A DNA stretch of 64,000 nt from Bartonella sp. AU16XJBT. GTDB lineage: Bacteria; Pseudomonadota; Alphaproteobacteria; Rhizobiales; Rhizobiaceae. Location: NCBI RefSeq assembly GCF_028618665.1, contig NZ_JAQITF010000001.1:124001-188000 (forward strand), written 5' to 3'. Below the pieces are notes generated by a model. That model was not told the DNA's origin. It searched no databases and was given only the letters and a program-made list of their open reading frames with translations. Both the position numbers and the translations under genes were made by a program. Shown piece by piece: positions 1-64,000 of the stretch (positions are counted from its first letter, which is position 1; each line of letters starts with the position of its first letter).

Positions 1-116
1 ATAATAGTCAACCTTCATCATGTATTCCTGATAGTTTTTCTATCATCCATCTTTATGGATAATATCGCTTTTAATTTATATTTTTAGCAACAAAGTTGCA
101 ACTTATCTCAAATAAT

Positions 117-149
117 AAAGCCCAGCCTTATATTTCAAAGGCCGGGTTT
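117..149 (-). terminator. Probable terminator downstream of dnaK
   Basis: An imperfect inverted repeat lies just past the dnaK stop: AAAGCCCAGCCTT on the left and AAGGCCGGGTTT on the right, with a short AT loop. On the minus strand the stem is followed by an AT-rich run rather than a strong T tract. The position fits transcription ending after dnaK, or attenuation before a downstream dnaJ outside the window. Confidence 0.55.
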
Positions 150-176
150 ATAAATTAATCAACACATATGCTGACA

Positions 177-2069
177 CTATTTCTTCTTATCATTAACTTC
201 TTCAAAATCAGCATCGACAACATCATCATTCTTTGTCTCTGTTTCAGCGTCAGCGCTCGCTGCTTGTGAAGTTTCATACATAGCCTGACCAAGTTTCATA
301 CTGACTTCTGCTAATTTTTGCATCTTTGCTGTTACTGCTTCCGTATCACTGCCTTCAAGTGCAGATTTCAAATCAGATATTGCTGTTTCAATCTGTCCTT
401 TTTCTTCGGCTGATACTTTATCGCCATATTCATTGAGCGACTTTTCAGTTGAATGAATAAGAGATTCGGCTTGATTCCTAGCTTCAACACCTTCACGGCG
501 TTTTTTATCTTCAGCCGCGTGCTCTTCTGCATCCTTTACCATTTTTTCAATATCAGCATCACTTAAACCACCCGATGCCTGAATACGAATTTGATGCTCT
601 TTACCAGTTCCTTTATCTTTGGCCGAAACATTAACAATACCATTTGCATCAATATCAAAAGTAACTTCAATTTGAGGTATACCACGCGGTGCTGGGGGAA
701 TACCAACAAGATCAAATTGAGCCAATAACTTATTATCACTCGCCATTTCCCGTTCACCTTGGAAAACGCGAATAGTTACAGCACTCTGGTTATCATCAGC
801 TGTTGAAAAAACTTGCGATTTTTTCGTTGGGATAGTGGTATTGCGCTCAATGAGACGTGTGAAAACCCCACCCAAGGTTTCAATACCCAAGGATAAAGGT
901 GTTACATCTAGCAGCAATACGTCTTTGACATCGCCTTGTAAGACGCCCCCTTGGATGGCTGCACCCATTGCGACAACTTCATCGGGATTAACACCTTTGT
1001 GTGGATCTTTGCCAAAGAAGTTCTGCACGACTTGCTGAATCTTGGGCATACGTGTCATACCGCCCACTAAAACAACTTCGTCAATCTCACCAGCCTTTAA
1101 TCCAGCATCTTTCAACGCAGCTTTACAAGGCTCGATGGTACGCTGCACTAAATCGTCAACCAGAGATTCAAATTTTGCCCGAGTCAATTTCATTGTTAAG
1201 TGCTTGGGACCTGATTGATCTGCCGTGATAAATGGTAAATTGATTTCTGTTTGCTGTGATGACGAAAGTTCAATCTTTGCTTTTTCTGCCGCTTCTTTTA
1301 AACGCTGTAAAGCGAGTTTATCATTTTTCAGATCAATTCCTTGCTCTTTTTTGAATTCATCTGCAAAATAACCAACCAAGCGCATGTCAAAGTCTTCACC
1401 CCCTAAGAATGTATCTCCATTGGTTGATTTAACTTCAAAAACGCCATCTCCAATTTCAAGGACTGAAATGTCAAATGTACCACCACCAAGGTCGTAAACA
1501 GCAATTGTTTTTCCATCCTTTTTGTCCAAACCATAAGCTAAAGCAGCAGCAGTCGGCTCATTAATAATTCGTAAAACTTCAAGTCCAGCAATTTTACCCG
1601 CATCTTTAGTCGCTTGACGTTGCGCATCATTAAAATAAGCAGGAACAGTAATAACCGCTTGTTCAACTTTTTCACCAAGATAAGATTCAGCTGTTTCCTT
1701 CATTTTTTGCAAAATCATCGCTGAAATTTGCGATGGAGAATATTTCTTACCGGCTTCTTCAACCCATGCATCACCATTGTCACCTTTAACGATTTTATAA
1801 GGCACAAGCGCTTTATCTTTTTCAACCATAGGATCATCAAAACGGCGCCCTATCAAACGTTTCACTGCAAAGACTGTCCCTTCAGGATTTGTTACCGCCT
1901 GCCGTTTAGCAGGCTGTCCAACAAGCCGCTCTCCCCCATCAGTAAAGGCAACAACGGAAGGTGTTGTTCGCGCTCCTTCTGAGTTTTCGATAACCTTTGC
2001 GTTTTTGCCATCCATAACAGCCACACAAGAGTTCGTCGTCCCCAAATCAATACCAATTACTTTTGCCAT
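177..2069 (-). CDS. dnaK: Molecular chaperone DnaK (Hsp70)
   Basis: Cytosolic ATP-driven chaperone that binds exposed hydrophobic peptides and cycles with DnaJ and GrpE. The protein is about 630 residues, normal for bacterial DnaK. The N-terminal nucleotide-binding domain has GIDLGTTNS near the start, the VPAYFND segment, and the phosphate motif DLGGGTFD. The substrate-binding domain follows [14 protein letters not shown], and the acidic C-terminus ends in the usual VDADFEEV-type tail. The start is taken at MAKVIG (2069) because GGAG lies about 8 nt upstream; an in-frame start seven codons earlier lacks this support. A heat-shock-type promoter lies upstream. grpE and hrcA are in the same window but 8 kb away. 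Confidence 0.98.
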
Positions 2070-2212
2070 ATTATAATCTCCATTCAGCAAGCTACCTCAA
2101 CCTCCATAAAGCATCTTTTTAAGGTAGCTCCTCATAACACTTAAAGCCCGTATATTACCTCAAGCAACATAAAATAATAATAAACCGCAAGTCACAACAA
2201 GCCTCGCTGCCT

Positions 2213-2244
2213 CGTATATAAGAACAGGATTTTATTGCTACAAG
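2213..2244 (-). promoter_or_regulatory. RpoH (sigma-32)-type promoter for dnaK
   Basis: Read on the minus strand, CTTG (2244-2241) is followed after 18 nt by CTTATATACG (2222-2213). This matches the alphaproteobacterial heat-shock pattern CTTG-N17/18-CYTATNTNNG at every defined position. It lies about 145 nt upstream of the dnaK start and points at it, so a 5' leader of roughly 135 nt is expected. Seen: the match. Inferred: use by RpoH. Confidence 0.7.
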
Positions 2245-2744
2245 AGAATAATGAGAGAAACATCTCCAAAATAAAAAATTTCTCTTAAAATGGGCTCTCT
2301 AATGACCCATAAATACCATATTTATGAAAGACTTGAGATCATAATACATTTTTCTTGCAATTCTCAACAAACATATTTCTCTATAAACATTAAAAAAATA
2401 AAAAGAGTAATCGCACACGCGTTCTTGATCTCTCATTATTAATTAAGAAATACTTACGTAAAAGCTTTTTTAAAATATCGCTTAAAAGCGAATAACTTAT
2501 ATCACAAATATTATAAACCTTCCTTAGACTAAAATAGCCGTCATATCTTATGATAATTATTTTTTATGAGCCTCCTTCATAGTATTAAACGGTGCTTTTC
2601 CAAATGCTCATATCGATAACGGTATCATCTATCGATCTCCTCTCAAAAATTCTTCTTCTAATAGCCTCATCATTCATTGCTATGCTGCTATTTGAAAGCT
2701 GTGCTTTAAACTCACCTAAAGAGCTTTTTTCTTAACTGTATAGT

Positions 2745-2840
2745 TCTGAAATTTGAAAATATATAAAAATGCCTCCGTCGAAACGCTTTAAAATGTCAAA
2801 AGCTGTTGTAATATTAAGAGTTGATCAAGTGTATGATCTT
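2745..2840 (+). pseudogene. Integrase 5'-end relic, partial (family I repeat)
   Basis: A short degenerate copy of the dispersed family I repeat. The AAAAATGCCT start context and the following codons read M-P-P-S-K-R-F-K, matching the MPLMNRFK-type start of the other copies, and the TCAAAAGCTGTTGTAATATT stretch matches their next segment. Neither the upstream head nor the downstream integrase part is clear. It sits in the 1 kb gap between dnaK and the copper chaperone gene; I see no gene in the rest of that gap. Confidence 0.5.
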
Positions 2841-3129
2841 TTTGTATTATATTTTTATTCAGTAAAATAGTAGTAGACCATAAATGGACCATAAATTTTT
2901 ACCATTTACAAATACTTTTGTGAGATGAACACAAAAGCGTTGAGAGGTGCTTTATCTTTGTAAATCTTACTGTCTTCCTTTAAAATCCAAAAATTCTATG
3001 ATTTCTATTTTCATAATTTAAACCAATTTTATTTGAGCAATTATTTCTTTTATTTTTATTTTAAATAAAAATTCTGCTAAGAATAAGAAAATGTTCAAAA
3101 TGTGAATCTTTATGAAGAAGGGTAAATCA

Positions 3130-3684
3130 ATGATGATATCTATTATTAAGAAAATAACAAATCTCATCTTTAAGAATACAATACATGCACAATATTCGCA
3201 CAAAAAGGTTATCGCAAATATCGTGTGTGCTCTTCTCTTTGCTGGTATAACCCTACCAGCAAATGCCCAGCAATATAAACTTGGTGACATAGAAATTCTC
3301 AATCCTTGGGCACGCGAAACACCTAAAAGTGCAAAAGTTGGTAGCGGTTATCTCTATATTATTAATCACAGTAATACCCCAGACCGTTTAGTTTCTATTT
3401 CCACAAACGGCGTACAAACAACAGAAATGCACACTATGACAGTTGTTAATGATATTATGAAAATGGAAAAAATGCATAATGGCATTGAAATTCCGGGAAA
3501 TGGCGAAATCACGCTTAAGCCCGGTGGCGATCATATTATGTTTATGGGACTTTCACAACCATTCAAGCTAGGTGATAAAATTAGCGCAAAATTGACATTT
3601 GAAAACGCAGGAACCATTAATATTGATTTCTCTGTAAACGCTATGCAAACAACCTCACCTTTTAAATCTACTTCTGCTCACTAA
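3130..3684 (+). CDS. PCu(A)C-family periplasmic copper chaperone
   Basis: Predicted exported copper(I)-binding chaperone of the PCu(A)C family (DUF461), whose members deliver copper towards cytochrome oxidase. A signal peptide ends at a PANAQQ-like cleavage site. The mature domain begins with IEILNPWARETP, typical of the family, and carries the copper-ligand pattern: EMHTM, then a Met-rich KMEKM stretch, then HIMFMGL. The start is set at 3130 because GAAGAAGGG sits 7 nt upstream; an in-frame ATG at 3112 overlaps that ribosome site. A strong terminator follows. No partner SCO1 gene is adjacent. The family call is firm; the physiological target is inference. Confidence 0.88.
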   Translation: MMISIIKKITNLIFKNTIHAQYSHKKVIANIVCALLFAGITLPANAQQYKLGDIEILNPWARETPKSAKVGSGYLYIINHSNTPDRLVSISTNGVQTTEMHTMTVVNDIMKMEKMHNGIEIPGNGEITLKPGGDHIMFMGLSQPFKLGDKISAKLTFENAGTINIDFSVNAMQTTSPFKSTSAH

Positions 3685-3719
3685 GCTCTTTTTATTATAA
3701 ATATACATTTTATAAAATG

Positions 3720-3754
3720 AAGAAGCGTGATTTTTTTACGCTTCTTATTTTTTT
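3720..3754 (+). terminator. Rho-independent terminator after the copper chaperone gene
   Basis: A perfect 9-bp stem (AAGAAGCGT at 3720-3728 with ACGCTTCTT at 3738-3746) is followed by A and a run of eight T. It sits 36 nt past the stop codon. On the other strand it could also serve the convergent BON-LysM gene. Confidence 0.85.
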
Positions 3755-3798
3755 GTTTAATATCATAGTATAAGCAAAAAATTATCCTCTTTGATGCG

Positions 3799-4254
3799 TT
3801 AAATATGGTCAATTTCAGGAATACGCAAAACTTGTCCAGGATAAATTTTATCAGGAGATTTTAGCATTGGTTTATTGGCTTCAAAAATAAATGTGTTTTT
3901 ATCACCTTGCCCTTTTCCATAAACCTCTTCAGCAATTTTCCAAAGATTATCACCAGATTTAACCTCATAAAAACGAGAAGTTTTTCTAGGCGTCGTATCT
4001 ATAACCTTTAATTGCTCAACATCCACAGAAGAGATACCTTGTGAATTGCCAACAATCAGAAGTGCTTTTTCAAGTGTTTCCCTATCTGGAACCTCACCGC
4101 TTAAAATAGCTTTACCGTCTTTAACTTGAATATTGACTTTTTCTGTACCGAGTTGAAAATGATCAAATGCAGCCTTGAAGTCTTTTTCTTTTGGTCCATG
4201 GTCCCCCATACCTAACTTTTCCCCTACAGTTTTAATAAAATTAAAAAGTCCCAT
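3799..4254 (-). CDS. kbp: BON and LysM domain protein, Kbp/YgaU-like
   Basis: Small protein (151 residues) with the two-domain plan of E. coli Kbp (YgaU), a cytoplasmic potassium-binding protein of 149 residues. A BON domain covers roughly residues 25-85. A C-terminal LysM domain (YEVKSGDNLWKIAEEVYG to VLRIPEI) covers roughly 95-148. The N-terminus MGLFNFIKTVGEKLG has no signal peptide. The start at 4254 is fixed by an excellent AAAGGAGG site 5-6 nt upstream; the frame stays open further upstream but without support. Symbol by domain architecture; potassium binding is not visible in the sequence. Confidence 0.85.
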   Translation of the reverse strand: MGLFNFIKTVGEKLGMGDHGPKEKDFKAAFDHFQLGTEKVNIQVKDGKAILSGEVPDRETLEKALLIVGNSQGISSVDVEQLKVIDTTPRKTSRFYEVKSGDNLWKIAEEVYGKGQGDKNTFIFEANKPMLKSPDKIYPGQVLRIPEIDHI

Positions 4255-4562
4255 GATAACCTCCTTTCGTATAGCAGAAACAAATTTTTGTGCATATATT
4301 GCCACATTCTTGTCTTTGCTCTTAAAACACATAGGCGAATTTTCTAAACTTCAACAATCAAAACTAAACATGTTCAATTTTGGTACAAAGACAATAATAA
4401 ACTTTGCAATAAATTTTGATAAAAAAAGCTTTTATGCAAATTTTCTCTCAAACGAAGGGATCTTAATAGACGTAGAAACATTATAAATTATGAAAGCAAA
4501 ACAAGATATTACAGGAATGACAAGAGGTTTTTTACTTTGCTACAATTTGTATCATATTTGTT

Positions 4563-4592
4563 TTGCAAAAAAAATGTGAACTCCCATATAAA
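4563..4592 (+). promoter_or_regulatory. Candidate sigma-70 promoter for batR
   Basis: TTGCAA (4563-4568) and TATAAA (4587-4592) are separated by 18 nt, about 50 nt upstream of the batR ATG. This lies in the 386-bp divergent space between the BON-LysM gene and batR, in which nothing else was recognised. Pattern match only. Confidence 0.4.
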
Positions 4593-4640
4593 TAAGTGTG
4601 GGTAATTTGCTACCACAGCAATAGAAAGGTCTAAGAAACC

Positions 4641-5363
4641 ATGAAAGATACACCAACAATCACGCAAACGATTGTACTTGTTGATGATGATCGCAATATT
4701 TTGACATCTCTATCTTTTGCGCTTGAGACAGAAGGATATCGGGTTGAAAGCTATACAGATGGAGCATCTGCACTCAAAGGTCTCACACTTCACCCCCCAC
4801 ACTTAGCTATTTTTGATATTAAAATGCCCCGAATGGATGGGATGGAACTCTTGCGTCGTTTACGTCAAAAATCTGATCTTCCAGTTATTTTTCTTACCTC
4901 TAAAGATGATGAAATTGATGAATTATTTGGTCTCAAAATGGGAGCTGATGACTTTATTACGAAACCTTTCTCCCAACGTCTTCTCATTGAGCGCGTGAAA
5001 GCTATTTTGCGCCGTTCCAATGCACGTAACCAACCACTTTCTACAGGGACTTCTTCCACCTCTTCTCTTAAACGTGGAGATCTTGTGATGGATCAAGAAC
5101 GTCACACCTGTACATGGAAAGATAAACCTGTTATTTTAACTGTTACGGAATTTTTGATTTTGCAAACCTTAGCACAAAGACCAGGAGTTGTAAAAAGTCG
5201 TGATGCTTTAATGGATGCTGCCTATAGTGATCAAGTCTACGTAGATGATCGCACCATTGATAGCCACATTAAACGTCTACGTAAAAAATTTAAACAAGTG
5301 GATGATGATTTTGCAATGATTGAAACACTTTATGGTGTAGGTTATCGTTTTCACGAAGTGTAA
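4641..5363 (+). CDS. batR: Two-component response regulator BatR (ChvI-type)
   Basis: OmpR-family response regulator. The receiver domain (about residues 10-125) has the acidic pocket VDDD and the phospho-acceptor Asp59 in [11 protein letters not shown], with the conserved Lys in ITKPF. The C-terminal winged helix (about 140-238) ends in [11 protein letters not shown] and YGVGYRF. The gene lies 39 nt upstream of a ChvG-type kinase and is followed by hprK, EIIA and HPr, the same order as chvI-chvG-hprK in rhizobia. In Bartonella this pair is known as BatR/BatS and controls host-interaction genes including the VirB/D4 secretion system. Symbol assigned from family and context. Confidence 0.92.
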
Positions 5364-5402
5364 AGCTGCTTTGTCGCAAAAATTTGAACGGCAATCAAAT
5401 CG

Positions 5403-7187
5403 ATGACAGACAATTCTCAACTGGAAACTCTTAAAAAAACAGCCCTTAACAGTATATCCTCAACGCCATTTCTTATGTTTGCTCGTCTGCATCTTCGAAC
5501 ACAACGTCTCTTTAGACAGTTGCTTTTTTCCAGTCTCACACGCCGCATTGTTATATTAAACATTGCTGCCCTTGCCGTTCTGGTTACAGGCATTTTATAC
5601 CTTAACCAATTTCGCGATGGTTTAATTGAAGCAAAAATTAAAAGTTTATGTACCCAAGGGAAAATTATTGCTGGAGCTATTGCTGCTTCTGCAACAGTAG
5701 ATACAAATTCTATCCTTATTGACCCCCAAAAACTCTTGGAGTTACAGACCGGTGAAAGCGTTACACCCGCCCCCCAATCAACCGACTCTTGGGATTTCCC
5801 CATTAACCCTGAGCAAGTTGCCCCTCTTTTACGACGTCTTATCACACCTAAAACGACAAGAGCACGTATTTATGATCGTGATGCTACTTTACTTCTTGAT
5901 TCGCGGGTTCTTTATTCTAGTGGTGAAGTTTTTAGCTATGATTTACCCCCACTTAAAACAGAACAAAACATGTGGGATCGCTTTACTTCATGGTATTCAA
6001 ACACATTTTATGGCAAAGGTATTGCTCTTGATAGAGAACAAACAAAAAACCGTGGTATTGCTTATCCAGAAGTGTACCGTGCATTAAACGGATCTCTTGC
6101 TACCGCCAAAAGACGCAACAGACAAGGTCAACTCATTGTTTCTGTTGCCGTTCCTGTTCAACGCTATCGCGCAGTGGTTGGCGCCCTTCTTCTTTCAACC
6201 ACTGGCTCCGATATTGATAACATTGTAAAGGCCGAAAGACTGGTTATATTTAAAGTCTTTGCCGTTGTAGGCAGCGTACTTTTGGTTCTTTCGCTCTTTT
6301 TAGCCCATACGATTGCCCATCCCTTAAGCAAATTATCTGCCTCTGCTAATCGAGTACGTAATGGCAATAATCAGCGTGTAGAAATTCCTGATTTTTCAAT
6401 GCGTGAAGATGAAATTGGTCATCTCTCAACCTCTATTCGTGACATGACCAATGCCCTTTATATGCGTATTGAAGCCATCGAACGCTTTGCTGCTGATGTA
6501 AGCCACGAATTAAAAAATCCCCTTACTTCTCTACGCAGTGCTGTTGAAACCCTCCCTCTGGCTAAAAATGAAGAAGCACAAGAGAAATTGCTTGAAATTA
6601 TTCAACATGATGTGCGCCGTCTTGATCGGTTGATTACAGATATTTCTGATGCATCGCGTCTCGATGCAGAGCTTGCACGAGAAACCGCAGAGATCGTTGA
6701 TATGACACCACTTTTGGAAAGTCTTGTTCATGCTGTTCAGGAAGTATACCGTAATGCGCAAACCATCGATGTAAGCCTTAATATTATCCCACGTCCTCAT
6801 GGAAAAGCCTATCTTGTGCTGGGACATGAGCTCCGTTTAGGGCAAGTGATTTCAAATCTTCTTGAAAATGCACGTTCCTTTATTCCCCGTAATTGTGGCA
6901 AAATTTCCATTACTATGAAAAGTCATGCTTCAACCCTTATTTTAACCATTGAAGATAATGGACCCGGTATTCGTTCAGAGAATATTGAACGCATTTTTGA
7001 ACGTTTTTATACAGATCGACCAAATGAAGATGCTTTTGGACAAAACTCTGGACTTGGCCTTTCTATTAGCCGGCAAATCATTGAGGCCCATAATGGGACA
7101 ATTACAGCCGAAAATATTATTGATCCGGAACTTGGAAAATGTAAAACTGGTGCACGTTTTATTATTATGCTTCCCCTCGTTAAATAA
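5403..7187 (+). CDS. batS: Sensor histidine kinase BatS (ChvG-type)
   Basis: Inner-membrane sensor kinase, 594 residues, partner of the adjacent BatR. It has a basic cytoplasmic N-terminus, TM1 near residues 47-68, a periplasmic sensor region of about 210 residues, TM2 near 283-305, a HAMP linker (AHPLSKLSASANRVRNG), and a HisKA domain with the phospho-acceptor His368 in DVSHELKNPL. The HATPase domain has NLLENA, EDNGPGI and SGLGLSI. ChvG homologues respond to acidic or periplasmic signals; for BatS the host blood pH is the proposed cue. hprK starts 23 nt downstream, so the genes may be co-transcribed. No strong Shine-Dalgarno site is seen at the ATG. Confidence 0.92.
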   Translation: MTDNSQLETLKKTALNSISSTPFLMFARLHLRTQRLFRQLLFSSLTRRIVILNIAALAVLVTGILYLNQFRDGLIEAKIKSLCTQGKIIAGAIAASATVDTNSILIDPQKLLELQTGESVTPAPQSTDSWDFPINPEQVAPLLRRLITPKTTRARIYDRDATLLLDSRVLYSSGEVFSYDLPPLKTEQNMWDRFTSWYSNTFYGKGIALDREQTKNRGIAYPEVYRALNGSLATAKRRNRQGQLIVSVAVPVQRYRAVVGALLLSTTGSDIDNIVKAERLVIFKVFAVVGSVLLVLSLFLAHTIAHPLSKLSASANRVRNGNNQRVEIPDFSMREDEIGHLSTSIRDMTNALYMRIEAIERFAADVSHELKNPLTSLRSAVETLPLAKNEEAQEKLLEIIQHDVRRLDRLITDISDASRLDAELARETAEIVDMTPLLESLVHAVQEVYRNAQTIDVSLNIIPRPHGKAYLVLGHELRLGQVISNLLENARSFIPRNCGKISITMKSHASTLILTIEDNGPGIRSENIERIFERFYTDRPNEDAFGQNSGLGLSISRQIIEAHNGTITAENIIDPELGKCKTGARFIIMLPLVK

Positions 7188-7210
7188 ATCTTTTATCCAA
7201 AGTAAAAGGT

Positions 7211-7675
7211 ATGAAAACAAAATGTGAAATACTCCACGCAAATTGCCTTCAACTGGGTGGACAGGGGCTGTTAATTATAGGTCCATCGGGATCAGGAAAA
7301 TCAACCCTCACCCTCTCTCTGCTCGACCGCGCTGAGTGGTCAAAACGTGAAGCAAAACTTATCAGTGATGATTATACAATGCTACGTGCGAAAAATGGAA
7401 AACTTCACGGATACACACCTGACAACTTACAGGGCGGTATCGAGATTCGTGGTGTTGGTCTTTATATGATGGAATTTCAAAAGAATACAACTATAGATTG
7501 CGTTGTTTTTCTCGGCCCTGAATATGAACGTTTTTCCACAAATAAAACTTTTCAATTTGAAGATTTGCACATCCCTCTTTTAAAACTTCCCTCTCTTCGT
7601 GAAGCCGATTGTACAGCCATTTGTCAAGCTATTGAAGCATTTTTGTTCAGAAAAATATGGCGTAAACCTGTCTAA
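7211..7675 (+). CDS. hprK: HPr kinase/phosphorylase, short alphaproteobacterial form
   Basis: Serine kinase/phosphorylase acting on HPr. At 154 residues it is the short form found in alphaproteobacteria and lacks the N-terminal domain of the Firmicutes enzyme. It keeps the P-loop GPSGSGKST at residues 24-32, the LISDDY motif, and GGIEIRGVGL, the HprK signature region. Its substrate HPr is encoded 550 bp downstream with a regulatory serine. The position after batS links the two-component system with the PTS proteins, as in rhizobia. Confidence 0.92.
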   Translation: MKTKCEILHANCLQLGGQGLLIIGPSGSGKSTLTLSLLDRAEWSKREAKLISDDYTMLRAKNGKLHGYTPDNLQGGIEIRGVGLYMMEFQKNTTIDCVVFLGPEYERFSTNKTFQFEDLHIPLLKLPSLREADCTAICQAIEAFLFRKIWRKPV

Positions 7676-7810
7676 TTTTTTTCTAAAGATAAAAAAATAA
7701 CAATTTTTGCCTTTTTTTTGCAAATTTTTCTTGGCAGCAAGACAAAGCCTTGTAAAATATCTTTCCCACCAATATGGTCGGATCTTATTAGTTAACAGGA
7801 GTTTGCGTAA

Positions 7811-8209
7811 ATGATTGGACTCGTGCTTGTAACGCACGGTGAGCTGGCTGTTGAATTTTTACATGCCGTGGAACATGTTGTTGGAACACAAGAAAAGTTT
7901 GCAACAATATGCGTTTATCCCGATGACGATATAGATCAGCGCCGAGGTGATATTATAGCCGCAGTAACCGATACAAATACAGATCATGGCGTCATCATAT
8001 TAACAGATGTGTTCGGTGGAACACCATCAAATATAGCTATTCCTGCTATTGAAAAAGGACGCGTTGAAATGATTGCGGGGGTTAATTTGCCCATGCTTAT
8101 TAAACTGATTTCTATTCGCAAATGTCCTGATATCTCATTATCAGACGCGTTAAGAATAGCGCAAGAAGCTGGGCGTAAATATATTAACGTACCAAGTATG
8201 ATTTTATAG
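7811..8209 (+). CDS. PTS system mannose-type EIIA domain protein
   Basis: Single-domain EIIA of the mannose family (132 residues), called ManX, PtsM or EIIA-Man in rhizobia. The phospho-acceptor is His9 in VLVTHGELA, and the DVFGGTPSN motif around residues 60-68 is typical of EIIA-Man. An AACAGGAG ribosome site lies upstream of the ATG. There is no membrane EIIB/IIC gene nearby, so it more likely acts in regulation than in sugar uptake; that part is inference. HPr starts 17 nt downstream. Confidence 0.9.
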   Translation: MIGLVLVTHGELAVEFLHAVEHVVGTQEKFATICVYPDDDIDQRRGDIIAAVTDTNTDHGVIILTDVFGGTPSNIAIPAIEKGRVEMIAGVNLPMLIKLISIRKCPDISLSDALRIAQEAGRKYINVPSMIL

Positions 8210-8226
8210 CGGATAATACAATACCA

Positions 8227-8520
8227 ATGCTTTCCAAAGATACCTCCCCATGTATAAGCCGTCATTTCAATATCTGTAATAAACGTGGGTTGCATGCAAG
8301 GGCTTCCGCAAAATTTGTACAAACTGTTGACAATTTTAACGCTACTGTTGAAGTTGAAAAGGATGGAAAAATCGTTGGTGGGTCATCAATTATGGGGCTT
8401 ATGATGCTAGCTGCTTCATCCGGTTGCAACCTCATCATTCGTGTTTCAGGACCAGAAGCAACAGATGCTCTTAATGCTCTTGAAAAACTCATCAATAACA
8501 ACTTCGGAGAGGAAAACTAG
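8227..8520 (+). CDS. ptsH: Phosphocarrier protein HPr
   Basis: HPr/NPr-type phosphocarrier of 97 residues. The PEP-dependent phosphorylation site is His23 in RGLHARAS, and the HprK target is Ser54 in GGSSIMGLM. A short N-terminal extension precedes the HPr fold. It closes the batR-batS-hprK-EIIA-ptsH block. In related rhizobia ahcY follows ptsH directly; here ahcY lies about 39 kb downstream on the same strand. No strong ribosome site is seen before the ATG. Confidence 0.92.
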   Translation: MLSKDTSPCISRHFNICNKRGLHARASAKFVQTVDNFNATVEVEKDGKIVGGSSIMGLMMLAASSGCNLIIRVSGPEATDALNALEKLINNNFGEEN

Positions 8521-9157
8521 CGCTTTCTCACCATAAATAAGGATGATAATTCTTAGAGAATAAGAACTGTCCATCGTTATCTTAGACTTTGATCACTTTT
8601 CCCGTTTTTGTGCCAATATTCATATCCACTGTAGATTAACACAATTATTATAAATGTAACTTCTTGTCATAATTCTATTATATAGAATTTTTTCTTCCTT
8701 TCTTAACATTATTTGGCAAATTTAAATAGTTGTTGCGTATTATGGCTGTTATCATGATTAATATTTATGATGAGATCTTTACAGTAGAGAAAAACTTTTA
8801 TCCCTACTGAATAAGCTGAATTTTAAACTACTTTAAAAATATAGAATTAATCACATCATAAGGAATTTTTCAATTTTCTTTATCTTAAACTAAACTTTTT
8901 GTATTTGTAGAGAGAAAATACACATAACCTTCTACCACACATCTTCGCGACAAAACACATATGAGTATGGTTTCATTATCCCGATAAATATTTTTTTTAA
9001 TTTCATAAGCTTTATGAACTCAATGCAACAATTATAGAATAAACATTTTTTAGACATTATTTTTCTACACAATTGCCTTATCCTTATTGGTGTATTCATC
9101 TTTATTATTATCCACCATTGTGCTTGCAGTGGTATTTTTTACTTTAAGGAGATAACC
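8521..9157. other. Intergenic region after ptsH, no gene recognised
   Basis: 637 bp of AT-rich DNA. The only structure noticed is a weak AT hairpin (AATTCTA 8671-8677 with TAGAATT 8683-8689) followed by a T-rich run, which could be a late terminator for the PTS genes. No convincing reading frame, tRNA or family I repeat was found. Confidence 0.4.
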
Positions 9158-9697
9158 ATGTCTCGTTTATTTAGTGCCCTTCAAATTCCCCAACAAACAA
9201 CACAACAACTTGTATCCTTGCAAAATGGCTTACCAAATGCGCAGTGGATTAATCCGCAAAATTTTCACGTTACTTTGTCTTTTTTCGGTGAAATTGAAGG
9301 TGCTACAGCGGATGCACTTATGCACGCCTTTGACACAATAAAGTTCCCTCCTTTTATGCTACAAATGAAGGACTTTGACATTTTTGTTTCAGAAAACGCT
9401 CCACATTCTCTTGTTATTCGCATTGAACTTTGTGAAACTCTCAATCTTTTACACGAAAAGATGCAATATATTCGTAGCCATTTAGATCTAACGCCTGATG
9501 AAAGAGAATTTACTCCACATATTACTATTGCACGACTGCTTGATACTAAACCTGCAGATCTTCCTCCTTATCTGTCCTCTCGGGGTGATTTTTCATTTCC
9601 TCCTTTTGAGGTCGATCACTTTGTCTTATTTTCATCCCCATCTCCCTCAAGTGATGCACCATATATTGTAAAAGGGAGTTGGCCACTTCAAAGATAA
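9158..9697 (+). CDS. thpR: RNA 2',3'-cyclic phosphodiesterase
   Basis: Member of the 2H phosphoesterase superfamily (the LigT/ThpR group, once called 2'-5' RNA ligase). The enzyme opens 2',3'-cyclic phosphates on RNA ends. Both catalytic HxTx motifs are present: HVTL at residues 37-40 and HITI in the second half. The length of 179 residues is normal, and TTAAGGAG precedes the ATG. It stands alone, convergent with grpE, with a hairpin between them. The biological substrate is not known from sequence. Confidence 0.88.
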   Translation: MSRLFSALQIPQQTTQQLVSLQNGLPNAQWINPQNFHVTLSFFGEIEGATADALMHAFDTIKFPPFMLQMKDFDIFVSENAPHSLVIRIELCETLNLLHEKMQYIRSHLDLTPDEREFTPHITIARLLDTKPADLPPYLSSRGDFSFPPFEVDHFVLFSSPSPSSDAPYIVKGSWPLQR

Positions 9698-9719
9698 AAG
9701 GGTGTTACAAACACCCTTT
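9697..9719. terminator. Bidirectional terminator between thpR and grpE
   Basis: A perfect 10-bp stem (AAAGGGTGTT 9697-9706, AACACCCTTT 9710-9719) with a 3-nt loop. It begins at the last base of the thpR stop codon, between two convergent genes. Flanking T runs are short, so termination strength is uncertain. Confidence 0.65.
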
Positions 9720-9789
9720 AAAGCTCTTTGAGAAAAAACCTCATACATGCGAAATTGCAGGAAATGCTGCATTTTACGTTGGAAGCTTG

Positions 9790-10458
9790 TTATTGATGTG
9801 AAGCCTTATCAGTTTCAACAGAAGTTTCTTTTGTTCCTCCTTTGGCCACACCCACTATAGCTGGGCGCAACACCCTTTCCCCGATAATATAACCAGCCTG
9901 AACAACTTGTTGAACAGTGTTATCGGGGACATCAGTATTAGGAATTTCAAACATCGCTTGATGAAAGTGAGGATCAAATTTTTGTCCATCTGGATAAATT
10001 TTCTGCACCCCATGGCGTTCTAATGCTGCCATCATGGCACGTTCAGTCATTTCAACACCTTCTGCCAATGATTTCAAACCAGCATCACTTTCACGTGCAC
10101 CTTCTGGAATCGCTTCCAAAGCGCGATTGAGATTGTCAGAAACAGACAACATATCCCGTGCAAAATTAGCAATGGAATAAGCCCTCGCATCCGCTACATC
10201 ACGCGCAGTACGACGTCGAAGATTTTCCATATCTGCAGCAAGACGTAAAAGTTGATCTCTCAGCTCTTTATTTTCATCCTGCAAAGACGCTAAAGGATCA
10301 ACTTCATTACTTTCTTTTTCAACGTCTCCATGTACTTCTGTTTTATGTGTTTTTAAAAGTTCATCAGCTGCTTGTTTAAGTGTATTACGATCAGCGGGAT
10401 TTTTTAAATCGCAATTTTCAAATGAAGCATCAGTAAATTTGTTTTTTTCATCAGACAT
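9790..10458 (-). CDS. grpE: Nucleotide exchange factor GrpE
   Basis: Releases ADP from DnaK. The 222-residue protein has a variable acidic N-terminus, then a long coiled coil ([25 protein letters not shown]), and the conserved head motif region [11 protein letters not shown] with [20 protein letters not shown] near the C-terminus. It lies 125 nt downstream of hrcA on the same strand, the common alphaproteobacterial hrcA-grpE pair. Confidence 0.95.
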
Positions 10459-10583
10459 AAAAATTCTATTCCTTCATAAGATTTGTTATTCTCGATATCG
10501 AAATTTTACAGACAAAAATCAAGGGGTATAGATGTATATTAATACAATGAGCTTTTATAGCACAAATACTTACCTGCATCGTT

Positions 10584-11654
10584 TTAACGCAATAACTGTG
10601 ATACAAGTTGAGCTGTATAATCAACCATGGGCACAATCCTTGCATAATTAAGCCGTGTAGGACCAATAACGCCTAAAGCACCAATAACTCTTTGTTGTGA
10701 ATCACGATAAGGTGCTACGACTAAAGAAGAACCAGAAAGTGAAAATAACTTATTTTCTGAACCAATAAAAATTCTAACCCCTGAACCTTCATCCGTTAAA
10801 TCGAGAAGCTGTGCCATACTCTCACGTGTTTCAAGGTCATCAAACAAATGGCGTAACCGTTCTAAATCTTCTTCTGCTTTCACATCTTCAAGCAAATTAC
10901 TGCGTCCACGAACAATGAGGTGTATTTTATGATCAGCGCCTTCTCCTCCTAGGAGAGCTAATCCCGTTTCAACAAGATGATGTGATAAATCATCAAGTGC
11001 AGCCCGCGTTTCCGCGCACAAACGCGCAATTTCCCCTTTAGCTTCACTCAATGTACGCCCTTGAATATGAGCATTGAGAAAATTCGTTGCTTCTGTCAAT
11101 TGTGCATGGGTAACCCCTTCTGGCAAATGAACAATACGATTTTCAACCTCACCTTGTTGAGTCACTAAAACAGCAAGAGCGTGCTCCCTATCAAGACGCA
11201 CAAATTCAATATGTTTTAATGTTCCTTCTTGTTTTGTTGCGAGAACAAGCCCAGCCCCACGGGAGAGATCTGAAAGAACTCGGCTTGCTTGAACAAGAAA
11301 ATGTTCAACCGATTGTGCATGACCAGCCTCTTTGACTTGCATTTCAATATTTTCTCTCTCCTCGTTTGGCAAATCACCCGCTTCCATAAATGCATCAACA
11401 AAAAAGCGTAAACCCGATTGGGTTGGCATTCGCCCTGCCGAAACATGCGGTGCATAAATCAAACCGAGATGTTCAAGATCACTCATCACATTGCGAATCG
11501 TCGCAGGTGATAATGTCTGTTGCAAAAGCCGTGAAAGATTGCGTGACCCTACAGGCTCACCATCATTAAGATAGGCTTCAACAATATGGCGGAAAATATC
11601 ACGCGAACGCTCATCAAGATATTTTAGTTCATTATCAATAGGTTTGTGCTTCAT
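10584..11654 (-). CDS. hrcA: Heat-inducible transcription repressor HrcA
   Basis: Repressor that binds CIRCE operators, usually at groESL, and needs GroEL for activity. It has an N-terminal winged helix (LDERSRDIFRHIVEAYLNDGEPVGSRNLSR) with the ATIRNVMSDLE recognition region, and the C-terminal VIGPTRLNYARIVPMVDYTA block. The length of 356 residues from MKHKPIDNE is normal. The start was set at 11654 because an upstream extension of 47 codons runs through a likely promoter (11688-11717). No CIRCE element was found near this gene or dnaK. Confidence 0.93.
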   Translation of the reverse strand: MKHKPIDNELKYLDERSRDIFRHIVEAYLNDGEPVGSRNLSRLLQQTLSPATIRNVMSDLEHLGLIYAPHVSAGRMPTQSGLRFFVDAFMEAGDLPNEERENIEMQVKEAGHAQSVEHFLVQASRVLSDLSRGAGLVLATKQEGTLKHIEFVRLDREHALAVLVTQQGEVENRIVHLPEGVTHAQLTEATNFLNAHIQGRTLSEAKGEIARLCAETRAALDDLSHHLVETGLALLGGEGADHKIHLIVRGRSNLLEDVKAEEDLERLRHLFDDLETRESMAQLLDLTDEGSGVRIFIGSENKLFSLSGSSLVVAPYRDSQQRVIGALGVIGPTRLNYARIVPMVDYTAQLVSQLLR

Positions 11655-11687
11655 CACAATTGTTTCACTACTTAAAAACACTCTTCT

Positions 11688-11717
11688 CTTATATAAGTTT
11701 TGCCAAGGCTTGGTCAA
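11688..11717 (-). promoter_or_regulatory. Candidate promoter for hrcA-grpE
   Basis: On the minus strand, TTGACC (11717-11712) and TATAAG (11693-11688) are spaced by 18 nt, placing the start of transcription about 25-30 nt before the hrcA ATG. This supports the shorter HrcA start. The -10 region also resembles the RpoH -10 pattern, but no CTTG is found at the correct distance. Confidence 0.45.
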
Positions 11718-12137
11718 ATAATCTAAAGTAGTATAAAAATATACTACCCTATTGAGCCATAAAACACCATCTTTTAGAATGATGTTATAAGGCAATATAA
11801 ATTATGCATGAGGTATTTTTAGTTAGAGTGTGTGATTGGATATTTAAGACAGGCATTGATCTTCTTTAGAGGCTTACCAAGAGAAGCTTGATTGTTTACA
11901 AACCACTGGGAGTAGAAAATTGGACTTTTACCATAAAAAGGCTCCCATAAAAAAATCATCTCTCATGTCTTTTTAATCGTTATCTTCACAAAATACGAAA
12001 AATTTTATTTGAATAAAATATCATAAAACGTGTAAAATAATCCTATCATGTAAAATCAAGCAGAATGTGTGTATATGAGCATTTAAGCTGTTTTTTAGCA
12101 CAAAAATAGTTCCCCTTTCATTTTTGGAGAAATCTAT
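11718..12137. other. Spacer between hrcA and rdgB
   Basis: About 420 bp of AT-rich divergent space. In many alphaproteobacteria rph (RNase PH) lies here, between divergent hrcA and rdgB. I see no rph reading frame or clear remnant. A TGGGAG...CTCCCA inverted repeat near 11910-11950 has a long loop and no obvious role. Confidence 0.4.
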
Positions 12138-12785
12138 ATGAGAAGTATAGCAGATAAAAAACTTGTCATTGCTACACATAACACCGGCAAATTACATGAA
12201 ATCACCACTTTGGTTGCACCTTTCGGTTTAATAATACAATCAGCAAAAGAGCTTGGTTTGCCAGAGCCAAAAGAAACAGGAACAACATTTGAAGAAAATG
12301 CTTATATTAAAGCTTTTGCAGCAGCAAAAAAGACAGGACTTCCTGCTCTCTCTGATGATTCAGGTTTAGAGGTGGATGCATTGGATGGTGCACCAGGCGT
12401 TTATACCGCGGATTGGGCGATTCAAGCCGATGGTACACGTAATTTTCCAAAAGCGATGCAAAAAATAGAAGATGAACTCCAAAAAATCGGAGCACGAGAA
12501 AAAAGCCAACGAAAATGCCGTTTTATATCCGTCATTTGCATTGCGTGGCCTGATAACCACGCAGATTATTTCCACGGATACGTTGAAGGAACATTCATTT
12601 GGCCTCCACGGGGAGATAAAGGCTTTGGTTTTGATCCTATTTTTTTACCAGATGGATATGAAAATACCTTTGGAGAAATGTCAACAGAGCAAAAACACAG
12701 CTGGCAACACAATGACATTCCCCCTCTTTCACATCGCGCACGGGCTTTTAAACTTTTGGCAGAAAATCTTTTGGCATTCTCATGA
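12138..12785 (+). CDS. rdgB: Non-canonical purine NTP pyrophosphatase (dITP/XTP)
   Basis: House-cleaning enzyme that hydrolyses dITP, XTP and ITP to monophosphates. It has the family start motif ATHNTGK at residues 12-18, the [21 protein letters not shown] active-site stretch, and the GFGFDPIF and HRARAF signatures near the end. The length of 215 residues is normal, and TTTGGAG precedes the ATG. Its stop codon overlaps the hemW start (ATGA), so translation is probably coupled. Confidence 0.96.
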
Positions 12786-13981
12786 ATGAACCTTTTGGCA
12801 TTTACATTCATTGGCCCTTTTGTGCAGCGAAATGTCCCTATTGTGACTTTAATTCACATGTTCGCATTCATGGTATTGATCAACCACGTTTTGTCACCGC
12901 CTTTGAACGCGAAATAGAAACGCAATACAATAAAATAGGTCCACGTCATATTACGAGTATTTTTATTGGTGGGGGAACTCCTTCTCTTATGGAGCCGCAA
13001 ACCGTTGATGCCCTCTTGCAAGCACTGGCAAGAAAGTGGATATTTGATGATAAAGTTGAAATTACATTGGAAGCTAATCCATCCAGTGTGGAAGCAGGAC
13101 GTTTTCGCGGATACCGTGCTGCAGGTGTTAATCGCTTATCTCTAGGGATACAAGCGCTCAATGATAAAGCATTGCGCAAACTTGGCCGACTCCATAATGT
13201 AGAACAAGCTCTTTACGCAATTGATTTAGCACGACAAATTTTTCCACGCTTATCCTTTGATCTCATTTATGCTCGCCCCAAACAAACCCTTGAACAATGG
13301 AAATCTGAACTTGTACAAGCCATTGATTTGGCCGCGGATCATCTTTCTCTTTATCAATTGACAATCGAAGAAGGAACCGCCTTTAAACGACTTCATGATG
13401 CAGGAAGACTTATCCTGCCCCCATCAGAGCTAGCAGCAGATCTGTATCATCTTACCCAAGAAATAACAGCTCTGTATGGACTTCCTGCCTATGAAATCTC
13501 AAACCATGCTATGCCTGGTGCTGAATCAGCACACAACCTTCTTTATTGGCGTTATCACCAATATGCAGGATTTGGTCCAGGAGCACACGGACGTTTCATT
13601 GAAAACGTACAAAATCATTCTTCCGCCTTTTCAAAGGCATCTTTATCACACCTTGAAAACCGTGAGCGTTATGTCACAATCAATGAAAAGCATCCCGAAC
13701 AGTGGCTAGAATTAGTAGAAACAACAGGACATGGCTGTATTGAAACAGAACGATTAACCTCTGAGCAACAGGCAAATGAAATGCTCCTTATGGGGTTACG
13801 CCTTTGCGAAGGCTTAGAACTTACACGCTATGAAACCTTAAGCCCCAAACGTATCCCAATGGAAAAACTTATCGATTTACAACACCAAGAATTGGTAGAA
13901 ATGGTTGATAACCAACGCTTAAAAGCGACAACCAAAGGACGTATTGTTCTTGACCACATTATCAGCCAACTTGCCAACTAA
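12782..13981 (+). CDS. hemW: Radical SAM protein HemW
   Basis: Radical-SAM protein of the HemN/HemW group. It has Cys14, Cys18 and Cys21 of the CxxxCxxC cluster motif ([14 protein letters not shown]), GGGTPSL, and the HNLLYWR motif. HemW is a heme chaperone rather than coproporphyrinogen dehydrogenase. The HemW call rests on the rdgB-hemW pairing (ATGA overlap) and the length of 399 residues, shorter than HemN. I did not separate the two functions by a full residue comparison. Confidence 0.88.
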
Positions 13982-13989
13982 AGTTTTTA

Positions 13990-14340
13990 TAACAACATAT
14001 TGATTTTAATGACAGTTATCATTTTTATAGCAAAAGCGAGACTAAAATATCGTAAGATTTTTTCATTTAAAAACTATTTATAATACATTAATGACAACCA
14101 TTCACTTACCCTCTAAAAGTAGGAAAATTTTTGGATAAAAACTATTAAAAAGGGTATAAAATGCTTTTTATGAACAATTTCAAACGCCAAAAGCTATCGC
14201 AATATTTTGAGCTAAAAAGTCTATGATGGTCTCTTTTTTCATAAGCGTAAAGAGAGGCGATGCCCTATAGATTTTATATTACATTATCCATAAGCACCGT
14301 TGAATGTAACAAACATTGAAAGCGTTTCTTTAGAATAAGC
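13990..14340 (+). pseudogene. Integrase 5'-end relic (family I repeat, copy A)
   Basis: Degenerate family I copy in the 840-bp gap between hemW and dapE. The head has ATATCGTAAGATTTTTTCATT. The start codon at 14161 gives MLFMNNFKRQKLSQYFELKSL then a stop, and CATAAGCGTAAAGA (14240-14253) encodes the HKRK motif in another frame. The tail keeps a CATTGAAAG...GTTTCTTTA piece of the LRDVSLK codons. No tRNA gene adjoins it. Confidence 0.65.
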
Positions 14341-14640
14341 ACGTGAATGCACACTACAATGATATATTATTTCTTACAAGAGTGTGGAAAATATTAAAAC
14401 ATAAAGTACAAATAAGCACATTTATGTTGTAGAAAATTTTTAAAAAAGCAGCATATTCTTATGTGTCTTTATGGCTTTAACCTATCATCATATCAATTGT
14501 GATATTAACGTTCGTTGTTTTCCATATATGAATTGCGCGTTAATTTCTGCCCTACACCTTAAAGAATCAAGATTCTTAATCCGATCCTGTAAACAGCCCT
14601 ACTTCTTAAAACATGTTTCACTTGGTTTTCCATTTATGTG

Positions 14641-14770
14641 ATCCACTGAACTGAAGACTTTACGAGCAACAATCCAGCTTAAGAATGCTGTACTTTAAAA
14701 CCACCTAATATAGCTAAGTCGCGCTTTATATCACCACACCTCAAATGACAATGTTTTATGGCAACAAAAG
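14641..14770 (+). repeat. Family II degenerate repeat, copy 1
   Basis: Shares 22 identical bases (14729-14750, beginning TATCACCACACC) with 22349-22370, embedded in about 120 bp of weaker similarity that includes AAGACT..ACGA.CAAC and CTTTAAAACCAC-like blocks. One frame of the core reads ITTPQMT in both copies, which suggests former coding DNA. I do not recognise the parent gene. Confidence 0.5.
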
Positions 14771-14822
14771 GGTTTTACGGCAAAACAAGATAAAGATATT
14801 ATTGAACCAAACAATTATTTCT

Positions 14823-15995
14823 TTATGCAAAAAAATCAACAATAAAACGCTCATAAATAGCCGTTAGCGTTTCTACTGCATCAAGGGCGACACATTCATC
14901 TACCATATGCATCGTTTGCCCTGGTAAACCAAATTCAACCACGGGGCAATAATCCTTAATAAACCGCGCATCTGAAGTTCCCCCAGACGTGGAACATTCT
15001 GGTACACTCCCTGTTACACTTTTAATAGCATTGGATAAAGCTTGAATAAGTTTATCATTTTTGGTCAAAAAAACATCCCCTAAACTTGGAATCCACTCAA
15101 GCTGATAAGAGGGATATTGACCACTGTTATTTTTTGATTGCACCAAAGAAAGACGCTTTTCAATTTCCCCCATCAATGTTTCTTTTGTCCAAAGATCATT
15201 GTAGCGTATATTAAAACGAACCGTTGTCTGTGCTGGAATAACATTGACCGCTAAATTACCGGTATCGATGGTTGTTAGCTCTAAATTACTGGGTTGAAAA
15301 TTCTCTGTTCCTTGATCTAAAGCAGTTTGTGTCAATGCTTGAATAAGTTTACTCGCCAAAGGCAAAGGATTGGCAGCCCGCTCTGGAAAAGCAACATGAC
15401 CTTGGCGACCTTTCACGGTAATGATACCAGAAATCGATCCGCGTCGTCCAATTTTGATAACATCACCAACAGTCTTTACGCTTGTTGGTTCTCCCACAAG
15501 AGCCGCAGTCCATTTTTCGCCTTTTTTTTCTGCCCATTTGAGAAGTTTTACCGTACCATTAATAGCAGGCCCCTCTTCATCACCAGTAATTAAAAGGCTT
15601 ACCCTCCCTTTAATGGACCGTTTTCCAAGAACTCGTGCTAGAGCCGCAATAAAACAAGCAATACCGCCTTTCATATCAACAGCACCCCGCCCATATAATT
15701 TTCCCTGATCTATAACAGCTTCAAAAGGTGGATAGGTCCAGTCTTCCAATGCACCTGGCGGTACAACATCCGTATGACCCGCAAACATAAGATGGGGTCC
15801 TTCGCTTCCCATTTTCGCATAAAGATTTTCAATATTATCTGTATTTTTATCCGTAAAAATAGGGCGTTCAACATGAAATCCCATTTTTTTCAAAAATTGT
15901 TCCAAAGTTGATAAAGCCCCTGCTTCATGAGGTGTAACAGAAGGACAACGAATAAGTGCCTGTAATAGCTGAAGTGGATCTGTAAGAACAGGCAT
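14823..15995 (-). CDS. dapE: Succinyl-diaminopimelate desuccinylase
   Basis: Di-zinc M20 peptidase-family enzyme of lysine and meso-diaminopimelate synthesis. It cleaves N-succinyl-LL-DAP, giving the cell-wall precursor. Zinc-ligand motifs are visible: [46 protein letters not shown] and the late MHMVDECV. The 390 residues match the family. It stands alone here, with 224 bp to the next gene and no dapD adjacent. Confidence 0.95.
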
Positions 15996-16219
15996 AAAAA
16001 AACCTTCCTATTTGTTATAAATCATCGGAACTTAAGGTTATTACGCTGAATGACAAAAAAGATAAAGCAAAAACATTGAAGACACTCAGCAAACCAAGCA
16101 GGGGAGGACAATCGTGCTGAGAGCTTCAATGGCTTCCTCATCATGCATGACGAAGCACCAAAACAACGAAACATTCAACAAAAAGTTCCGTTAAATATTG
16201 CTTTCATTTGCAAGTTTTT

Positions 16220-16966
16220 TTACACCTCTAATTCATATGAATCAAAATTAATGGCGTGCAGTCTCTGAGCATTTTCTTTCAACCAAGCACGATATGTTTT
16301 ACTATCAGGGCAAAGTTTCTCACAAAGAGCCCAAAATCTTGGTCCATGATTCATTTCAACAAGATGAGCAACTTCATGGGCAACAACATACTCAACAACT
16401 TCTTTTGGTGCCATAATAAGGCGCCAAGAAAAAGAAAGACGCTTATCAATTGAACAAGATCCCCAACGACTTCTCGTATCTTTATAACAAATGGATTTGA
16501 CTTTACGCTCTACCTGATGAGCATAATGCGCCACCAAAGGTGTTATAATAAGCGCTGCTTGTTTTTTTAAAACGTCAGCAATGCGTCTTGGGAGATATTC
16601 TAATTGACCATAAACAATAATTTCAGGCCCCTGCTCCGCATTTGCTGTAACAATTTCTGTTACCCCACGTCCTTCTCTATGTTTTATGGTATGAGAAACA
16701 CCCAATAAGGGAATTGTTGCTCCCTCTTTGAGATAAGCATTTTCATGAGAAATTTGTACACGAGCAAGACGTGCCTCAATCCAAGACCGATGTTTTTCAA
16801 TAAAACTTTCAACCGCATAGAGATTTATCGCTGGTGGTATTGTTACACAAATCTCCTGGCTTCTGGCATCAATACGTAAGGTAAGACGGCGCGCGTGCCT
16901 ATTTTCCCGCATTCGTACAGGGATAGCACGATCAGAAAAAATAAAATGCTTTTCAGAAATGTTCAT
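16220..16966 (-). CDS. YgjP-like (DUF45) zinc metallopeptidase
   Basis: Predicted SprT/WLM-type zinc metallopeptidase of the YgjP/DUF45 family (248 residues). The zinc site HEVAHL (HExxH variant) is followed by the third ligand region MNHGPRFWALCEKLCP. The upstream RWGSCS motif is also family-typical. No signal peptide or membrane segment is seen, so it is probably cytoplasmic. It follows the alpha/beta hydrolase by 32 nt on the same strand, implying co-transcription. The substrate is unknown. Confidence 0.85.
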   Translation of the reverse strand: MNISEKHFIFSDRAIPVRMRENRHARRLTLRIDARSQEICVTIPPAINLYAVESFIEKHRSWIEARLARVQISHENAYLKEGATIPLLGVSHTIKHREGRGVTEIVTANAEQGPEIIVYGQLEYLPRRIADVLKKQAALIITPLVAHYAHQVERKVKSICYKDTRSRWGSCSIDKRLSFSWRLIMAPKEVVEYVVAHEVAHLVEMNHGPRFWALCEKLCPDSKTYRAWLKENAQRLHAINFDSYELEV

Positions 16967-16998
16967 ATATTTATCTTCATTATCAATAAATAGCCCCC

Positions 16999-17778
16999 TT
17001 ATTTTGCATTAATCTGATTAATCAAAGATCTCAAGGCTGTTTCGAAGCAATCTAAATCTTGTGGACGAGAAAAACGGTGATCGGCATCACGCACAAGTGT
17101 CAATGTTACGTCATGAAGAGGTAAATGATCAAGTAAAGTCAATGTATGCTGATAGGGTATCTTATCGTCTTCCATCCCTTGTAGAATATGAATTGGGCAC
17201 CCAACATCAATGCATCCTTTCATGACACAATTTTCGCGTCCATCTTCAATCAATTTTCTTGTAAAGGGCATTGGTTCCTCATCACCAACAGCAGGACGTT
17301 CAATATAGCCTTTTTCTTCCAAAATTTTCCATTCTTCTGGGCCTAATTCTGGTTCCACCAATGTTTTTGTAAAATCAGGTGCTGGAGCAATTAATATCAT
17401 ACCAGCAAGCTTCTTATTTTTCTGCGCTAGCATCATAGCAAGCTTTAGTGCAATCCACCCCCCCATAGAGGAAGCAACCAAAATTTGCGGTCCCTCACAA
17501 TAGGTTTCAAAAGTTGCTAAACTTTCGCTCACCCAACGTGAAATCGTTCCTTGAAAAAAATCTCCTTCCGATTCCCCATGACCAGAGTAATCAAAACGTA
17601 AACAAGATAAATCATTCTTTTGAGCAAACTGATCAACCAACATCGCCTTACTTCCCAACATATCGGATTGATAGCCATGAAGCCAAACCAAACCTGGAGA
17701 GTGGCGTCCTTTGCGATAGCGTACTGCAAGAGCAGTGTCCTCAAACGAAAAAAATTGGCACGGAATATTTTGATTCAT
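16999..17778 (-). CDS. Alpha/beta hydrolase
   Basis: Serine hydrolase fold of 259 residues. It has the oxyanion region WLHGYQSDM, the nucleophile elbow ASSMGGW (a GxSxG variant starting with Ala), FDYSGHGES, and the C-terminal catalytic DADHRF. It resembles the short-chain ABHD10 or palmitoyl-thioesterase-like group in layout, but the substrate cannot be told. It is divergent from infC and upstream of the YgjP-like protease, probably in one operon. Confidence 0.8.
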   Translation of the reverse strand: MNQNIPCQFFSFEDTALAVRYRKGRHSPGLVWLHGYQSDMLGSKAMLVDQFAQKNDLSCLRFDYSGHGESEGDFFQGTISRWVSESLATFETYCEGPQILVASSMGGWIALKLAMMLAQKNKKLAGMILIAPAPDFTKTLVEPELGPEEWKILEEKGYIERPAVGDEEPMPFTRKLIEDGRENCVMKGCIDVGCPIHILQGMEDDKIPYQHTLTLLDHLPLHDVTLTLVRDADHRFSRPQDLDCFETALRSLINQINAK

Positions 17779-17887
17779 GATTCTTTTTCTCCATAAAACA
17801 ATTTCTTTAAATTAAGGGAAAAACTTTTATAAACCAAATCACTTAAAAAAGTAACAAATCAAATAATGAAAAAGACGCGAATTATAG

Positions 17888-17916
17888 TTGTTTTTATGCG
17901 CATAATTGTATATTAA
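17888..17916 (+). promoter_or_regulatory. Candidate promoter for infC
   Basis: TTGTTT (17888-17893) and TATTAA (17911-17916) are separated by exactly 17 nt, about 40 nt upstream of the proposed AUU start of infC. Pattern match only. Confidence 0.4.
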
Positions 17917-17955
17917 ATTAGCTGTTAGTTGAATCAAAATTAAGGAGCATAAACC

Positions 17956-18492
17956 ATTCGTAAACCGTTTAAAATGACACCTACCCAAAAAGACGGACCA
18001 CGTTCAAATAAGGATATTCGAGTCCCTCATGTTCAGCTTATCAATGATGCGGGACAACATCAGGGGGTCGTTGCAATACAAGATGCTCTTGCTATGGCCG
18101 CAGAGGCGGGGCTTGATTTGGTTGAAATTGTACCAAATGCAGAGCCGCCCGTGTGTAAAATCATCGATTTGGGAAAATTAAAGTATCAAACTCAAAAAAA
18201 AGCCGCTGAAACACGTAAAAAACAAAAAGTCATCGAAATCAAAGAGATTAAGATGCGCCCGAATGTTGATGTCCATGATTATGGAGTCAAGCTGAAGGCT
18301 GTTCATCGCTTTATTGATCATGGAGATAAAGTAAAGATTACTTTGCGTTTTCGTGGTCGTGAGATGGCTCACCAAGATCTTGGATTAAAGCTTCTGCAGC
18401 GTGTGAAAGAAGATACAAGTGAAATTGCCAAGATTGAATTGGAGCCAAAACTTGAAGGGCGGCAAATAATGATGGTGATCGCGCCTAAATAG
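17956..18492 (+). CDS. infC: Translation initiation factor IF-3, probable AUU start
   Basis: IF-3 binds the 30S subunit and checks the start codon. The protein has the N-domain ([14 protein letters not shown]), the linker lysine-rich region, and the C-domain ([17 protein letters not shown] to [11 protein letters not shown]). The first ATG is at 17974, but AAGGAG (17942-17947) is 8 nt from an in-frame ATT at 17956, and the six added codons (RKPFK after the initiator) resemble the usual IF-3 N-terminus. A rare AUU start is the known basis of IF-3 autoregulation in enterobacteria. From this start the protein is 178 residues. rpmI and rplT are not downstream. Confidence 0.93.
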
Positions 18493-18553
18493 TTTTTTAT
18501 TGGAATAATATCTGTGTGCAACTCGTCAAAATGAGCGGATGAGTACCGTCTAG

Positions 18554-18583
18554 AAGCGCCACAGTGAGTTTTGTGGTGCTTTT
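18554..18583 (+). terminator. Rho-independent terminator after infC
   Basis: A 10-bp stem (AAGCGCCACA 18554-18563, TGTGGTGCTT 18572-18581) with one G-T pair and an 8-nt loop, followed by TT. It lies about 60 nt past the infC stop. Confidence 0.75.
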
Positions 18584-18635
18584 AAGGTTTTATAAATTTG
18601 TATAAATCCTTTTAAGAGTTTAATAATGCTTTCTC

Positions 18636-18915
18636 AATTTATAAAAAGAATTCGTTATTTTGCATATTAAATGAGACAGTGCGAATACCGTAAGATCTTC
18701 TCATTTCGAGCTCTCTTATTTATAGAATCTAGCAAAAAATCATTTGCTTGTACATCACAAACAAAGATAATGCATAAAATATTAAAAAAGTAGAAATGTC
18801 TTTTGTGAACCATTTCAAATGTCAAAAGTTATAACAATAGGGAAACTGGTAAAGGAATGATGGTGTTGGCTTGAACTTTCATAACCGTAAAGATAATGAA
18901 GCCCATTAGCACGAC
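18636..18915 (+). pseudogene. Integrase 5'-end relic (family I, tandem copy 1 of 3)
   Basis: First of three head-to-tail family I copies. It contains GAATACCGTAAGATCTTCTC, the ATG at 18796 in an AGAAATG context, and TTTCATAACCGTAAAGAT near the end (the HKRK codons, mutated). The coding part has several frame breaks. Confidence 0.6.
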
Positions 18916-18952
18916 CATCCTCATCTGTTCCTTGCAATCGCAACGTACTGAT

Positions 18953-19256
18953 TTATAAAGATATTCATTGTTTTTCATTAAGAGTCTCGAATATCGTAGG
19001 GTTCTTTCATTTCAAATCTCTCTCATGTTGAATCAATCAAAATTACTTGCTTGCACATCATAAGCGGAGAGAGGCGTGTGAATAAAAACTGTACAAGAAA
19101 AGAGTAAAAATGCCTCTTATGAAGAGTCTCAAGTGCCAAGGGCTGTCGCAACACCCACGAGCTGGCAAAGTGTGTGATGGTGCAAGCTTGTGTTCCTTCA
19201 TAAGCGTAAAGATGGGGGTGCTTAATAACAACACTTTACCAAACAGCATTCAATAA
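18953..19256 (+). pseudogene. Integrase 5'-end relic (family I, tandem copy 2 of 3)
   Basis: One of the best preserved family I copies. From ATG 19110 a 48-codon frame opens with MPLMKSLKCQGLSQHPRAGK and continues VCDGASLCSF. A single frame shift then restores FHKRKDGGA, the conserved Arm-DNA-binding sequence of DUF4102-type integrases. The upstream head (GAATATCGTAGGGTTC, then TTGAATCAATCAAAAT, then TTGCTTGCACATCATAAG) is also intact. Confidence 0.7.
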
Positions 19257-19570
19257 TCCAGGGAACAATCAGTGCTTATTTTTCAAAATAAGATATCATC
19301 TCCTCATTACAAATTTCCCCTTATTATCAACTCTATTGCCAGCTTTCTAAGCAACTTTAGCTACTATCTCTTTTAAAGATAGATCATTTTGTTGGTTCAC
19401 TACCAAAGCCTTTAAATTTTTTTATTCCATTGGTTTTAATCTAACCTTCTGAATATAATAGGATAAAGCGAATACGCAACGTTATAGGATGAAGATGAAA
19501 ATGATGTATTTTTAAATACTCAAAGCATGAAAAATTCCTTGCGCAATATTTTGCATGGAGTAGAATAGAA

Positions 19571-19830
19571 TAACATATTAATTGATAATGATAATTTATA
19601 TTTTTGCTCCTTTTAATTAAGTGAATATCGTAGGATTTTCTCATTCCAAATCTTCTCAATATGGAATCAAACAAAAATATTCGCTTGCGCATCATAGGGG
19701 ATATGATGTGCATAGAAAAAATCATTATCCTCTTATGAAAGTTTTCAAGCGACCAGGGGGAATTGTTGCAATATGCGAATGCCAATAGAGTGATGGTATC
19801 AGCTTATATCTTAGATGATACCTATATAAA
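19571..19830 (+). pseudogene. Integrase 5'-end relic (family I, tandem copy 3 of 3)
   Basis: Third tandem copy, directly upstream of the ABC exporter gene. It has AATTGATAATGATAATTTAT at its head, GAATATCGTAGGATTTTCTC, and GCTTGCGCATCATAGGGG. The start codon is lost (ATTATCCTCTTATG) and the HKRK codons are destroyed. Between this copy and the ABC gene (19831-20021) I see nothing else. Confidence 0.55.
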
Positions 19831-20021
19831 TGAAAGTATAAATGAAAGAGTGATGCAAAAACCATTTATAGAGGATTTTACGTTATACGATGTGCTGTCG
19901 CATGAAAGAGTATGACGCACATTGAAAGAAGAAGGTTCTTTTTGTAAAAAAGATTAAGAGGCTTTTTAATTAAGAGCGCCTCAATCTTGCATAAAACAAC
20001 AAGAAAATATAGAAGCACTTC

Positions 20022-21788
20022 ATGGCCAAAAAACAACTTTCCTCTTTTGATAAACATCTTATTATCCGCCTTTTGCGGGAAAATTTTCATAAACATGCGC
20101 GTTGGTACAGTGCAGCTATTATCTCAATGATCATCATTTCTTGCACAACTGCAACCAGTGCGTGGATTATGCGTGATGTTGTTAATTATATTGTTGATGC
20201 GCAGAATTTTGCTATGATCGTTTTGATTTCTAGCTTCATTGCTTTTATCTTTATTCTTAAAGGGATTGCAACTTTTGCCCAAACTTACTTTTTAAGCAAA
20301 GCAGGCAACAGTATCATTGCTGAACAACAACGCAAAATTTATGCGCGTCTTATGGAACAAGGTGTCTCCTTTTATCATAATAACACGTCATCTGATCTGC
20401 TTGTTCGCGTAACCCATAATGCAACGGCTGTGCGTAATATCATTGATACGATTATCACAACTTTTGTACGTGATTTGCTCTCTGTTAGTGGTCTGTTGCT
20501 TGTCATGTTCATTCAAAACTTTGTGTTAATCTCCATCACTTTAATCTTAGGACCACTGGCTTTTTTAGGTGTTCGAATGGCTTTAAAACGCGTTCGTCGC
20601 CTTATGGAAAAAGAACTTCTTTCACTTGGTGAAATTATAAAAATCGTGCAGGAAACGGCTATTGGTATTCGAGTCATCAAGGCTTTTTCACTAGAAGAAG
20701 TCATGAAAAAAAGGATGGACAAAGCCATTTGTGATGTTGAAAAACAAACAAACAATATTGCAACACTTGAAGCTATTACTAATCCGATTATGGAAACACT
20801 CACAGGTGTTGCCATTGCAGGTATTATCTGCTTTTCCGGTTACCTTGCAACCCAACGCGCAGGTGTTCAAGGTGAATTTATGTCCTTTATTGTTGCTTTA
20901 CTTTTAGCTTATGAACCAGCAAAAAGACTCGCAAATGTCCGTGTTAAAATTGAATCTGGCTTGGTCAATATCCGTACGATGTTTGAAATACTCGATCGTC
21001 CCCTTACAGTTATAGAGCATAAAGAAGCTAAAGATCTGAATAAAACGCAAGGAGCTATTCGTTTCGAGCATGTTTCTTTTGCATATACTGATAACAAAAT
21101 GGTATTGAAAGACATCAATCTAGAAATAGAAGCCGGGAAAATGACCGCATTGGTGGGGCCGTCTGGTTCAGGAAAGTCAACCCTTATCAATCTTATTATG
21201 CGCCTTTATGACCCCACAAAAGGACGTATATTGATTAATGATCAAGACATTCGCTACACAACTTTTCGTTCTCTGAGAAACCTAATGGCCTATGTAGGGC
21301 AAGATACTTTTCTGTTTCAAGGAACCGTTAAATATAATATTGGCCTTGGAAAAGAAGGCGCTCGTGATGATGAAATTATCGCAGCAGCAAAAGCAGCAAA
21401 TGCTCATGACTTTATTATGAATTTGCCAAATGGTTATGATACTCAGATAGGCGATAATGGCTGTAATCTTTCAGGGGGACAAAAACAACGACTCGCTATT
21501 GCTAGAGCAATGATTCACGATAGTGAAATTCTGATTCTTGATGAAGCAACAAGCGCGCTCGATTCACATACCGAAGCACAAATTAATGAAGCCATTCATC
21601 ACCTTACCAAAGGACGCACAACGATCATTATTGCTCATCGCCTTTCAACGATTGCTCGTGCTCATAAAATTGTGTTCATACAAAATGGACAACTGGTTGA
21701 ACAAGGGACTCAGAAAGAATTACTCGCAAAAGAACATGGATTTTATAAAAAACTTCATAATATCCAGTTCAAAAAATATACGTCCTAA
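20022..21788 (+). CDS. MsbA-like ABC exporter (fused permease and ATPase)
   Basis: Half-size ABC exporter of 588 residues that would act as a homodimer in the inner membrane. Six transmembrane segments lie in the first 330 residues. The ATPase has Walker A GPSGSGKST near 379-387, the Q-loop VGQDTFLFQ, the signature LSGGQKQR, Walker B ILILDEATSALD and the H-loop IIIAHRLST. It is closest in layout to MsbA-type lipid or glycan exporters (lipid A flippase, NdvA); the substrate is not resolved. It is isolated between stretches of decayed DNA. No good ribosome site is seen before the ATG. Confidence 0.85.
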   Translation: MAKKQLSSFDKHLIIRLLRENFHKHARWYSAAIISMIIISCTTATSAWIMRDVVNYIVDAQNFAMIVLISSFIAFIFILKGIATFAQTYFLSKAGNSIIAEQQRKIYARLMEQGVSFYHNNTSSDLLVRVTHNATAVRNIIDTIITTFVRDLLSVSGLLLVMFIQNFVLISITLILGPLAFLGVRMALKRVRRLMEKELLSLGEIIKIVQETAIGIRVIKAFSLEEVMKKRMDKAICDVEKQTNNIATLEAITNPIMETLTGVAIAGIICFSGYLATQRAGVQGEFMSFIVALLLAYEPAKRLANVRVKIESGLVNIRTMFEILDRPLTVIEHKEAKDLNKTQGAIRFEHVSFAYTDNKMVLKDINLEIEAGKMTALVGPSGSGKSTLINLIMRLYDPTKGRILINDQDIRYTTFRSLRNLMAYVGQDTFLFQGTVKYNIGLGKEGARDDEIIAAAKAANAHDFIMNLPNGYDTQIGDNGCNLSGGQKQRLAIARAMIHDSEILILDEATSALDSHTEAQINEAIHHLTKGRTTIIIAHRLSTIARAHKIVFIQNGQLVEQGTQKELLAKEHGFYKKLHNIQFKKYTS

Positions 21789-22249
21789 TTTCTAAGCTTT
21801 TAAATAAGATTTAAAATAAAAAATGGATAGAAGCTAACGCTCCATTTGTAAAAACGGAATTACCAAAGAAAAGTATTATTTCAATCAAGAATTAGCAAAG
21901 AATTTATGGTTTATTGAGAATAAACTTATTGGATTTAGATGAAAACCTTCCCTTTTATTTTGTTGAATACAACTGATTTTTAATCATGAAACTTGAGATC
22001 AAAAACCTTCTTCTCTTTTTAAGAAAGTGATGAAACATTCGTAAGTTTTACAAATCCTAAAAGAGAGAATACCATAAAGTTTTGAAAAAATTTTTACGAA
22101 GAAGGAGAAATCTAGATTGATGCTATCTTTATCCATATTTATCTCTACGCTGACAATTTTTTCCTCTTAACACCTTAAAAGTACAAAGATTCCTACTCAA
22201 TCTAATTTGTAAATAATCCAGATTCTTATTGAATTCGTTCCACCCGATA

Positions 22250-22400
22250 ACAACTTGATTCACTTATAAAAGACTCAACGAACAACGCCACCCTTAATAT
22301 TCATAAAATGCTTTCAAAACACTTGGTCAAAGAGGCTACACGCCTTACTATCACCACACCTCAAATGACAGTCTTCCATGAGCACAACGAGATAAATGCC
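22250..22400 (+). repeat. Family II degenerate repeat, copy 2
   Basis: Counterpart of 14641-14770. It shares the 22-base core at 22349-22370 and flanking blocks (AAAGACTCAACGAACAAC, CTTTCAAAACAC). A frame open through it to 22679 is basic and low in complexity and looks accidental. The origin of this repeat is unknown. Confidence 0.5.
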
Positions 22401-22724
22401 AATTACAAAAAGCGTGCTGTAAACTATAGATATACTCAATGTAAAAGAAAAAGAGTGAAAAATAAGAAAGGATTTATTATAAAACTTTTTACTGTTGTAG
22501 ATTGCTTGAGAGCAAGCTTTTCTGTTTTATCTTCACCTCTAGAAATGATATTCCTCAAATACCTTAACTTCTTGAAGCGTTTATATATATATAAAGCGTT
22601 ATTGCTGATTAAAACTGTGATTTCAATATGCTATAAGAACACTCCTCTTTTTTCTAACCGCTTAAATAGAAAAATATGATATAAATCTGATAAATATTTT
22701 TACAAAAATATCTTTTGATATATA

Positions 22725-23172
22725 TTAATATATTGATTTGTAATCATAATTTTATTTTTCATCTCAAATAAAAGATACGATGTCATTTGCTTATTTCTCC
22801 TTTATATTTATGATGAAACAATCAAAAGAGCTTGTTGTACGTCATAAAAAGCATTGGCGTATCCATAAAAACGCTTAAGATAAGCAATAAAAATCCCTCT
22901 ACGCTTTCAAGCGCAAAGGTTGTCGGCAACATGAGAAGCTGAAACTAAAATGATAATGCCAACTTATATCTTTATTAATATCGGTAGTATGAATTTTATC
23001 CTATTTCACAAGCAGTATTGTGAAATAGGATCAAGCATACACTGAGAAATATTTCTTTAAAACAAGTTTATGAGTTTGCACCACAATAGTAATAGTGTTC
23101 TGTTTGGAACTGTTTGTTATAAGAAAAGTGATCTTATTCAAAAACACCATAAACAAAAATGTAAAATAATTA
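22725..23172 (+). pseudogene. Integrase 5'-end relic (family I, copy E, long)
   Basis: Long degenerate copy. The head is TTGATTTGTAATCATAA. CATAAAAAGCATTGGCGTATCCATAAAAA matches the CATCATAAGCGG..CGTGTGGATAAAA block. The core and a tail GAGAAATATTTCTTTAAAACAAG (codons for LRDVSLKQ) follow, then ATTCAAAAACACCATAAACAAA, matching IKEHDKQK of the opposite copy. It is tail-to-tail with the minus-strand copy at 23235-23715. A perfect hairpin (22998-23031) lies inside. Confidence 0.65.
22998..23031. repeat. Perfect 14-bp inverted repeat
   Basis: ATCCTATTTCACAA (22998-23011) and TTGTGAAATAGGAT (23018-23031) pair perfectly around a 6-nt loop. There is no T run after it, so it is not a standard terminator. 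The inner part (TTTCACAA...TTGTGA) also occurs in the family I copy at 40.9 kb, where it matches the HGRRREMG codons of the integrase. Confidence 0.7.
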
Positions 23173-23234
23173 GGTCATTTTTATTATTAAAAAATATTGC
23201 TTTAAATACGTTTGAAAATAAAATCGATATCTTA

Positions 23235-23715
23235 TGAATTCTACGCTTGCCTCATGCTTTTGTTTATCGTGTTCTTTAATGGCAACATGTCCTTCCCATG
23301 AAATAGAAATGCCATTGTATTGCAAACTCATGGGCTTGTTTTAAAGAAACATCTCTCAACGTTCCCCCAAAGCCCATTTCGCGACAACGCCCATAAATTG
23401 TACAACAAATCTATTCAGCACCTCCATCGTTTACGCTTATAGAGTAATAAACCGGCACCATTCACACTATTTTGCCAACTCGTAGGTGTTGGTGACAGCC
23501 CTTAGCTCTCGAGATGGTTCATAAAGAGGCATTTTTAGTCATTTCTTGTACAGTTTTTATTCACACGGCTTTCTCCACTTATGATATGCACGTGAATGAT
23601 TTTGATTGATTCAACATGAAAGAGATTTACAATGAATGAGAGAAGCTTACGGCATTCAAAGTGCAAAGTTCTAATTCAAATTGAATGACGATAAATTATT
23701 CTTTATAAATCAATA
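23235..23715 (-). pseudogene. Decayed phage integrase (DUF4102 tyrosine recombinase), family I copy D
   Basis: The copy that identifies the repeat. On the minus strand, codons from 23398 read IYGRCREMGFGG then TLRDVSLKQAHEFAIQW, the Arm-DNA-binding region of DUF4102-type tyrosine recombinases. After a frame shift, EGHVAIKEHDKQKHEA follows, matching the usual EGKDPIKERxKQR stretch. Upstream are a MPLYEPS start, DGAGL-like codons and YKRKR, broken by frame shifts and stops. No catalytic domain (R..H-R..Y) is present. It is head-out and tail-to-tail with copy E. Confidence 0.75.
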
Positions 23716-23996
23716 TGTTGTATATATTATACTCTTTAGGCAACAGTATGAAATGAGCTTGAGAACAAGGTTTATCTCTAAAATAAGTTATAGATCAGCA
23801 AAATAACATGCTCTCCTTCGTGAAGATTTTGTTTCTTTAGAGTATGCCATAAACAAAAAATCAACTATTCTAGATCGTTTTCTTCACACCGCAATAAACA
23901 CTTCACCTTTGAGTGTATTCCTAATCTAGGCTTCCTTCCTCAGCCTTAGAAATGAGAGACAAAAAATAAAGAAATTGTTTTTTAAAAATTCAATCT

Positions 23997-26900
23997 TTAA
24001 TAGTCTCTTTCATAAAAGAGACCAATACTAGAATTTTGTTCATTTCCTATAGCACCTTTAGCTTTGAGATGACGCGAAATATCCAAATTAATTGTGCCTT
24101 TCGTCGTTCCATCAGACCCTGCTTCAAAGCCTAAATAAATGTTATTGTGTATGTAGCGACCAATACGTAAGCCTGTATTACCCTTTTCATTAACGATAAC
24201 ATCAAGATCATCAAGTCCAATTTTAGTTCGTAAAGTGTTCAACAAAGATGTATTAGAAGCACCCGCAAGATCAGCTGCTGCCGCCGCAAGTTGAGCAATC
24301 TGAAATGGTGATAGTTCATTAAGAGAGCGATTAAAAATCAAACGCGCCAAAATCTCATCCTGTGGCAAATTCGGTTGTGAAGAAAAATTAATATCAAGAT
24401 TATCAATCGTTCCACTTACAGTTACAGTGACGCGAATGTCACCACTGTTATTGTTGGTTACAAAATAAACCGTAGGATTAAGATTACCGCTAAAACTCGC
24501 TTGTCCTTGATCAAAATTAAGACGTTGTGAGAGAATATCAAAACGTCCACGAATCATTCTAAACTCACCCACTGGATGCACATCATTTAATGGACCTGCT
24601 AAATTAATGCGTCCTCCCAGTTCGGCATCTAACCCTTTTCCTCGTACAAAAAATTGATTGCGTGCTGTAATACGCATATTTGATAGCACAACAGATGACG
24701 ATTCTTCTGTGACACTAGGGCTTTTGTTCGTGCCCTTAACATCAGCACGTTCAAGTGTTGTTTGAATTGGTTTTGTTAAATTCTTATTTCTAACTTCAAG
24801 AAACTTAGCATTTTTAAAATGATCAGGGACCAGAATTTCAGCTTTTTCAACGATGATATCACCACCAATAACAAGATCACTTAGAAAATGACCTGTCATT
24901 GTCATATCACCTGACAATGTTGCAAGAATCATAGAACCATCGTTATAATTGGCATTATCAAGATGAAAGATCAAATCAGACTCTAGATCATTAGAGATAC
25001 GACCTGAAGCAGAAATTTTCCCTCCCTCAAACGAAGAAGCTGAAGCTTTCTCTATAAGAATATGATCGCCATCTAATTTGCCTTCAAGCGTTATATTATT
25101 CAAGCCTACATTGGTTTTTGAATCAAAAAAACTACCATCACTTATAGAAATATTTCCAATAAATTGTGGCTTTGATAACGCACCATTAAGAGCTGTATCA
25201 ATTCTTGCTGTGCCCGTTATATGTGCACCACGCTTAGCTAATAAGAGATTAACAAAATCAAGAGGCATTATCCCTTTAACGTTTAATTTTGCCTCTGAAC
25301 CATTAAGAGAAACAGGCCCATAGATGGAAAAATCTAATCCTTTATCTCCTGTTGCTATCATATTTGCAATATGAAATGTCGAGTTTTTATAAGAACCACG
25401 AGCATTGATATTGATTGACATCGGTCCTTTAGGCGTCATAGCGGTTAAACTTTGACTAGAAAGCTCAAAATGAGCAGATGGATCCTTCATTGTTCCACCA
25501 ATATCAACTTTTCCTATCACCGTCCCATCAAACGCTTGTCCTGCAATAAAACTATTCGCCAAACTTGCAGATAAATTTTGCAAATTAATATGGAGATCAA
25601 GCTTGTCTTTCTCTAAAGATACAAGCCCCTGAGCTTGTGCTTGTATTCCTTCTCCTGTGACACTTGCATTCAAAGTAAGATTTTGATCTAAGGTTTTTCC
25701 CGTAGCAGAAAGCGAAAAAGGCATAATTTTTTTATCTTGAAGAGCAACGCTTGTCAGTCCCTCACCTTTTATATCGTAGGTTATATCAGGTTTTTTTAAA
25801 TGACCACGAATCATAACCTGTCCTGTTACACTCCCTGCTGCTCCAAGATCGGATTTCCACAGATTGGCCAAAGTAGCAGGAAGAGCATCCACGGTAAGTT
25901 GCAAATTCATGGTATCTTGAATATTCCCTGCAAGAGTAATTTTACCGCCATTTATTGCAATTCCTAATTCATTAATTGTCATTCCATCTTTATCAAAAAC
26001 AATTATCGACGGTTTTGGCAATGTTGCATGGAAATGGTGTTGTTTTAAATCTATGGCTTCAATTCGCACTTCTCGCTTTATGCCTTTTGGAAGTTCTACA
26101 CCCATTACACGACCAGAAAGCTGAGCCTTCAGAGCATCATGCACCATCGCTTGGACAATAAAAACCGTTTGTTCATTATCTCTATTGGCGTGAGCATTTA
26201 AACGATTGACCATTATCAAAGGAGTTTGGATATGCTCTGCATTGATAACGCCTTCAAACTGTGTCGTACCAAAAGGATCGAATATGTCGGCATCTATTGC
26301 CAGTTTTTTTATTTTATTCTTGGCAAAATTCAAATGGTTAACGTGCGCCTTCACATGGGCTTTTTGTTTGCCATTTTGTTCATCAAAAATAAAATCTCCT
26401 TTTACTTTTCCACTACCATCCTGCAACAATAATGCTGAAAGTACTGAAATATCATCAGCATCAATATGCAGCGCTCCTTTCAAAAAGCCTCCAAGTTGTT
26501 GAGAAAGATCACCCGTTATTTTTACACTTCCCCCTTTAATATCGATATTTTCAAGTTTTCGAATTTTATGAGAATCTTTAAAAGAAGCAGATAAATGCAG
26601 AGGTTTATGAGCAAAAATTCCTTCACCTTTTACCCCCCCCGTTAAAGAAGTAACGGGTGCTGTATTATCTACAAGTACCTGTATATTAAGTGTTGTGTTT
26701 TGAAGTTTTTTCCCTACAACCAACGCTTCAGCAACATGAGCACTTGTATTGAGTTTTATATGGCTATTGCGCCCTCTTGCTGTCCCTTGAATGGTAAGTG
26801 CACCGCTTATCTTCGGATCTAATTTGGCGAGATCAGATATTTGAGCAGATAAGTCCATTTTAGCGCTTTCATCCGAAAAATAGCCATTAGCCTGTATGTT

Positions 26901-28649
26901 GGTATATTGATTTTTCAAATTCAAATGACGTAAAATGAAGTCCGTCGTATTTCGAGCAACACCACCTGAAAGAGTGATATTTCCTTTGAATAAACGATCA
27001 AAAGGCTGCACACCTATTTTCATATTGTCAGCTATTCCTGATAATTTCAAATCAAAAACGCCACTCAGTAAACCGATCGTTCCTTTGGCTGTAATATCTG
27101 CATTACCAGAGAGTGGTTGTTTACTGAACATTTCCAAAGGAGCTAATGTTTGAGCTTTTAAACCAAGATCGCCTGTAAAAATAAAATGCTCCATTGTCCC
27201 TTTTAACCAAGAAGAAAAACCCTGAGCCGTAACACTAAAATCATGAATCAAAATTGGTTTATGCGAAACAATATCCGTATCTAAATGCATATGAACCGCT
27301 TGGCTTAAATCTTCTACCAACGTTCCTTTAATCTTTTTAACCCCTTGAAGCGTTCCATTAACCTGAACACCAACATGACGAGAAGCCGCATTATCAAGAT
27401 TTTCGCTTACTCCCCCCATATCAAAAACAGCATCGCGAATATAAATATTTTTATTTCTAAAATGATGTACAACAAGCCTCCCATTCCAAGATTGCTGTCC
27501 TTCGCGACCATAATCAATGTTTAAAGCAACATTATTTGCAGGTTTTGGCGCCTCTGATACCGGTAAATGAACGGACTCTTTTTCGTTATCAAAAGCCATT
27601 TTGCCATCAACAAAAAGCCGCCGCAAAAATCCATCAGCTGTTATTTCAGCATTGGCGATAACATTCATTTCTTTGCTCTGAAGAACCATCTGATCAAGGT
27701 GTGTCCCCCCCTCTCTTGTTCTTCTTGCCTCTGCTTTTAATGTTATATCAGATGCGAAGAGATGACGATATTGAGCAGGTATTAAAGACTCCAATCTACC
27801 CTCTAGTTTCGTAGAAAAACTGTGTCCTTCTGAAACACTTGCGAGAATAACATGACCATCTAAAATAGAATGGTGATCGTCTTCTAAAGAAAGTTTGATA
27901 ACCAAATCATCAAAAGTACCATCACCTTTAATGACGAGATTTAATGCTGGATGTTTTTCAATGTTAAAAACATTCGCCAAAATACCATTTTGTGGTTCAT
28001 CAGTAGAGATATCAATTTTAGCTGTACGATTGTTCTCAGATATCTTGGTAAGAACAGAAAAAGAACCCGGTGCATCTAAACGATGCGCCGTTATATCAAC
28101 ATCAAGATTACCACTCGCCAAAGTGAAATTGCCTTCTAAGGACATATCAGCAGAAAAACCAAAAAGATTCTGTTCAAACGTCACATGTTGAGCTGTAAGT
28201 GTATTAATAGAAAGAGCAAGCGGCAATTTTGGTAAAGAAAACCTCCCCGTCTCAAGGGAAGAAATAAAAGAAGAATTGCCTTGTGGTTTGCGTAAAAACG
28301 TAACCTGTTCTGCTGAAAGCTGATTAATATCCATCCGCCCTCTTAGCAGCGTTAGACGATTCCAATCCATTTTAGCATTGGTAATTTTAAGCCAAACCCC
28401 ATTTTTATCACTGACAGTAATAGCATCAATTGATGTTTGAGAAGACAACGTCCCTTGTATATTGTGTAAACGAACTTGACGATTAGGTGTTGAAAGTTTG
28501 CGTTCAATTAAAGAAACAAACCATGAACGATCATCTGCTGCCTCTTCGCTAGAGGGAAGACGGTCTTCTCTCTGTGCAAAAACAAAACCACCGACCAAAA
28601 AAAACACAAGTCCAAAGAAGAAAGCTAATAAACGTACAGTTTTTTTCAT
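23997..28649 (-). CDS. tamB: Translocation and assembly module protein TamB
   Basis: Very large AsmA/VPS13-like protein (1550 residues) thought to bridge the inner and outer membranes, carrying phospholipids and helping outer-membrane protein assembly with TamA. It has a single N-terminal membrane anchor (about residues 7-25), then a long run of repetitive beta-strand sequence (IDGxLxxPxxxGxIxI-like units), and a C-terminal DUF490/TamB domain rich in LAQLAAAAADLAG and the final IGLFYERDY strand. The start ATG shares its A with the tamA stop codon (TAATG), so translation is coupled. Confidence 0.95.
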   Translation of the reverse strand: MKKTVRLLAFFFGLVFFLVGGFVFAQREDRLPSSEEAADDRSWFVSLIERKLSTPNRQVRLHNIQGTLSSQTSIDAITVSDKNGVWLKITNAKMDWNRLTLLRGRMDINQLSAEQVTFLRKPQGNSSFISSLETGRFSLPKLPLALSINTLTAQHVTFEQNLFGFSADMSLEGNFTLASGNLDVDITAHRLDAPGSFSVLTKISENNRTAKIDISTDEPQNGILANVFNIEKHPALNLVIKGDGTFDDLVIKLSLEDDHHSILDGHVILASVSEGHSFSTKLEGRLESLIPAQYRHLFASDITLKAEARRTREGGTHLDQMVLQSKEMNVIANAEITADGFLRRLFVDGKMAFDNEKESVHLPVSEAPKPANNVALNIDYGREGQQSWNGRLVVHHFRNKNIYIRDAVFDMGGVSENLDNAASRHVGVQVNGTLQGVKKIKGTLVEDLSQAVHMHLDTDIVSHKPILIHDFSVTAQGFSSWLKGTMEHFIFTGDLGLKAQTLAPLEMFSKQPLSGNADITAKGTIGLLSGVFDLKLSGIADNMKIGVQPFDRLFKGNITLSGGVARNTTDFILRHLNLKNQYTNIQANGYFSDESAKMDLSAQISDLAKLDPKISGALTIQGTARGRNSHIKLNTSAHVAEALVVGKKLQNTTLNIQVLVDNTAPVTSLTGGVKGEGIFAHKPLHLSASFKDSHKIRKLENIDIKGGSVKITGDLSQQLGGFLKGALHIDADDISVLSALLLQDGSGKVKGDFIFDEQNGKQKAHVKAHVNHLNFAKNKIKKLAIDADIFDPFGTTQFEGVINAEHIQTPLIMVNRLNAHANRDNEQTVFIVQAMVHDALKAQLSGRVMGVELPKGIKREVRIEAIDLKQHHFHATLPKPSIIVFDKDGMTINELGIAINGGKITLAGNIQDTMNLQLTVDALPATLANLWKSDLGAAGSVTGQVMIRGHLKKPDITYDIKGEGLTSVALQDKKIMPFSLSATGKTLDQNLTLNASVTGEGIQAQAQGLVSLEKDKLDLHINLQNLSASLANSFIAGQAFDGTVIGKVDIGGTMKDPSAHFELSSQSLTAMTPKGPMSININARGSYKNSTFHIANMIATGDKGLDFSIYGPVSLNGSEAKLNVKGIMPLDFVNLLLAKRGAHITGTARIDTALNGALSKPQFIGNISISDGSFFDSKTNVGLNNITLEGKLDGDHILIEKASASSFEGGKISASGRISNDLESDLIFHLDNANYNDGSMILATLSGDMTMTGHFLSDLVIGGDIIVEKAEILVPDHFKNAKFLEVRNKNLTKPIQTTLERADVKGTNKSPSVTEESSSVVLSNMRITARNQFFVRGKGLDAELGGRINLAGPLNDVHPVGEFRMIRGRFDILSQRLNFDQGQASFSGNLNPTVYFVTNNNSGDIRVTVTVSGTIDNLDINFSSQPNLPQDEILARLIFNRSLNELSPFQIAQLAAAAADLAGASNTSLLNTLRTKIGLDDLDVIVNEKGNTGLRIGRYIHNNIYLGFEAGSDGTTKGTINLDISRHLKAKGAIGNEQNSSIGLFYERDY

Positions 28650-30613
28650 TAAAATGCTTGTCCTATACCTACATAAAAACCAATGCGAGGATCACCCTGC
28701 TCTCTCTTTAAAGGAAAGGCTAAATCAACGCGTAAAGGACCAAGACCCGTCATATAGCGACCTCCTATACCGGCTCCCCATTTAATTTTTTGAGAAAAGT
28801 CAAATTTTGCCTTTTCTCCTACGAGACCTCCATCAAGAAAACTGACAAATCCTATTTTATCATTTAAAGAAACACGCAATTCTGCCGATCCCTCAATAAG
28901 CGCTCGTCCGCCAACAACCGCATCATTTTCCGTTTTGATACCAATATTACGATAAGCATAACCACGAACAGAGCCCCCACCACCAGCAAAAAAGAGCGTA
29001 TCCGCAGGAATTTGTGCTGTATCATTCCCAAGAATTGTACCAAGCTTTGCCCGCGCAGCAAAAACAAAACGATTCCCTTCATCCAGCGCCCAATAAGAAC
29101 GACCTTCTGCCGTTACTTTTGCGACAAAGTTGCTAAAACGCATCTCATAAAAGGGCTCAATGAAAACTTCACCATATAAACCTTTTGTTGCATTGAACTT
29201 ATTATTACGACTATCGTAAATCAAACCGGTAGGGAAACCAATTGTTGTAAAATTACGACTCCCAAAATAGATATCACGTGAATAACCATTCGAAACTTCT
29301 ATAGCTGCTTGTCCCGATAGATTACTATTGAAAATATGTGTAATACCTAATTTCCCTTTGATGGCTTTTGTCGTATAATTTTCTAGAACATCTTGTTGTA
29401 TTTTTAATTCTGACCTGAGATCTGTATCAGGCGTGAGTACACCCGGCTTTATAAATGTACCACCGAAAAGGTAATCAAAGTTCTTAAAATTATATGATTG
29501 TTTTTTGTTTCTGCCAACACCATTTATTTTTGTTTCAATTTTAAGGATCTCTGCATGACCAAAAAGATTGTTATGCATCCAATAAGCTTCAAAACCAGCA
29601 CCATCTAATGTTGAATAACCACCCCCTAAACCAAAACGACGCGGTTTACGTTCTTGTACAATAAGCGTAAGCGGTAAACTGCCATCTGGGTTAATGGTAT
29701 CAGCCTCTCGTATATTAATAGCACGAAAAACACCAAGGCGTGCAAGACGTTCATTTGCTTTAGCTAACGCATCGGAATCGTATTTCTGACCTGGCTTCAA
29801 TCCGGTCATCCATGCGATATAAGCTGAATCTACACGTGGTTTCTTACTTATATTACGTACAGTTAGCGGACCATAATAAGCCTTTTGTCCAGGATCAACA
29901 ACAATCCGCCCTTCAACACGCAACGCAGCATGGTCAGCCACGATCTCACTTTTCATAATTTTAGCTTTAGCATAACCTTGTTGACGCCATCCTTCGACTG
30001 CCCATTTTTCTGCTTTCAAAATGGTTTCAGATTTGGCAATAGCGCCAACTTTATAGCCCAATTCTTCAATTGTGGGCATTTTATGCGCTTTACGTTTTTC
30101 ATAGGGCGCTACTTTATCAATATTTGCAATACTAAAAATATATTGTGGACCAGCATTAATCGTAATAACGATATTTGATTGTGCTGGAAGTTGAGTTACC
30201 GGACTTAAATCAGCGGCTTCTAAACCATTAATTTTAATACTAATAACACCCCCATAGCGCCCATCAGCATAAAGAGCAGAAAGAATAGCCCGATAATCTG
30301 AACGCGCTTTGGCTAACAAACCAGAAGAACTCGCAGATGCTTTCTCTTTATCTGCAAAAAGAGAAGAGACAGATTTAACTATTTTTATACCTTCTAATGG
30401 CGCTCCTGGTGGTGTAATAATATCAACTTTATAAAATCTCTCTGTACTTTTGACATACTGTGAAGAAGATTTTTTTTTCTTTTGACCAAAAATAGGGATG
30501 CCGAAAAAATCAAATGCAGCAAGTGGCTGTGGAAAAGCAAAAACGAAACACAAGCCTATAAATACACAGCGTACAGTTCCTGATTTTAACAAAATTCTTG
30601 TTTTGGATACCAT
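28649..30613 (-). CDS. tamA: Translocation and assembly module outer-membrane protein TamA
   Basis: BamA/Omp85-family outer-membrane barrel of 654 residues. A signal peptide (VFAFPQPLAAFDFF region) precedes POTRA domains (about 50-330) and a C-terminal 16-strand barrel. The Omp85 motif VRGYAYRN and the closing strand DPRIGFYVGIGQAF are visible. It works with TamB, encoded downstream with a one-base overlap. A variable lysine/serine stretch (QKKKKSSSQ) follows the signal region. Confidence 0.94.
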   Translation of the reverse strand: MVSKTRILLKSGTVRCVFIGLCFVFAFPQPLAAFDFFGIPIFGQKKKKSSSQYVKSTERFYKVDIITPPGAPLEGIKIVKSVSSLFADKEKASASSSGLLAKARSDYRAILSALYADGRYGGVISIKINGLEAADLSPVTQLPAQSNIVITINAGPQYIFSIANIDKVAPYEKRKAHKMPTIEELGYKVGAIAKSETILKAEKWAVEGWRQQGYAKAKIMKSEIVADHAALRVEGRIVVDPGQKAYYGPLTVRNISKKPRVDSAYIAWMTGLKPGQKYDSDALAKANERLARLGVFRAINIREADTINPDGSLPLTLIVQERKPRRFGLGGGYSTLDGAGFEAYWMHNNLFGHAEILKIETKINGVGRNKKQSYNFKNFDYLFGGTFIKPGVLTPDTDLRSELKIQQDVLENYTTKAIKGKLGITHIFNSNLSGQAAIEVSNGYSRDIYFGSRNFTTIGFPTGLIYDSRNNKFNATKGLYGEVFIEPFYEMRFSNFVAKVTAEGRSYWALDEGNRFVFAARAKLGTILGNDTAQIPADTLFFAGGGGSVRGYAYRNIGIKTENDAVVGGRALIEGSAELRVSLNDKIGFVSFLDGGLVGEKAKFDFSQKIKWGAGIGGRYMTGLGPLRVDLAFPLKREQGDPRIGFYVGIGQAF

Positions 30614-31015
30614 AAATCAGATACCTTTAATACACTTGCATCTACTACACTTTTAAATAATATAAAATAAGAAAGGTAAATATAACTACTTTGCATACTT
30701 TACACGTTTTATCACATCAAATAACACTCTGCGATACATAACGTCACCCTCCCCTCATATCTTCACAAAATTCTGCTCTGTTATGTCATACAAACAGCCT
30801 CATTCCTTTTTCTTAACATATTCATTTAGCTTATTATAAATGTTTTATTGCGCTCCATATTATCATGGTTAAATTTGTACAAATAACTTGCCATGAGAAC
30901 GCTACAAAAATCTGCGTACGTATATAGATCTCTCCATTTAAAAAACCATAGAGATGCTTCTTGATTTTTATGCGTAGATATGATTGTCTCTCCCAAGTCT
31001 AAAGGGGGGAGATCA
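30614..31015. other. Divergent spacer between tamA and comM
   Basis: 402 bp, AT-rich, presumably holding both promoters. No gene, repeat or strong hairpin was recognised. A reading frame from 30980 into comM exists but lacks a ribosome site. Confidence 0.4.
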
Positions 31016-32548
31016 ATGATCGCACGTATTACAACTGTTGCTTTTCGCGGTCTAGAAGCAGTTCCTGTCGATGTACAGGTTATGATTTCGCCCGGTAAAA
31101 TAGGAATGGCTATTGTTGGATTAGCCGATAAGGCAGTCGCAGAAAGCCGTGAACGTGTACAAGCAGCCCTCCATGCTTGTGGGCTTTCTATGCCAACCAA
31201 ACGAATTACGATTAATCTTGCACCAGCTGATTTGCCTAAAGAGGGATCACATTATGATTTGCCAATTGCCGTAGGCTTAATGCTTGCTATGGGAATTCTC
31301 CCTCCCGACGTAGCGCAAGATTATGTCATTTTAGGCGAATTGTCACTGGATGGTTCACTGACTGCCATCAACGGGGTTTTACCAGCTGCCATGACAGCTG
31401 TATCACTCAATAAAGGACTGATTTGTCCCTTTCAATGTGGACCTGAAGCCGCATGGGCAAATGCAGAAATAAATATTCTTGCCCCAGAGACTCTTCTCAC
31501 TATCGTCAATCATTTTAAAGGAACCCAAATTCAAAAACGTCCACAACCGCGCCAATATACTATTGAAACTGAACTTCCAGATCTTTGCGAAATCAAAGGA
31601 CAGAAAACAGCCAAACGTGCCTTAGAAGTTTGTGCTGCTGGACGCCATAACCTTTTGTTTGTTGGCCCTCCTGGAGCTGGAAAATCTATGTTGGCGCAAC
31701 GCTTACCTTCTATTTTACCCCCTCTTGATAGTCGTGAGCTTTTAGATGTCTCTCTAATTGCTTCTATTACAGGAGAAACAGTCCATAATACCATTTCACT
31801 TCATTGCCCCTTTCGTGCTCCACATCATTCTGCTTCCATGGCTGCAATGATTGGTGGGGGGCTTAAAGGACGACCAGGAGAAGTCTCTCTTGCCCATAAT
31901 GGCGTATTATTTCTTGATGAGTTGCCTGAATTTTCTCCGCAGGTTCTTGATTCCCTTCGTCAACCTTTAGAAAGTGGAGAATCGGTTATAGCCCGCGCTA
32001 ATCATCATATCAGCTATCCTGCTCGCTTCCAACTCATTGCCGCAATGAATCCTTGCCGATGTGGTATGGCAGGTGAAAAAGGCCATGTTTGTGCTAAAGG
32101 AATACGCTGTCAAATCGATTATCAATCCCGTATTTCTGGTCCGCTGCTCGATCGAATTGATTTACGGATTGATGTTCCTGCTTTGACAGCGATGGACCTT
32201 ATGCAACCAGAGCAATCAGAAAAAAGCTGCGATGTTGCTAAACGTGTCGCACGGTGCCGTACTATTCAAGCTCAACGCTTTGCAACACTAGGGTTTGACC
32301 ATATCCGAACCAATGGCGATTGCCCTGCCAAAATTATAGAACAAATTGCCATTCCTGATAAAAATGCCGCCATACTCTTACGAGAGGTGAGTGAAAAAAT
32401 GCATCTTTCTGCACGTGCTTATCATCGCATTCTCAAAGTTGCGCGTACGATTGCTGATCTTGATGGATCCGATAATCTTTCACGCCATCATCTCGCAGAA
32501 GCCATCTCCTATCGACTCGGTACGGAAAGATTAACAGCTCTGAACTAA
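31016..32548 (+). CDS. comM: ComM/YifB-family AAA+ ATPase (Mg-chelatase-like)
   Basis: Hexameric AAA+ helicase of the YifB/ComM family, which aids branch migration during natural transformation in Haemophilus and Vibrio and is widespread in non-competent bacteria. It has an N-terminal Lon-like domain (VPVDVQVMISPG...VGLADKAVAESRERV), Walker A GPPGAGKS near residues 217-224, Walker B GVLFLDELPEF, a zinc-like NPCRCGMAG region, and a C-terminal Mg-chelatase domain. The start at 31016 has AAGGGGGGAG upstream, which favours it over a start 12 codons earlier. The length of 510 residues is normal. Confidence 0.92.
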   Translation: MIARITTVAFRGLEAVPVDVQVMISPGKIGMAIVGLADKAVAESRERVQAALHACGLSMPTKRITINLAPADLPKEGSHYDLPIAVGLMLAMGILPPDVAQDYVILGELSLDGSLTAINGVLPAAMTAVSLNKGLICPFQCGPEAAWANAEINILAPETLLTIVNHFKGTQIQKRPQPRQYTIETELPDLCEIKGQKTAKRALEVCAAGRHNLLFVGPPGAGKSMLAQRLPSILPPLDSRELLDVSLIASITGETVHNTISLHCPFRAPHHSASMAAMIGGGLKGRPGEVSLAHNGVLFLDELPEFSPQVLDSLRQPLESGESVIARANHHISYPARFQLIAAMNPCRCGMAGEKGHVCAKGIRCQIDYQSRISGPLLDRIDLRIDVPALTAMDLMQPEQSEKSCDVAKRVARCRTIQAQRFATLGFDHIRTNGDCPAKIIEQIAIPDKNAAILLREVSEKMHLSARAYHRILKVARTIADLDGSDNLSRHHLAEAISYRLGTERLTALN

Positions 32549-32559
32549 AAAACTTTTCG

Positions 32560-33519
32560 TCAGTAAAAACTTACTGGAAAATATCGCAAATAAAGCTCTG
32601 TAAGCTTACCATCCTCTTCTAGAGATTTTAGTGCATAATTGAGGATATCAACCAATTTTTCATTCTTTTTTGCAACAGCAAGCTGCATTCCTTGCCCCAA
32701 TAACTGCGGTGCCATATATGCCCCTCCAACAAAATGGCAGCAATCAACAGATTTTTGATTTTTGCCCCATAACGATAAAGCAAATCCATCATCAAAAATA
32801 AGGTCAATTTTATGCTCCTCTAAGGCTTTATAGAGCTCTTCTCTCTCTTTAAATCCTTGCCATTGTGCTTTAGGGAAATAATAATGAAAGAGCTTTTCGT
32901 GAACACTTTTAGACAAAACACCACTGGTTAAATGGACCAATTGATCGCTTATTGGCTCATCGAGATTTAATTTTTGAGAAGCAACAAATCGCGCTGGAAA
33001 GCGCAAATATGACTTTGTAAAAACAAGATCTTGCTGGGTTTGACTTGTTTCTTTTAAACCCGCAATAATAACTTCTGCACCACCATTTTTGACATGCTCT
33101 ACAAGCTCTTTCCAAGGAACCACTTCTACTTCACAAAATTTTTCTAATTGTAATTTTGAGCAAATAGCACGTAATAAATCGATATTATAACCTGCAAGAT
33201 GCCCCGTTTGATCAAGAAAATTAAAGGGGGGAAAATCAAAAGTTGTTACAAAACGCAAACGAATGATATCCGTGGTATCAGGTTGTATCAAATGTTCATG
33301 CGAATCAAAAAAAGAAGGCAGCCTTCCAGCTATCCCAGCTTCTGCGTAAGAGAAAAATAAAAATCCCCCTGCTACAAATAAAATACGAATAAAAAGAATG
33401 TATAAATTATGGCGTAAAAAATACCGTAAACGCCATTGAAACTGTTTTACATGTATAGGCTTTCTTATTTTCAAAATCTCTTCCCCATTTTTCAAAGATA
33501 ATATGCAACGCCGCTTCAT
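32560..33519 (-). CDS. Family 3 extracellular solute-binding protein
   Basis: Periplasmic binding protein of the amino-acid (SBP family 3) type, 319 residues. A hydrophobic export segment (YILFIRILFVAGGFLFF, ending at AEA) lies unusually far in, near residues 39-60. The SBP domain begins RLRFVTTFDFPPFNFLDQTG and contains GYNIDLLRAI. No permease or ATPase gene is adjacent, so it is an orphan. The true start may be downstream (a TTG after GGGGAAGAG would shorten the N-terminus). Ligand unknown. Confidence 0.78.
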   Translation of the reverse strand: MKRRCILSLKNGEEILKIRKPIHVKQFQWRLRYFLRHNLYILFIRILFVAGGFLFFSYAEAGIAGRLPSFFDSHEHLIQPDTTDIIRLRFVTTFDFPPFNFLDQTGHLAGYNIDLLRAICSKLQLEKFCEVEVVPWKELVEHVKNGGAEVIIAGLKETSQTQQDLVFTKSYLRFPARFVASQKLNLDEPISDQLVHLTSGVLSKSVHEKLFHYYFPKAQWQGFKEREELYKALEEHKIDLIFDDGFALSLWGKNQKSVDCCHFVGGAYMAPQLLGQGMQLAVAKKNEKLVDILNYALKSLEEDGKLTELYLRYFPVSFY

Positions 33520-36527
<3,008 letters not shown>

Positions 36528-36645
36528 AGGTATTCTTTTGTTTTGGGCTGTATAAACATCGCAGTTTTATACGTTGTTTTTTCGTATTTGAACATTACCT
36601 CTCTATTTCATTTACGATAAAAGAAAAATAAGGAAGGTCATATAC

Positions 36646-37428
36646 ATGGCAACCGAAACAGAACGTGTAGGAGCCAAAGGGGGTATGGAGCACTCTTTTG
36701 GTTTTACAAGAGTTGATGAAACACAAAAACAATCCATGGTCGATGGGGTGTTTCATTCTGTTGCTGAAAATTATGACAAGATGAATGATATCTTATCCTT
36801 AGGGCTACACCGTGTGTGGAAAAATTCTATGGTTGCATGGCTTTCTCCACCAGCGCTTTCTCATTGGAGAGTTCTCGATGTCGCTGGTGGTACAGGTGAT
36901 ATTGCTTTTCGCATCCTTAAGGCTTCACGTCAAAAAGCCCATGCTACGGTGCTTGATATTAATGGTTCTATGCTCAGCATTGGCAAACAACGCGCACAAA
37001 AAAATGGTCTTGCTCCTCTGATTGATTTTGTTGAAGCCAATGCAGAACATCTCCCCTTTGAAGACCAAAGCTTTGACGCTTACACGATTGCTTTTGGAAT
37101 TCGCAATGTTCCTCATATTGATCAAGCTCTTAGAGAAGCTTTTCGCGTTTTAAAGCCCGGTGGACGTTTCTTATGTTTAGAATTTTCAAATGTTGAGATG
37201 CCTTGGCTCGATAAAATTTATGATCTTTGGTCTTTCCATGCTATCCCTAAGCTGGGTCAATTTATTGCAAATGATGGTGATGCTTATCGTTATTTGGTTG
37301 AATCTATTCGCAAGTTTCCTAAACAAGATGATTTTGCCCATATGATCAAGCAAGCAGGATTTTCGCGCGTATCGTACCGCAATCTCACCGGTACGATTGC
37401 AGCACTGCATTCAGGTTGGAAAATTTAA
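36646..37428 (+). CDS. ubiE: Demethylmenaquinone/ubiquinone C-methyltransferase UbiE
   Basis: SAM-dependent methyltransferase of ubiquinone synthesis. Motif [14 protein letters not shown] and the UbiE signatures [17 protein letters not shown] and FGIRNV are present, and the C-terminus SGWKI is normal. AAGGAAGG precedes the ATG. The stop lies 2 nt before the ubiB ATG, so the two quinone genes are likely one operon, as in other alphaproteobacteria. The length of 260 residues is standard. Confidence 0.96.
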
Positions 37429-37430
37429 AA

Positions 37431-39017
37431 ATGGTGCAAATTTCTCCCTACTTTCAATTGATGCGTGCAGGGTGGATTTTAACACGTGAAGGTGTTTTAA
37501 GTGCTCTGCCTCACGACGATCTTCAAGGATTTCCAGCATTATGTCATCGTATAGCGGGGGCATTAGCACGACGCAAAACGAAAAAGAAACAGCGATCTGA
37601 AAATATTTCGTATGCCATCAATAAGCTTGGACCCTCTTACATAAAACTTGGTCAATTTCTTGCCACAAGACCTGATATTGTCGGACGTAATGTTGCAGAC
37701 GATTTGTCACAACTACAAGATCGTGTCCAAACATTTTCTTGCACCGCCGCTATTGCTCAAATTGAAAGTTCTCTTGGTCGCTCTATTGATGATTTATTCA
37801 TAAATTTTTATCCTCCCATTGCCGCCGCTTCTGTTGCTCAGGTTCATCCTGCTGAATATATTGATGAAACCGGTCATAAGAAAAAATGTGCCGTAAAAGT
37901 CATTCGTCCCAATATAAGAGCGCGTTTTTCTAAAGATCTTAGAGGTTTCTATCTCATTGCGCATTTACAAGAGCGTTATATCCCTGCCTCTCGAAGGCTA
38001 CGTCCTGTTCGTGTGGTGGATACTTTAGCACAAACAACACGCCTTGAAATGGATTTACGCTTAGAAGCAGCAGCTATATCTGAAATGGCTGAAAATATTC
38101 AACAGGATACAGGTTTTCGGGTTCCTCGTATTGATTGGGAACGGACAGGGCGAAATGTTCTTACCATGGAATGGATTGATGGTATAAGAATATCCGAAAT
38201 TTCCAAACTCAAAGAAGCAGGTTTTGATCTACAGGCTCTTGCCATTACGCTTATTCAGTCTTTTCTACGCCACACATTGCGTGACGGTTTTTTTCATGCC
38301 GATATGCATCCTGGTAATTTATTTGTAGACTCAGATGGATGTATTGTTGCTGTTGATCTAGGCATTACAGGAAGGCTTGGAAAAAAAGAAAAGCATTTTT
38401 TGGCTGAAATTCTTTACGGCTTTATTACGCGCGATTACCATCGGGTAGCCCGCGCCCACTTTGAAGCAGGCTATGTCCCTTCACACCATAATATTGAAAG
38501 CTTTGCACAAGCCAATCGTGCGATTGGTGAACCAATTCACGGACAATCAGCACAAAGCATTTCCATGGCTAAGTTGCTCACATTATTGTTTGAAGTCACT
38601 GAATTGTTTGACATGCAAACGCGACCCGAACTTCTATTACTGCAAAAAACAATGGTTGTTGTGGAAGGTGTTGCCCGCACATTAGATCCTAGTTTTAATA
38701 TGTGGAAAGCTTCTGAACCCGTTGTCAGAGAATGGATTAGTAAAAATTTAGGACCCGTAGGCGTTGCAAAAGACTTTAGTGAAGGAGCGCAAGCTCTCCT
38801 TTCCCTGGCACGCAAAACACCACAACTGGTACAAAACTTCCAACGTATAGAAGAAGATTTCAATCAAATGAGAACAACAGGTTTTAATCTTTCTCCTGCT
38901 ACCCTCAAACAACTTGCCGCTGAACAAAGTCGTAGAAACCGTTATGGTCGTTATAGCCTATTTATCATTGCACTTTGTTGCGTTTTTTTCACTTTTTACT
39001 TTTTTCATCTTTTCTAA
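37431..39017 (+). CDS. ubiB: Ubiquinone biosynthesis protein kinase-like UbiB
   Basis: Atypical kinase (ADCK/ABC1 family) needed for ubiquinone synthesis, probably for handling of lipid intermediates. Motifs: the KxGQ segment KLGPSYIKLGQFLATRPDI, the Ala-rich AAASVAQVHPA replacing the P-loop, VIRPNI, HADMHPGNLF and VDLGITG. A C-terminal membrane segment (YSLFIIALCCVFFTFYFF) anchors it to the inner membrane. The ATG at 37431 is preferred over a TTG inside ubiE. The protein is 528 residues. Confidence 0.95.
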   Translation: MVQISPYFQLMRAGWILTREGVLSALPHDDLQGFPALCHRIAGALARRKTKKKQRSENISYAINKLGPSYIKLGQFLATRPDIVGRNVADDLSQLQDRVQTFSCTAAIAQIESSLGRSIDDLFINFYPPIAAASVAQVHPAEYIDETGHKKKCAVKVIRPNIRARFSKDLRGFYLIAHLQERYIPASRRLRPVRVVDTLAQTTRLEMDLRLEAAAISEMAENIQQDTGFRVPRIDWERTGRNVLTMEWIDGIRISEISKLKEAGFDLQALAITLIQSFLRHTLRDGFFHADMHPGNLFVDSDGCIVAVDLGITGRLGKKEKHFLAEILYGFITRDYHRVARAHFEAGYVPSHHNIESFAQANRAIGEPIHGQSAQSISMAKLLTLLFEVTELFDMQTRPELLLLQKTMVVVEGVARTLDPSFNMWKASEPVVREWISKNLGPVGVAKDFSEGAQALLSLARKTPQLVQNFQRIEEDFNQMRTTGFNLSPATLKQLAAEQSRRNRYGRYSLFIIALCCVFFTFYFFHLF

Positions 39018-39085
39018 TCTCTTTAATATGCTAAAAATACCAATAATGAAATCATTGCAATCATTTTGTTTATTGGAGGTATTTT

Positions 39086-40474
39086 ATGGCCAGTATTACT
39101 ATTCGTAATCTCTCTCCTGAAATTAAAGAAGCTTTGCGCGTACGTGCCGCACAAAATGGCATTTCTATGGAAGAAGAAGTGCGCCGTCTTTTAAGTAATC
39201 CCACCACTTTCACCAGACACCCCTCTCATGTAAGTGCCGTTGAAGTGCAATCATTGCAATCAAAATCACTCCTTCTTATTATTGGTGGAAGTATTGCGGC
39301 CTATAAAGCGCTTGATCTTATTCGTCGTTTAAAAGAGCGTGGAGCACGCTTAAACATTATTATGACAAAAGCAGCACAAAAATTTATTACGCCTTTAGCC
39401 GCTGAAGCCCTCAACGGTCGTACTGTATATACTGATTTATTTTCACGCGAAGAAAAACATGATATCGGACATATCCGCCTAGCACGGGATGCTGACCTCA
39501 TTATTTTAGCCCCTGCTACAGCCAATCGCATAGCCAAAATAGCCCATGGCATAGGAGATGATCTAGCCGATTGCGTCCTTTTAGCAGCACGCTGTCCACT
39601 TTTAATCGCGCCTGCTATGAATCCAGCTATGTGGGCGCATCCAGCCACTGTTCGCAATGTTGCACAATTGCGCGCAGATGGCGTTCATATTATCGGACCA
39701 GAAATCGGAAATATGGCTGAACGTGACGAAACAGGCTATGGGCGCATGAGTGAACCCTTAACCATTGTCGCTGCCATAGAGGCTCTTTTGGATGTGCGTG
39801 AAAAACCTCTCTCTGGCCGCCATTTCATCGTTACCTCTGGCCCTACCCATGAACCTATTGATCCGGTGCGTTATCTTGCTAATCGGTCTTCAGGTAAACA
39901 AGGCCACGCCATTGCAACCACTCTTGCGCATTTGGGGGCAAAAGTAACACTTATTTGTGGACCTGTTAATCTTGCAGACCCACAAGAAGTAAAAACTATT
40001 CATGTTGAAACAGCACAACAGATGTTACAAGCCGTTCAAGAATCATTGCCTGCTGATGGTGCCATCTTTGTTGCCGCAGTTTGTGACTGGCGCAGTCAAA
40101 CGCAATCTTTACACAAAATTAAAAAGAATGCTCATAAAACACCACCATCCCTCCATATGGTCGAAAATCCGGATATTTTAGCAACGATTGGACACGCTCC
40201 AAACCGCCCCTCACTGGTCATTGGTTTTGCTGCTGAAACATGTGATATTATTGCCAATGCGCAAAAAAAATGTGTTGAAAAAGGCGCTGATTTCATTCTT
40301 GCTAATGATATTTCTCTTCAACCAGATGGTACAAGTGTCATGGGTGCTGATACAAATCAAGTTTATCTTGTGAGCAAAGAAAAAGTTGAACAATGGCCCC
40401 CTATGCGTAAACAACACGTAGCGCAAAAATTAGCAAACATAATCGTATCATTTTTTACCCCCCCAAATGCCTAA
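39086..40474 (+). CDS. coaBC: RHH domain fused to CoaBC (phosphopantothenoylcysteine synthetase/decarboxylase)
   Basis: Bifunctional coenzyme A enzyme: CoaC decarboxylates phosphopantothenoylcysteine and CoaB makes it from 4'-phosphopantothenate and cysteine. CoaC begins near residue 60 (LLLIIGGSIAAYKALDL), with catalytic His129 in DIGHIRLARDAD and PAMNPAMW. CoaB has TSGPTHEPIDPVRYL and NRSSGKQG. Residues 1-40 (MASITIRNLSPEIKEALRVR, then NGISMEEEVRRLL) are a FitA/VapB-type ribbon-helix-helix domain in the same frame, with a strong GGAGG ribosome site before its ATG. The Cys of the E. coli substrate loop is Glu here (NMAERDETGYGRM). Whether the extra domain binds DNA is unknown. Confidence 0.94.
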   Translation: MASITIRNLSPEIKEALRVRAAQNGISMEEEVRRLLSNPTTFTRHPSHVSAVEVQSLQSKSLLLIIGGSIAAYKALDLIRRLKERGARLNIIMTKAAQKFITPLAAEALNGRTVYTDLFSREEKHDIGHIRLARDADLIILAPATANRIAKIAHGIGDDLADCVLLAARCPLLIAPAMNPAMWAHPATVRNVAQLRADGVHIIGPEIGNMAERDETGYGRMSEPLTIVAAIEALLDVREKPLSGRHFIVTSGPTHEPIDPVRYLANRSSGKQGHAIATTLAHLGAKVTLICGPVNLADPQEVKTIHVETAQQMLQAVQESLPADGAIFVAAVCDWRSQTQSLHKIKKNAHKTPPSLHMVENPDILATIGHAPNRPSLVIGFAAETCDIIANAQKKCVEKGADFILANDISLQPDGTSVMGADTNQVYLVSKEKVEQWPPMRKQHVAQKLANIIVSFFTPPNA

Positions 40475-40599
40475 TCCTCATAAGGAAAAGATACCCCATT
40501 TTTCAAATAATAACTCTTCAAACACCTTATTAAAATATCTCAAAAATAAGAACTGAACTTTTGAATCCATGAAGATGTCTATACATCTCGACTAGATTG

Positions 40600-40990
40600 G
40601 ATAACGTATTAATTTATAATGATAATCTAACATTATTCAACTTGAATGAGAACCCCGAATATCGTAAGATCTTCTCATTTAAAATCCATGTATATTGAAT
40701 CAATGAAAACCATTTTCTTGCACGTTAGCAACGATAGCCGCATGAATATTAAGTGTTTAAGAAAGGACTAAAAACCCCTACAATGAACCGTTTTAAGGGC
40801 TAAGGACTTGTCGCAACATTGAAGGTAAAGAGATGATGCCGGCGTGCTCTTTTGTTAAGCGTAAAGAGAGAGACGCTCTATAAGTTTTATAGCATTTATA
40901 GGAGCTTTATCCTTATACCATTTCACAAGCGCTGTTGTGACAGGGGTGTGGTGGGCATTGAGAGATGTTTCTTAAAAAAATCCTATTCTT
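40600..40990 (+). pseudogene. Integrase 5'-end relic (family I, copy F)
   Basis: Well-kept head (ATTTATAATGATAAT, ACTTGAATGAGAACCCC, GAATATCGTAAGATCTTCTC). The start codon is lost (AAAACCCCTACAATGAACCG). TTAAGCGTAAAGAG marks the HKRK codons, AAGTTTTATAGCATTTATAG marks the FYxIYG codons, and CATTGAGAGATGTTTCTT marks LRDVS. It is tail-to-tail with copy G. Confidence 0.65.
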
Positions 40991-41019
40991 ACCCTAGCTT
41001 TTATCAAGAATAGAGTCTT

Positions 41020-41295
41020 TTTCACCACTGTCTCTCTAGCTTACAAAAAGAGAAGCTGAAACCATCATTTTTTAGTCTTCAACTTTACGAAAGCCCTGCA
41101 CTGGGGAGAATTTATCAAAAGCATTTTCTTTCTTAAATGTTTTTATCCCCATATTGCTCCTATTTATAATGTGTAAATAAATGATTTTTTTGATTTTAAC
41201 GATGAAGATTTAAGAAAATATCTCTATATTTGGGATTTTCATTCAAGTTGAAGATGATAAATTCTCTTCATAAATGAAAGGTGTTATTATCTAAA
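41020..41295 (-). pseudogene. Integrase 5'-end relic (family I, copy G)
   Basis: Minus-strand copy facing copy F. Read on the minus strand: ACTTGAATGAAAATCCCAAATAT, then TTTACACATTATAAATAGG, GGGGATAAAAACATTTAAG, an ATG at 41124-41122, CAGGGCTTTCGTAAAGTTGAAG and TGATGGTTTCAGCTTCTC. It is more decayed than F, with no readable integrase codons past the core. Confidence 0.5.
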
Positions 41296-42116
41296 AATTA
41301 TTTGCTCCAGTGCACCATTTGTATGAAAGATGCTTCAATGAACGCTTACTTTATTGCACTTATAGCTCTTAAAATTTAAAATCTCATCATTTTTAATCAT
41401 CAGTGATATCTCCCTCTCTTTGCTTTTTCTCAAAAAACTGCTTGTTATGAAATATGTAGTGTTAATCGTTTGAAGTTTTTTTCCTATTGCGATGTCACAT
41501 GAGTCATTCTGTTGCCCAAAATCAGAATATCTCCATAACGAATATGTAAATTTTACCCTTATTTCACTAACCTCAATATTGTTTTGAATAGAAGCAAGAG
41601 CCAAGACGCGCCACGCCAAGCGATAGAAAAGTACAGAATATTAGGAATCGTGCACAACAAATAAGGCTATAGATAAATGAAATTAGGCAGCGATACTGGA
41701 TAAATGGAAGTAAAAAAACTCCTCCTCACTATCTTTTACCACCTTAATTTTTTAGATATATCATGTAAACGCAATTAGCTAAACTCTGTACAAAAATATT
41801 TAAAATCTCTTCTACAACAGCTGCTTCTTAAATTCTTCTCAGTTTTTTAAAAGCAAAATTTCTATTGATTCAAATTTTATTTTAAACGAAGAAGCCTTCG
41901 TTATTTTTTTATTTTATCCATTCTATAAGAAGAATTTATCCTGATTGGAATAATATATAAAGGTAAAAAATCCTCTTTTTTACAAAACAATATCGATGTA
42001 TTTCCTTAGTGTTATTGAAAATAGTTCTTGTAATTCAAGAAAGAAAAAATTACGCAATACACTCATCTAAATATATTTCTTGTTTTTTTTTGCTTCTTTC
42101 CTTAATTTATTAATCT
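41296..42116. other. AT-rich spacer, no gene recognised
   Basis: About 820 bp between the copy F/G pair and the EI24-like gene. Reading frames here are short and low in complexity. No repeat or RNA gene was recognised. It is probably decayed DNA plus the promoter of the next gene. Confidence 0.35.
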
Positions 42117-42836
42117 ATGATTTTTACTGCTGCCTATCGTGCTTTACAACGTCTTCTGACCTCACAATATAGCATTATGATACTGAAAGCATTGGGAGTT
42201 ACTTTTTTTGTGCTCGCCATTTTATGGTTATGTGTGCACCAACTTTTTGTGTCTTACTTTTGGCCTTGGGTTTCTCAGTTTCTTCCTGGTCTCCCAAGTT
42301 GGGCAGGGTGGTTGGGATTTAGCATGCTTATCATCTTCAATCTTGGTTTGGCTCTTTTGTTAGCTTTTTTTATTGCTCCCATCACAGCTATGATAGGTGG
42401 TTTTTTCATTGACTCTGCTGCTGAAATCATTGAAAAGGAAGATTATCCAAATGAGCCTATGGGACAAGCTATGCCATTTGGGGGTTCTCTTATCCTCTCC
42501 TTTAAATTTGTTATTTTAAGCCTTCTTGGGAATGGAATTGCTTTTATTTTATTCTTCATACCAGGTGTTAATTTGATTGCTTTTTATGTTATTAATGGTT
42601 ACTTGCTTGGTCATGAATATTTCTTGTTTGCTGCTTACCGTTTTCGGACAGAGCAAGATGCGCGTGCTTTTTTACATACTCATTATACAACGGTTTTTGG
42701 CGCTGGATTGTTGATTGCGGTTTTTGTTTCGATTCCCATTCTTAATTTAGCCACACCGCTCTTTGCAGCTGCCTTTATGACACATTTACACAAAATGCTT
42801 TCCCAAAAGACCATAGCACGCATCACTCAAAAATGA
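42117..42836 (+). CDS. EI24 domain (CysZ-like) integral membrane protein
   Basis: Inner-membrane protein of 239 residues with about four to five hydrophobic segments (near 22-42, 70-95, 130-155, 195-225) and the EI24/CysZ pattern (LAFFIAPITAMIGGFFID, then GVNLIAFYVINGYLLGHEYF). CysZ of E. coli imports sulfate; alphaproteobacterial members are often annotated as sulfate-transporter family without proof. It stands alone between two relic-filled gaps, with no sulfur genes nearby. The ribosome site is weak. Confidence 0.75.
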   Translation: MIFTAAYRALQRLLTSQYSIMILKALGVTFFVLAILWLCVHQLFVSYFWPWVSQFLPGLPSWAGWLGFSMLIIFNLGLALLLAFFIAPITAMIGGFFIDSAAEIIEKEDYPNEPMGQAMPFGGSLILSFKFVILSLLGNGIAFILFFIPGVNLIAFYVINGYLLGHEYFLFAAYRFRTEQDARAFLHTHYTTVFGAGLLIAVFVSIPILNLATPLFAAAFMTHLHKMLSQKTIARITQK

Positions 42837-42924
42837 TGTTCCTTGAACTTTAAACTTAACAAAACTTGCGAGACAAAGAAAGCATAATATAAAATCTTAT
42901 GTTTTACCTTTTCTAAAATCAATA

Positions 42925-43410
42925 TTTTGATTTATAATGATAATTTATCATTTTATGACATGCGTAAAAAACTAAATATCATAAGGATTTCTCACTTTAA
43001 CCCTATTCATACTGAATCAATTAAAATCGTTTGTTGAGATGTCATAAACGGGAACGGTCGTGTGGATAAAAGCACTTTTAAAAAGGCATACAACACCTCT
43101 CATGCCCCCTCTCAATGCAAGAATTATTGTCACATTGGAAGTTGGTAAAGAGTATAAGGCTATCGGTTTATTCCTTTTATTTCAATAAAAATGGGAAAAC
43201 ATATAAATCTTATACCTTTCATGGAGAGGTTATACTCTTCATAGGCATTATCATGAAAGAATTTTTGAAATATGTGAGACTATCAAATCTAGCAATGTAT
43301 GGATACATAATAAAAATGATATTTTTGGGGCGCTTTATTTTATGTGAAACGCGCGCTTTAAGAAAACCGTTTGAAAAAAATCTTGCTCTGGTGTTAGCGT
43401 TTCGCTAACA
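42925..43410 (+). pseudogene. Integrase 5'-end relic (family I, copy H)
   Basis: It begins with a palindrome AATGATAATTTATCATT (42936-42952), then AAATATCATAAGGATTTCTC and TACTGAATCAATTAAAATC. The coding part is open from 43115 for 97 codons and aligns loosely with the integrase N-terminus (QELLSHWKLVKS like xLSQHxxxGK; NKNGKTYKSYTFHGE like KDGGAQWxYRYTIHGR), but without a proper start or the rest of the protein. A relic rather than a gene. Confidence 0.55.
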
Positions 43411-43839
43411 TAACGTTATCATATCCATTATCTTTAATGGATGAGTATAGCCTTGTTAAGGTTTTATATTATAAGGTTTCTTTGCTTTAAGACTGTTGAT
43501 ATTAATGATTAATTGGAGAGTCATTTTTATTAAAAGAAAATAAGCCGTTTGTTAACCAACGTAAGAGATGAGTTTTAATACCAAAGTCAAAGAATAAAAA
43601 CATGTAAGTCCTTAAAGTTTTTTAGAAATTTGTTATAGGGAATGCTCTTCGTGCATATGATTTTTATGACATTGGAAATATTAAAAATAAAAAAACAATG
43701 GAGTTAGAGCTATACGTGTGCGGATAAAAGTATTAAATAGACTCTTTTGTTCAGCCGGAAAAGCAAATGTAACTGCTTAAGTTCTATATTATTTCAAATC
43801 ATGCAAAAGATGTGTAATATTTAAAGGAAGGCTATAAAG
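43411..43839. other. Spacer upstream of accD
   Basis: About 430 bp, AT-rich. No gene or repeat was recognised; it presumably contains the accD promoter. In free-living rhizobia trpF-trpB-trpA lie directly upstream of accD; no trp sequence could be seen here. Confidence 0.35.
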
Positions 43840-44760
43840 ATGAACTGGATTACAAATTATGTTCGTCCTAAAATTAACTCTATATTGGGGCGCCGTGAGA
43901 TTCCAGAAAATCTATGGATTAAAGATCCTACCAGTGGTGAAATGATCTTCCATAAAGATCTGGAAGCCAATCAATTTGTGGCTCCCAATTCTGGCTATCA
44001 TATGCGTATCAGTGCCAAAAATCGTCTCATGCATTTTTTTGATGATGGTGTCTATACAGCTCTTGAAAATCCAAAAGTTGTCACAGATCCTTTAAAGTTT
44101 CGCGATGAAAAACGCTATATTGACCGGTTAAAAGATTATCGTTCTAAACTTGGTGTTGATGACAATATTTTAAGTGCACGCGGCACTATTGAAGGCTTAC
44201 CAATTATTGCAACCGTTCAAGATTTCGCCTTTATGGGTGGGTCTCTCGGTATGGCTTCAGGGGAAGCTATTATCAAAGCTTTTGATACTGCCATTGCTGA
44301 AAGGTGTCCTTTGGTTCTTTTTGCTGCTTCTGGTGGTGCACGCATGCAAGAAGGAACACTCTCACTGATGCAAATGCCCCGTACAACAGTAGCGATTGAA
44401 ATGCTGAAAGAAGCAAAACTTCCCTATATTGTTGTTCTAACCAATCCAACTACCGGTGGTGTTACTGCTTCTTACGCCATGCTTGGTGATATTCACATTG
44501 CCGAACCCGGCGCTATGATTGGTTTTGCTGGTCCACGTGTGATTCAACAAACGATACGCGAAACTCTACCAGAAGGTTTTCAAAGTAGTGAATATCTGCT
44601 CGAACATGGTATGATTGATATGGTTGTATCGCGTTTAGAAATGAAAACAACCATTGCACGTCTTTTACGCTTAATGATGAAACATCCTGCTTTTGTTAAC
44701 CCTTCCAACCCATCTCCTACAGATTCTAAAACATCGCTTTCTACAACAAAAGTAGCTTAA
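43840..44760 (+). CDS. accD: Acetyl-CoA carboxylase carboxyltransferase subunit beta
   Basis: Beta subunit of the carboxyltransferase that makes malonyl-CoA for fatty acids, with AccA. The 306 residues carry the crotonase-like core: [45 protein letters not shown] and IGFAGPRVI. The N-terminal zinc-ribbon cysteines of E. coli AccD are all replaced (Asp29, Ser32, Ala48, Ser51). AAAGGAAGG precedes the ATG. folC starts 4 nt after the stop, the usual accD-folC operon. Confidence 0.96.
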
Positions 44761-44764
44761 ATTT

Positions 44765-46084
44765 ATGCAACAAAGTCAAGTACAAAGGGTGGTGGATGGT
44801 TTACTAAAGAATTATCCGAAAAAATTTGATCTTTCTTTAGAGCGTATTGTTCGCCTTTTAGAGCATCTTGGCAATCCACATTTAAAACTTGGCCCTGTTA
44901 TTCACATTGCTGGAACAAATGGCAAAGGATCTGCCTCAGCAATTTGTCGTGCTCTTTTAGAAAGTGCTGGCTACTCCGTTCATGTGTACAGCTCACCTCA
45001 TCTCGTCAACTGGAATGAACGCTGCCGATTAGGTCAAAAAGGAGGTGGTCAACTTGTTACAGAGAGCCTATTGGCTGAAACAATCCGTGAAATTACAAAA
45101 GCAAACCGTCAAGAGCCGATTACTATTTTTGAAATTTTTACAGCCGCTGCCTTTATGCTATTTAGTATACATCCAGCTGATGTTGTCATTTTAGAAGTTG
45201 GGTTGGGAGGACGTTTTGATGCTACCAATGTCGTTAACAAACCAGCTGTATCGCTTATTATGCCCATTGATTATGATCATGAGAACTTTCTTGGAAACAC
45301 AATTGCTCAAATCGCTTTTCAAAAAGGGGGGATTATCAAACCAAACGTTCCTGTGGTTATCGGTAAGCAAAATTATGAAGAAACTCTTGCTACTTTAATA
45401 TCCCTTGCCGATAAAAATAAAGCACCTTATTCTCTATTTGATCAAGATTATCAAAGCTATAAAGAACATGGACGTATGGTTTTTCAAAATAATCAAGGTC
45501 TCATGGATCTTCCTCTTCCTAACCTTATTGGAGACCACCAAGTTGCCAATGCTGGTGCTTCTCTTGAAGCAGTCTATCAAGCAGGTTTTCAACTTTCAGA
45601 ACAAGCCATAAATGACGCTTTGAAAAATATTTATTGGCCCGCGCGGATGCAACACCTTACCCAGGGACACTTGGTTGATCAACTGTCTCCTAATATTGAT
45701 TTATGGTTAGACGGTGGTCACAATCCTGCTGCTGGAAAAGTTATTGCAGCTGAACTTACACAATGGAGAAAAAAAACAGATCGTCCCATTATTATGATTG
45801 CTGGCATGCTCAATACCAAAGATGCTGTGGGTTATTTTCGTCCTTTAGCGAACCTTGTCGATAAAATATATACGATACCGCTTATTGACAATAACGCCAG
45901 TATCTGTCCAATAAATTTAGCTGAATCAGCCCAAAAAGCAGGAATATTTGCGTCCCCACAAGCACATCTACAAGATGCTTTGCATAAAATTAAGGTCGAA
46001 TATAAAGAGGCTATTGTCCTTATTGGAGGTTCCCTTTACCTTGCGGGTGATATTTTGCGTGACAATAAAACACCACCGTGCTAA
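44765..46084 (+). CDS. folC: Folylpolyglutamate/dihydrofolate synthase
   Basis: Adds glutamate to dihydropteroate and tetrahydrofolate. The ATP-binding P-loop is GTNGKGSASA, followed by SSPHLVNWNERC; EVGLGGRFDATNV and the DGGHNPAAGK motif of the Mur-ligase-like C-domain are present. The 439 residues match the family. It is tightly coupled to accD upstream. The next gene begins 43 nt downstream and may be co-transcribed. Confidence 0.96.
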   Translation: MQQSQVQRVVDGLLKNYPKKFDLSLERIVRLLEHLGNPHLKLGPVIHIAGTNGKGSASAICRALLESAGYSVHVYSSPHLVNWNERCRLGQKGGGQLVTESLLAETIREITKANRQEPITIFEIFTAAAFMLFSIHPADVVILEVGLGGRFDATNVVNKPAVSLIMPIDYDHENFLGNTIAQIAFQKGGIIKPNVPVVIGKQNYEETLATLISLADKNKAPYSLFDQDYQSYKEHGRMVFQNNQGLMDLPLPNLIGDHQVANAGASLEAVYQAGFQLSEQAINDALKNIYWPARMQHLTQGHLVDQLSPNIDLWLDGGHNPAAGKVIAAELTQWRKKTDRPIIMIAGMLNTKDAVGYFRPLANLVDKIYTIPLIDNNASICPINLAESAQKAGIFASPQAHLQDALHKIKVEYKEAIVLIGGSLYLAGDILRDNKTPPC

Positions 46085-46127
46085 AAATCGGCTATTTTTA
46101 AAGCTTTGAAAGATAGACTTTTTAATC

Positions 46128-47126
46128 ATGCAATTTGATTGTGCACTTTATCAACATCCTAAACTTATTACTGTTTTTGGCGGATCTGGTTTTGTAGGGC
46201 GCCATGTCGTTGAAACTTTGACGAAGCGGGGATATCGCGTTCGTATTGCTGTTCGTTGTCCACAAAAAGCTTATTACATGCTCCAAATAGGAGAAGTAGG
46301 ACAAACCCAAATGCTTAAAACAGATATCAAGCATCGTGCATCTGTTGCACGCGCATTGCTTGGAGCTGATGCGGCAGTGTTTTTGCCTGGTAGTTTAAAA
46401 CAAGCAAATCAATCGAATTTTAAAAGCACACAAATTGATGGTGCTTACAATGTTGCTGAATTAACAGCAGAAGCTGATATTCCACTCATCTATATGTCAA
46501 CGCTTGTAGCTAATGAAAACGCTTCATGTCTTTATGCGCATGTTAAGTTTATGGGTGAACAAATCATTCATAACAAGCATCCTCAAGCAATTATTATGCG
46601 TCCATCTGTTATCTTTGGACCAGAAGATTGTTTCTTTAACACCTTAGCAGATTTGTCACGTTTTTTACCCATTATGCCTCTTTTTGGAGGGGGACAAAGT
46701 AAATTGCAACCCGTGTATGTTGGTGATGTTGCCGAATTTCTCGCACGCGCTTTAGATGGACAGGTTGCTTGGGGAAAAAATTATGATCTTGGTGGTCCCC
46801 AAATTATCACCTTCCAAAATGCTCTTGAAAATATACTCAAAATTATTCACCGTAAAAAAACAATCCTATCCATGCCTCTTTCTGCTGGTCTATTGATTGG
46901 AGGAGTTTTAGGAACAATCGGTAAATTACCTTTTATACCGACACTTGTAACAGCCAATCAGATACGCTTTTTGCAAATGGATAACATTGTTTCACAAGAA
47001 GCTATTGAAAATGGATATACTTTAGAAGGTGTGGGAATTACTCCTAGAGCAATAGCTGCATTTTTGCCAAGTTATCTCTGGAGATTTCGTCCACATGGTC
47101 AATTTTCCCAAAATTTACTCGTCTAA
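46128..47126 (+). CDS. NDUFA9-like NAD(P)-binding protein (complex I subunit family)
   Basis: Atypical short-chain dehydrogenase of 332 residues with the Rossmann motif VFGGSGFVGRHVVE near residues 17-30, MSTLVANENAS in the active-site region, YAHVKFMGE (a YxxxK-like motif), and RPSVIFGPED. It matches the alphaproteobacterial homologues of the mitochondrial complex I accessory subunit NDUFA9. Membrane association through the hydrophobic stretch SAGLLIGGVLGTIG is possible. It is encoded far from the nuo operon, as is usual. Role in Bartonella untested. Confidence 0.85.
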   Translation: MQFDCALYQHPKLITVFGGSGFVGRHVVETLTKRGYRVRIAVRCPQKAYYMLQIGEVGQTQMLKTDIKHRASVARALLGADAAVFLPGSLKQANQSNFKSTQIDGAYNVAELTAEADIPLIYMSTLVANENASCLYAHVKFMGEQIIHNKHPQAIIMRPSVIFGPEDCFFNTLADLSRFLPIMPLFGGGQSKLQPVYVGDVAEFLARALDGQVAWGKNYDLGGPQIITFQNALENILKIIHRKKTILSMPLSAGLLIGGVLGTIGKLPFIPTLVTANQIRFLQMDNIVSQEAIENGYTLEGVGITPRAIAAFLPSYLWRFRPHGQFSQNLLV

Positions 47127-47846
47127 AATAAATTCTCCTAAAACTGAGTTAATTATTTGATTTATAATTCATAGCTTGTTGTTCGCTATTTTAAAATCAG
47201 AGTGTTCAATAGATTGATGTTTTTGCATTTTAAATGCTCCATTGATATCATAAAAAGTGTTTTCTCGCATATTTACAGTCTTTTGAAAAAAATTATTGAA
47301 AACAGGAAAAAAACATCTCTTACAAACTATCCTCATGTAGGAGCATAATGCACCATAGGAATTCAGAAAAACCTATGCTGAGATTGTCTGTTCATAAATA
47401 TAAAGACAACAACATATGGCTTTGCATTATATTATTTTACTAAAGCTTAATAATCAAACGAAACAAGATCATAATGCCTTTTTTAAACAACCGCATGAGT
47501 GAGTAGAATAAAAGTGTACTATTTTTGTTTATCCCATAAAAAAATCAATATAAAAACTGTGAAGCAATGCATCATGTTTATTCTTTAAAAGGTATCCCTC
47601 TGAAGATTTTTAAAAGCTTTAACGTTCCGTAAAAAGAATAAAATTTTGTTTTTATAATAAGACTTATCCTGAGATTTCTTGTCCTATTCGTCACATCATG
47701 ACTCAGCTTCATAAATGCCTATTTGTTACACAAATTTATGGAGATTTTAAAAGAGCTTTTTCACATAAAGAAGTCTTCTTCTTGTCTTGCATTTTTTTTT
47801 AATTTCTCCTACCGTCTTGGAAAAACTGATTTTAAAGGAATAAAGA
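47127..47846. other. Spacer upstream of ahcY, possible very degenerate family I copy
   Basis: 720 bp, AT-rich. A faint family I resemblance runs from TTGATTTATAATTCATAG (about 47157) through AAAAACATCTCTTACAAACTAT (about 47307) to GTTCATAAATATAAAGAC (about 47390), in the right order but too mutated to be sure. No SAH-type riboswitch pattern was recognised before ahcY. Confidence 0.25.
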
Positions 47847-49244
47847 ATGACAGCTCAAGATTTTGTTGTCAAAGATATTGCCCTTGCCGCTTATGGTCGT
47901 AAAGAACTTGATATTGCTGAAACTGAAATGCCTGGTTTGATGGCTTGTCGAAAGGAATTTTCCTCCAGTCAACCTTTGCGCGGTGCGCGCATTTCTGGCT
48001 CATTGCACATGACAATTCAAACAGCTGTTTTAATTGAAACATTAAAAGCGATTGGCGCCGATATACGGTGGAGCTCTAGCAATATTTTTTCCACACAAGA
48101 TCATGCAGCAGCAGCTATTGCCGCAACGGGTATTCCTGTATTCGCTGTTAAGGGTGAAACATTGGAAGAATATTGGACTTATATAGATGCCATTTTCCAA
48201 TGGCCTGATGGTAATCCTTCCAATATGATTTTAGATGATGGAGCAGATGCTACAAACTATATTTTAGTGGGAAGTCGTGCAGAACAAAATAAAGATATCC
48301 TCTCGCATCCTAAAACAGAAGAAGAAGAAATTTTTTTCAAACAAATCCAAAAGCGTATGGATGCAACGCCAGGATTTTTTACACGACAGCGCGCAGCAAT
48401 TAAAGGGGTAAGCGAAGAAACCACAACAGGTGTAAACCGCCTTTATCAATTACAAAAAGAAGGACTCCTGCCTTTTCCTGCTATTAATGTCAATGATAGC
48501 GTCACGAAATCAAAGTTTGATAATAAATATGGATGTAAAGAATCATTGGTCGATGGTATTCGACGTGGAACAGACGTGATGATCGCGGGGAAAACTGCCA
48601 TTGTCTGTGGTTATGGTGATGTAGGAAAAGGTTCAGCAGCGTCTCTTTCGGGTGCTGGAGCGCGTGTTAAAATAACAGAAATTGATCCTATTTGCGCACT
48701 TCAAGCGGCTATGGATGGCTATGAAGTTATTAATTTGGATGATGCTGCCTCCAGTGCTGATATTATCATCACAACAACAGGCAATAAAGATGTTGTCCGT
48801 TTAGACCATATGCGACAAGTCAAAGATATGTGTATTCTTGGAAATATTGGTCATTTTGATAACGAAATCCAAGTCGCAGCCCTTAGAAATTTGCCATGGA
48901 CAAATATTAAACCTCAAGTTGATATGATCACCTTTCCCGATGGAAAACGCATCATTTTGCTCTCTGAAGGGCGGTTGTTAAATCTTGGTAATGCAACAGG
49001 GCATCCTTCTTTTGTCATGTCGGCCTCGTTTACCAATCAAGTTTTAGCGCAAATTGAACTCTTTACCCGTGCAGAACACTATACAAATGAAGTCACTGTT
49101 TTGCCTAAACATCTTGATGAGAAAGTTGCACGTCTCCATCTTGATCGGTTAGGAATAAAATTAACTGTTTTATCAGAAGAACAAGCCGCTTATATTGGAG
49201 TCACACCGCAAGGACCTTATAAACCAAACCATTACCGTTACTAA
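47847..49244 (+). CDS. ahcY: Adenosylhomocysteinase
   Basis: NAD-dependent enzyme that splits S-adenosylhomocysteine into adenosine and homocysteine, ending the methylation cycle. Motifs: the substrate region [31 protein letters not shown], the NAD fold [12 protein letters not shown], and the C-terminal [15 protein letters not shown] and PYKPNHYRY. The length of 465 residues, with the about 40-residue insert, is typical of alphaproteobacteria. TAAAGGAA precedes the ATG. In rhizobia it follows ptsH; here it opens the ahcY-divL-tsaE group. Confidence 0.98.
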
Positions 49245-49279
49245 AATGCTTCCTTGGGTTAAAAAAAGGGAAAGATGTC

Positions 49280-51745
49280 GTGCTCAGCTTTGGTGACCAT
49301 ACCCCCAAAGAAAAAGCTCAAAAAATGATTCGAATCTATACGTATATCTTTTGCCTTTTTTTCTTTTTTTCTCCAACATGCTCTATTGCTCAGTCGTTGG
49401 AGAATTATTTACCATTTTCCTTCACTTTGCAAAATGGTCCATGGCTGTTTTTAGCGCTGTGTGGAGGGATTTCTTGTGCTTCATTTCTCACATGCATGGC
49501 TGTTATTATGCATGCAAAAAAAACAGCACAGAAGCCTTTGAAGATAATTCAAGCAGATTTTTCTGAAAAACTTAAATATTATGAATGGCTTCTGGAAGAA
49601 ACCGAGCAATTCCTTCTTATTTGGGAAAATCCAACAACCTTACCTCGTGTCGTGGGTAACCTTTCCACATTGCAAAAAATAGGCATTGATCAGCAAAATT
49701 TTCAGCGTTTTGAACTCTGGGTTGAAGAAAATTCTCTGCGAGAACTTGATTATGCGTTGACTCAACTGCGTTGTAAATGTCACCCTTTTGCACTTTCCAT
49801 CACCACCACAAATAATGTGCTGCTACAAGTTACAGGGGTTATCGCAAGAACAGTCGCCATCGCTCGTTTTCAAGATATCTCAAAACAGCAGAGCGAAAAT
49901 GCTCGTTTACAGAAAGATATCGCCCGCCTTCTTACTGAACTGAGAATGCAGCGTAATCTTCTTGATCTTATTCAAGAACCGGTATGGATCAAAGATTGTG
50001 AGGGAAAAGTTTGTTTTATCAATCGCGCCTTTAGAGAAATGACAAACTATCGTGAAGGCAGTGATGAAGTGGGGGATCTTTTCAATGAAAACACACAATG
50101 CAAAACAGATGAAACAGAAACACTTTTTCAAGAACATGTTCACACCGTCATTGATGGAGAACGGCGCCGTTTTCATCTCACACGGATCACAACAGCCGAA
50201 GGGATGGCCGCTTTTGCACGTGATGACAGTGCCTATGAAAATCTTGCTCATGAATTAAGATATGTTCTTCAAAGCCATTGTGAAACCCTTGACCAAATCT
50301 CAACAGCTGTAGCCATTTTTGATACAAACCAAAAATTAAAATTCTGCAATCATGCTTTTAAAATTTTATGGCCGTTGGAGAGTTCCTTTTTAGAAAGTGA
50401 ACCAAGCCATACATTATTTCTTGAACGTTTACGTGAAAAAGGGCTCATTGCTGAACACCCTGATTGGCGCGCGTGGAAAGAAGAACTTTTTAAAGCCTAT
50501 CGGCAAATGGAATCAAACCAACAAATTTGGAATCTTCCAGATGGGCGTACGGTGCGTGTTGTCTCGAACCCTCACCCACAAGGAGGGGTCACGTGGCTTT
50601 ATGAAAACCTTACAGAAAAAATTGATCTTGAACGCCGTTATAATACTCTTATTAAAATACAAGGTGAAACACTTGATAAACTTTCCGAAGGCGTGGTCGT
50701 TTTTGGTACGGATGGACGCCTTCGTTTATCCAATCCGGCCTTGTCGAAATTGTGGTCTCTTCCTTATAATTTACTGGTAGAAGGAACCCATATTACACAG
50801 TTACAAAACCATTGTTCAGCCTTAACTTGGGGGCAAGAATGGGATCAGTTTACCAAATTCATTACCGGTTTTGCTGAAAAACGTGAAACATATTCGGGAC
50901 GTATAGATCTTAAAAATGATATGATTATTGACTATACTTTAGTCCCTCTTCCCGATGGACAAACAATGCTTACTTTTGTGAATGTTACAGACACCGTTCA
51001 TGTTGCACGAGCTCTTCAAGAAAGAAATGAAGCCTTAGAAAGTGCTGATCGTTTGCGTAATGAATTTGTCCAACATGTTTCCTATGAATTGCGTACACCT
51101 CTCACCAATATTATTGGATTTTCCGATATTTTACGGGATCAAATTTTCGGTTCTATCAATGAACGTCAACAAGAATATCTTGGGCATATTCATTCAGAAT
51201 CAGGAACTCTTTTGAATATTGTTAACGATATTCTTGATCTTGCCACCCTTGACGCAGGCATTATGGAGTTAGACATAAAACCAGTTAACATTGCTGATGC
51301 TATGATACAAGCGGTAGCCCGTGTAGAAGATCGCCTTAATGGACGCCATATTACGCTTTTACAACAAATTTCGCCTTCCTTAAATTCTATTTCTGCTGAC
51401 GAAAAGCGCTTACATCAAATTTTTGTGAATGTTCTGAGTAATGCACTTAATTTTGCAACGGAAGCGAGCACTATTGAATTTTGTGTCGATGAACAAGATG
51501 ATAACATCGTCTTTAGCGTTCACAATGAAGGCTCTGATATCCCTGAAGACATTCTTGATCGTATTTTTAAACGTTTTTCTTCCCATTCACACCATGGTGG
51601 GCGTGCAGGAGCGGGACTTGGTCTTTCGCTTGTGAAAAGTTTCGTTGAACTACACGGTGGATATGTTGAAATTCTTACCGGTTCTGGAAAAGGAACAACA
51701 GTTAAGTGTTTTTTCCCCCTCTCCAAAGGAGATAAAATTTTTTAA
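49280..51745 (+). CDS. divL: DivL-like PAS-domain sensor kinase with Tyr in place of phospho-His
   Basis: Membrane protein of 821 residues (806 if it starts at the ATG 49325, which gives a clean signal-like segment). Two N-terminal hydrophobic segments, then several PAS-like domains (about 200-570) and a HisKA/HATPase core. The H-box reads HVSYELRTPLTNIIGF, with Tyr602 where histidine kinases have the phospho-acceptor His. This is the hallmark of Caulobacter DivL, which steers CckA-CtrA signalling. The ATP site is also altered (HNEGSDIP for the usual DNGPGIP), while N-box and GAGLGLSL remain. It is directly downstream of ahcY and upstream of tsaE. The start (GTG 49280) is uncertain. Confidence 0.88.
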   Translation: MLSFGDHTPKEKAQKMIRIYTYIFCLFFFFSPTCSIAQSLENYLPFSFTLQNGPWLFLALCGGISCASFLTCMAVIMHAKKTAQKPLKIIQADFSEKLKYYEWLLEETEQFLLIWENPTTLPRVVGNLSTLQKIGIDQQNFQRFELWVEENSLRELDYALTQLRCKCHPFALSITTTNNVLLQVTGVIARTVAIARFQDISKQQSENARLQKDIARLLTELRMQRNLLDLIQEPVWIKDCEGKVCFINRAFREMTNYREGSDEVGDLFNENTQCKTDETETLFQEHVHTVIDGERRRFHLTRITTAEGMAAFARDDSAYENLAHELRYVLQSHCETLDQISTAVAIFDTNQKLKFCNHAFKILWPLESSFLESEPSHTLFLERLREKGLIAEHPDWRAWKEELFKAYRQMESNQQIWNLPDGRTVRVVSNPHPQGGVTWLYENLTEKIDLERRYNTLIKIQGETLDKLSEGVVVFGTDGRLRLSNPALSKLWSLPYNLLVEGTHITQLQNHCSALTWGQEWDQFTKFITGFAEKRETYSGRIDLKNDMIIDYTLVPLPDGQTMLTFVNVTDTVHVARALQERNEALESADRLRNEFVQHVSYELRTPLTNIIGFSDILRDQIFGSINERQQEYLGHIHSESGTLLNIVNDILDLATLDAGIMELDIKPVNIADAMIQAVARVEDRLNGRHITLLQQISPSLNSISADEKRLHQIFVNVLSNALNFATEASTIEFCVDEQDDNIVFSVHNEGSDIPEDILDRIFKRFSSHSHHGGRAGAGLGLSLVKSFVELHGGYVEILTGSGKGTTVKCFFPLSKGDKIF

Positions 51746-51788
51746 TTTTAACCTTTATTATATTTTTATCCAGCTCATGGAAGTTTTG

Positions 51789-52256
51789 ATGAATTTTAAT
51801 TTTTTTCTTGAAAATGAAGAGGCAACAAAGCTTTTTGCAAAAAATTTAGCCCTTTCTTTAAAGCCAGGAGATCTTGTAACGCTGCAAGGAGATCTTGGAA
51901 CTGGAAAGTCAACCATTGCACGTACAATCATCCAAACACTTGCGAACGATGACACTATGGATGTTCCAAGCCCGACTTTTACTCTTGTGCAAAGCTATCA
52001 ACTTCCACAGTTTGAAATTATTCATGCTGATCTTTATCGCCTTTCTATGGCAGAAGAAATTGATGAATTAGGGCTTCATGAAGCACGTGAGAAAAACATT
52101 TTACTCGTTGAATGGCCAGAAAGAAGTACAGATTTTTTAGAGTTTGCCACTTTTGCACTTACCTTACAATATCAAGCACATGGGCGTCATGTGACACTGA
52201 GATCTGCACAACATTCCATTGAACGTTTGCAACAGTCTTTTGCAATTCACACATAA
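51789..52256 (+). CDS. tsaE: tRNA threonylcarbamoyladenosine synthesis ATPase TsaE
   Basis: P-loop ATPase that works with TsaB and TsaD in t6A37 modification of ANN-decoding tRNAs. It has Walker A GDLGTGKST, SPTFTLVQSYQ, the HADLYRL motif and the LVEWPER motif. The protein is 155 residues from ATG 51789, chosen because GGAAG lies 5 nt upstream; an in-frame ATG at 51777 lacks a ribosome site. The frame stays open back into the divL end. In rhizobia a phosphotransferase and a nucleotidyltransferase gene usually follow; neither is present here. Confidence 0.93.
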   Translation: MNFNFFLENEEATKLFAKNLALSLKPGDLVTLQGDLGTGKSTIARTIIQTLANDDTMDVPSPTFTLVQSYQLPQFEIIHADLYRLSMAEEIDELGLHEAREKNILLVEWPERSTDFLEFATFALTLQYQAHGRHVTLRSAQHSIERLQQSFAIHT

Positions 52257-52384
52257 AAAATATCGACATGGTCATGCATAACAGTGTGTATTCTTAAAAG
52301 CATTAAAATAAATGCATCTAACTTTTTGATTTAATTGACTTGCTATTACCAATATATTTTAGAAAAGAATGTTTAAAAAAGTCA

Positions 52385-52411
52385 AAAGGAGAGATAAAAT
52401 TTCTCTCCTTT
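52385..52411. terminator. Bidirectional terminator between tsaE and trxA
   Basis: A perfect 10-bp stem (AAAGGAGAGA 52385-52394, TCTCTCCTTT 52402-52411) with a 7-nt loop, located between convergent tsaE and trxA. On the minus strand it is followed by TTTTGAC. Confidence 0.8.
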
Positions 52412-52432
52412 ATCGTTGCCTATGTATAAGCA

Positions 52433-52756
52433 TTAACGAAGCCCATCTTTTATCCACTCAGAAAGACGTCCTTTAGAGGTAGCGCCAACCATATTTGATG
52501 AGACATTTCCATTTTTAAACATTAATAATGTAGGGATAGAGCGTACTCCATATTGGGTAGCTAATTCCGGATTTTCGTCAATATTTACTTTGACAATTTT
52601 AACTTGGTTTTGCATCTCTGTTGAAATTTCATCCAAAATTGGCGCAATCATTTTGCAGGGACCACACCATTCTGCCCAAAAATCAACCACAACTGGGGTG
52701 GAAGAGGTTAGAACTTCACTTTCGAAATTGTCCTTATCAACTTTTACACACGTCAT
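52433..52756 (-). CDS. trxA: Thioredoxin
   Basis: Cytosolic disulfide reductase of 107 residues, with the active site [10 protein letters not shown] (Cys31, Cys34), the cis-proline region [13 protein letters not shown], and a normal C-terminus. The start at 52756 has AAGGA about 7 nt upstream; a GTG seven codons earlier is less likely. Downstream of addA on the same strand (175 nt apart), keeping the rhizobial addB-addA-trxA order. Confidence 0.96.
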
Positions 52757-52931
52757 TGATTTATCCTTTATACTCACTTTTTATAGATTGGTATGATAAC
52801 AATTCATATCAAGTTATTGCAAAGATAAATTATTAAAGAGTTTTTTTGCATCAAAAATTGTGGCGTGTGTTTATTTGAGCAATTTTAGGAAAGTAAAAAA
52901 GCGTAAAGATACTTTGAAGGGAAGCAATAAC

Positions 52932-55900
52932 TTATAGGGCAATTTCATCAAGAAATGCCTCGAGTTTTTCTGGAGGAAGTTTAAAAATTTTGGCTTCTTT
53001 ACTGTAGATAAGCAGAGCTTGGATATCTTTATCAGGATGTATCGCTTGCAACAATTTTCGATAAAGCGCCATTTGCAACCAATGATGAGGAGCAATAGCA
53101 GCTTCATTTTCAGGTGGAATCCCTGTTTTAAAATCAGCAAAGATAATGCTGTTTTTCGTGATGTAGAGACGGTCAATTTGACCAGAAACTGCTTGTTCCT
53201 TTCCTCGAATTTTTACAATACCCATTAAAGGAACCTCAGCACGTGAATGCTCAGAAAAAAGGGGGGTGAGGTAAACATGATCTAAAATTTTCCAAACGTG
53301 GCGAAGAGCATCTTCTCTTTGGCTTTCCTCCCAATGAGAAGCTTTGAGATTGAGATAGTTTCGAGCATAATCTGGACGTTTTTGTGGGGGGCAATCTGGT
53401 AGATGTTGTAACAATCGGTGAATGATATGACCATATTCAATGAAAAAAACTCTGTTGGTGTTTGTTTCTCCTAAAACAGGTGAAGTGAAAAGTTGTTTTG
53501 GACTTGAAGAAAGCTCTGTATCAGCTTCAATGGAAAGGCTCGCGACAGAGGGTTTTAACGGTTTTGGGAGCACTGGTTCGACTGGTACTTTATGAGAGAA
53601 AAAGGAAGGCAAAGGTGGTAAGGCTTGACTCTCAGCACAAGGAACTTCTTGATTTATTATAGAGGCAGAAGAAGAAGATGTAATGCAATAACGCCAAGCT
53701 GCAATATCTTCTGCAGGACCTTTTATAGTAACCGCATGGGGTACAAGGGCTTTTTTTACTAGTTGTAGCCATGTATCAGAGAGCGTTTTTTTACCGTTAT
53801 ATCCACAAACAAATAAACGATCTTCAGCGCGTGTCATTCCCACGTAAAGAAGGCGCCTATATTCTTCTTCGGCACGCTCTTTTAAATGTAAAATTGCTTT
53901 TTTAGAGAGCTTTGTATTAAACTTTTCATTGGGGCGCCAAATAAAAGCGTGTTGTCCGTACCCTTGTGCATCATCTAAAGGAACTTTAAGCAAATGAGGT
54001 GCATGCTGAGGATGCCAAATCGCACTACCAGGATCAACCAAAAACACAATAGCAGCCTCCAGTCCTTTTGCGGCATGAACCGTCATGATGCGAATTTCTT
54101 CATTGTTTTGTTCAAATTCACGTTTAATTTCTGGTTCGCTTGCAGTTAATGTTTCTAAAAAAGCTTGTAATCCTGGTAATCCTGTTTTTTGAATAGCGAG
54201 CGTATAATCCATAAAAGCATCGAGTACATCATTTGCTTCAGATCCTAAACGGGCTAAAATTTTTTGTCTTCCTTTATCATTATTCAGAATATGGCTATAA
54301 AACTCGAAAACCGGTATTTTATCCACTAAAGTGCGATAATAGTTCAGTTTTTCAAAAGCATCTTTAAAAGATACCTGCGATGATGCATGCGTACATAAGC
54401 TTTGCCAAAGAGAGCCGGTTCGGTGTGTAGCAAGCTGATAAAGTTCCTTTTCACTAAAAGCAAAAATGGGGCTTTTTAAGACGCAAGCAAGAGAAAGATC
54501 ATCTTGTGGCTGCAAAACAAAACGCCCAAGTGCCATTAAGTCACGGATACTAATATGTTTGGTGAGTTGTAAACGATCAGCCCCTGCTACAGGAATATTA
54601 AGGTGTTTCAGAGCACGGGAAAGAGCTGAAACAAATTTATCACGTTTACGAACCAAGATCATAATATCACTTGCCCGTATTAAGCGTCCCTTTGCTGGAA
54701 GCATTTCACCTTTTTGTAACCAGTCGGCAATCGTTTCAGCAATTTTTTCTGCTAAACGGACTTCAGGTGTATCTAAATGATCAACACTCAAATGCCAATC
54801 ATGAGGAAATTCGCTTGTTTCTTTGGAAATGGCATCCCATATAACAACTTCACCTGGGCTATGAACACGAATAGCCTCATGCACCGTCTTTGTGTTTTCT
54901 GCCGAAAGTCCTTTATAGTTTTCTGGTGTTTCGAAAACAAGATCAACGCTTTTAAGAACATCTGCTGTAGAGCGAAAAGAGTAATGCAGTTGTATTTTTT
55001 CAAATTGTTGATTTGTTTGCTGCGCTTTTTTTTGGATGATTCGTCCATTTGCAGCAAAATTTTCCGGAGCAGCGCCTTGAAAAGAATAAATAGATTGCTT
55101 TTCATCTCCAACAGCAAAAAGAGTCCGTATATTTGTTCGTTGGCTATACCCTGAGAAAAATTCTTGTGCCAACAGTTGAATAATTTGCCATTGCTCCGGG
55201 TTGGTATCTTGTGCTTCATCAAGGAGAATATGATCAAGGCCCTGATCAAGTTTATAGTGCACCCATTGGCTTGCACCTTTGCGCTGTAACAAATGGAGCG
55301 TACGCTCAATAAGGTCGTCAAAATCCAAGATGCCATTGGCCTTTTTTAGATTCGTATAGATTTTGAGATAAACGGCACAGAGCTGAAAAGCAGCCATATT
55401 GAGGGTAGCAACCTTTGTGCATTGATATTTTTCTAAAAGAAGAGAAAGCTTGTTTTGTTTATCTTCAAGCATTTGTTGAATAAACGGCCAAATTTCATCG
55501 GATTTTTTACGAGATAAATTTGAGAAGCTACGCGGCTCACCTTTTGTTTTAAAATAAATATCAGAAATAATATTGAGAATATTTGTCTCATCATGCGCCT
55601 TTTCTAATTGGGAAAATTTTTCCACCATATTCTTAAAGTTTTGGCTTCCATTGGTTTCACAATGCTTAAGAGCATAAAGGGGGAGGCGCGCGGTTTGTTG
55701 AATTTGTTCCAGCAGACCTTGATTTGTTTCATCGGGCGCTAAGTTGAAAAGCGCGCGCAATTTTTCTTCTCCATTTTCAGATAGAAGAGAAGATAAAAAA
55801 TCAGAGAGTTTATGTTGCTTTTCAACTGCTTCATAGAGCAGTTGGTTAAAAGTATGTTCGCTAATAACTTGAAGCAACTGTTGCAAAGCAGGTTGTACAT

Positions 55901-56411
55901 CATGACGCGCTAAAAGTTGGCGACGAGATTCTTGTCGTAATTTTTCGCGACTGATATCATCGGGAAGTTCGAAATGCCCTGCGATATTGGCTTCTAACAT
56001 AAATTGATGCAAGAGAGATTCACAAAAAGCATGAATCGTTTGAATTTTCAAGCCTCCAGGCGTTTCAAGAGCACGAGCGAAGAGTTGTCGTGCATAAGTT
56101 AATTTTTGCGCATTGACGGGTTTATTTTCAAACCGTGTTAAGATTTCTTGCAGCTGTGCATCATCGAGTTCATTCCAACTGGAAAGTGTACGAAAAATTC
56201 GTGATTGCATAACAGCAGCAGCAGCTCTTGTATAAGTAAGGCACAAAATACGTGCTGGAGGCGTACCGTTTAAAAGCAAACGAATAACACGTTCACTTAA
56301 AACGTGGGTTTTTCCAGATCCAGCATTTGCAGAAACCCACACGTTTTTTTGGGGATGTGTTGCTGTTGCTTGTGCATCAAGAGCGGCTTCAGGAATAGAA
56401 AAAACAGTCAT
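52932..56411 (-). CDS. addA: Double-strand break repair helicase/nuclease AddA
   Basis: Large subunit (1159 residues) of AddAB, the alphaproteobacterial counterpart of RecBCD that resects broken DNA ends for RecA. UvrD-type helicase motifs: Walker A ANAGSGKTHVLSERV, Walker B HILLDEAQDTNPEQW, motif III GDEKQSIYSFQGA, EIRIMTVHAAKGLEA, and VGMTRAEDRLF. The C-terminal RecB-like nuclease domain has FADFKTGIPP and QMALYRKLL. addB lies 2 nt upstream on the same strand, so the two are co-expressed. Confidence 0.96.
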   Translation of the reverse strand: MTVFSIPEAALDAQATATHPQKNVWVSANAGSGKTHVLSERVIRLLLNGTPPARILCLTYTRAAAAVMQSRIFRTLSSWNELDDAQLQEILTRFENKPVNAQKLTYARQLFARALETPGGLKIQTIHAFCESLLHQFMLEANIAGHFELPDDISREKLRQESRRQLLARHDVQPALQQLLQVISEHTFNQLLYEAVEKQHKLSDFLSSLLSENGEEKLRALFNLAPDETNQGLLEQIQQTARLPLYALKHCETNGSQNFKNMVEKFSQLEKAHDETNILNIISDIYFKTKGEPRSFSNLSRKKSDEIWPFIQQMLEDKQNKLSLLLEKYQCTKVATLNMAAFQLCAVYLKIYTNLKKANGILDFDDLIERTLHLLQRKGASQWVHYKLDQGLDHILLDEAQDTNPEQWQIIQLLAQEFFSGYSQRTNIRTLFAVGDEKQSIYSFQGAAPENFAANGRIIQKKAQQTNQQFEKIQLHYSFRSTADVLKSVDLVFETPENYKGLSAENTKTVHEAIRVHSPGEVVIWDAISKETSEFPHDWHLSVDHLDTPEVRLAEKIAETIADWLQKGEMLPAKGRLIRASDIMILVRKRDKFVSALSRALKHLNIPVAGADRLQLTKHISIRDLMALGRFVLQPQDDLSLACVLKSPIFAFSEKELYQLATHRTGSLWQSLCTHASSQVSFKDAFEKLNYYRTLVDKIPVFEFYSHILNNDKGRQKILARLGSEANDVLDAFMDYTLAIQKTGLPGLQAFLETLTASEPEIKREFEQNNEEIRIMTVHAAKGLEAAIVFLVDPGSAIWHPQHAPHLLKVPLDDAQGYGQHAFIWRPNEKFNTKLSKKAILHLKERAEEEYRRLLYVGMTRAEDRLFVCGYNGKKTLSDTWLQLVKKALVPHAVTIKGPAEDIAAWRYCITSSSSASIINQEVPCAESQALPPLPSFFSHKVPVEPVLPKPLKPSVASLSIEADTELSSSPKQLFTSPVLGETNTNRVFFIEYGHIIHRLLQHLPDCPPQKRPDYARNYLNLKASHWEESQREDALRHVWKILDHVYLTPLFSEHSRAEVPLMGIVKIRGKEQAVSGQIDRLYITKNSIIFADFKTGIPPENEAAIAPHHWLQMALYRKLLQAIHPDKDIQALLIYSKEAKIFKLPPEKLEAFLDEIAL

Positions 56412-56413
56412 GA

Positions 56414-59400
56414 TTACTCTTCTTTATAAAAACCACTTGACCATTCCCACAACCGTGCCAAATGGTCGTAGTCACCCTCATATCGTTTTTCCATGGGAAC
56501 AGCATGTGAAAGATAGCCTTGTTGTGGATTTTGATAATACGTTATAAGTGCAATAAGATTTTTCCATGCAATTTCACCAAGATTAACTGCACTTAAGTGG
56601 GTTTCTCCTTCTCCTTTACTTAAAAGAATGGATTGGGATTTAATTTCACCTTTTCCGTTTAGGGGAATGTAAAATAAATTTGAGGGGGTAAGATCTTGAA
56701 AATCTGGAAATGCCCCTTCCATCAGCAAAGCTGTTTCTAAAGCCAATTGTGGAAATAATAATTCACGAACCTGTTTTGATGAAGGAGGCGTTCCAGTTTT
56801 GAAATCTAGAATTTCAACCGCTCTGTCTGGCAAGACATCAAGACGATCAGCACGCCCTGAAAGGGTTACTCCTGTTGTTCCTATAGGTATTTTTTCTGAG
56901 ACCACTTCAGCATATCGCTCTCGCGGCCCTAAACTTTGTTCCCACTGAATAAGGCGTGGAGCAAGATTTTCAAAAATGTTCCACCAAATAGCTTCAATAT
57001 CGGGTGGAAAATTGAATTTATCAAATTCTTTACGTCCAATGGCAAGTAGGACATCTAAAGCATTTGCGGCATTTGGATTTTTTATTTGTGTGCAAAAAGC
57101 TGCAAGAATAGCGTGATAAAGTATTCCGCGCTCAATAGCGCTAGGGTCGTGAATAAGTGGTTTAAGTGGTTTCAGTCGTAAGATTTTTTTGGCATAAATA
57201 GCATAAGGATCATAGCGCAATGTTTCTATTTCAGTGACTGAAAAATGACGCGGACGTACATCAAGGGGTGGTGCGGGACAAGGTCGTTCCACATCAAAAA
57301 TCATGCTGGTATGATCAAGCATCCTTGTCCAATGGCGTAGTATTTCACCTCGTGCACGGATTTGTTCCCAAGCCTTTTTTCCTACAACTGTTTCTATGCG
57401 TTGTAGCCAGCGTGAAGGAATAGAAGGCGTATGATTAACACGCAATGCGCGACTCATCACCACTTTATCCATTCCCATAGCCCATTGAAAATCATGGGCG
57501 GAAATACCAATACGCTGCTCTGGTGGTTCTAGAGTTAACATCATTTTCATCGGTCGCGATAAAAAAGCATCATTCCGGATTGATATCGGCCATGACCCTT
57601 CATTAAGACCGCCAATAACCACTGTATCAACCGTTTGCAAACGTGATTCCAAAGTACCCCAGATGAATAAACGTGAATGTCCTCCAGGCGAAGGTGTAAC
57701 GGAACGCGTTGCGATCAATGCAGAAAACATAGCGGGCCATTCGCAAAGATGAAATGTTAATCTTGATTGATCACTGACCAATTCCCGTAAAAATTTTGAT
57801 AGAGTTTGTCCTGCTTCGTGTCGATAAAGATGAGCAAGAGAATTATCCTCATTGCGCCCAAAATTTTCAAAAACCTCAACAGTTGCTATCGCAGCTTCGT
57901 TGATGGTGCATTCTTTCTCTTGTTTCATGAGAGAGGCTAAAGGTTCAACAGCCTTCTTCAAAAGATGACACAGGAGACGTGCTTCCTCAAATTTCTGCTG
58001 ATCAAGGGCATTAATTTCAGAACGAGCATGGGAATAGGTTTCAATCCATTTTTCAAGAAATTGATCACATTCGCAAAGATTGATACGCCCCGTGTTCCCT
58101 CGAAGAACAAAAAGTTCAAAATTTTCTGCCATTTCGCGTAAGCAATGACGATTTTGTTGGAGTGTTGTCAGTGGATGTTTAAGAAGAGAAAGAAAAGCAA
58201 TGGGATCATCAGGTTGCAACACATTTTCTAAGATCAGTCGCAAGAGCGTTACAGGCAATGTTTGTGCAAGTGGTATTCCCCCTGAATCATTTGCTTCAAT
58301 GCCAAATCGCTGTAATTCCGCAGCAACACGGCGAGCTAAATTACGGTCATTTGTAATAAGGGCTGCAGTTTTTTGGGGCTCTTCAATAGCCTTGCGTAAA
58401 GCAACAGCGATAGCGAGAGCCTCTTCACGTTCATTTATAGCTTCAATAAATGACCAATCTGCACAAATATCCTCATAATCATCACGGACAATTTGTATCC
58501 ATTTGTCTGTCGTAGAAGCTGGTCGGAGTGCTTCCGATAAAAGAGCCATTCGCCTTTTCTTTGTGCTATTCTGTTGGCCAATTTCGCAAACATGGTCGCG
58601 TTGACAGTCCATGAGAGTTAGAAGTTTTTTTAAATGATATTGAGGATGGCTAAAAATATTTTCTGCATGATCAAAAAAATCACAAGCTGTTTTTTCTTTA
58701 TTGCTTGTGCTGAGTGCATTCCATTGTTCTTCATCCATATGAAGATCAAGACCAGGAAGAACAACAGCCCCTTTTGGTAGAGAGGCTATAACCTTTAAAA
58801 GATGAGAAACTGCGGGAATAGAACCGGACACACCAGCCGCAATGATCGGTTTATCAGGCTGCGTACGTCGTAAAGTCTCTGCATGCATTGTAAGTGCTTG
58901 ATTACGCCATTCAGCAGGATTACTTCGCTGCCTTTCTATCAAGATTTGTGGCCAATTTTGCGTAACAATAGTCAGAAAATCGAGTGTTATTTGCCACCAT
59001 TCAGCAATCATATCAGGAGCAATATTTTTAAGTTTCGTCCAATCTGCTGCTTCTGTTTCAATTTCATCCATCAAATGTGCTAAATCTTGAGCAAGCCAAA
59101 TTGCATCGGCACTATGCGCTGGAATAAGCACATCTTCTGTACCAAACATGGCACGCAGATGTGCAGGCAAACTTTCACGCCATGGACGAATAAGACGCGC
59201 TAAAAGCAGTAAGCGTTCGCTTTCTCCAATAGGCGGATTGAGAGAACAGGTATGATTTTCAACAAAAAGGAAACTGTCCTCATCGACATCTCCTAGGGCA
59301 CGAATGGTTGGCAAGAATGTTGATTGTGTCTGGCTTCTTTCAACAAAGGCTAAACGCAAAGCCCGAGCTGCACGACGAGTTGGAACATAAATAAGGCTAT

Positions 59401-59533
59401 CGGCAAGGGCTGTTTGAATATCTCCATTGGGAGCAAAATTATCAATAAGGGTACCAGAGAGCAGCGCATCAACAAAGTGAGGCAAAAAAGCCGTTCCAGG
59501 AGAAATAGAAAAGACACGTGGTTTATAGGTCAT
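56414..59533 (-). CDS. addB: Double-strand break repair protein AddB
   Basis: Second AddAB subunit, 1039 residues. The N-terminal half is an inactivated helicase fold (YVPTRRAARALRLAF takes the place of motif I). The C-terminal nuclease domain shows ALSGRADRLDVL-like residues and VEILDFKTGTPPSSKQV, followed by LFPQLALETALL. The HTPSIPSRWLQRIE and GGLNEGSWP signatures match the alphaproteobacterial AddB family. It is the first gene of the addB-addA pair. Confidence 0.95.
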   Translation of the reverse strand: MTYKPRVFSISPGTAFLPHFVDALLSGTLIDNFAPNGDIQTALADSLIYVPTRRAARALRLAFVERSQTQSTFLPTIRALGDVDEDSFLFVENHTCSLNPPIGESERLLLLARLIRPWRESLPAHLRAMFGTEDVLIPAHSADAIWLAQDLAHLMDEIETEAADWTKLKNIAPDMIAEWWQITLDFLTIVTQNWPQILIERQRSNPAEWRNQALTMHAETLRRTQPDKPIIAAGVSGSIPAVSHLLKVIASLPKGAVVLPGLDLHMDEEQWNALSTSNKEKTACDFFDHAENIFSHPQYHLKKLLTLMDCQRDHVCEIGQQNSTKKRRMALLSEALRPASTTDKWIQIVRDDYEDICADWSFIEAINEREEALAIAVALRKAIEEPQKTAALITNDRNLARRVAAELQRFGIEANDSGGIPLAQTLPVTLLRLILENVLQPDDPIAFLSLLKHPLTTLQQNRHCLREMAENFELFVLRGNTGRINLCECDQFLEKWIETYSHARSEINALDQQKFEEARLLCHLLKKAVEPLASLMKQEKECTINEAAIATVEVFENFGRNEDNSLAHLYRHEAGQTLSKFLRELVSDQSRLTFHLCEWPAMFSALIATRSVTPSPGGHSRLFIWGTLESRLQTVDTVVIGGLNEGSWPISIRNDAFLSRPMKMMLTLEPPEQRIGISAHDFQWAMGMDKVVMSRALRVNHTPSIPSRWLQRIETVVGKKAWEQIRARGEILRHWTRMLDHTSMIFDVERPCPAPPLDVRPRHFSVTEIETLRYDPYAIYAKKILRLKPLKPLIHDPSAIERGILYHAILAAFCTQIKNPNAANALDVLLAIGRKEFDKFNFPPDIEAIWWNIFENLAPRLIQWEQSLGPRERYAEVVSEKIPIGTTGVTLSGRADRLDVLPDRAVEILDFKTGTPPSSKQVRELLFPQLALETALLMEGAFPDFQDLTPSNLFYIPLNGKGEIKSQSILLSKGEGETHLSAVNLGEIAWKNLIALITYYQNPQQGYLSHAVPMEKRYEGDYDHLARLWEWSSGFYKEE

Positions 59534-59990
59534 ATGATCTCATATTTGGGATAACAAATTCCATCTTATTGATTATTTGCATTATTTTGACTGTATACAA
59601 TTTTCATACAAGGAAAAACTGAAAAGCTCTCTTTATACAGGAGATTTTTAACTTACATTCAAAATATTGAAATATATGACCTTGTCTTAAGCCATCGTGA
59701 AAAAATATATCAAAACTTTTTTGATATTTTTCAACGAAGAATTTAGCTCCAGCTTGCCTTCTAACTCACAGAAGCAATATAAAAAAACAAATATTAAAAT
59801 TTTAAAAGACGTTATAAATATATTATAACTTATTGAATATAAAAATTAACGGCATTTTTATATAATGCAATCTGAAAATGTTTTTTACAGACGCTATCGT
59901 TTTCAGAAAAAAATAACAACATTCAGATCCCCAATACAATGTGAAAAATCATTATCAACCAAATTGTGACATAAAAGATTCTTCTTTACG
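59534..59990. other. Spacer between prfC and addB
   Basis: 457 bp of AT-rich DNA upstream of addB and downstream of prfC, both on the minus strand. It presumably holds the addB promoter. No repeat, hairpin terminator or gene was recognised. Confidence 0.4.
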
Positions 59991-61565
59991 TTAAGAGCGT
60001 ACTTGATAATCTTTAAAAGCAGAAAATTTTATTTTAGGGGCTCTTTCTGCCTCATAATTCAATGAAAAATGGTTCTCCGCTAAAAAAACTGGATCACCTT
60101 CCAAATCATACGCAATAGCAGAGCGGTGATTGCTGAGAAAATTTTGTAACTCATCTTTGCTTTGTGCTAAAACCCAACGGCATAAATTAAAACGTGCGGG
60201 CTCAAAATTGACGGGTAAAGAATATTCTATTTTTAATCGTTCTTTTAAAACATCAATTTGCAAAGCACCAATAACACCAATGAGAGAAGGCGATCCATCA
60301 TCTGGAATAAACAATTGTACAACCCCTTCTTCAGCCATTTGTTGCAAAGCTTCTTTGAGCTTTTTTGCTTTCATTGGATCGCCCAAACAAACACGACGTA
60401 AAATCTCTGGTGCAAAATTGGGGACTCCCCTAAAGAGGATATCTTCTCCTTCGGTCAAAGTATCGCCAATACGCAATGTTCCATGATTAGGAATTCCTAC
60501 GATATCACCCGCATAAGCTTGATCAGCAATTTGGCGTGAACGCGCAAAGAAAAATTGTGGAGCCGAAAGTGTCATTGGTTTTCCCGTTCGAACCAACTTT
60601 GTCTTCATACCGCGTTCAAGTGTTCCAGAACAAACCCGAAAAAACGCAATACGATCACGATGATTAGGATCCATATTCGCTTGAATTTTAAAAACAAATC
60701 CCGTCATTTTAGGTTCAGTTGCTATGATATTGCGCTGATCTGCACTTTGATCACGGGGACTTTGGCCAAAATCAATGAGTGCATTAATTAAATCACGAAC
60801 ACCAAAATTTCGTAACGCCGAACCAAAATAAACCGGAGTCATATGACCTTCACGGAAAGCTTGAAGATTAAAGTTTTTGCAAGCACTTCGGGCGAGTTCC
60901 ACCCCTTCAATAAAAGTTGAACGTTGATACTCTGGAAGTAAATGAACAATCTCACTGGGATCTGAAACGATCCGCTGTGTTATCTCATCATCTTTTTGGC
61001 GAAAACGATTATGATGAAGATCAAAGGTACCAACAAAATCTTTACCCGTCCCAATAGGCCATGTTATGGGTGCGGTATCAAGCGCAAGTTTTTCCTCAAT
61101 TTCATCTAAAAGCTCTATAGGATCACGCGCCTCACGATCCATTTTATTAATAAAAGTAACAATAGGAATATCCCGCATCCGACACACTTCAAACAATTTT
61201 AGTGTTCTAGGCTCAATCCCGCGGGCGCCATCCAATACCATGATAGCACTATCAACAGCTGTAAGAGTACGATAGGTATCGTCTGCAAAATCTTCATGGC
61301 CTGGGGTATCTAAGAGATTAAAAATATGATTTTCATATTCAAACGTCATCACAGAAGTCACAACAGAAATACCACGATCACGCTCAATATTCATCCAATC
61401 AGAACGGGTTTGAATACGATCTTTTTTGGCTTTTACTTCTCCTGCAAGTTGAATAGCACCACCAAACAATAAAAGCTTTTCCGTCAATGTTGTTTTCCCA
61501 GCATCTGGGTGAGCAATAATCGCAAATGTACGGCGTCGCTTTACTTCCTGGACTCTTCGTTCCAT
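59991..61565 (-). CDS. prfC: Peptide chain release factor 3
   Basis: Translational GTPase that removes RF1/RF2 from the ribosome after termination. G1 AHPDAGKTTLTEKLL, the switch I region with DRGISVVTSVM, G3 DTPGHEDF and G4 INKMDREARD are intact, and the length of 524 residues is normal. It is separated from EF-G by RF3-specific sequences such as SDWMNIERDRGISV. The start codon overlaps the lysK stop by one base (TAATG), so lysK-prfC translation is coupled. Confidence 0.96.
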   Translation of the reverse strand: MERRVQEVKRRRTFAIIAHPDAGKTTLTEKLLLFGGAIQLAGEVKAKKDRIQTRSDWMNIERDRGISVVTSVMTFEYENHIFNLLDTPGHEDFADDTYRTLTAVDSAIMVLDGARGIEPRTLKLFEVCRMRDIPIVTFINKMDREARDPIELLDEIEEKLALDTAPITWPIGTGKDFVGTFDLHHNRFRQKDDEITQRIVSDPSEIVHLLPEYQRSTFIEGVELARSACKNFNLQAFREGHMTPVYFGSALRNFGVRDLINALIDFGQSPRDQSADQRNIIATEPKMTGFVFKIQANMDPNHRDRIAFFRVCSGTLERGMKTKLVRTGKPMTLSAPQFFFARSRQIADQAYAGDIVGIPNHGTLRIGDTLTEGEDILFRGVPNFAPEILRRVCLGDPMKAKKLKEALQQMAEEGVVQLFIPDDGSPSLIGVIGALQIDVLKERLKIEYSLPVNFEPARFNLCRWVLAQSKDELQNFLSNHRSAIAYDLEGDPVFLAENHFSLNYEAERAPKIKFSAFKDYQVRS

Positions 61566-63226
61566 TATTCCTCCATAGGTCGTGCCAATGCTTCGGCAAT
61601 CAGTGCACGCATTTCATTAATCCCATAAAGCGCTATAAATGATCCCCATCGCGGACCTCGCTCTTGTCCTAAAAGGACCTCATAGAGCATTTGGAAAAAG
61701 ACATTGGAGACACCAGGACCACCTTCAGGACTTTTTTTGCTATGATCTTGGTAACGTTCCGTTAGTCGCGCAACATCAAGAAGCGTATTTTGCAATATGT
61801 TGCCATCAAAAGTTTCAGGCAAATTGGCTAATTTTTCATCAATTTGTGCTAATGTTACGCGTTCACTGTTATCGGGTGTACGGAATTTTTTGTTGGGTTT
61901 GACAAAAATATCAAAATATTTAATGGCAAACTTCACCAATTGATCAAGTTCTGGATAAGTTTGCGTATTGGCACCTTTAGCATAACGAGAAATAAACCCC
62001 CAAAGAACTTCTGCATTCTCTGCATTTGAAGCACTTACTAAATTTAAAAGCATGGCAAAGGATACCGGCAAATCAACCTGCGGTGGACAACCATTATGAA
62101 TATGCCATACAGGATTATTAAGCCGTTCTTGCCAACTTTGACGACCATAGGCTGAAAGATGTGCATAATACTCATCAACGGCTTTGGGAATAACATCAAA
62201 ATAAAGCCTTTTGGCTGTCTTGGGCTTTGAAAACATATAAAGCCCTAAACTCTCCGTTGGGGCGTAAGTAAGCCATTCATCAATGGTTAAGCCATTTCCT
62301 TTTGATTTGGAAATTTTCTGCCCTTTCTCATCCAAAAAGAGCTCATAGTTAAATCCTTCTGGAGGCTTCCCACCCAATACTTTACAAATTTTAGAAGAAA
62401 GATTTGTGGAATCGATAAGATCTTTTCCTGCCATTTCATAATCAATGCCAAGCGCTGTCCAACGCATAGCCCAATCGACCTTCCACTGACACTTAACTTT
62501 GCCCCCTGTAACCTCTGTTTCTATGGTTTCTCCTGTTTCGGGTTCAATATAAGTAACCGTTCCTTTTTCAACATTCCGCGCAATCATCGGGACCTGTAAT
62601 ACTTTTCCAGAAAAGGGAGAAATCGGTAAAAAGAGAGAATAGGTTGCTTGTCGTTCTTCACCCAATGTCGGTAAAATAATTGCCATCACCTTGTCATAAC
62701 AAGCAAGGATTTTTAAAAGTGTTTCATCAAAACGACCCGAACTGTAATAATCCGTAGCACTTGCAAATTCATAATCAAAACCAAAACGATCAAGAAAAGC
62801 CCGTAAACGTGCATTATTCGCTGCTCCAAAAGAAGGATAATCATCTCCAAAAGGATCAGGTACACGACTCAACGGTTGACCGAGATAATGTTCCATTTTC
62901 TCGCGATCAGGCACATTCTCAGGGACCTTGCGCAAACCATCCATATCATCAGAAAAACAAAGCAACTTTGTTTTTACTTTATTCTCTGTAAGAATATGAA
63001 ATGCATGACGCACCATGGTTGTACGTGCAACTTCCCCAAAAGTCCCAATATGCGGTAAACCAGATGGTCCATAACCCGTTTCAAATATTACACTATCTGG
63101 GTAACCTGTTTTTTCATACCGTTTGATAATCTTACGTGCTTCTTCAAATGGCCAAGTTCTCGATTGAGCAGCCGCATCCTTTAATTCAGGCGTAAGGCTA
63201 AGGGCATCACACTGATCACGCATCAT
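61565..63226 (-). CDS. lysK: Lysyl-tRNA synthetase, class I
   Basis: Class I LysRS, the archaeal-type enzyme used by most alphaproteobacteria instead of class II LysS. Rossmann-fold signatures: the HIGH box variant [15 protein letters not shown], and KISKSKGNG for KMSKS. The length of 553 residues is typical. It charges tRNA-Lys and is presumably the only LysRS here, since no class II gene is in view. It is followed by prfC with a one-base overlap. Confidence 0.96.
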
Positions 63227-63597
63227 TATTTATCCTAAAAATTATACTTTTTCAAAATAGGGTGTATGGTTCTTGAATTTATTCGTCAATAATAGCAAGC
63301 AAAAAGATGTAAATTTCTTGATACTCTTGGTCAAAATACAAAAACCACCCCCGCTGTAAACATATTTTGTTCTGAGAGAAATAAAAAACATTGAATATTA
63401 TAAAGCAAAATTGTCTTGTTTTGATTATCAAAGCCTTCTTTTCTCTTACCACGAGGCTTGCTTATTATATTTATAAGCACAAAAGCGAAGTCTCTAACAG
63501 TAAACGAAAGAACCTTAAGAACCAATAAACAAAAATACTTAGATAAAGTGTTTCATATAAAAACAATGCCCCATATGATACTTTTCAAAGTAATTTT
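63227..63597. other. Spacer between argG and lysK
   Basis: 371 bp, AT-rich. A GCTTAT...ATAAGC hairpin near 63458-63476 has no T run. No gene or repeat was recognised. It should contain the lysK promoter and the end of the argG transcript. Confidence 0.35.
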
Positions 63598-64000
63598 TTA
63601 TCTTTTTTCTTTATCATCTTGATGACGCATGGCTAATGTACGCAAACGAAGAGCATTTAATTTAATAAAACCTGTTGCATCTCTTTGATCATAAGCGCCT
63701 TGATCATCCTCAAAAGTCACCAACTCACTAGAATAAAGTGACTTTTTACTTTGGCGCCCTTCAACGATCACATTTCCTTTATAGAGCTTTAACGTAACTT
63801 CACCTTCAACATGTTCTTGAGATAAATCAATCGCTGCCTGCAACATCTTACGTTCCGGAGAAAACCAAAATCCATAATAAATGAGTTCTGCATAACGTGG
63901 CATTAATTCATCTTTCAAATGAGCTGCACCACGATCTAGCGTTAAAGATTCTATAGCTCTATGAGCCGTTAAAAGGATAGTTCCCCCTGGTGTTTCATAA
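63598..64000 (-). CDS. argG: Argininosuccinate synthase, C-terminal part (cut by window edge)
   Basis: The frame is open to the right edge, so only the last 133 or so codons of a roughly 400-codon gene are present. Diagnostic pieces: [48 protein letters not shown], and [13 protein letters not shown] with [13 protein letters not shown]. This is the C-terminal oligomerisation region of the enzyme that joins citrulline and aspartate in arginine synthesis. Internal methionines, such as at 63918, are not starts. Confidence 0.93.

Follow-up and report, generated by a model that had tools for sequence, protein, structure and literature searches.

Between a gene for a translation factor and one for an ABC exporter, three integrase-like stretches follow one another in the same direction, and the locus raises the question of whether one relic was copied in place or several elements arrived independently. 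The sequence-only reading of the window (the whole 64-kb stretch of DNA analysed here) had offered old duplications or three insertions at the same site.

Three relics between infC and the exporter gene

The gap is bordered on its left by an open frame of 172 aa (17974–18492, + strand), which we take to be infC, encoding translation initiation factor IF-3, and on its right by an ABC exporter gene (20022–21788, + strand; open frame, 588 aa). The likely terminator hairpin of infC (18553–18583, + strand), recognised by eye and in an alignment of 22 empty and six one-copy loci, is retained at both empty and filled sites.

A profile drawn up from 19 further copies in the same genome, with the three copies under study left out, matched at 18634–18905 (c1), 18939–19241 (c2) and 19571–19910 (c3), all on the + strand, and had no match in the reversed sequence of the window plus 200 kb more (264 kb). 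The earlier claim of three integrase relics, all facing one way in the gap between infC and the ABC exporter, was thereby borne out. The dot-plot check proposed with it also gave off-diagonal matches: in an ungapped self-comparison, c2 and c3 are 78% identical over 74 bp and a three-copy family lies at 18799/19113/19729. The copies are indeed old and diverged from one another, as had been proposed.

The limits first assigned to the copies (18636–18915, 18953–19256 and 19571–19830) do contain three relics, but shifted in our analysis. c1 (18634–18910, + strand; nhmmer E 4e-32), which by eye may extend to ~18930, comprises the left edge, a leader and the first ~35–40 integrase codons. c2 (18939–19241, + strand; nhmmer E 2e-82), the best preserved of the three, starts ~30 bp beyond the end of c1 and comprises the left edge, leader and first ~40 integrase codons. 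c3, lengthened by a later profile to 19571–19929 (+ strand; nhmmer E 9e-31), comprises the left edge, leader and an integrase start with internal length changes. A fossil of a small HTH/excisionase-like gene at 19393–19513 (+ strand; sequence matches and alignment) also belongs to c2. This fossil matches C19:8274–8393, 3′ of an intact integrase (72%, E 5e-12), and positions 1652–1749 of element L092 (blastn E 7e-9); as the gene matched lies just 3′ of intact integrases, c2 represents an internally deleted integrase together with its neighbour gene. Including the fossil, c2 reaches ~19513, with most of the integrase deleted in between, and the c2–c3 gap is partly occupied by the fossil, not mere filler. 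No excisionase-like gene was seen with c1 or c3.

Aligned in one direction, the relic copies have in common a left edge (about AACATATTGATTTATAATGATAATC) that sets in abruptly after unrelated sequence and is followed by ~180 bp of non-coding leader and then the integrase start. The same genome holds four intact integrases of 388–393 aa. One of them carries Arm-DNA-bind_3, Phage_int_M and Phage_integrase domains in a single protein (PF13356, 1.3e-16; PF22022, 2.1e-8; PF00589, 1.5e-10), so the name integrase was well chosen, c1–c3 being the gene start only; HGFR and the C-terminal Y of the catalytic set R-HxxR-H-Y are visible in it by eye. It is thus confirmed that the relics derive from an element with a P4-type (Arm-DNA-bind_3) tyrosine integrase.

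At integrase codons 7–20, many relics read AAGTGCCAAG or AAAGTGTGTGATGG where intact genes read AATGCAAG or AAATATAATGATGG (by eye), as if the relics stemmed from an earlier wave of elements. Two further ideas about the relics were rejected, namely an inactivating frameshift common to them, as the net length from start codon to a fixed motif varies widely, and a miniature element with a common exact 3′ end, as relic 3′ limits cluster without being identical. For 41 of 58 non-intact left-edge copies this limit falls between model positions 250 and 449, in a set that stems partly from a search with c2 and is biased to that extent (in 62 of 65 copies there was enough sequence for a judgement).

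Complete elements and the relic family

What the left ends once belonged to can be gauged from 16 20-kb stretches centred on well-preserved integrases in four other genomes; in 11 of these stretches the open frame at the integrase runs to 390 codons or more. Five elements with both ends recognised measure 14.8–15.9 kb and carry the integrase at their left edge; the right end is conserved in these five and in L096. Direct repeats of 7, 8, 9 or 13 bp, each of different sequence, were found at the two junctions in four of the five, although a 7-bp repeat in the stretches compared is expected by chance about once in three trials by our own arithmetic and only the 8-, 9- and 13-bp repeats carry weight; the fifth element had no direct repeat in place at its junctions. 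Uninterrupted homologues of the targets include an ssb gene (PF00436), a D12 methyltransferase gene (PF02086), a gene for a 111-aa protein without Pfam match and, by eye, a very large haemagglutinin-like frame. The satellite-like elements in L083, L084, L085, L095 and L096 interrupt ssb, methyltransferase and other genes, one of these very large and haemagglutinin-like. The far half of the target lay beyond the element in two of five cases tried (L083, L084) and was absent within the 20 kb in the other three. In three stretches, two well-preserved integrases stand head to tail, their left edges 5.6 (L095), 14.4 (L085) and 17.1 kb (L083) apart.

The intact element L062 has int, an alpA-like gene and a primase in this order and direction and from its genes alone is satellite-like: on the − strand throughout, it has int at 9725–10891, Toprim/DUF7146 at 8386–9216 and DUF3987 at 6773–8389. 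Directly after int lies a 66-aa HTH_17-like open frame whose translation, made by eye, scored 22.5 in Pfam (cut-off 27) and matched a PHROG excisionase at 1.5e-6. The L062 cargo includes a Type ISP restriction enzyme as well as the Toprim/DUF7146 primase and the DUF3987 protein, with a SUKH protein adjoining the element, and L083 carries YdcK-like repeat proteins. Other integrases (L086, L088, L089 and L094) share only the first ~1.8–2.5 kb with most of these elements and then diverge.

The Arm-DNA-bind_3 domain is linked to P4, and P4-like satellites resemble the Bartonella element in its P4-type integrase with this domain; in contrast to them, no tRNA gene that could serve as a target lies in the 64-kb window. 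According to the parts of PMC10111431 consulted, GN-PICIs carry integrase, AlpA-like regulator/excisionase and primase in one direction, their integrases of one clade use different target genes inside prophages, and their att identity blocks measure at least 7 bp. Judged from genes alone, the Bartonella element shares gene order and direction with GN-PICIs and helper-embedded PICIs as presented in those parts (PMC10111431), and similarly varied targets in that it interrupts ssb and D12 DNA methyltransferase genes, but differs in carrying the DUF3987 protein and the Type ISP restriction enzyme. Bartonella is absent from the main text of that paper, and the parts consulted do not describe relic swarms.

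Relics of the family are frequent well beyond the infC gap. In the window, the profile search found ten copies including c1–c3, with a weak extra match at 2764–2951 in a more permissive search. The relic at 13992–14388 (+ strand) is an insertion absent from three outgroups (G064, G005, G069); the ~430 bp that follow it (14388–14819) are likewise absent from three outgroups and have no match in the element stretches. Two relics abut tail to tail at 22726–23218 (+ strand) and 23225–23724 (− strand), and two more lie tail to tail at 40599–40979 (+ strand) and 41023–41280 (− strand). At 42919–43359 (+ strand), comparison with empty outgroup sites revealed an insertion of about the relic’s own length (gap of 490–566 in the window vs. 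60–129 in four outgroups), and the relic at 47151–47637 (+ strand) is older, being also present in G064, G005 and G069; its orthologues in G005 and G069 keep the integrase to model position 712. The sole right-end relic of the window lies at 52248–52346 (+ strand; nhmmer E 2e-5, blastn E 9e-8). At its position (52254), synteny with each of the four outgroups compared breaks at an inversion.

Ten 20-kb stretches of large contigs, chosen by round coordinates (200 kb), gave 22 matches, or about 21 relics if two matches in L099 are counted once, as apparent fragments of a single relic; extrapolated, the whole genome holds roughly 240 such relics, with a wide error. Scoring 40 of 155 candidates gave at least 42 matches to the family, and scoring ten candidates per genome, for presence only, placed it in 50 of 71 Bartonella genomes. 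Tail-to-tail pairs less than 50 bp apart occur three times among 30 left-edge relics in 264 kb, against a random mean of 0.13 and with none of 3000 trials reaching three, although the abutment had been spotted in the same data before being tested. Such abutments (window, 22726–23724 and 40599–41280; L106, 2470–3550; L005, 1457–2654; L071, 3254–4029) have spacings of a few to 45 bases and arms unequal in preservation. In the head-to-head pairs C12:76193/76539 and C4:41387/41813, left edges overlap or lie 21 bp apart.

Nearly all relics are left ends. Across 264 kb, blastn at E<1e-5 with six elements of one type as queries, which would let right ends and cargo of other types escape, found 21 left-end loci, two loci from the 0.5–2 kb part (the rest of the integrase plus the excisionase), both adjoining left-end relics, none from the 13-kb middle and one right end; at E<1e-3 the counts were 25, 2, 0 and 1, a second right-end match in L105 (E 0.06) being left uncounted. 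The rest of the integrase, which is common to the element types, is missing from the relics too: profile coverage in the 264 kb falls from 33 matches at model positions 100–150 to 12 at 400, five at 450 and none beyond 850. In the part of the pairs checked, downstream relic sequences revealed no shared right end, and we attribute their mutual matches to additional integrase fragments and to relics that overlap with a neighbour.

Occupancy of the gap across Bartonella

Of 71 Bartonella genomes searched, 67 gave a match to infC and all 71 gave one to the first 779 bases of the exporter gene. Comparison of 41 loci (the window plus 40 fetched) established that copy number varies between Bartonella species, as one proposed check had asked: the gap is empty in 22 (210–243 bp), holds one copy in six (591–607 bp), two in one (914 bp) and three in ten (1428–1529 bp; among them L027, with a large c1 deletion), and is rearranged in two (1237 and 1898 bp). 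All ten three-copy loci, out of 19 occupied ones, have one colinear, same-direction arrangement. Among 25 named records, largely the same genomes as the 41 loci, 11 are empty (e.g. B. vinsonii, B. taylorii, B. koehlerae), five have one copy (B. grahamii, B. rattimassiliensis, B. fuyuanensis and two further species), one has two (B. queenslandensis NH15), six have three (e.g. B. elizabethae, B. gabonensis, B. tribocorum C635) and two are rearranged (B. massiliensis, B. tribocorum L103). No right-end relic was found at the infC locus in the 41 loci. The flanks of the gap are AT-rich and diverged, leaving the alignment of the 22 empty and six one-copy loci ambiguous for an att core.

Two observations concern the flanks themselves. 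In L142 / L021 (B. sp. AU18XJBT), the infC side clusters with one-copy genomes and the exporter side is 98% identical to the window’s genome; these mixed affinities imply a between-species recombination point in or near the infC–exporter gap. In addition, infC is doubled at G051:C93:106–2379, G053:C33:133382–135660 and G042:C1:1532910–1547265, two of these genomes having the copies ~1.76 kb apart with an exporter-start piece between, and one 13.8 kb apart with a second exporter.

Copies have been both gained and lost at the locus. B. tribocorum L103 carries an extra left end of about 350–380 bp inside c3, which is absent from seven aligned loci and, relative to these, cost at most about 5 bp of c3 at the joint. 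This copy is 82–85% identical to dispersed or intact copies (scores 328–344), compared with 80% to c2 (300), 81% to c1 (216) and 79% to c3 (172). B. massiliensis has an inverted integrase piece at the place expected for c1. In B. queenslandensis NH15, the first part of the second copy is 92% identical to c2 (87/95) and the rest 92% identical to c3 (227/246), each part scoring far above alternatives; recombination between relics thus removed the stretch between. The second copy of L103 resembles this hybrid, albeit less sharply.

The single copy of one-copy genomes is the orthologue of c1 over the length of c1, so that these alleles match c1 on the left, and their right edge is that of c3, the junction being shared in 34 of 37 columns. 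Such a c1-left/c3-right junction suggests a deletion between c1 and c3; the one-copy alleles can also be read as an ancestral single element that was later split. In trees of the flanks, most loci with a single copy branch close to the base, and support is mixed.

Origin of the three copies and of one-ended relics

We consider it likely that c1–c3 are the decayed left ends of three separate element insertions, followed by near-total loss of the rest. A satellite-like integrative element with a P4-type integrase would have entered the infC–exporter gap three times, presumably by means of its own integrase at weakly specified targets, and nearly everything except the left, integrase-bearing ends would subsequently have been lost; the relics would then have decayed in a close to neutral manner, and copies may have disappeared through recombination between relics, as the hybrid copies indicate. 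That c1, c2 and c3 are themselves separate insertions and not duplicates is probable, and we prefer it because of their structure and the later insertions seen at the locus, not because of the tree. Had a single relic instead been duplicated in tandem in the gap, with later divergence of the copies, their common direction and the single colinear arrangement in 10 of 19 occupied loci would follow directly. A tree of 73 rows, which samples five of the ten three-copy and three of the six one-copy loci, recovers three supported groups of orthologues: c1 together with the single copies, c2, and c3. The AU test does not reject all three as one clade (p 0.535), which leaves room for duplication, the held tree fitting slightly better than the free one (by 1.2 log units); with c1+c2 held, p was 0.606 and the gain 5.3 log units, and p was 0.425 for c1+c3 and 0.203 for c2+c3. 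Yet each copy possesses a separate left edge, the right parts differ, the excisionase-like fossil accompanies c2 alone, and further integrase pieces entered the array in B. tribocorum L103 and B. massiliensis. Moreover, c2 scores higher against dispersed copies than against its neighbours: it is 86% identical to one dispersed copy, 84–85% to intact integrases and 82–86% to its four best relatives outside the window (scores 312–346), vs. 82% to c3 (188) and 77% to c1 (184), and identity thus mildly favours a separate origin for c2. Duplication in place strikes us as rather unlikely. While the insertions of the original alternative are thus probable, the shared site that went with them found no support. 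Tandem accretion stacks several integrative elements at one locus, and its classical form uses one shared att core; the units at the Bartonella infC gap are stacked likewise, and one shared att core is not evident there. Serial insertion, in which each new element enters through the att site in its predecessor’s left edge, would be in line with the common AACATATTGATTTATAA-like motif of the left edges, with the short distance between c1 and c2, and with the head-to-head pairs elsewhere whose left edges overlap or nearly touch. However, the junction repeats of complete elements differ mutually, so their targets are not one site, and uninterrupted targets share just a weak motif (by eye), implying that the left-edge motif is for the most part the element’s own; the motif recurs at c1–c3 and at dispersed copies, whose left flanks are unrelated except for a few neighbouring relics. 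Clustering is also expected by chance at this relic density. With 250 copies, a round figure from the 22 matches in 200 kb, uniform placement yields on average 1.1 triples within 940 bp when orientation is ignored and 0.34 when all three must point the same way, rising to 9.1 and 2.7 with 30% of the genome open; for a window with ten copies, the cluster has P 0.067. No common attachment site is therefore needed to explain the triple, the three copies are nothing special to this spot, and we regard serial use of one site as improbable, more so than duplication.

A special form of separate insertion, compatible with the explanation preferred above, is that most relics were never full elements: the left end would have been joined to the chromosome by the integrase, or delivered as a donor fragment, and the other side closed elsewhere, by end joining. 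The product would be 250–450-bp pieces of the integrase 5′ part, fixed at the left edge but ragged at the right. The 21 left-end loci against two, none and one from elsewhere in the element, together with the absence of integrase past model position 850 throughout the 264 kb, fit this, as do three insertions that have about relic length and cost little host sequence: 42919, the extra copy of L103 and that of the one-copy infC allele (gap of about 595 vs. 217). On the other hand, c2 formerly held more, and the longer integrase kept at the 47151 orthologues in two relatives means that erosion after insertion does occur; several hundred bases beyond the relics are present at 13992, 22726/23724 and 40599/41280, and the six query elements, being of one type, would miss other right-end and cargo types. 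A short precise insertion was rejected as a general rule in the window: of the places compared with outgroups, 42919 fits, the three just named carry extra DNA and 47151 is shared with three outgroups. Insertion of left ends only is a serious if unproven reading, to which we give a minority chance, and it is no more than tentatively that we picture a loosely specific P4-type integrase as having seeded the genomes of a large Bartonella group with a couple of hundred such insertions.

A last possibility is that the relics serve the infC–exporter gap as a conserved feature, either regulatory or an RNA. They occupy fixed positions in many species, and in many pairs the divergence of c1, c2 and the c2–c3 gap stays a little below that of the exporter’s four-fold sites, so that mild constraint or conversion is possible. 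Overall, however, relic divergence (JC 0.12–0.27, nine pairs) is comparable in range to those four-fold sites (0.17–0.25) and far above the constrained first and second exporter positions (0.5–2.3%), and relics are absent in 22 of 41 loci. An Rfam search of 17900–20300 gave no match at threshold (best E 0.62). There is no clear sign of a function, and a conserved feature is very improbable.

A literature search retrieved no paper on Bartonella integrase left-end relics. Orientia genomes contain 58–102 integrase genes of the RAGE, a degraded integrative conjugative element, 3–13 of them full length (PMC10732058, parts consulted). Many integrases with few at full length, an integrase at the element start and isolated integrase genes are points of likeness; the RAGE is another element, and in the account consulted its multi-copy cargo genes persist, whereas Bartonella relics are almost only left ends (PMC10732058). 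The fha-repeat and genomic islands of B. grahamii concern the same genus and many pseudogene remnants, and the parts of that report consulted do not describe short integrase left-end relics (PMC2697382).

Our verdict on the locus is one of repeated insertion and loss in one gene gap. More generally, this genome of a rodent-type Bartonella holds a swarm of relics, and the fact that nearly all of them kept one end hints at one-sided insertion or one-sided loss. Integrase relics are common, but a swarm of ~240 copies that keeps one end of a 15-kb element is unlike random decay. If the asymmetry is real, it would point either to one-sided insertion catalysed by a tyrosine recombinase or to deletions that come to a halt close to the integrase start; were one-sided insertion true, left-end pieces would act as a new kind of dispersed repeat, piling up in gaps like that between infC and the exporter. 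As near-neutral markers, the relics may also serve to compare Bartonella genomes and to trace between-species recombination at single gene gaps.
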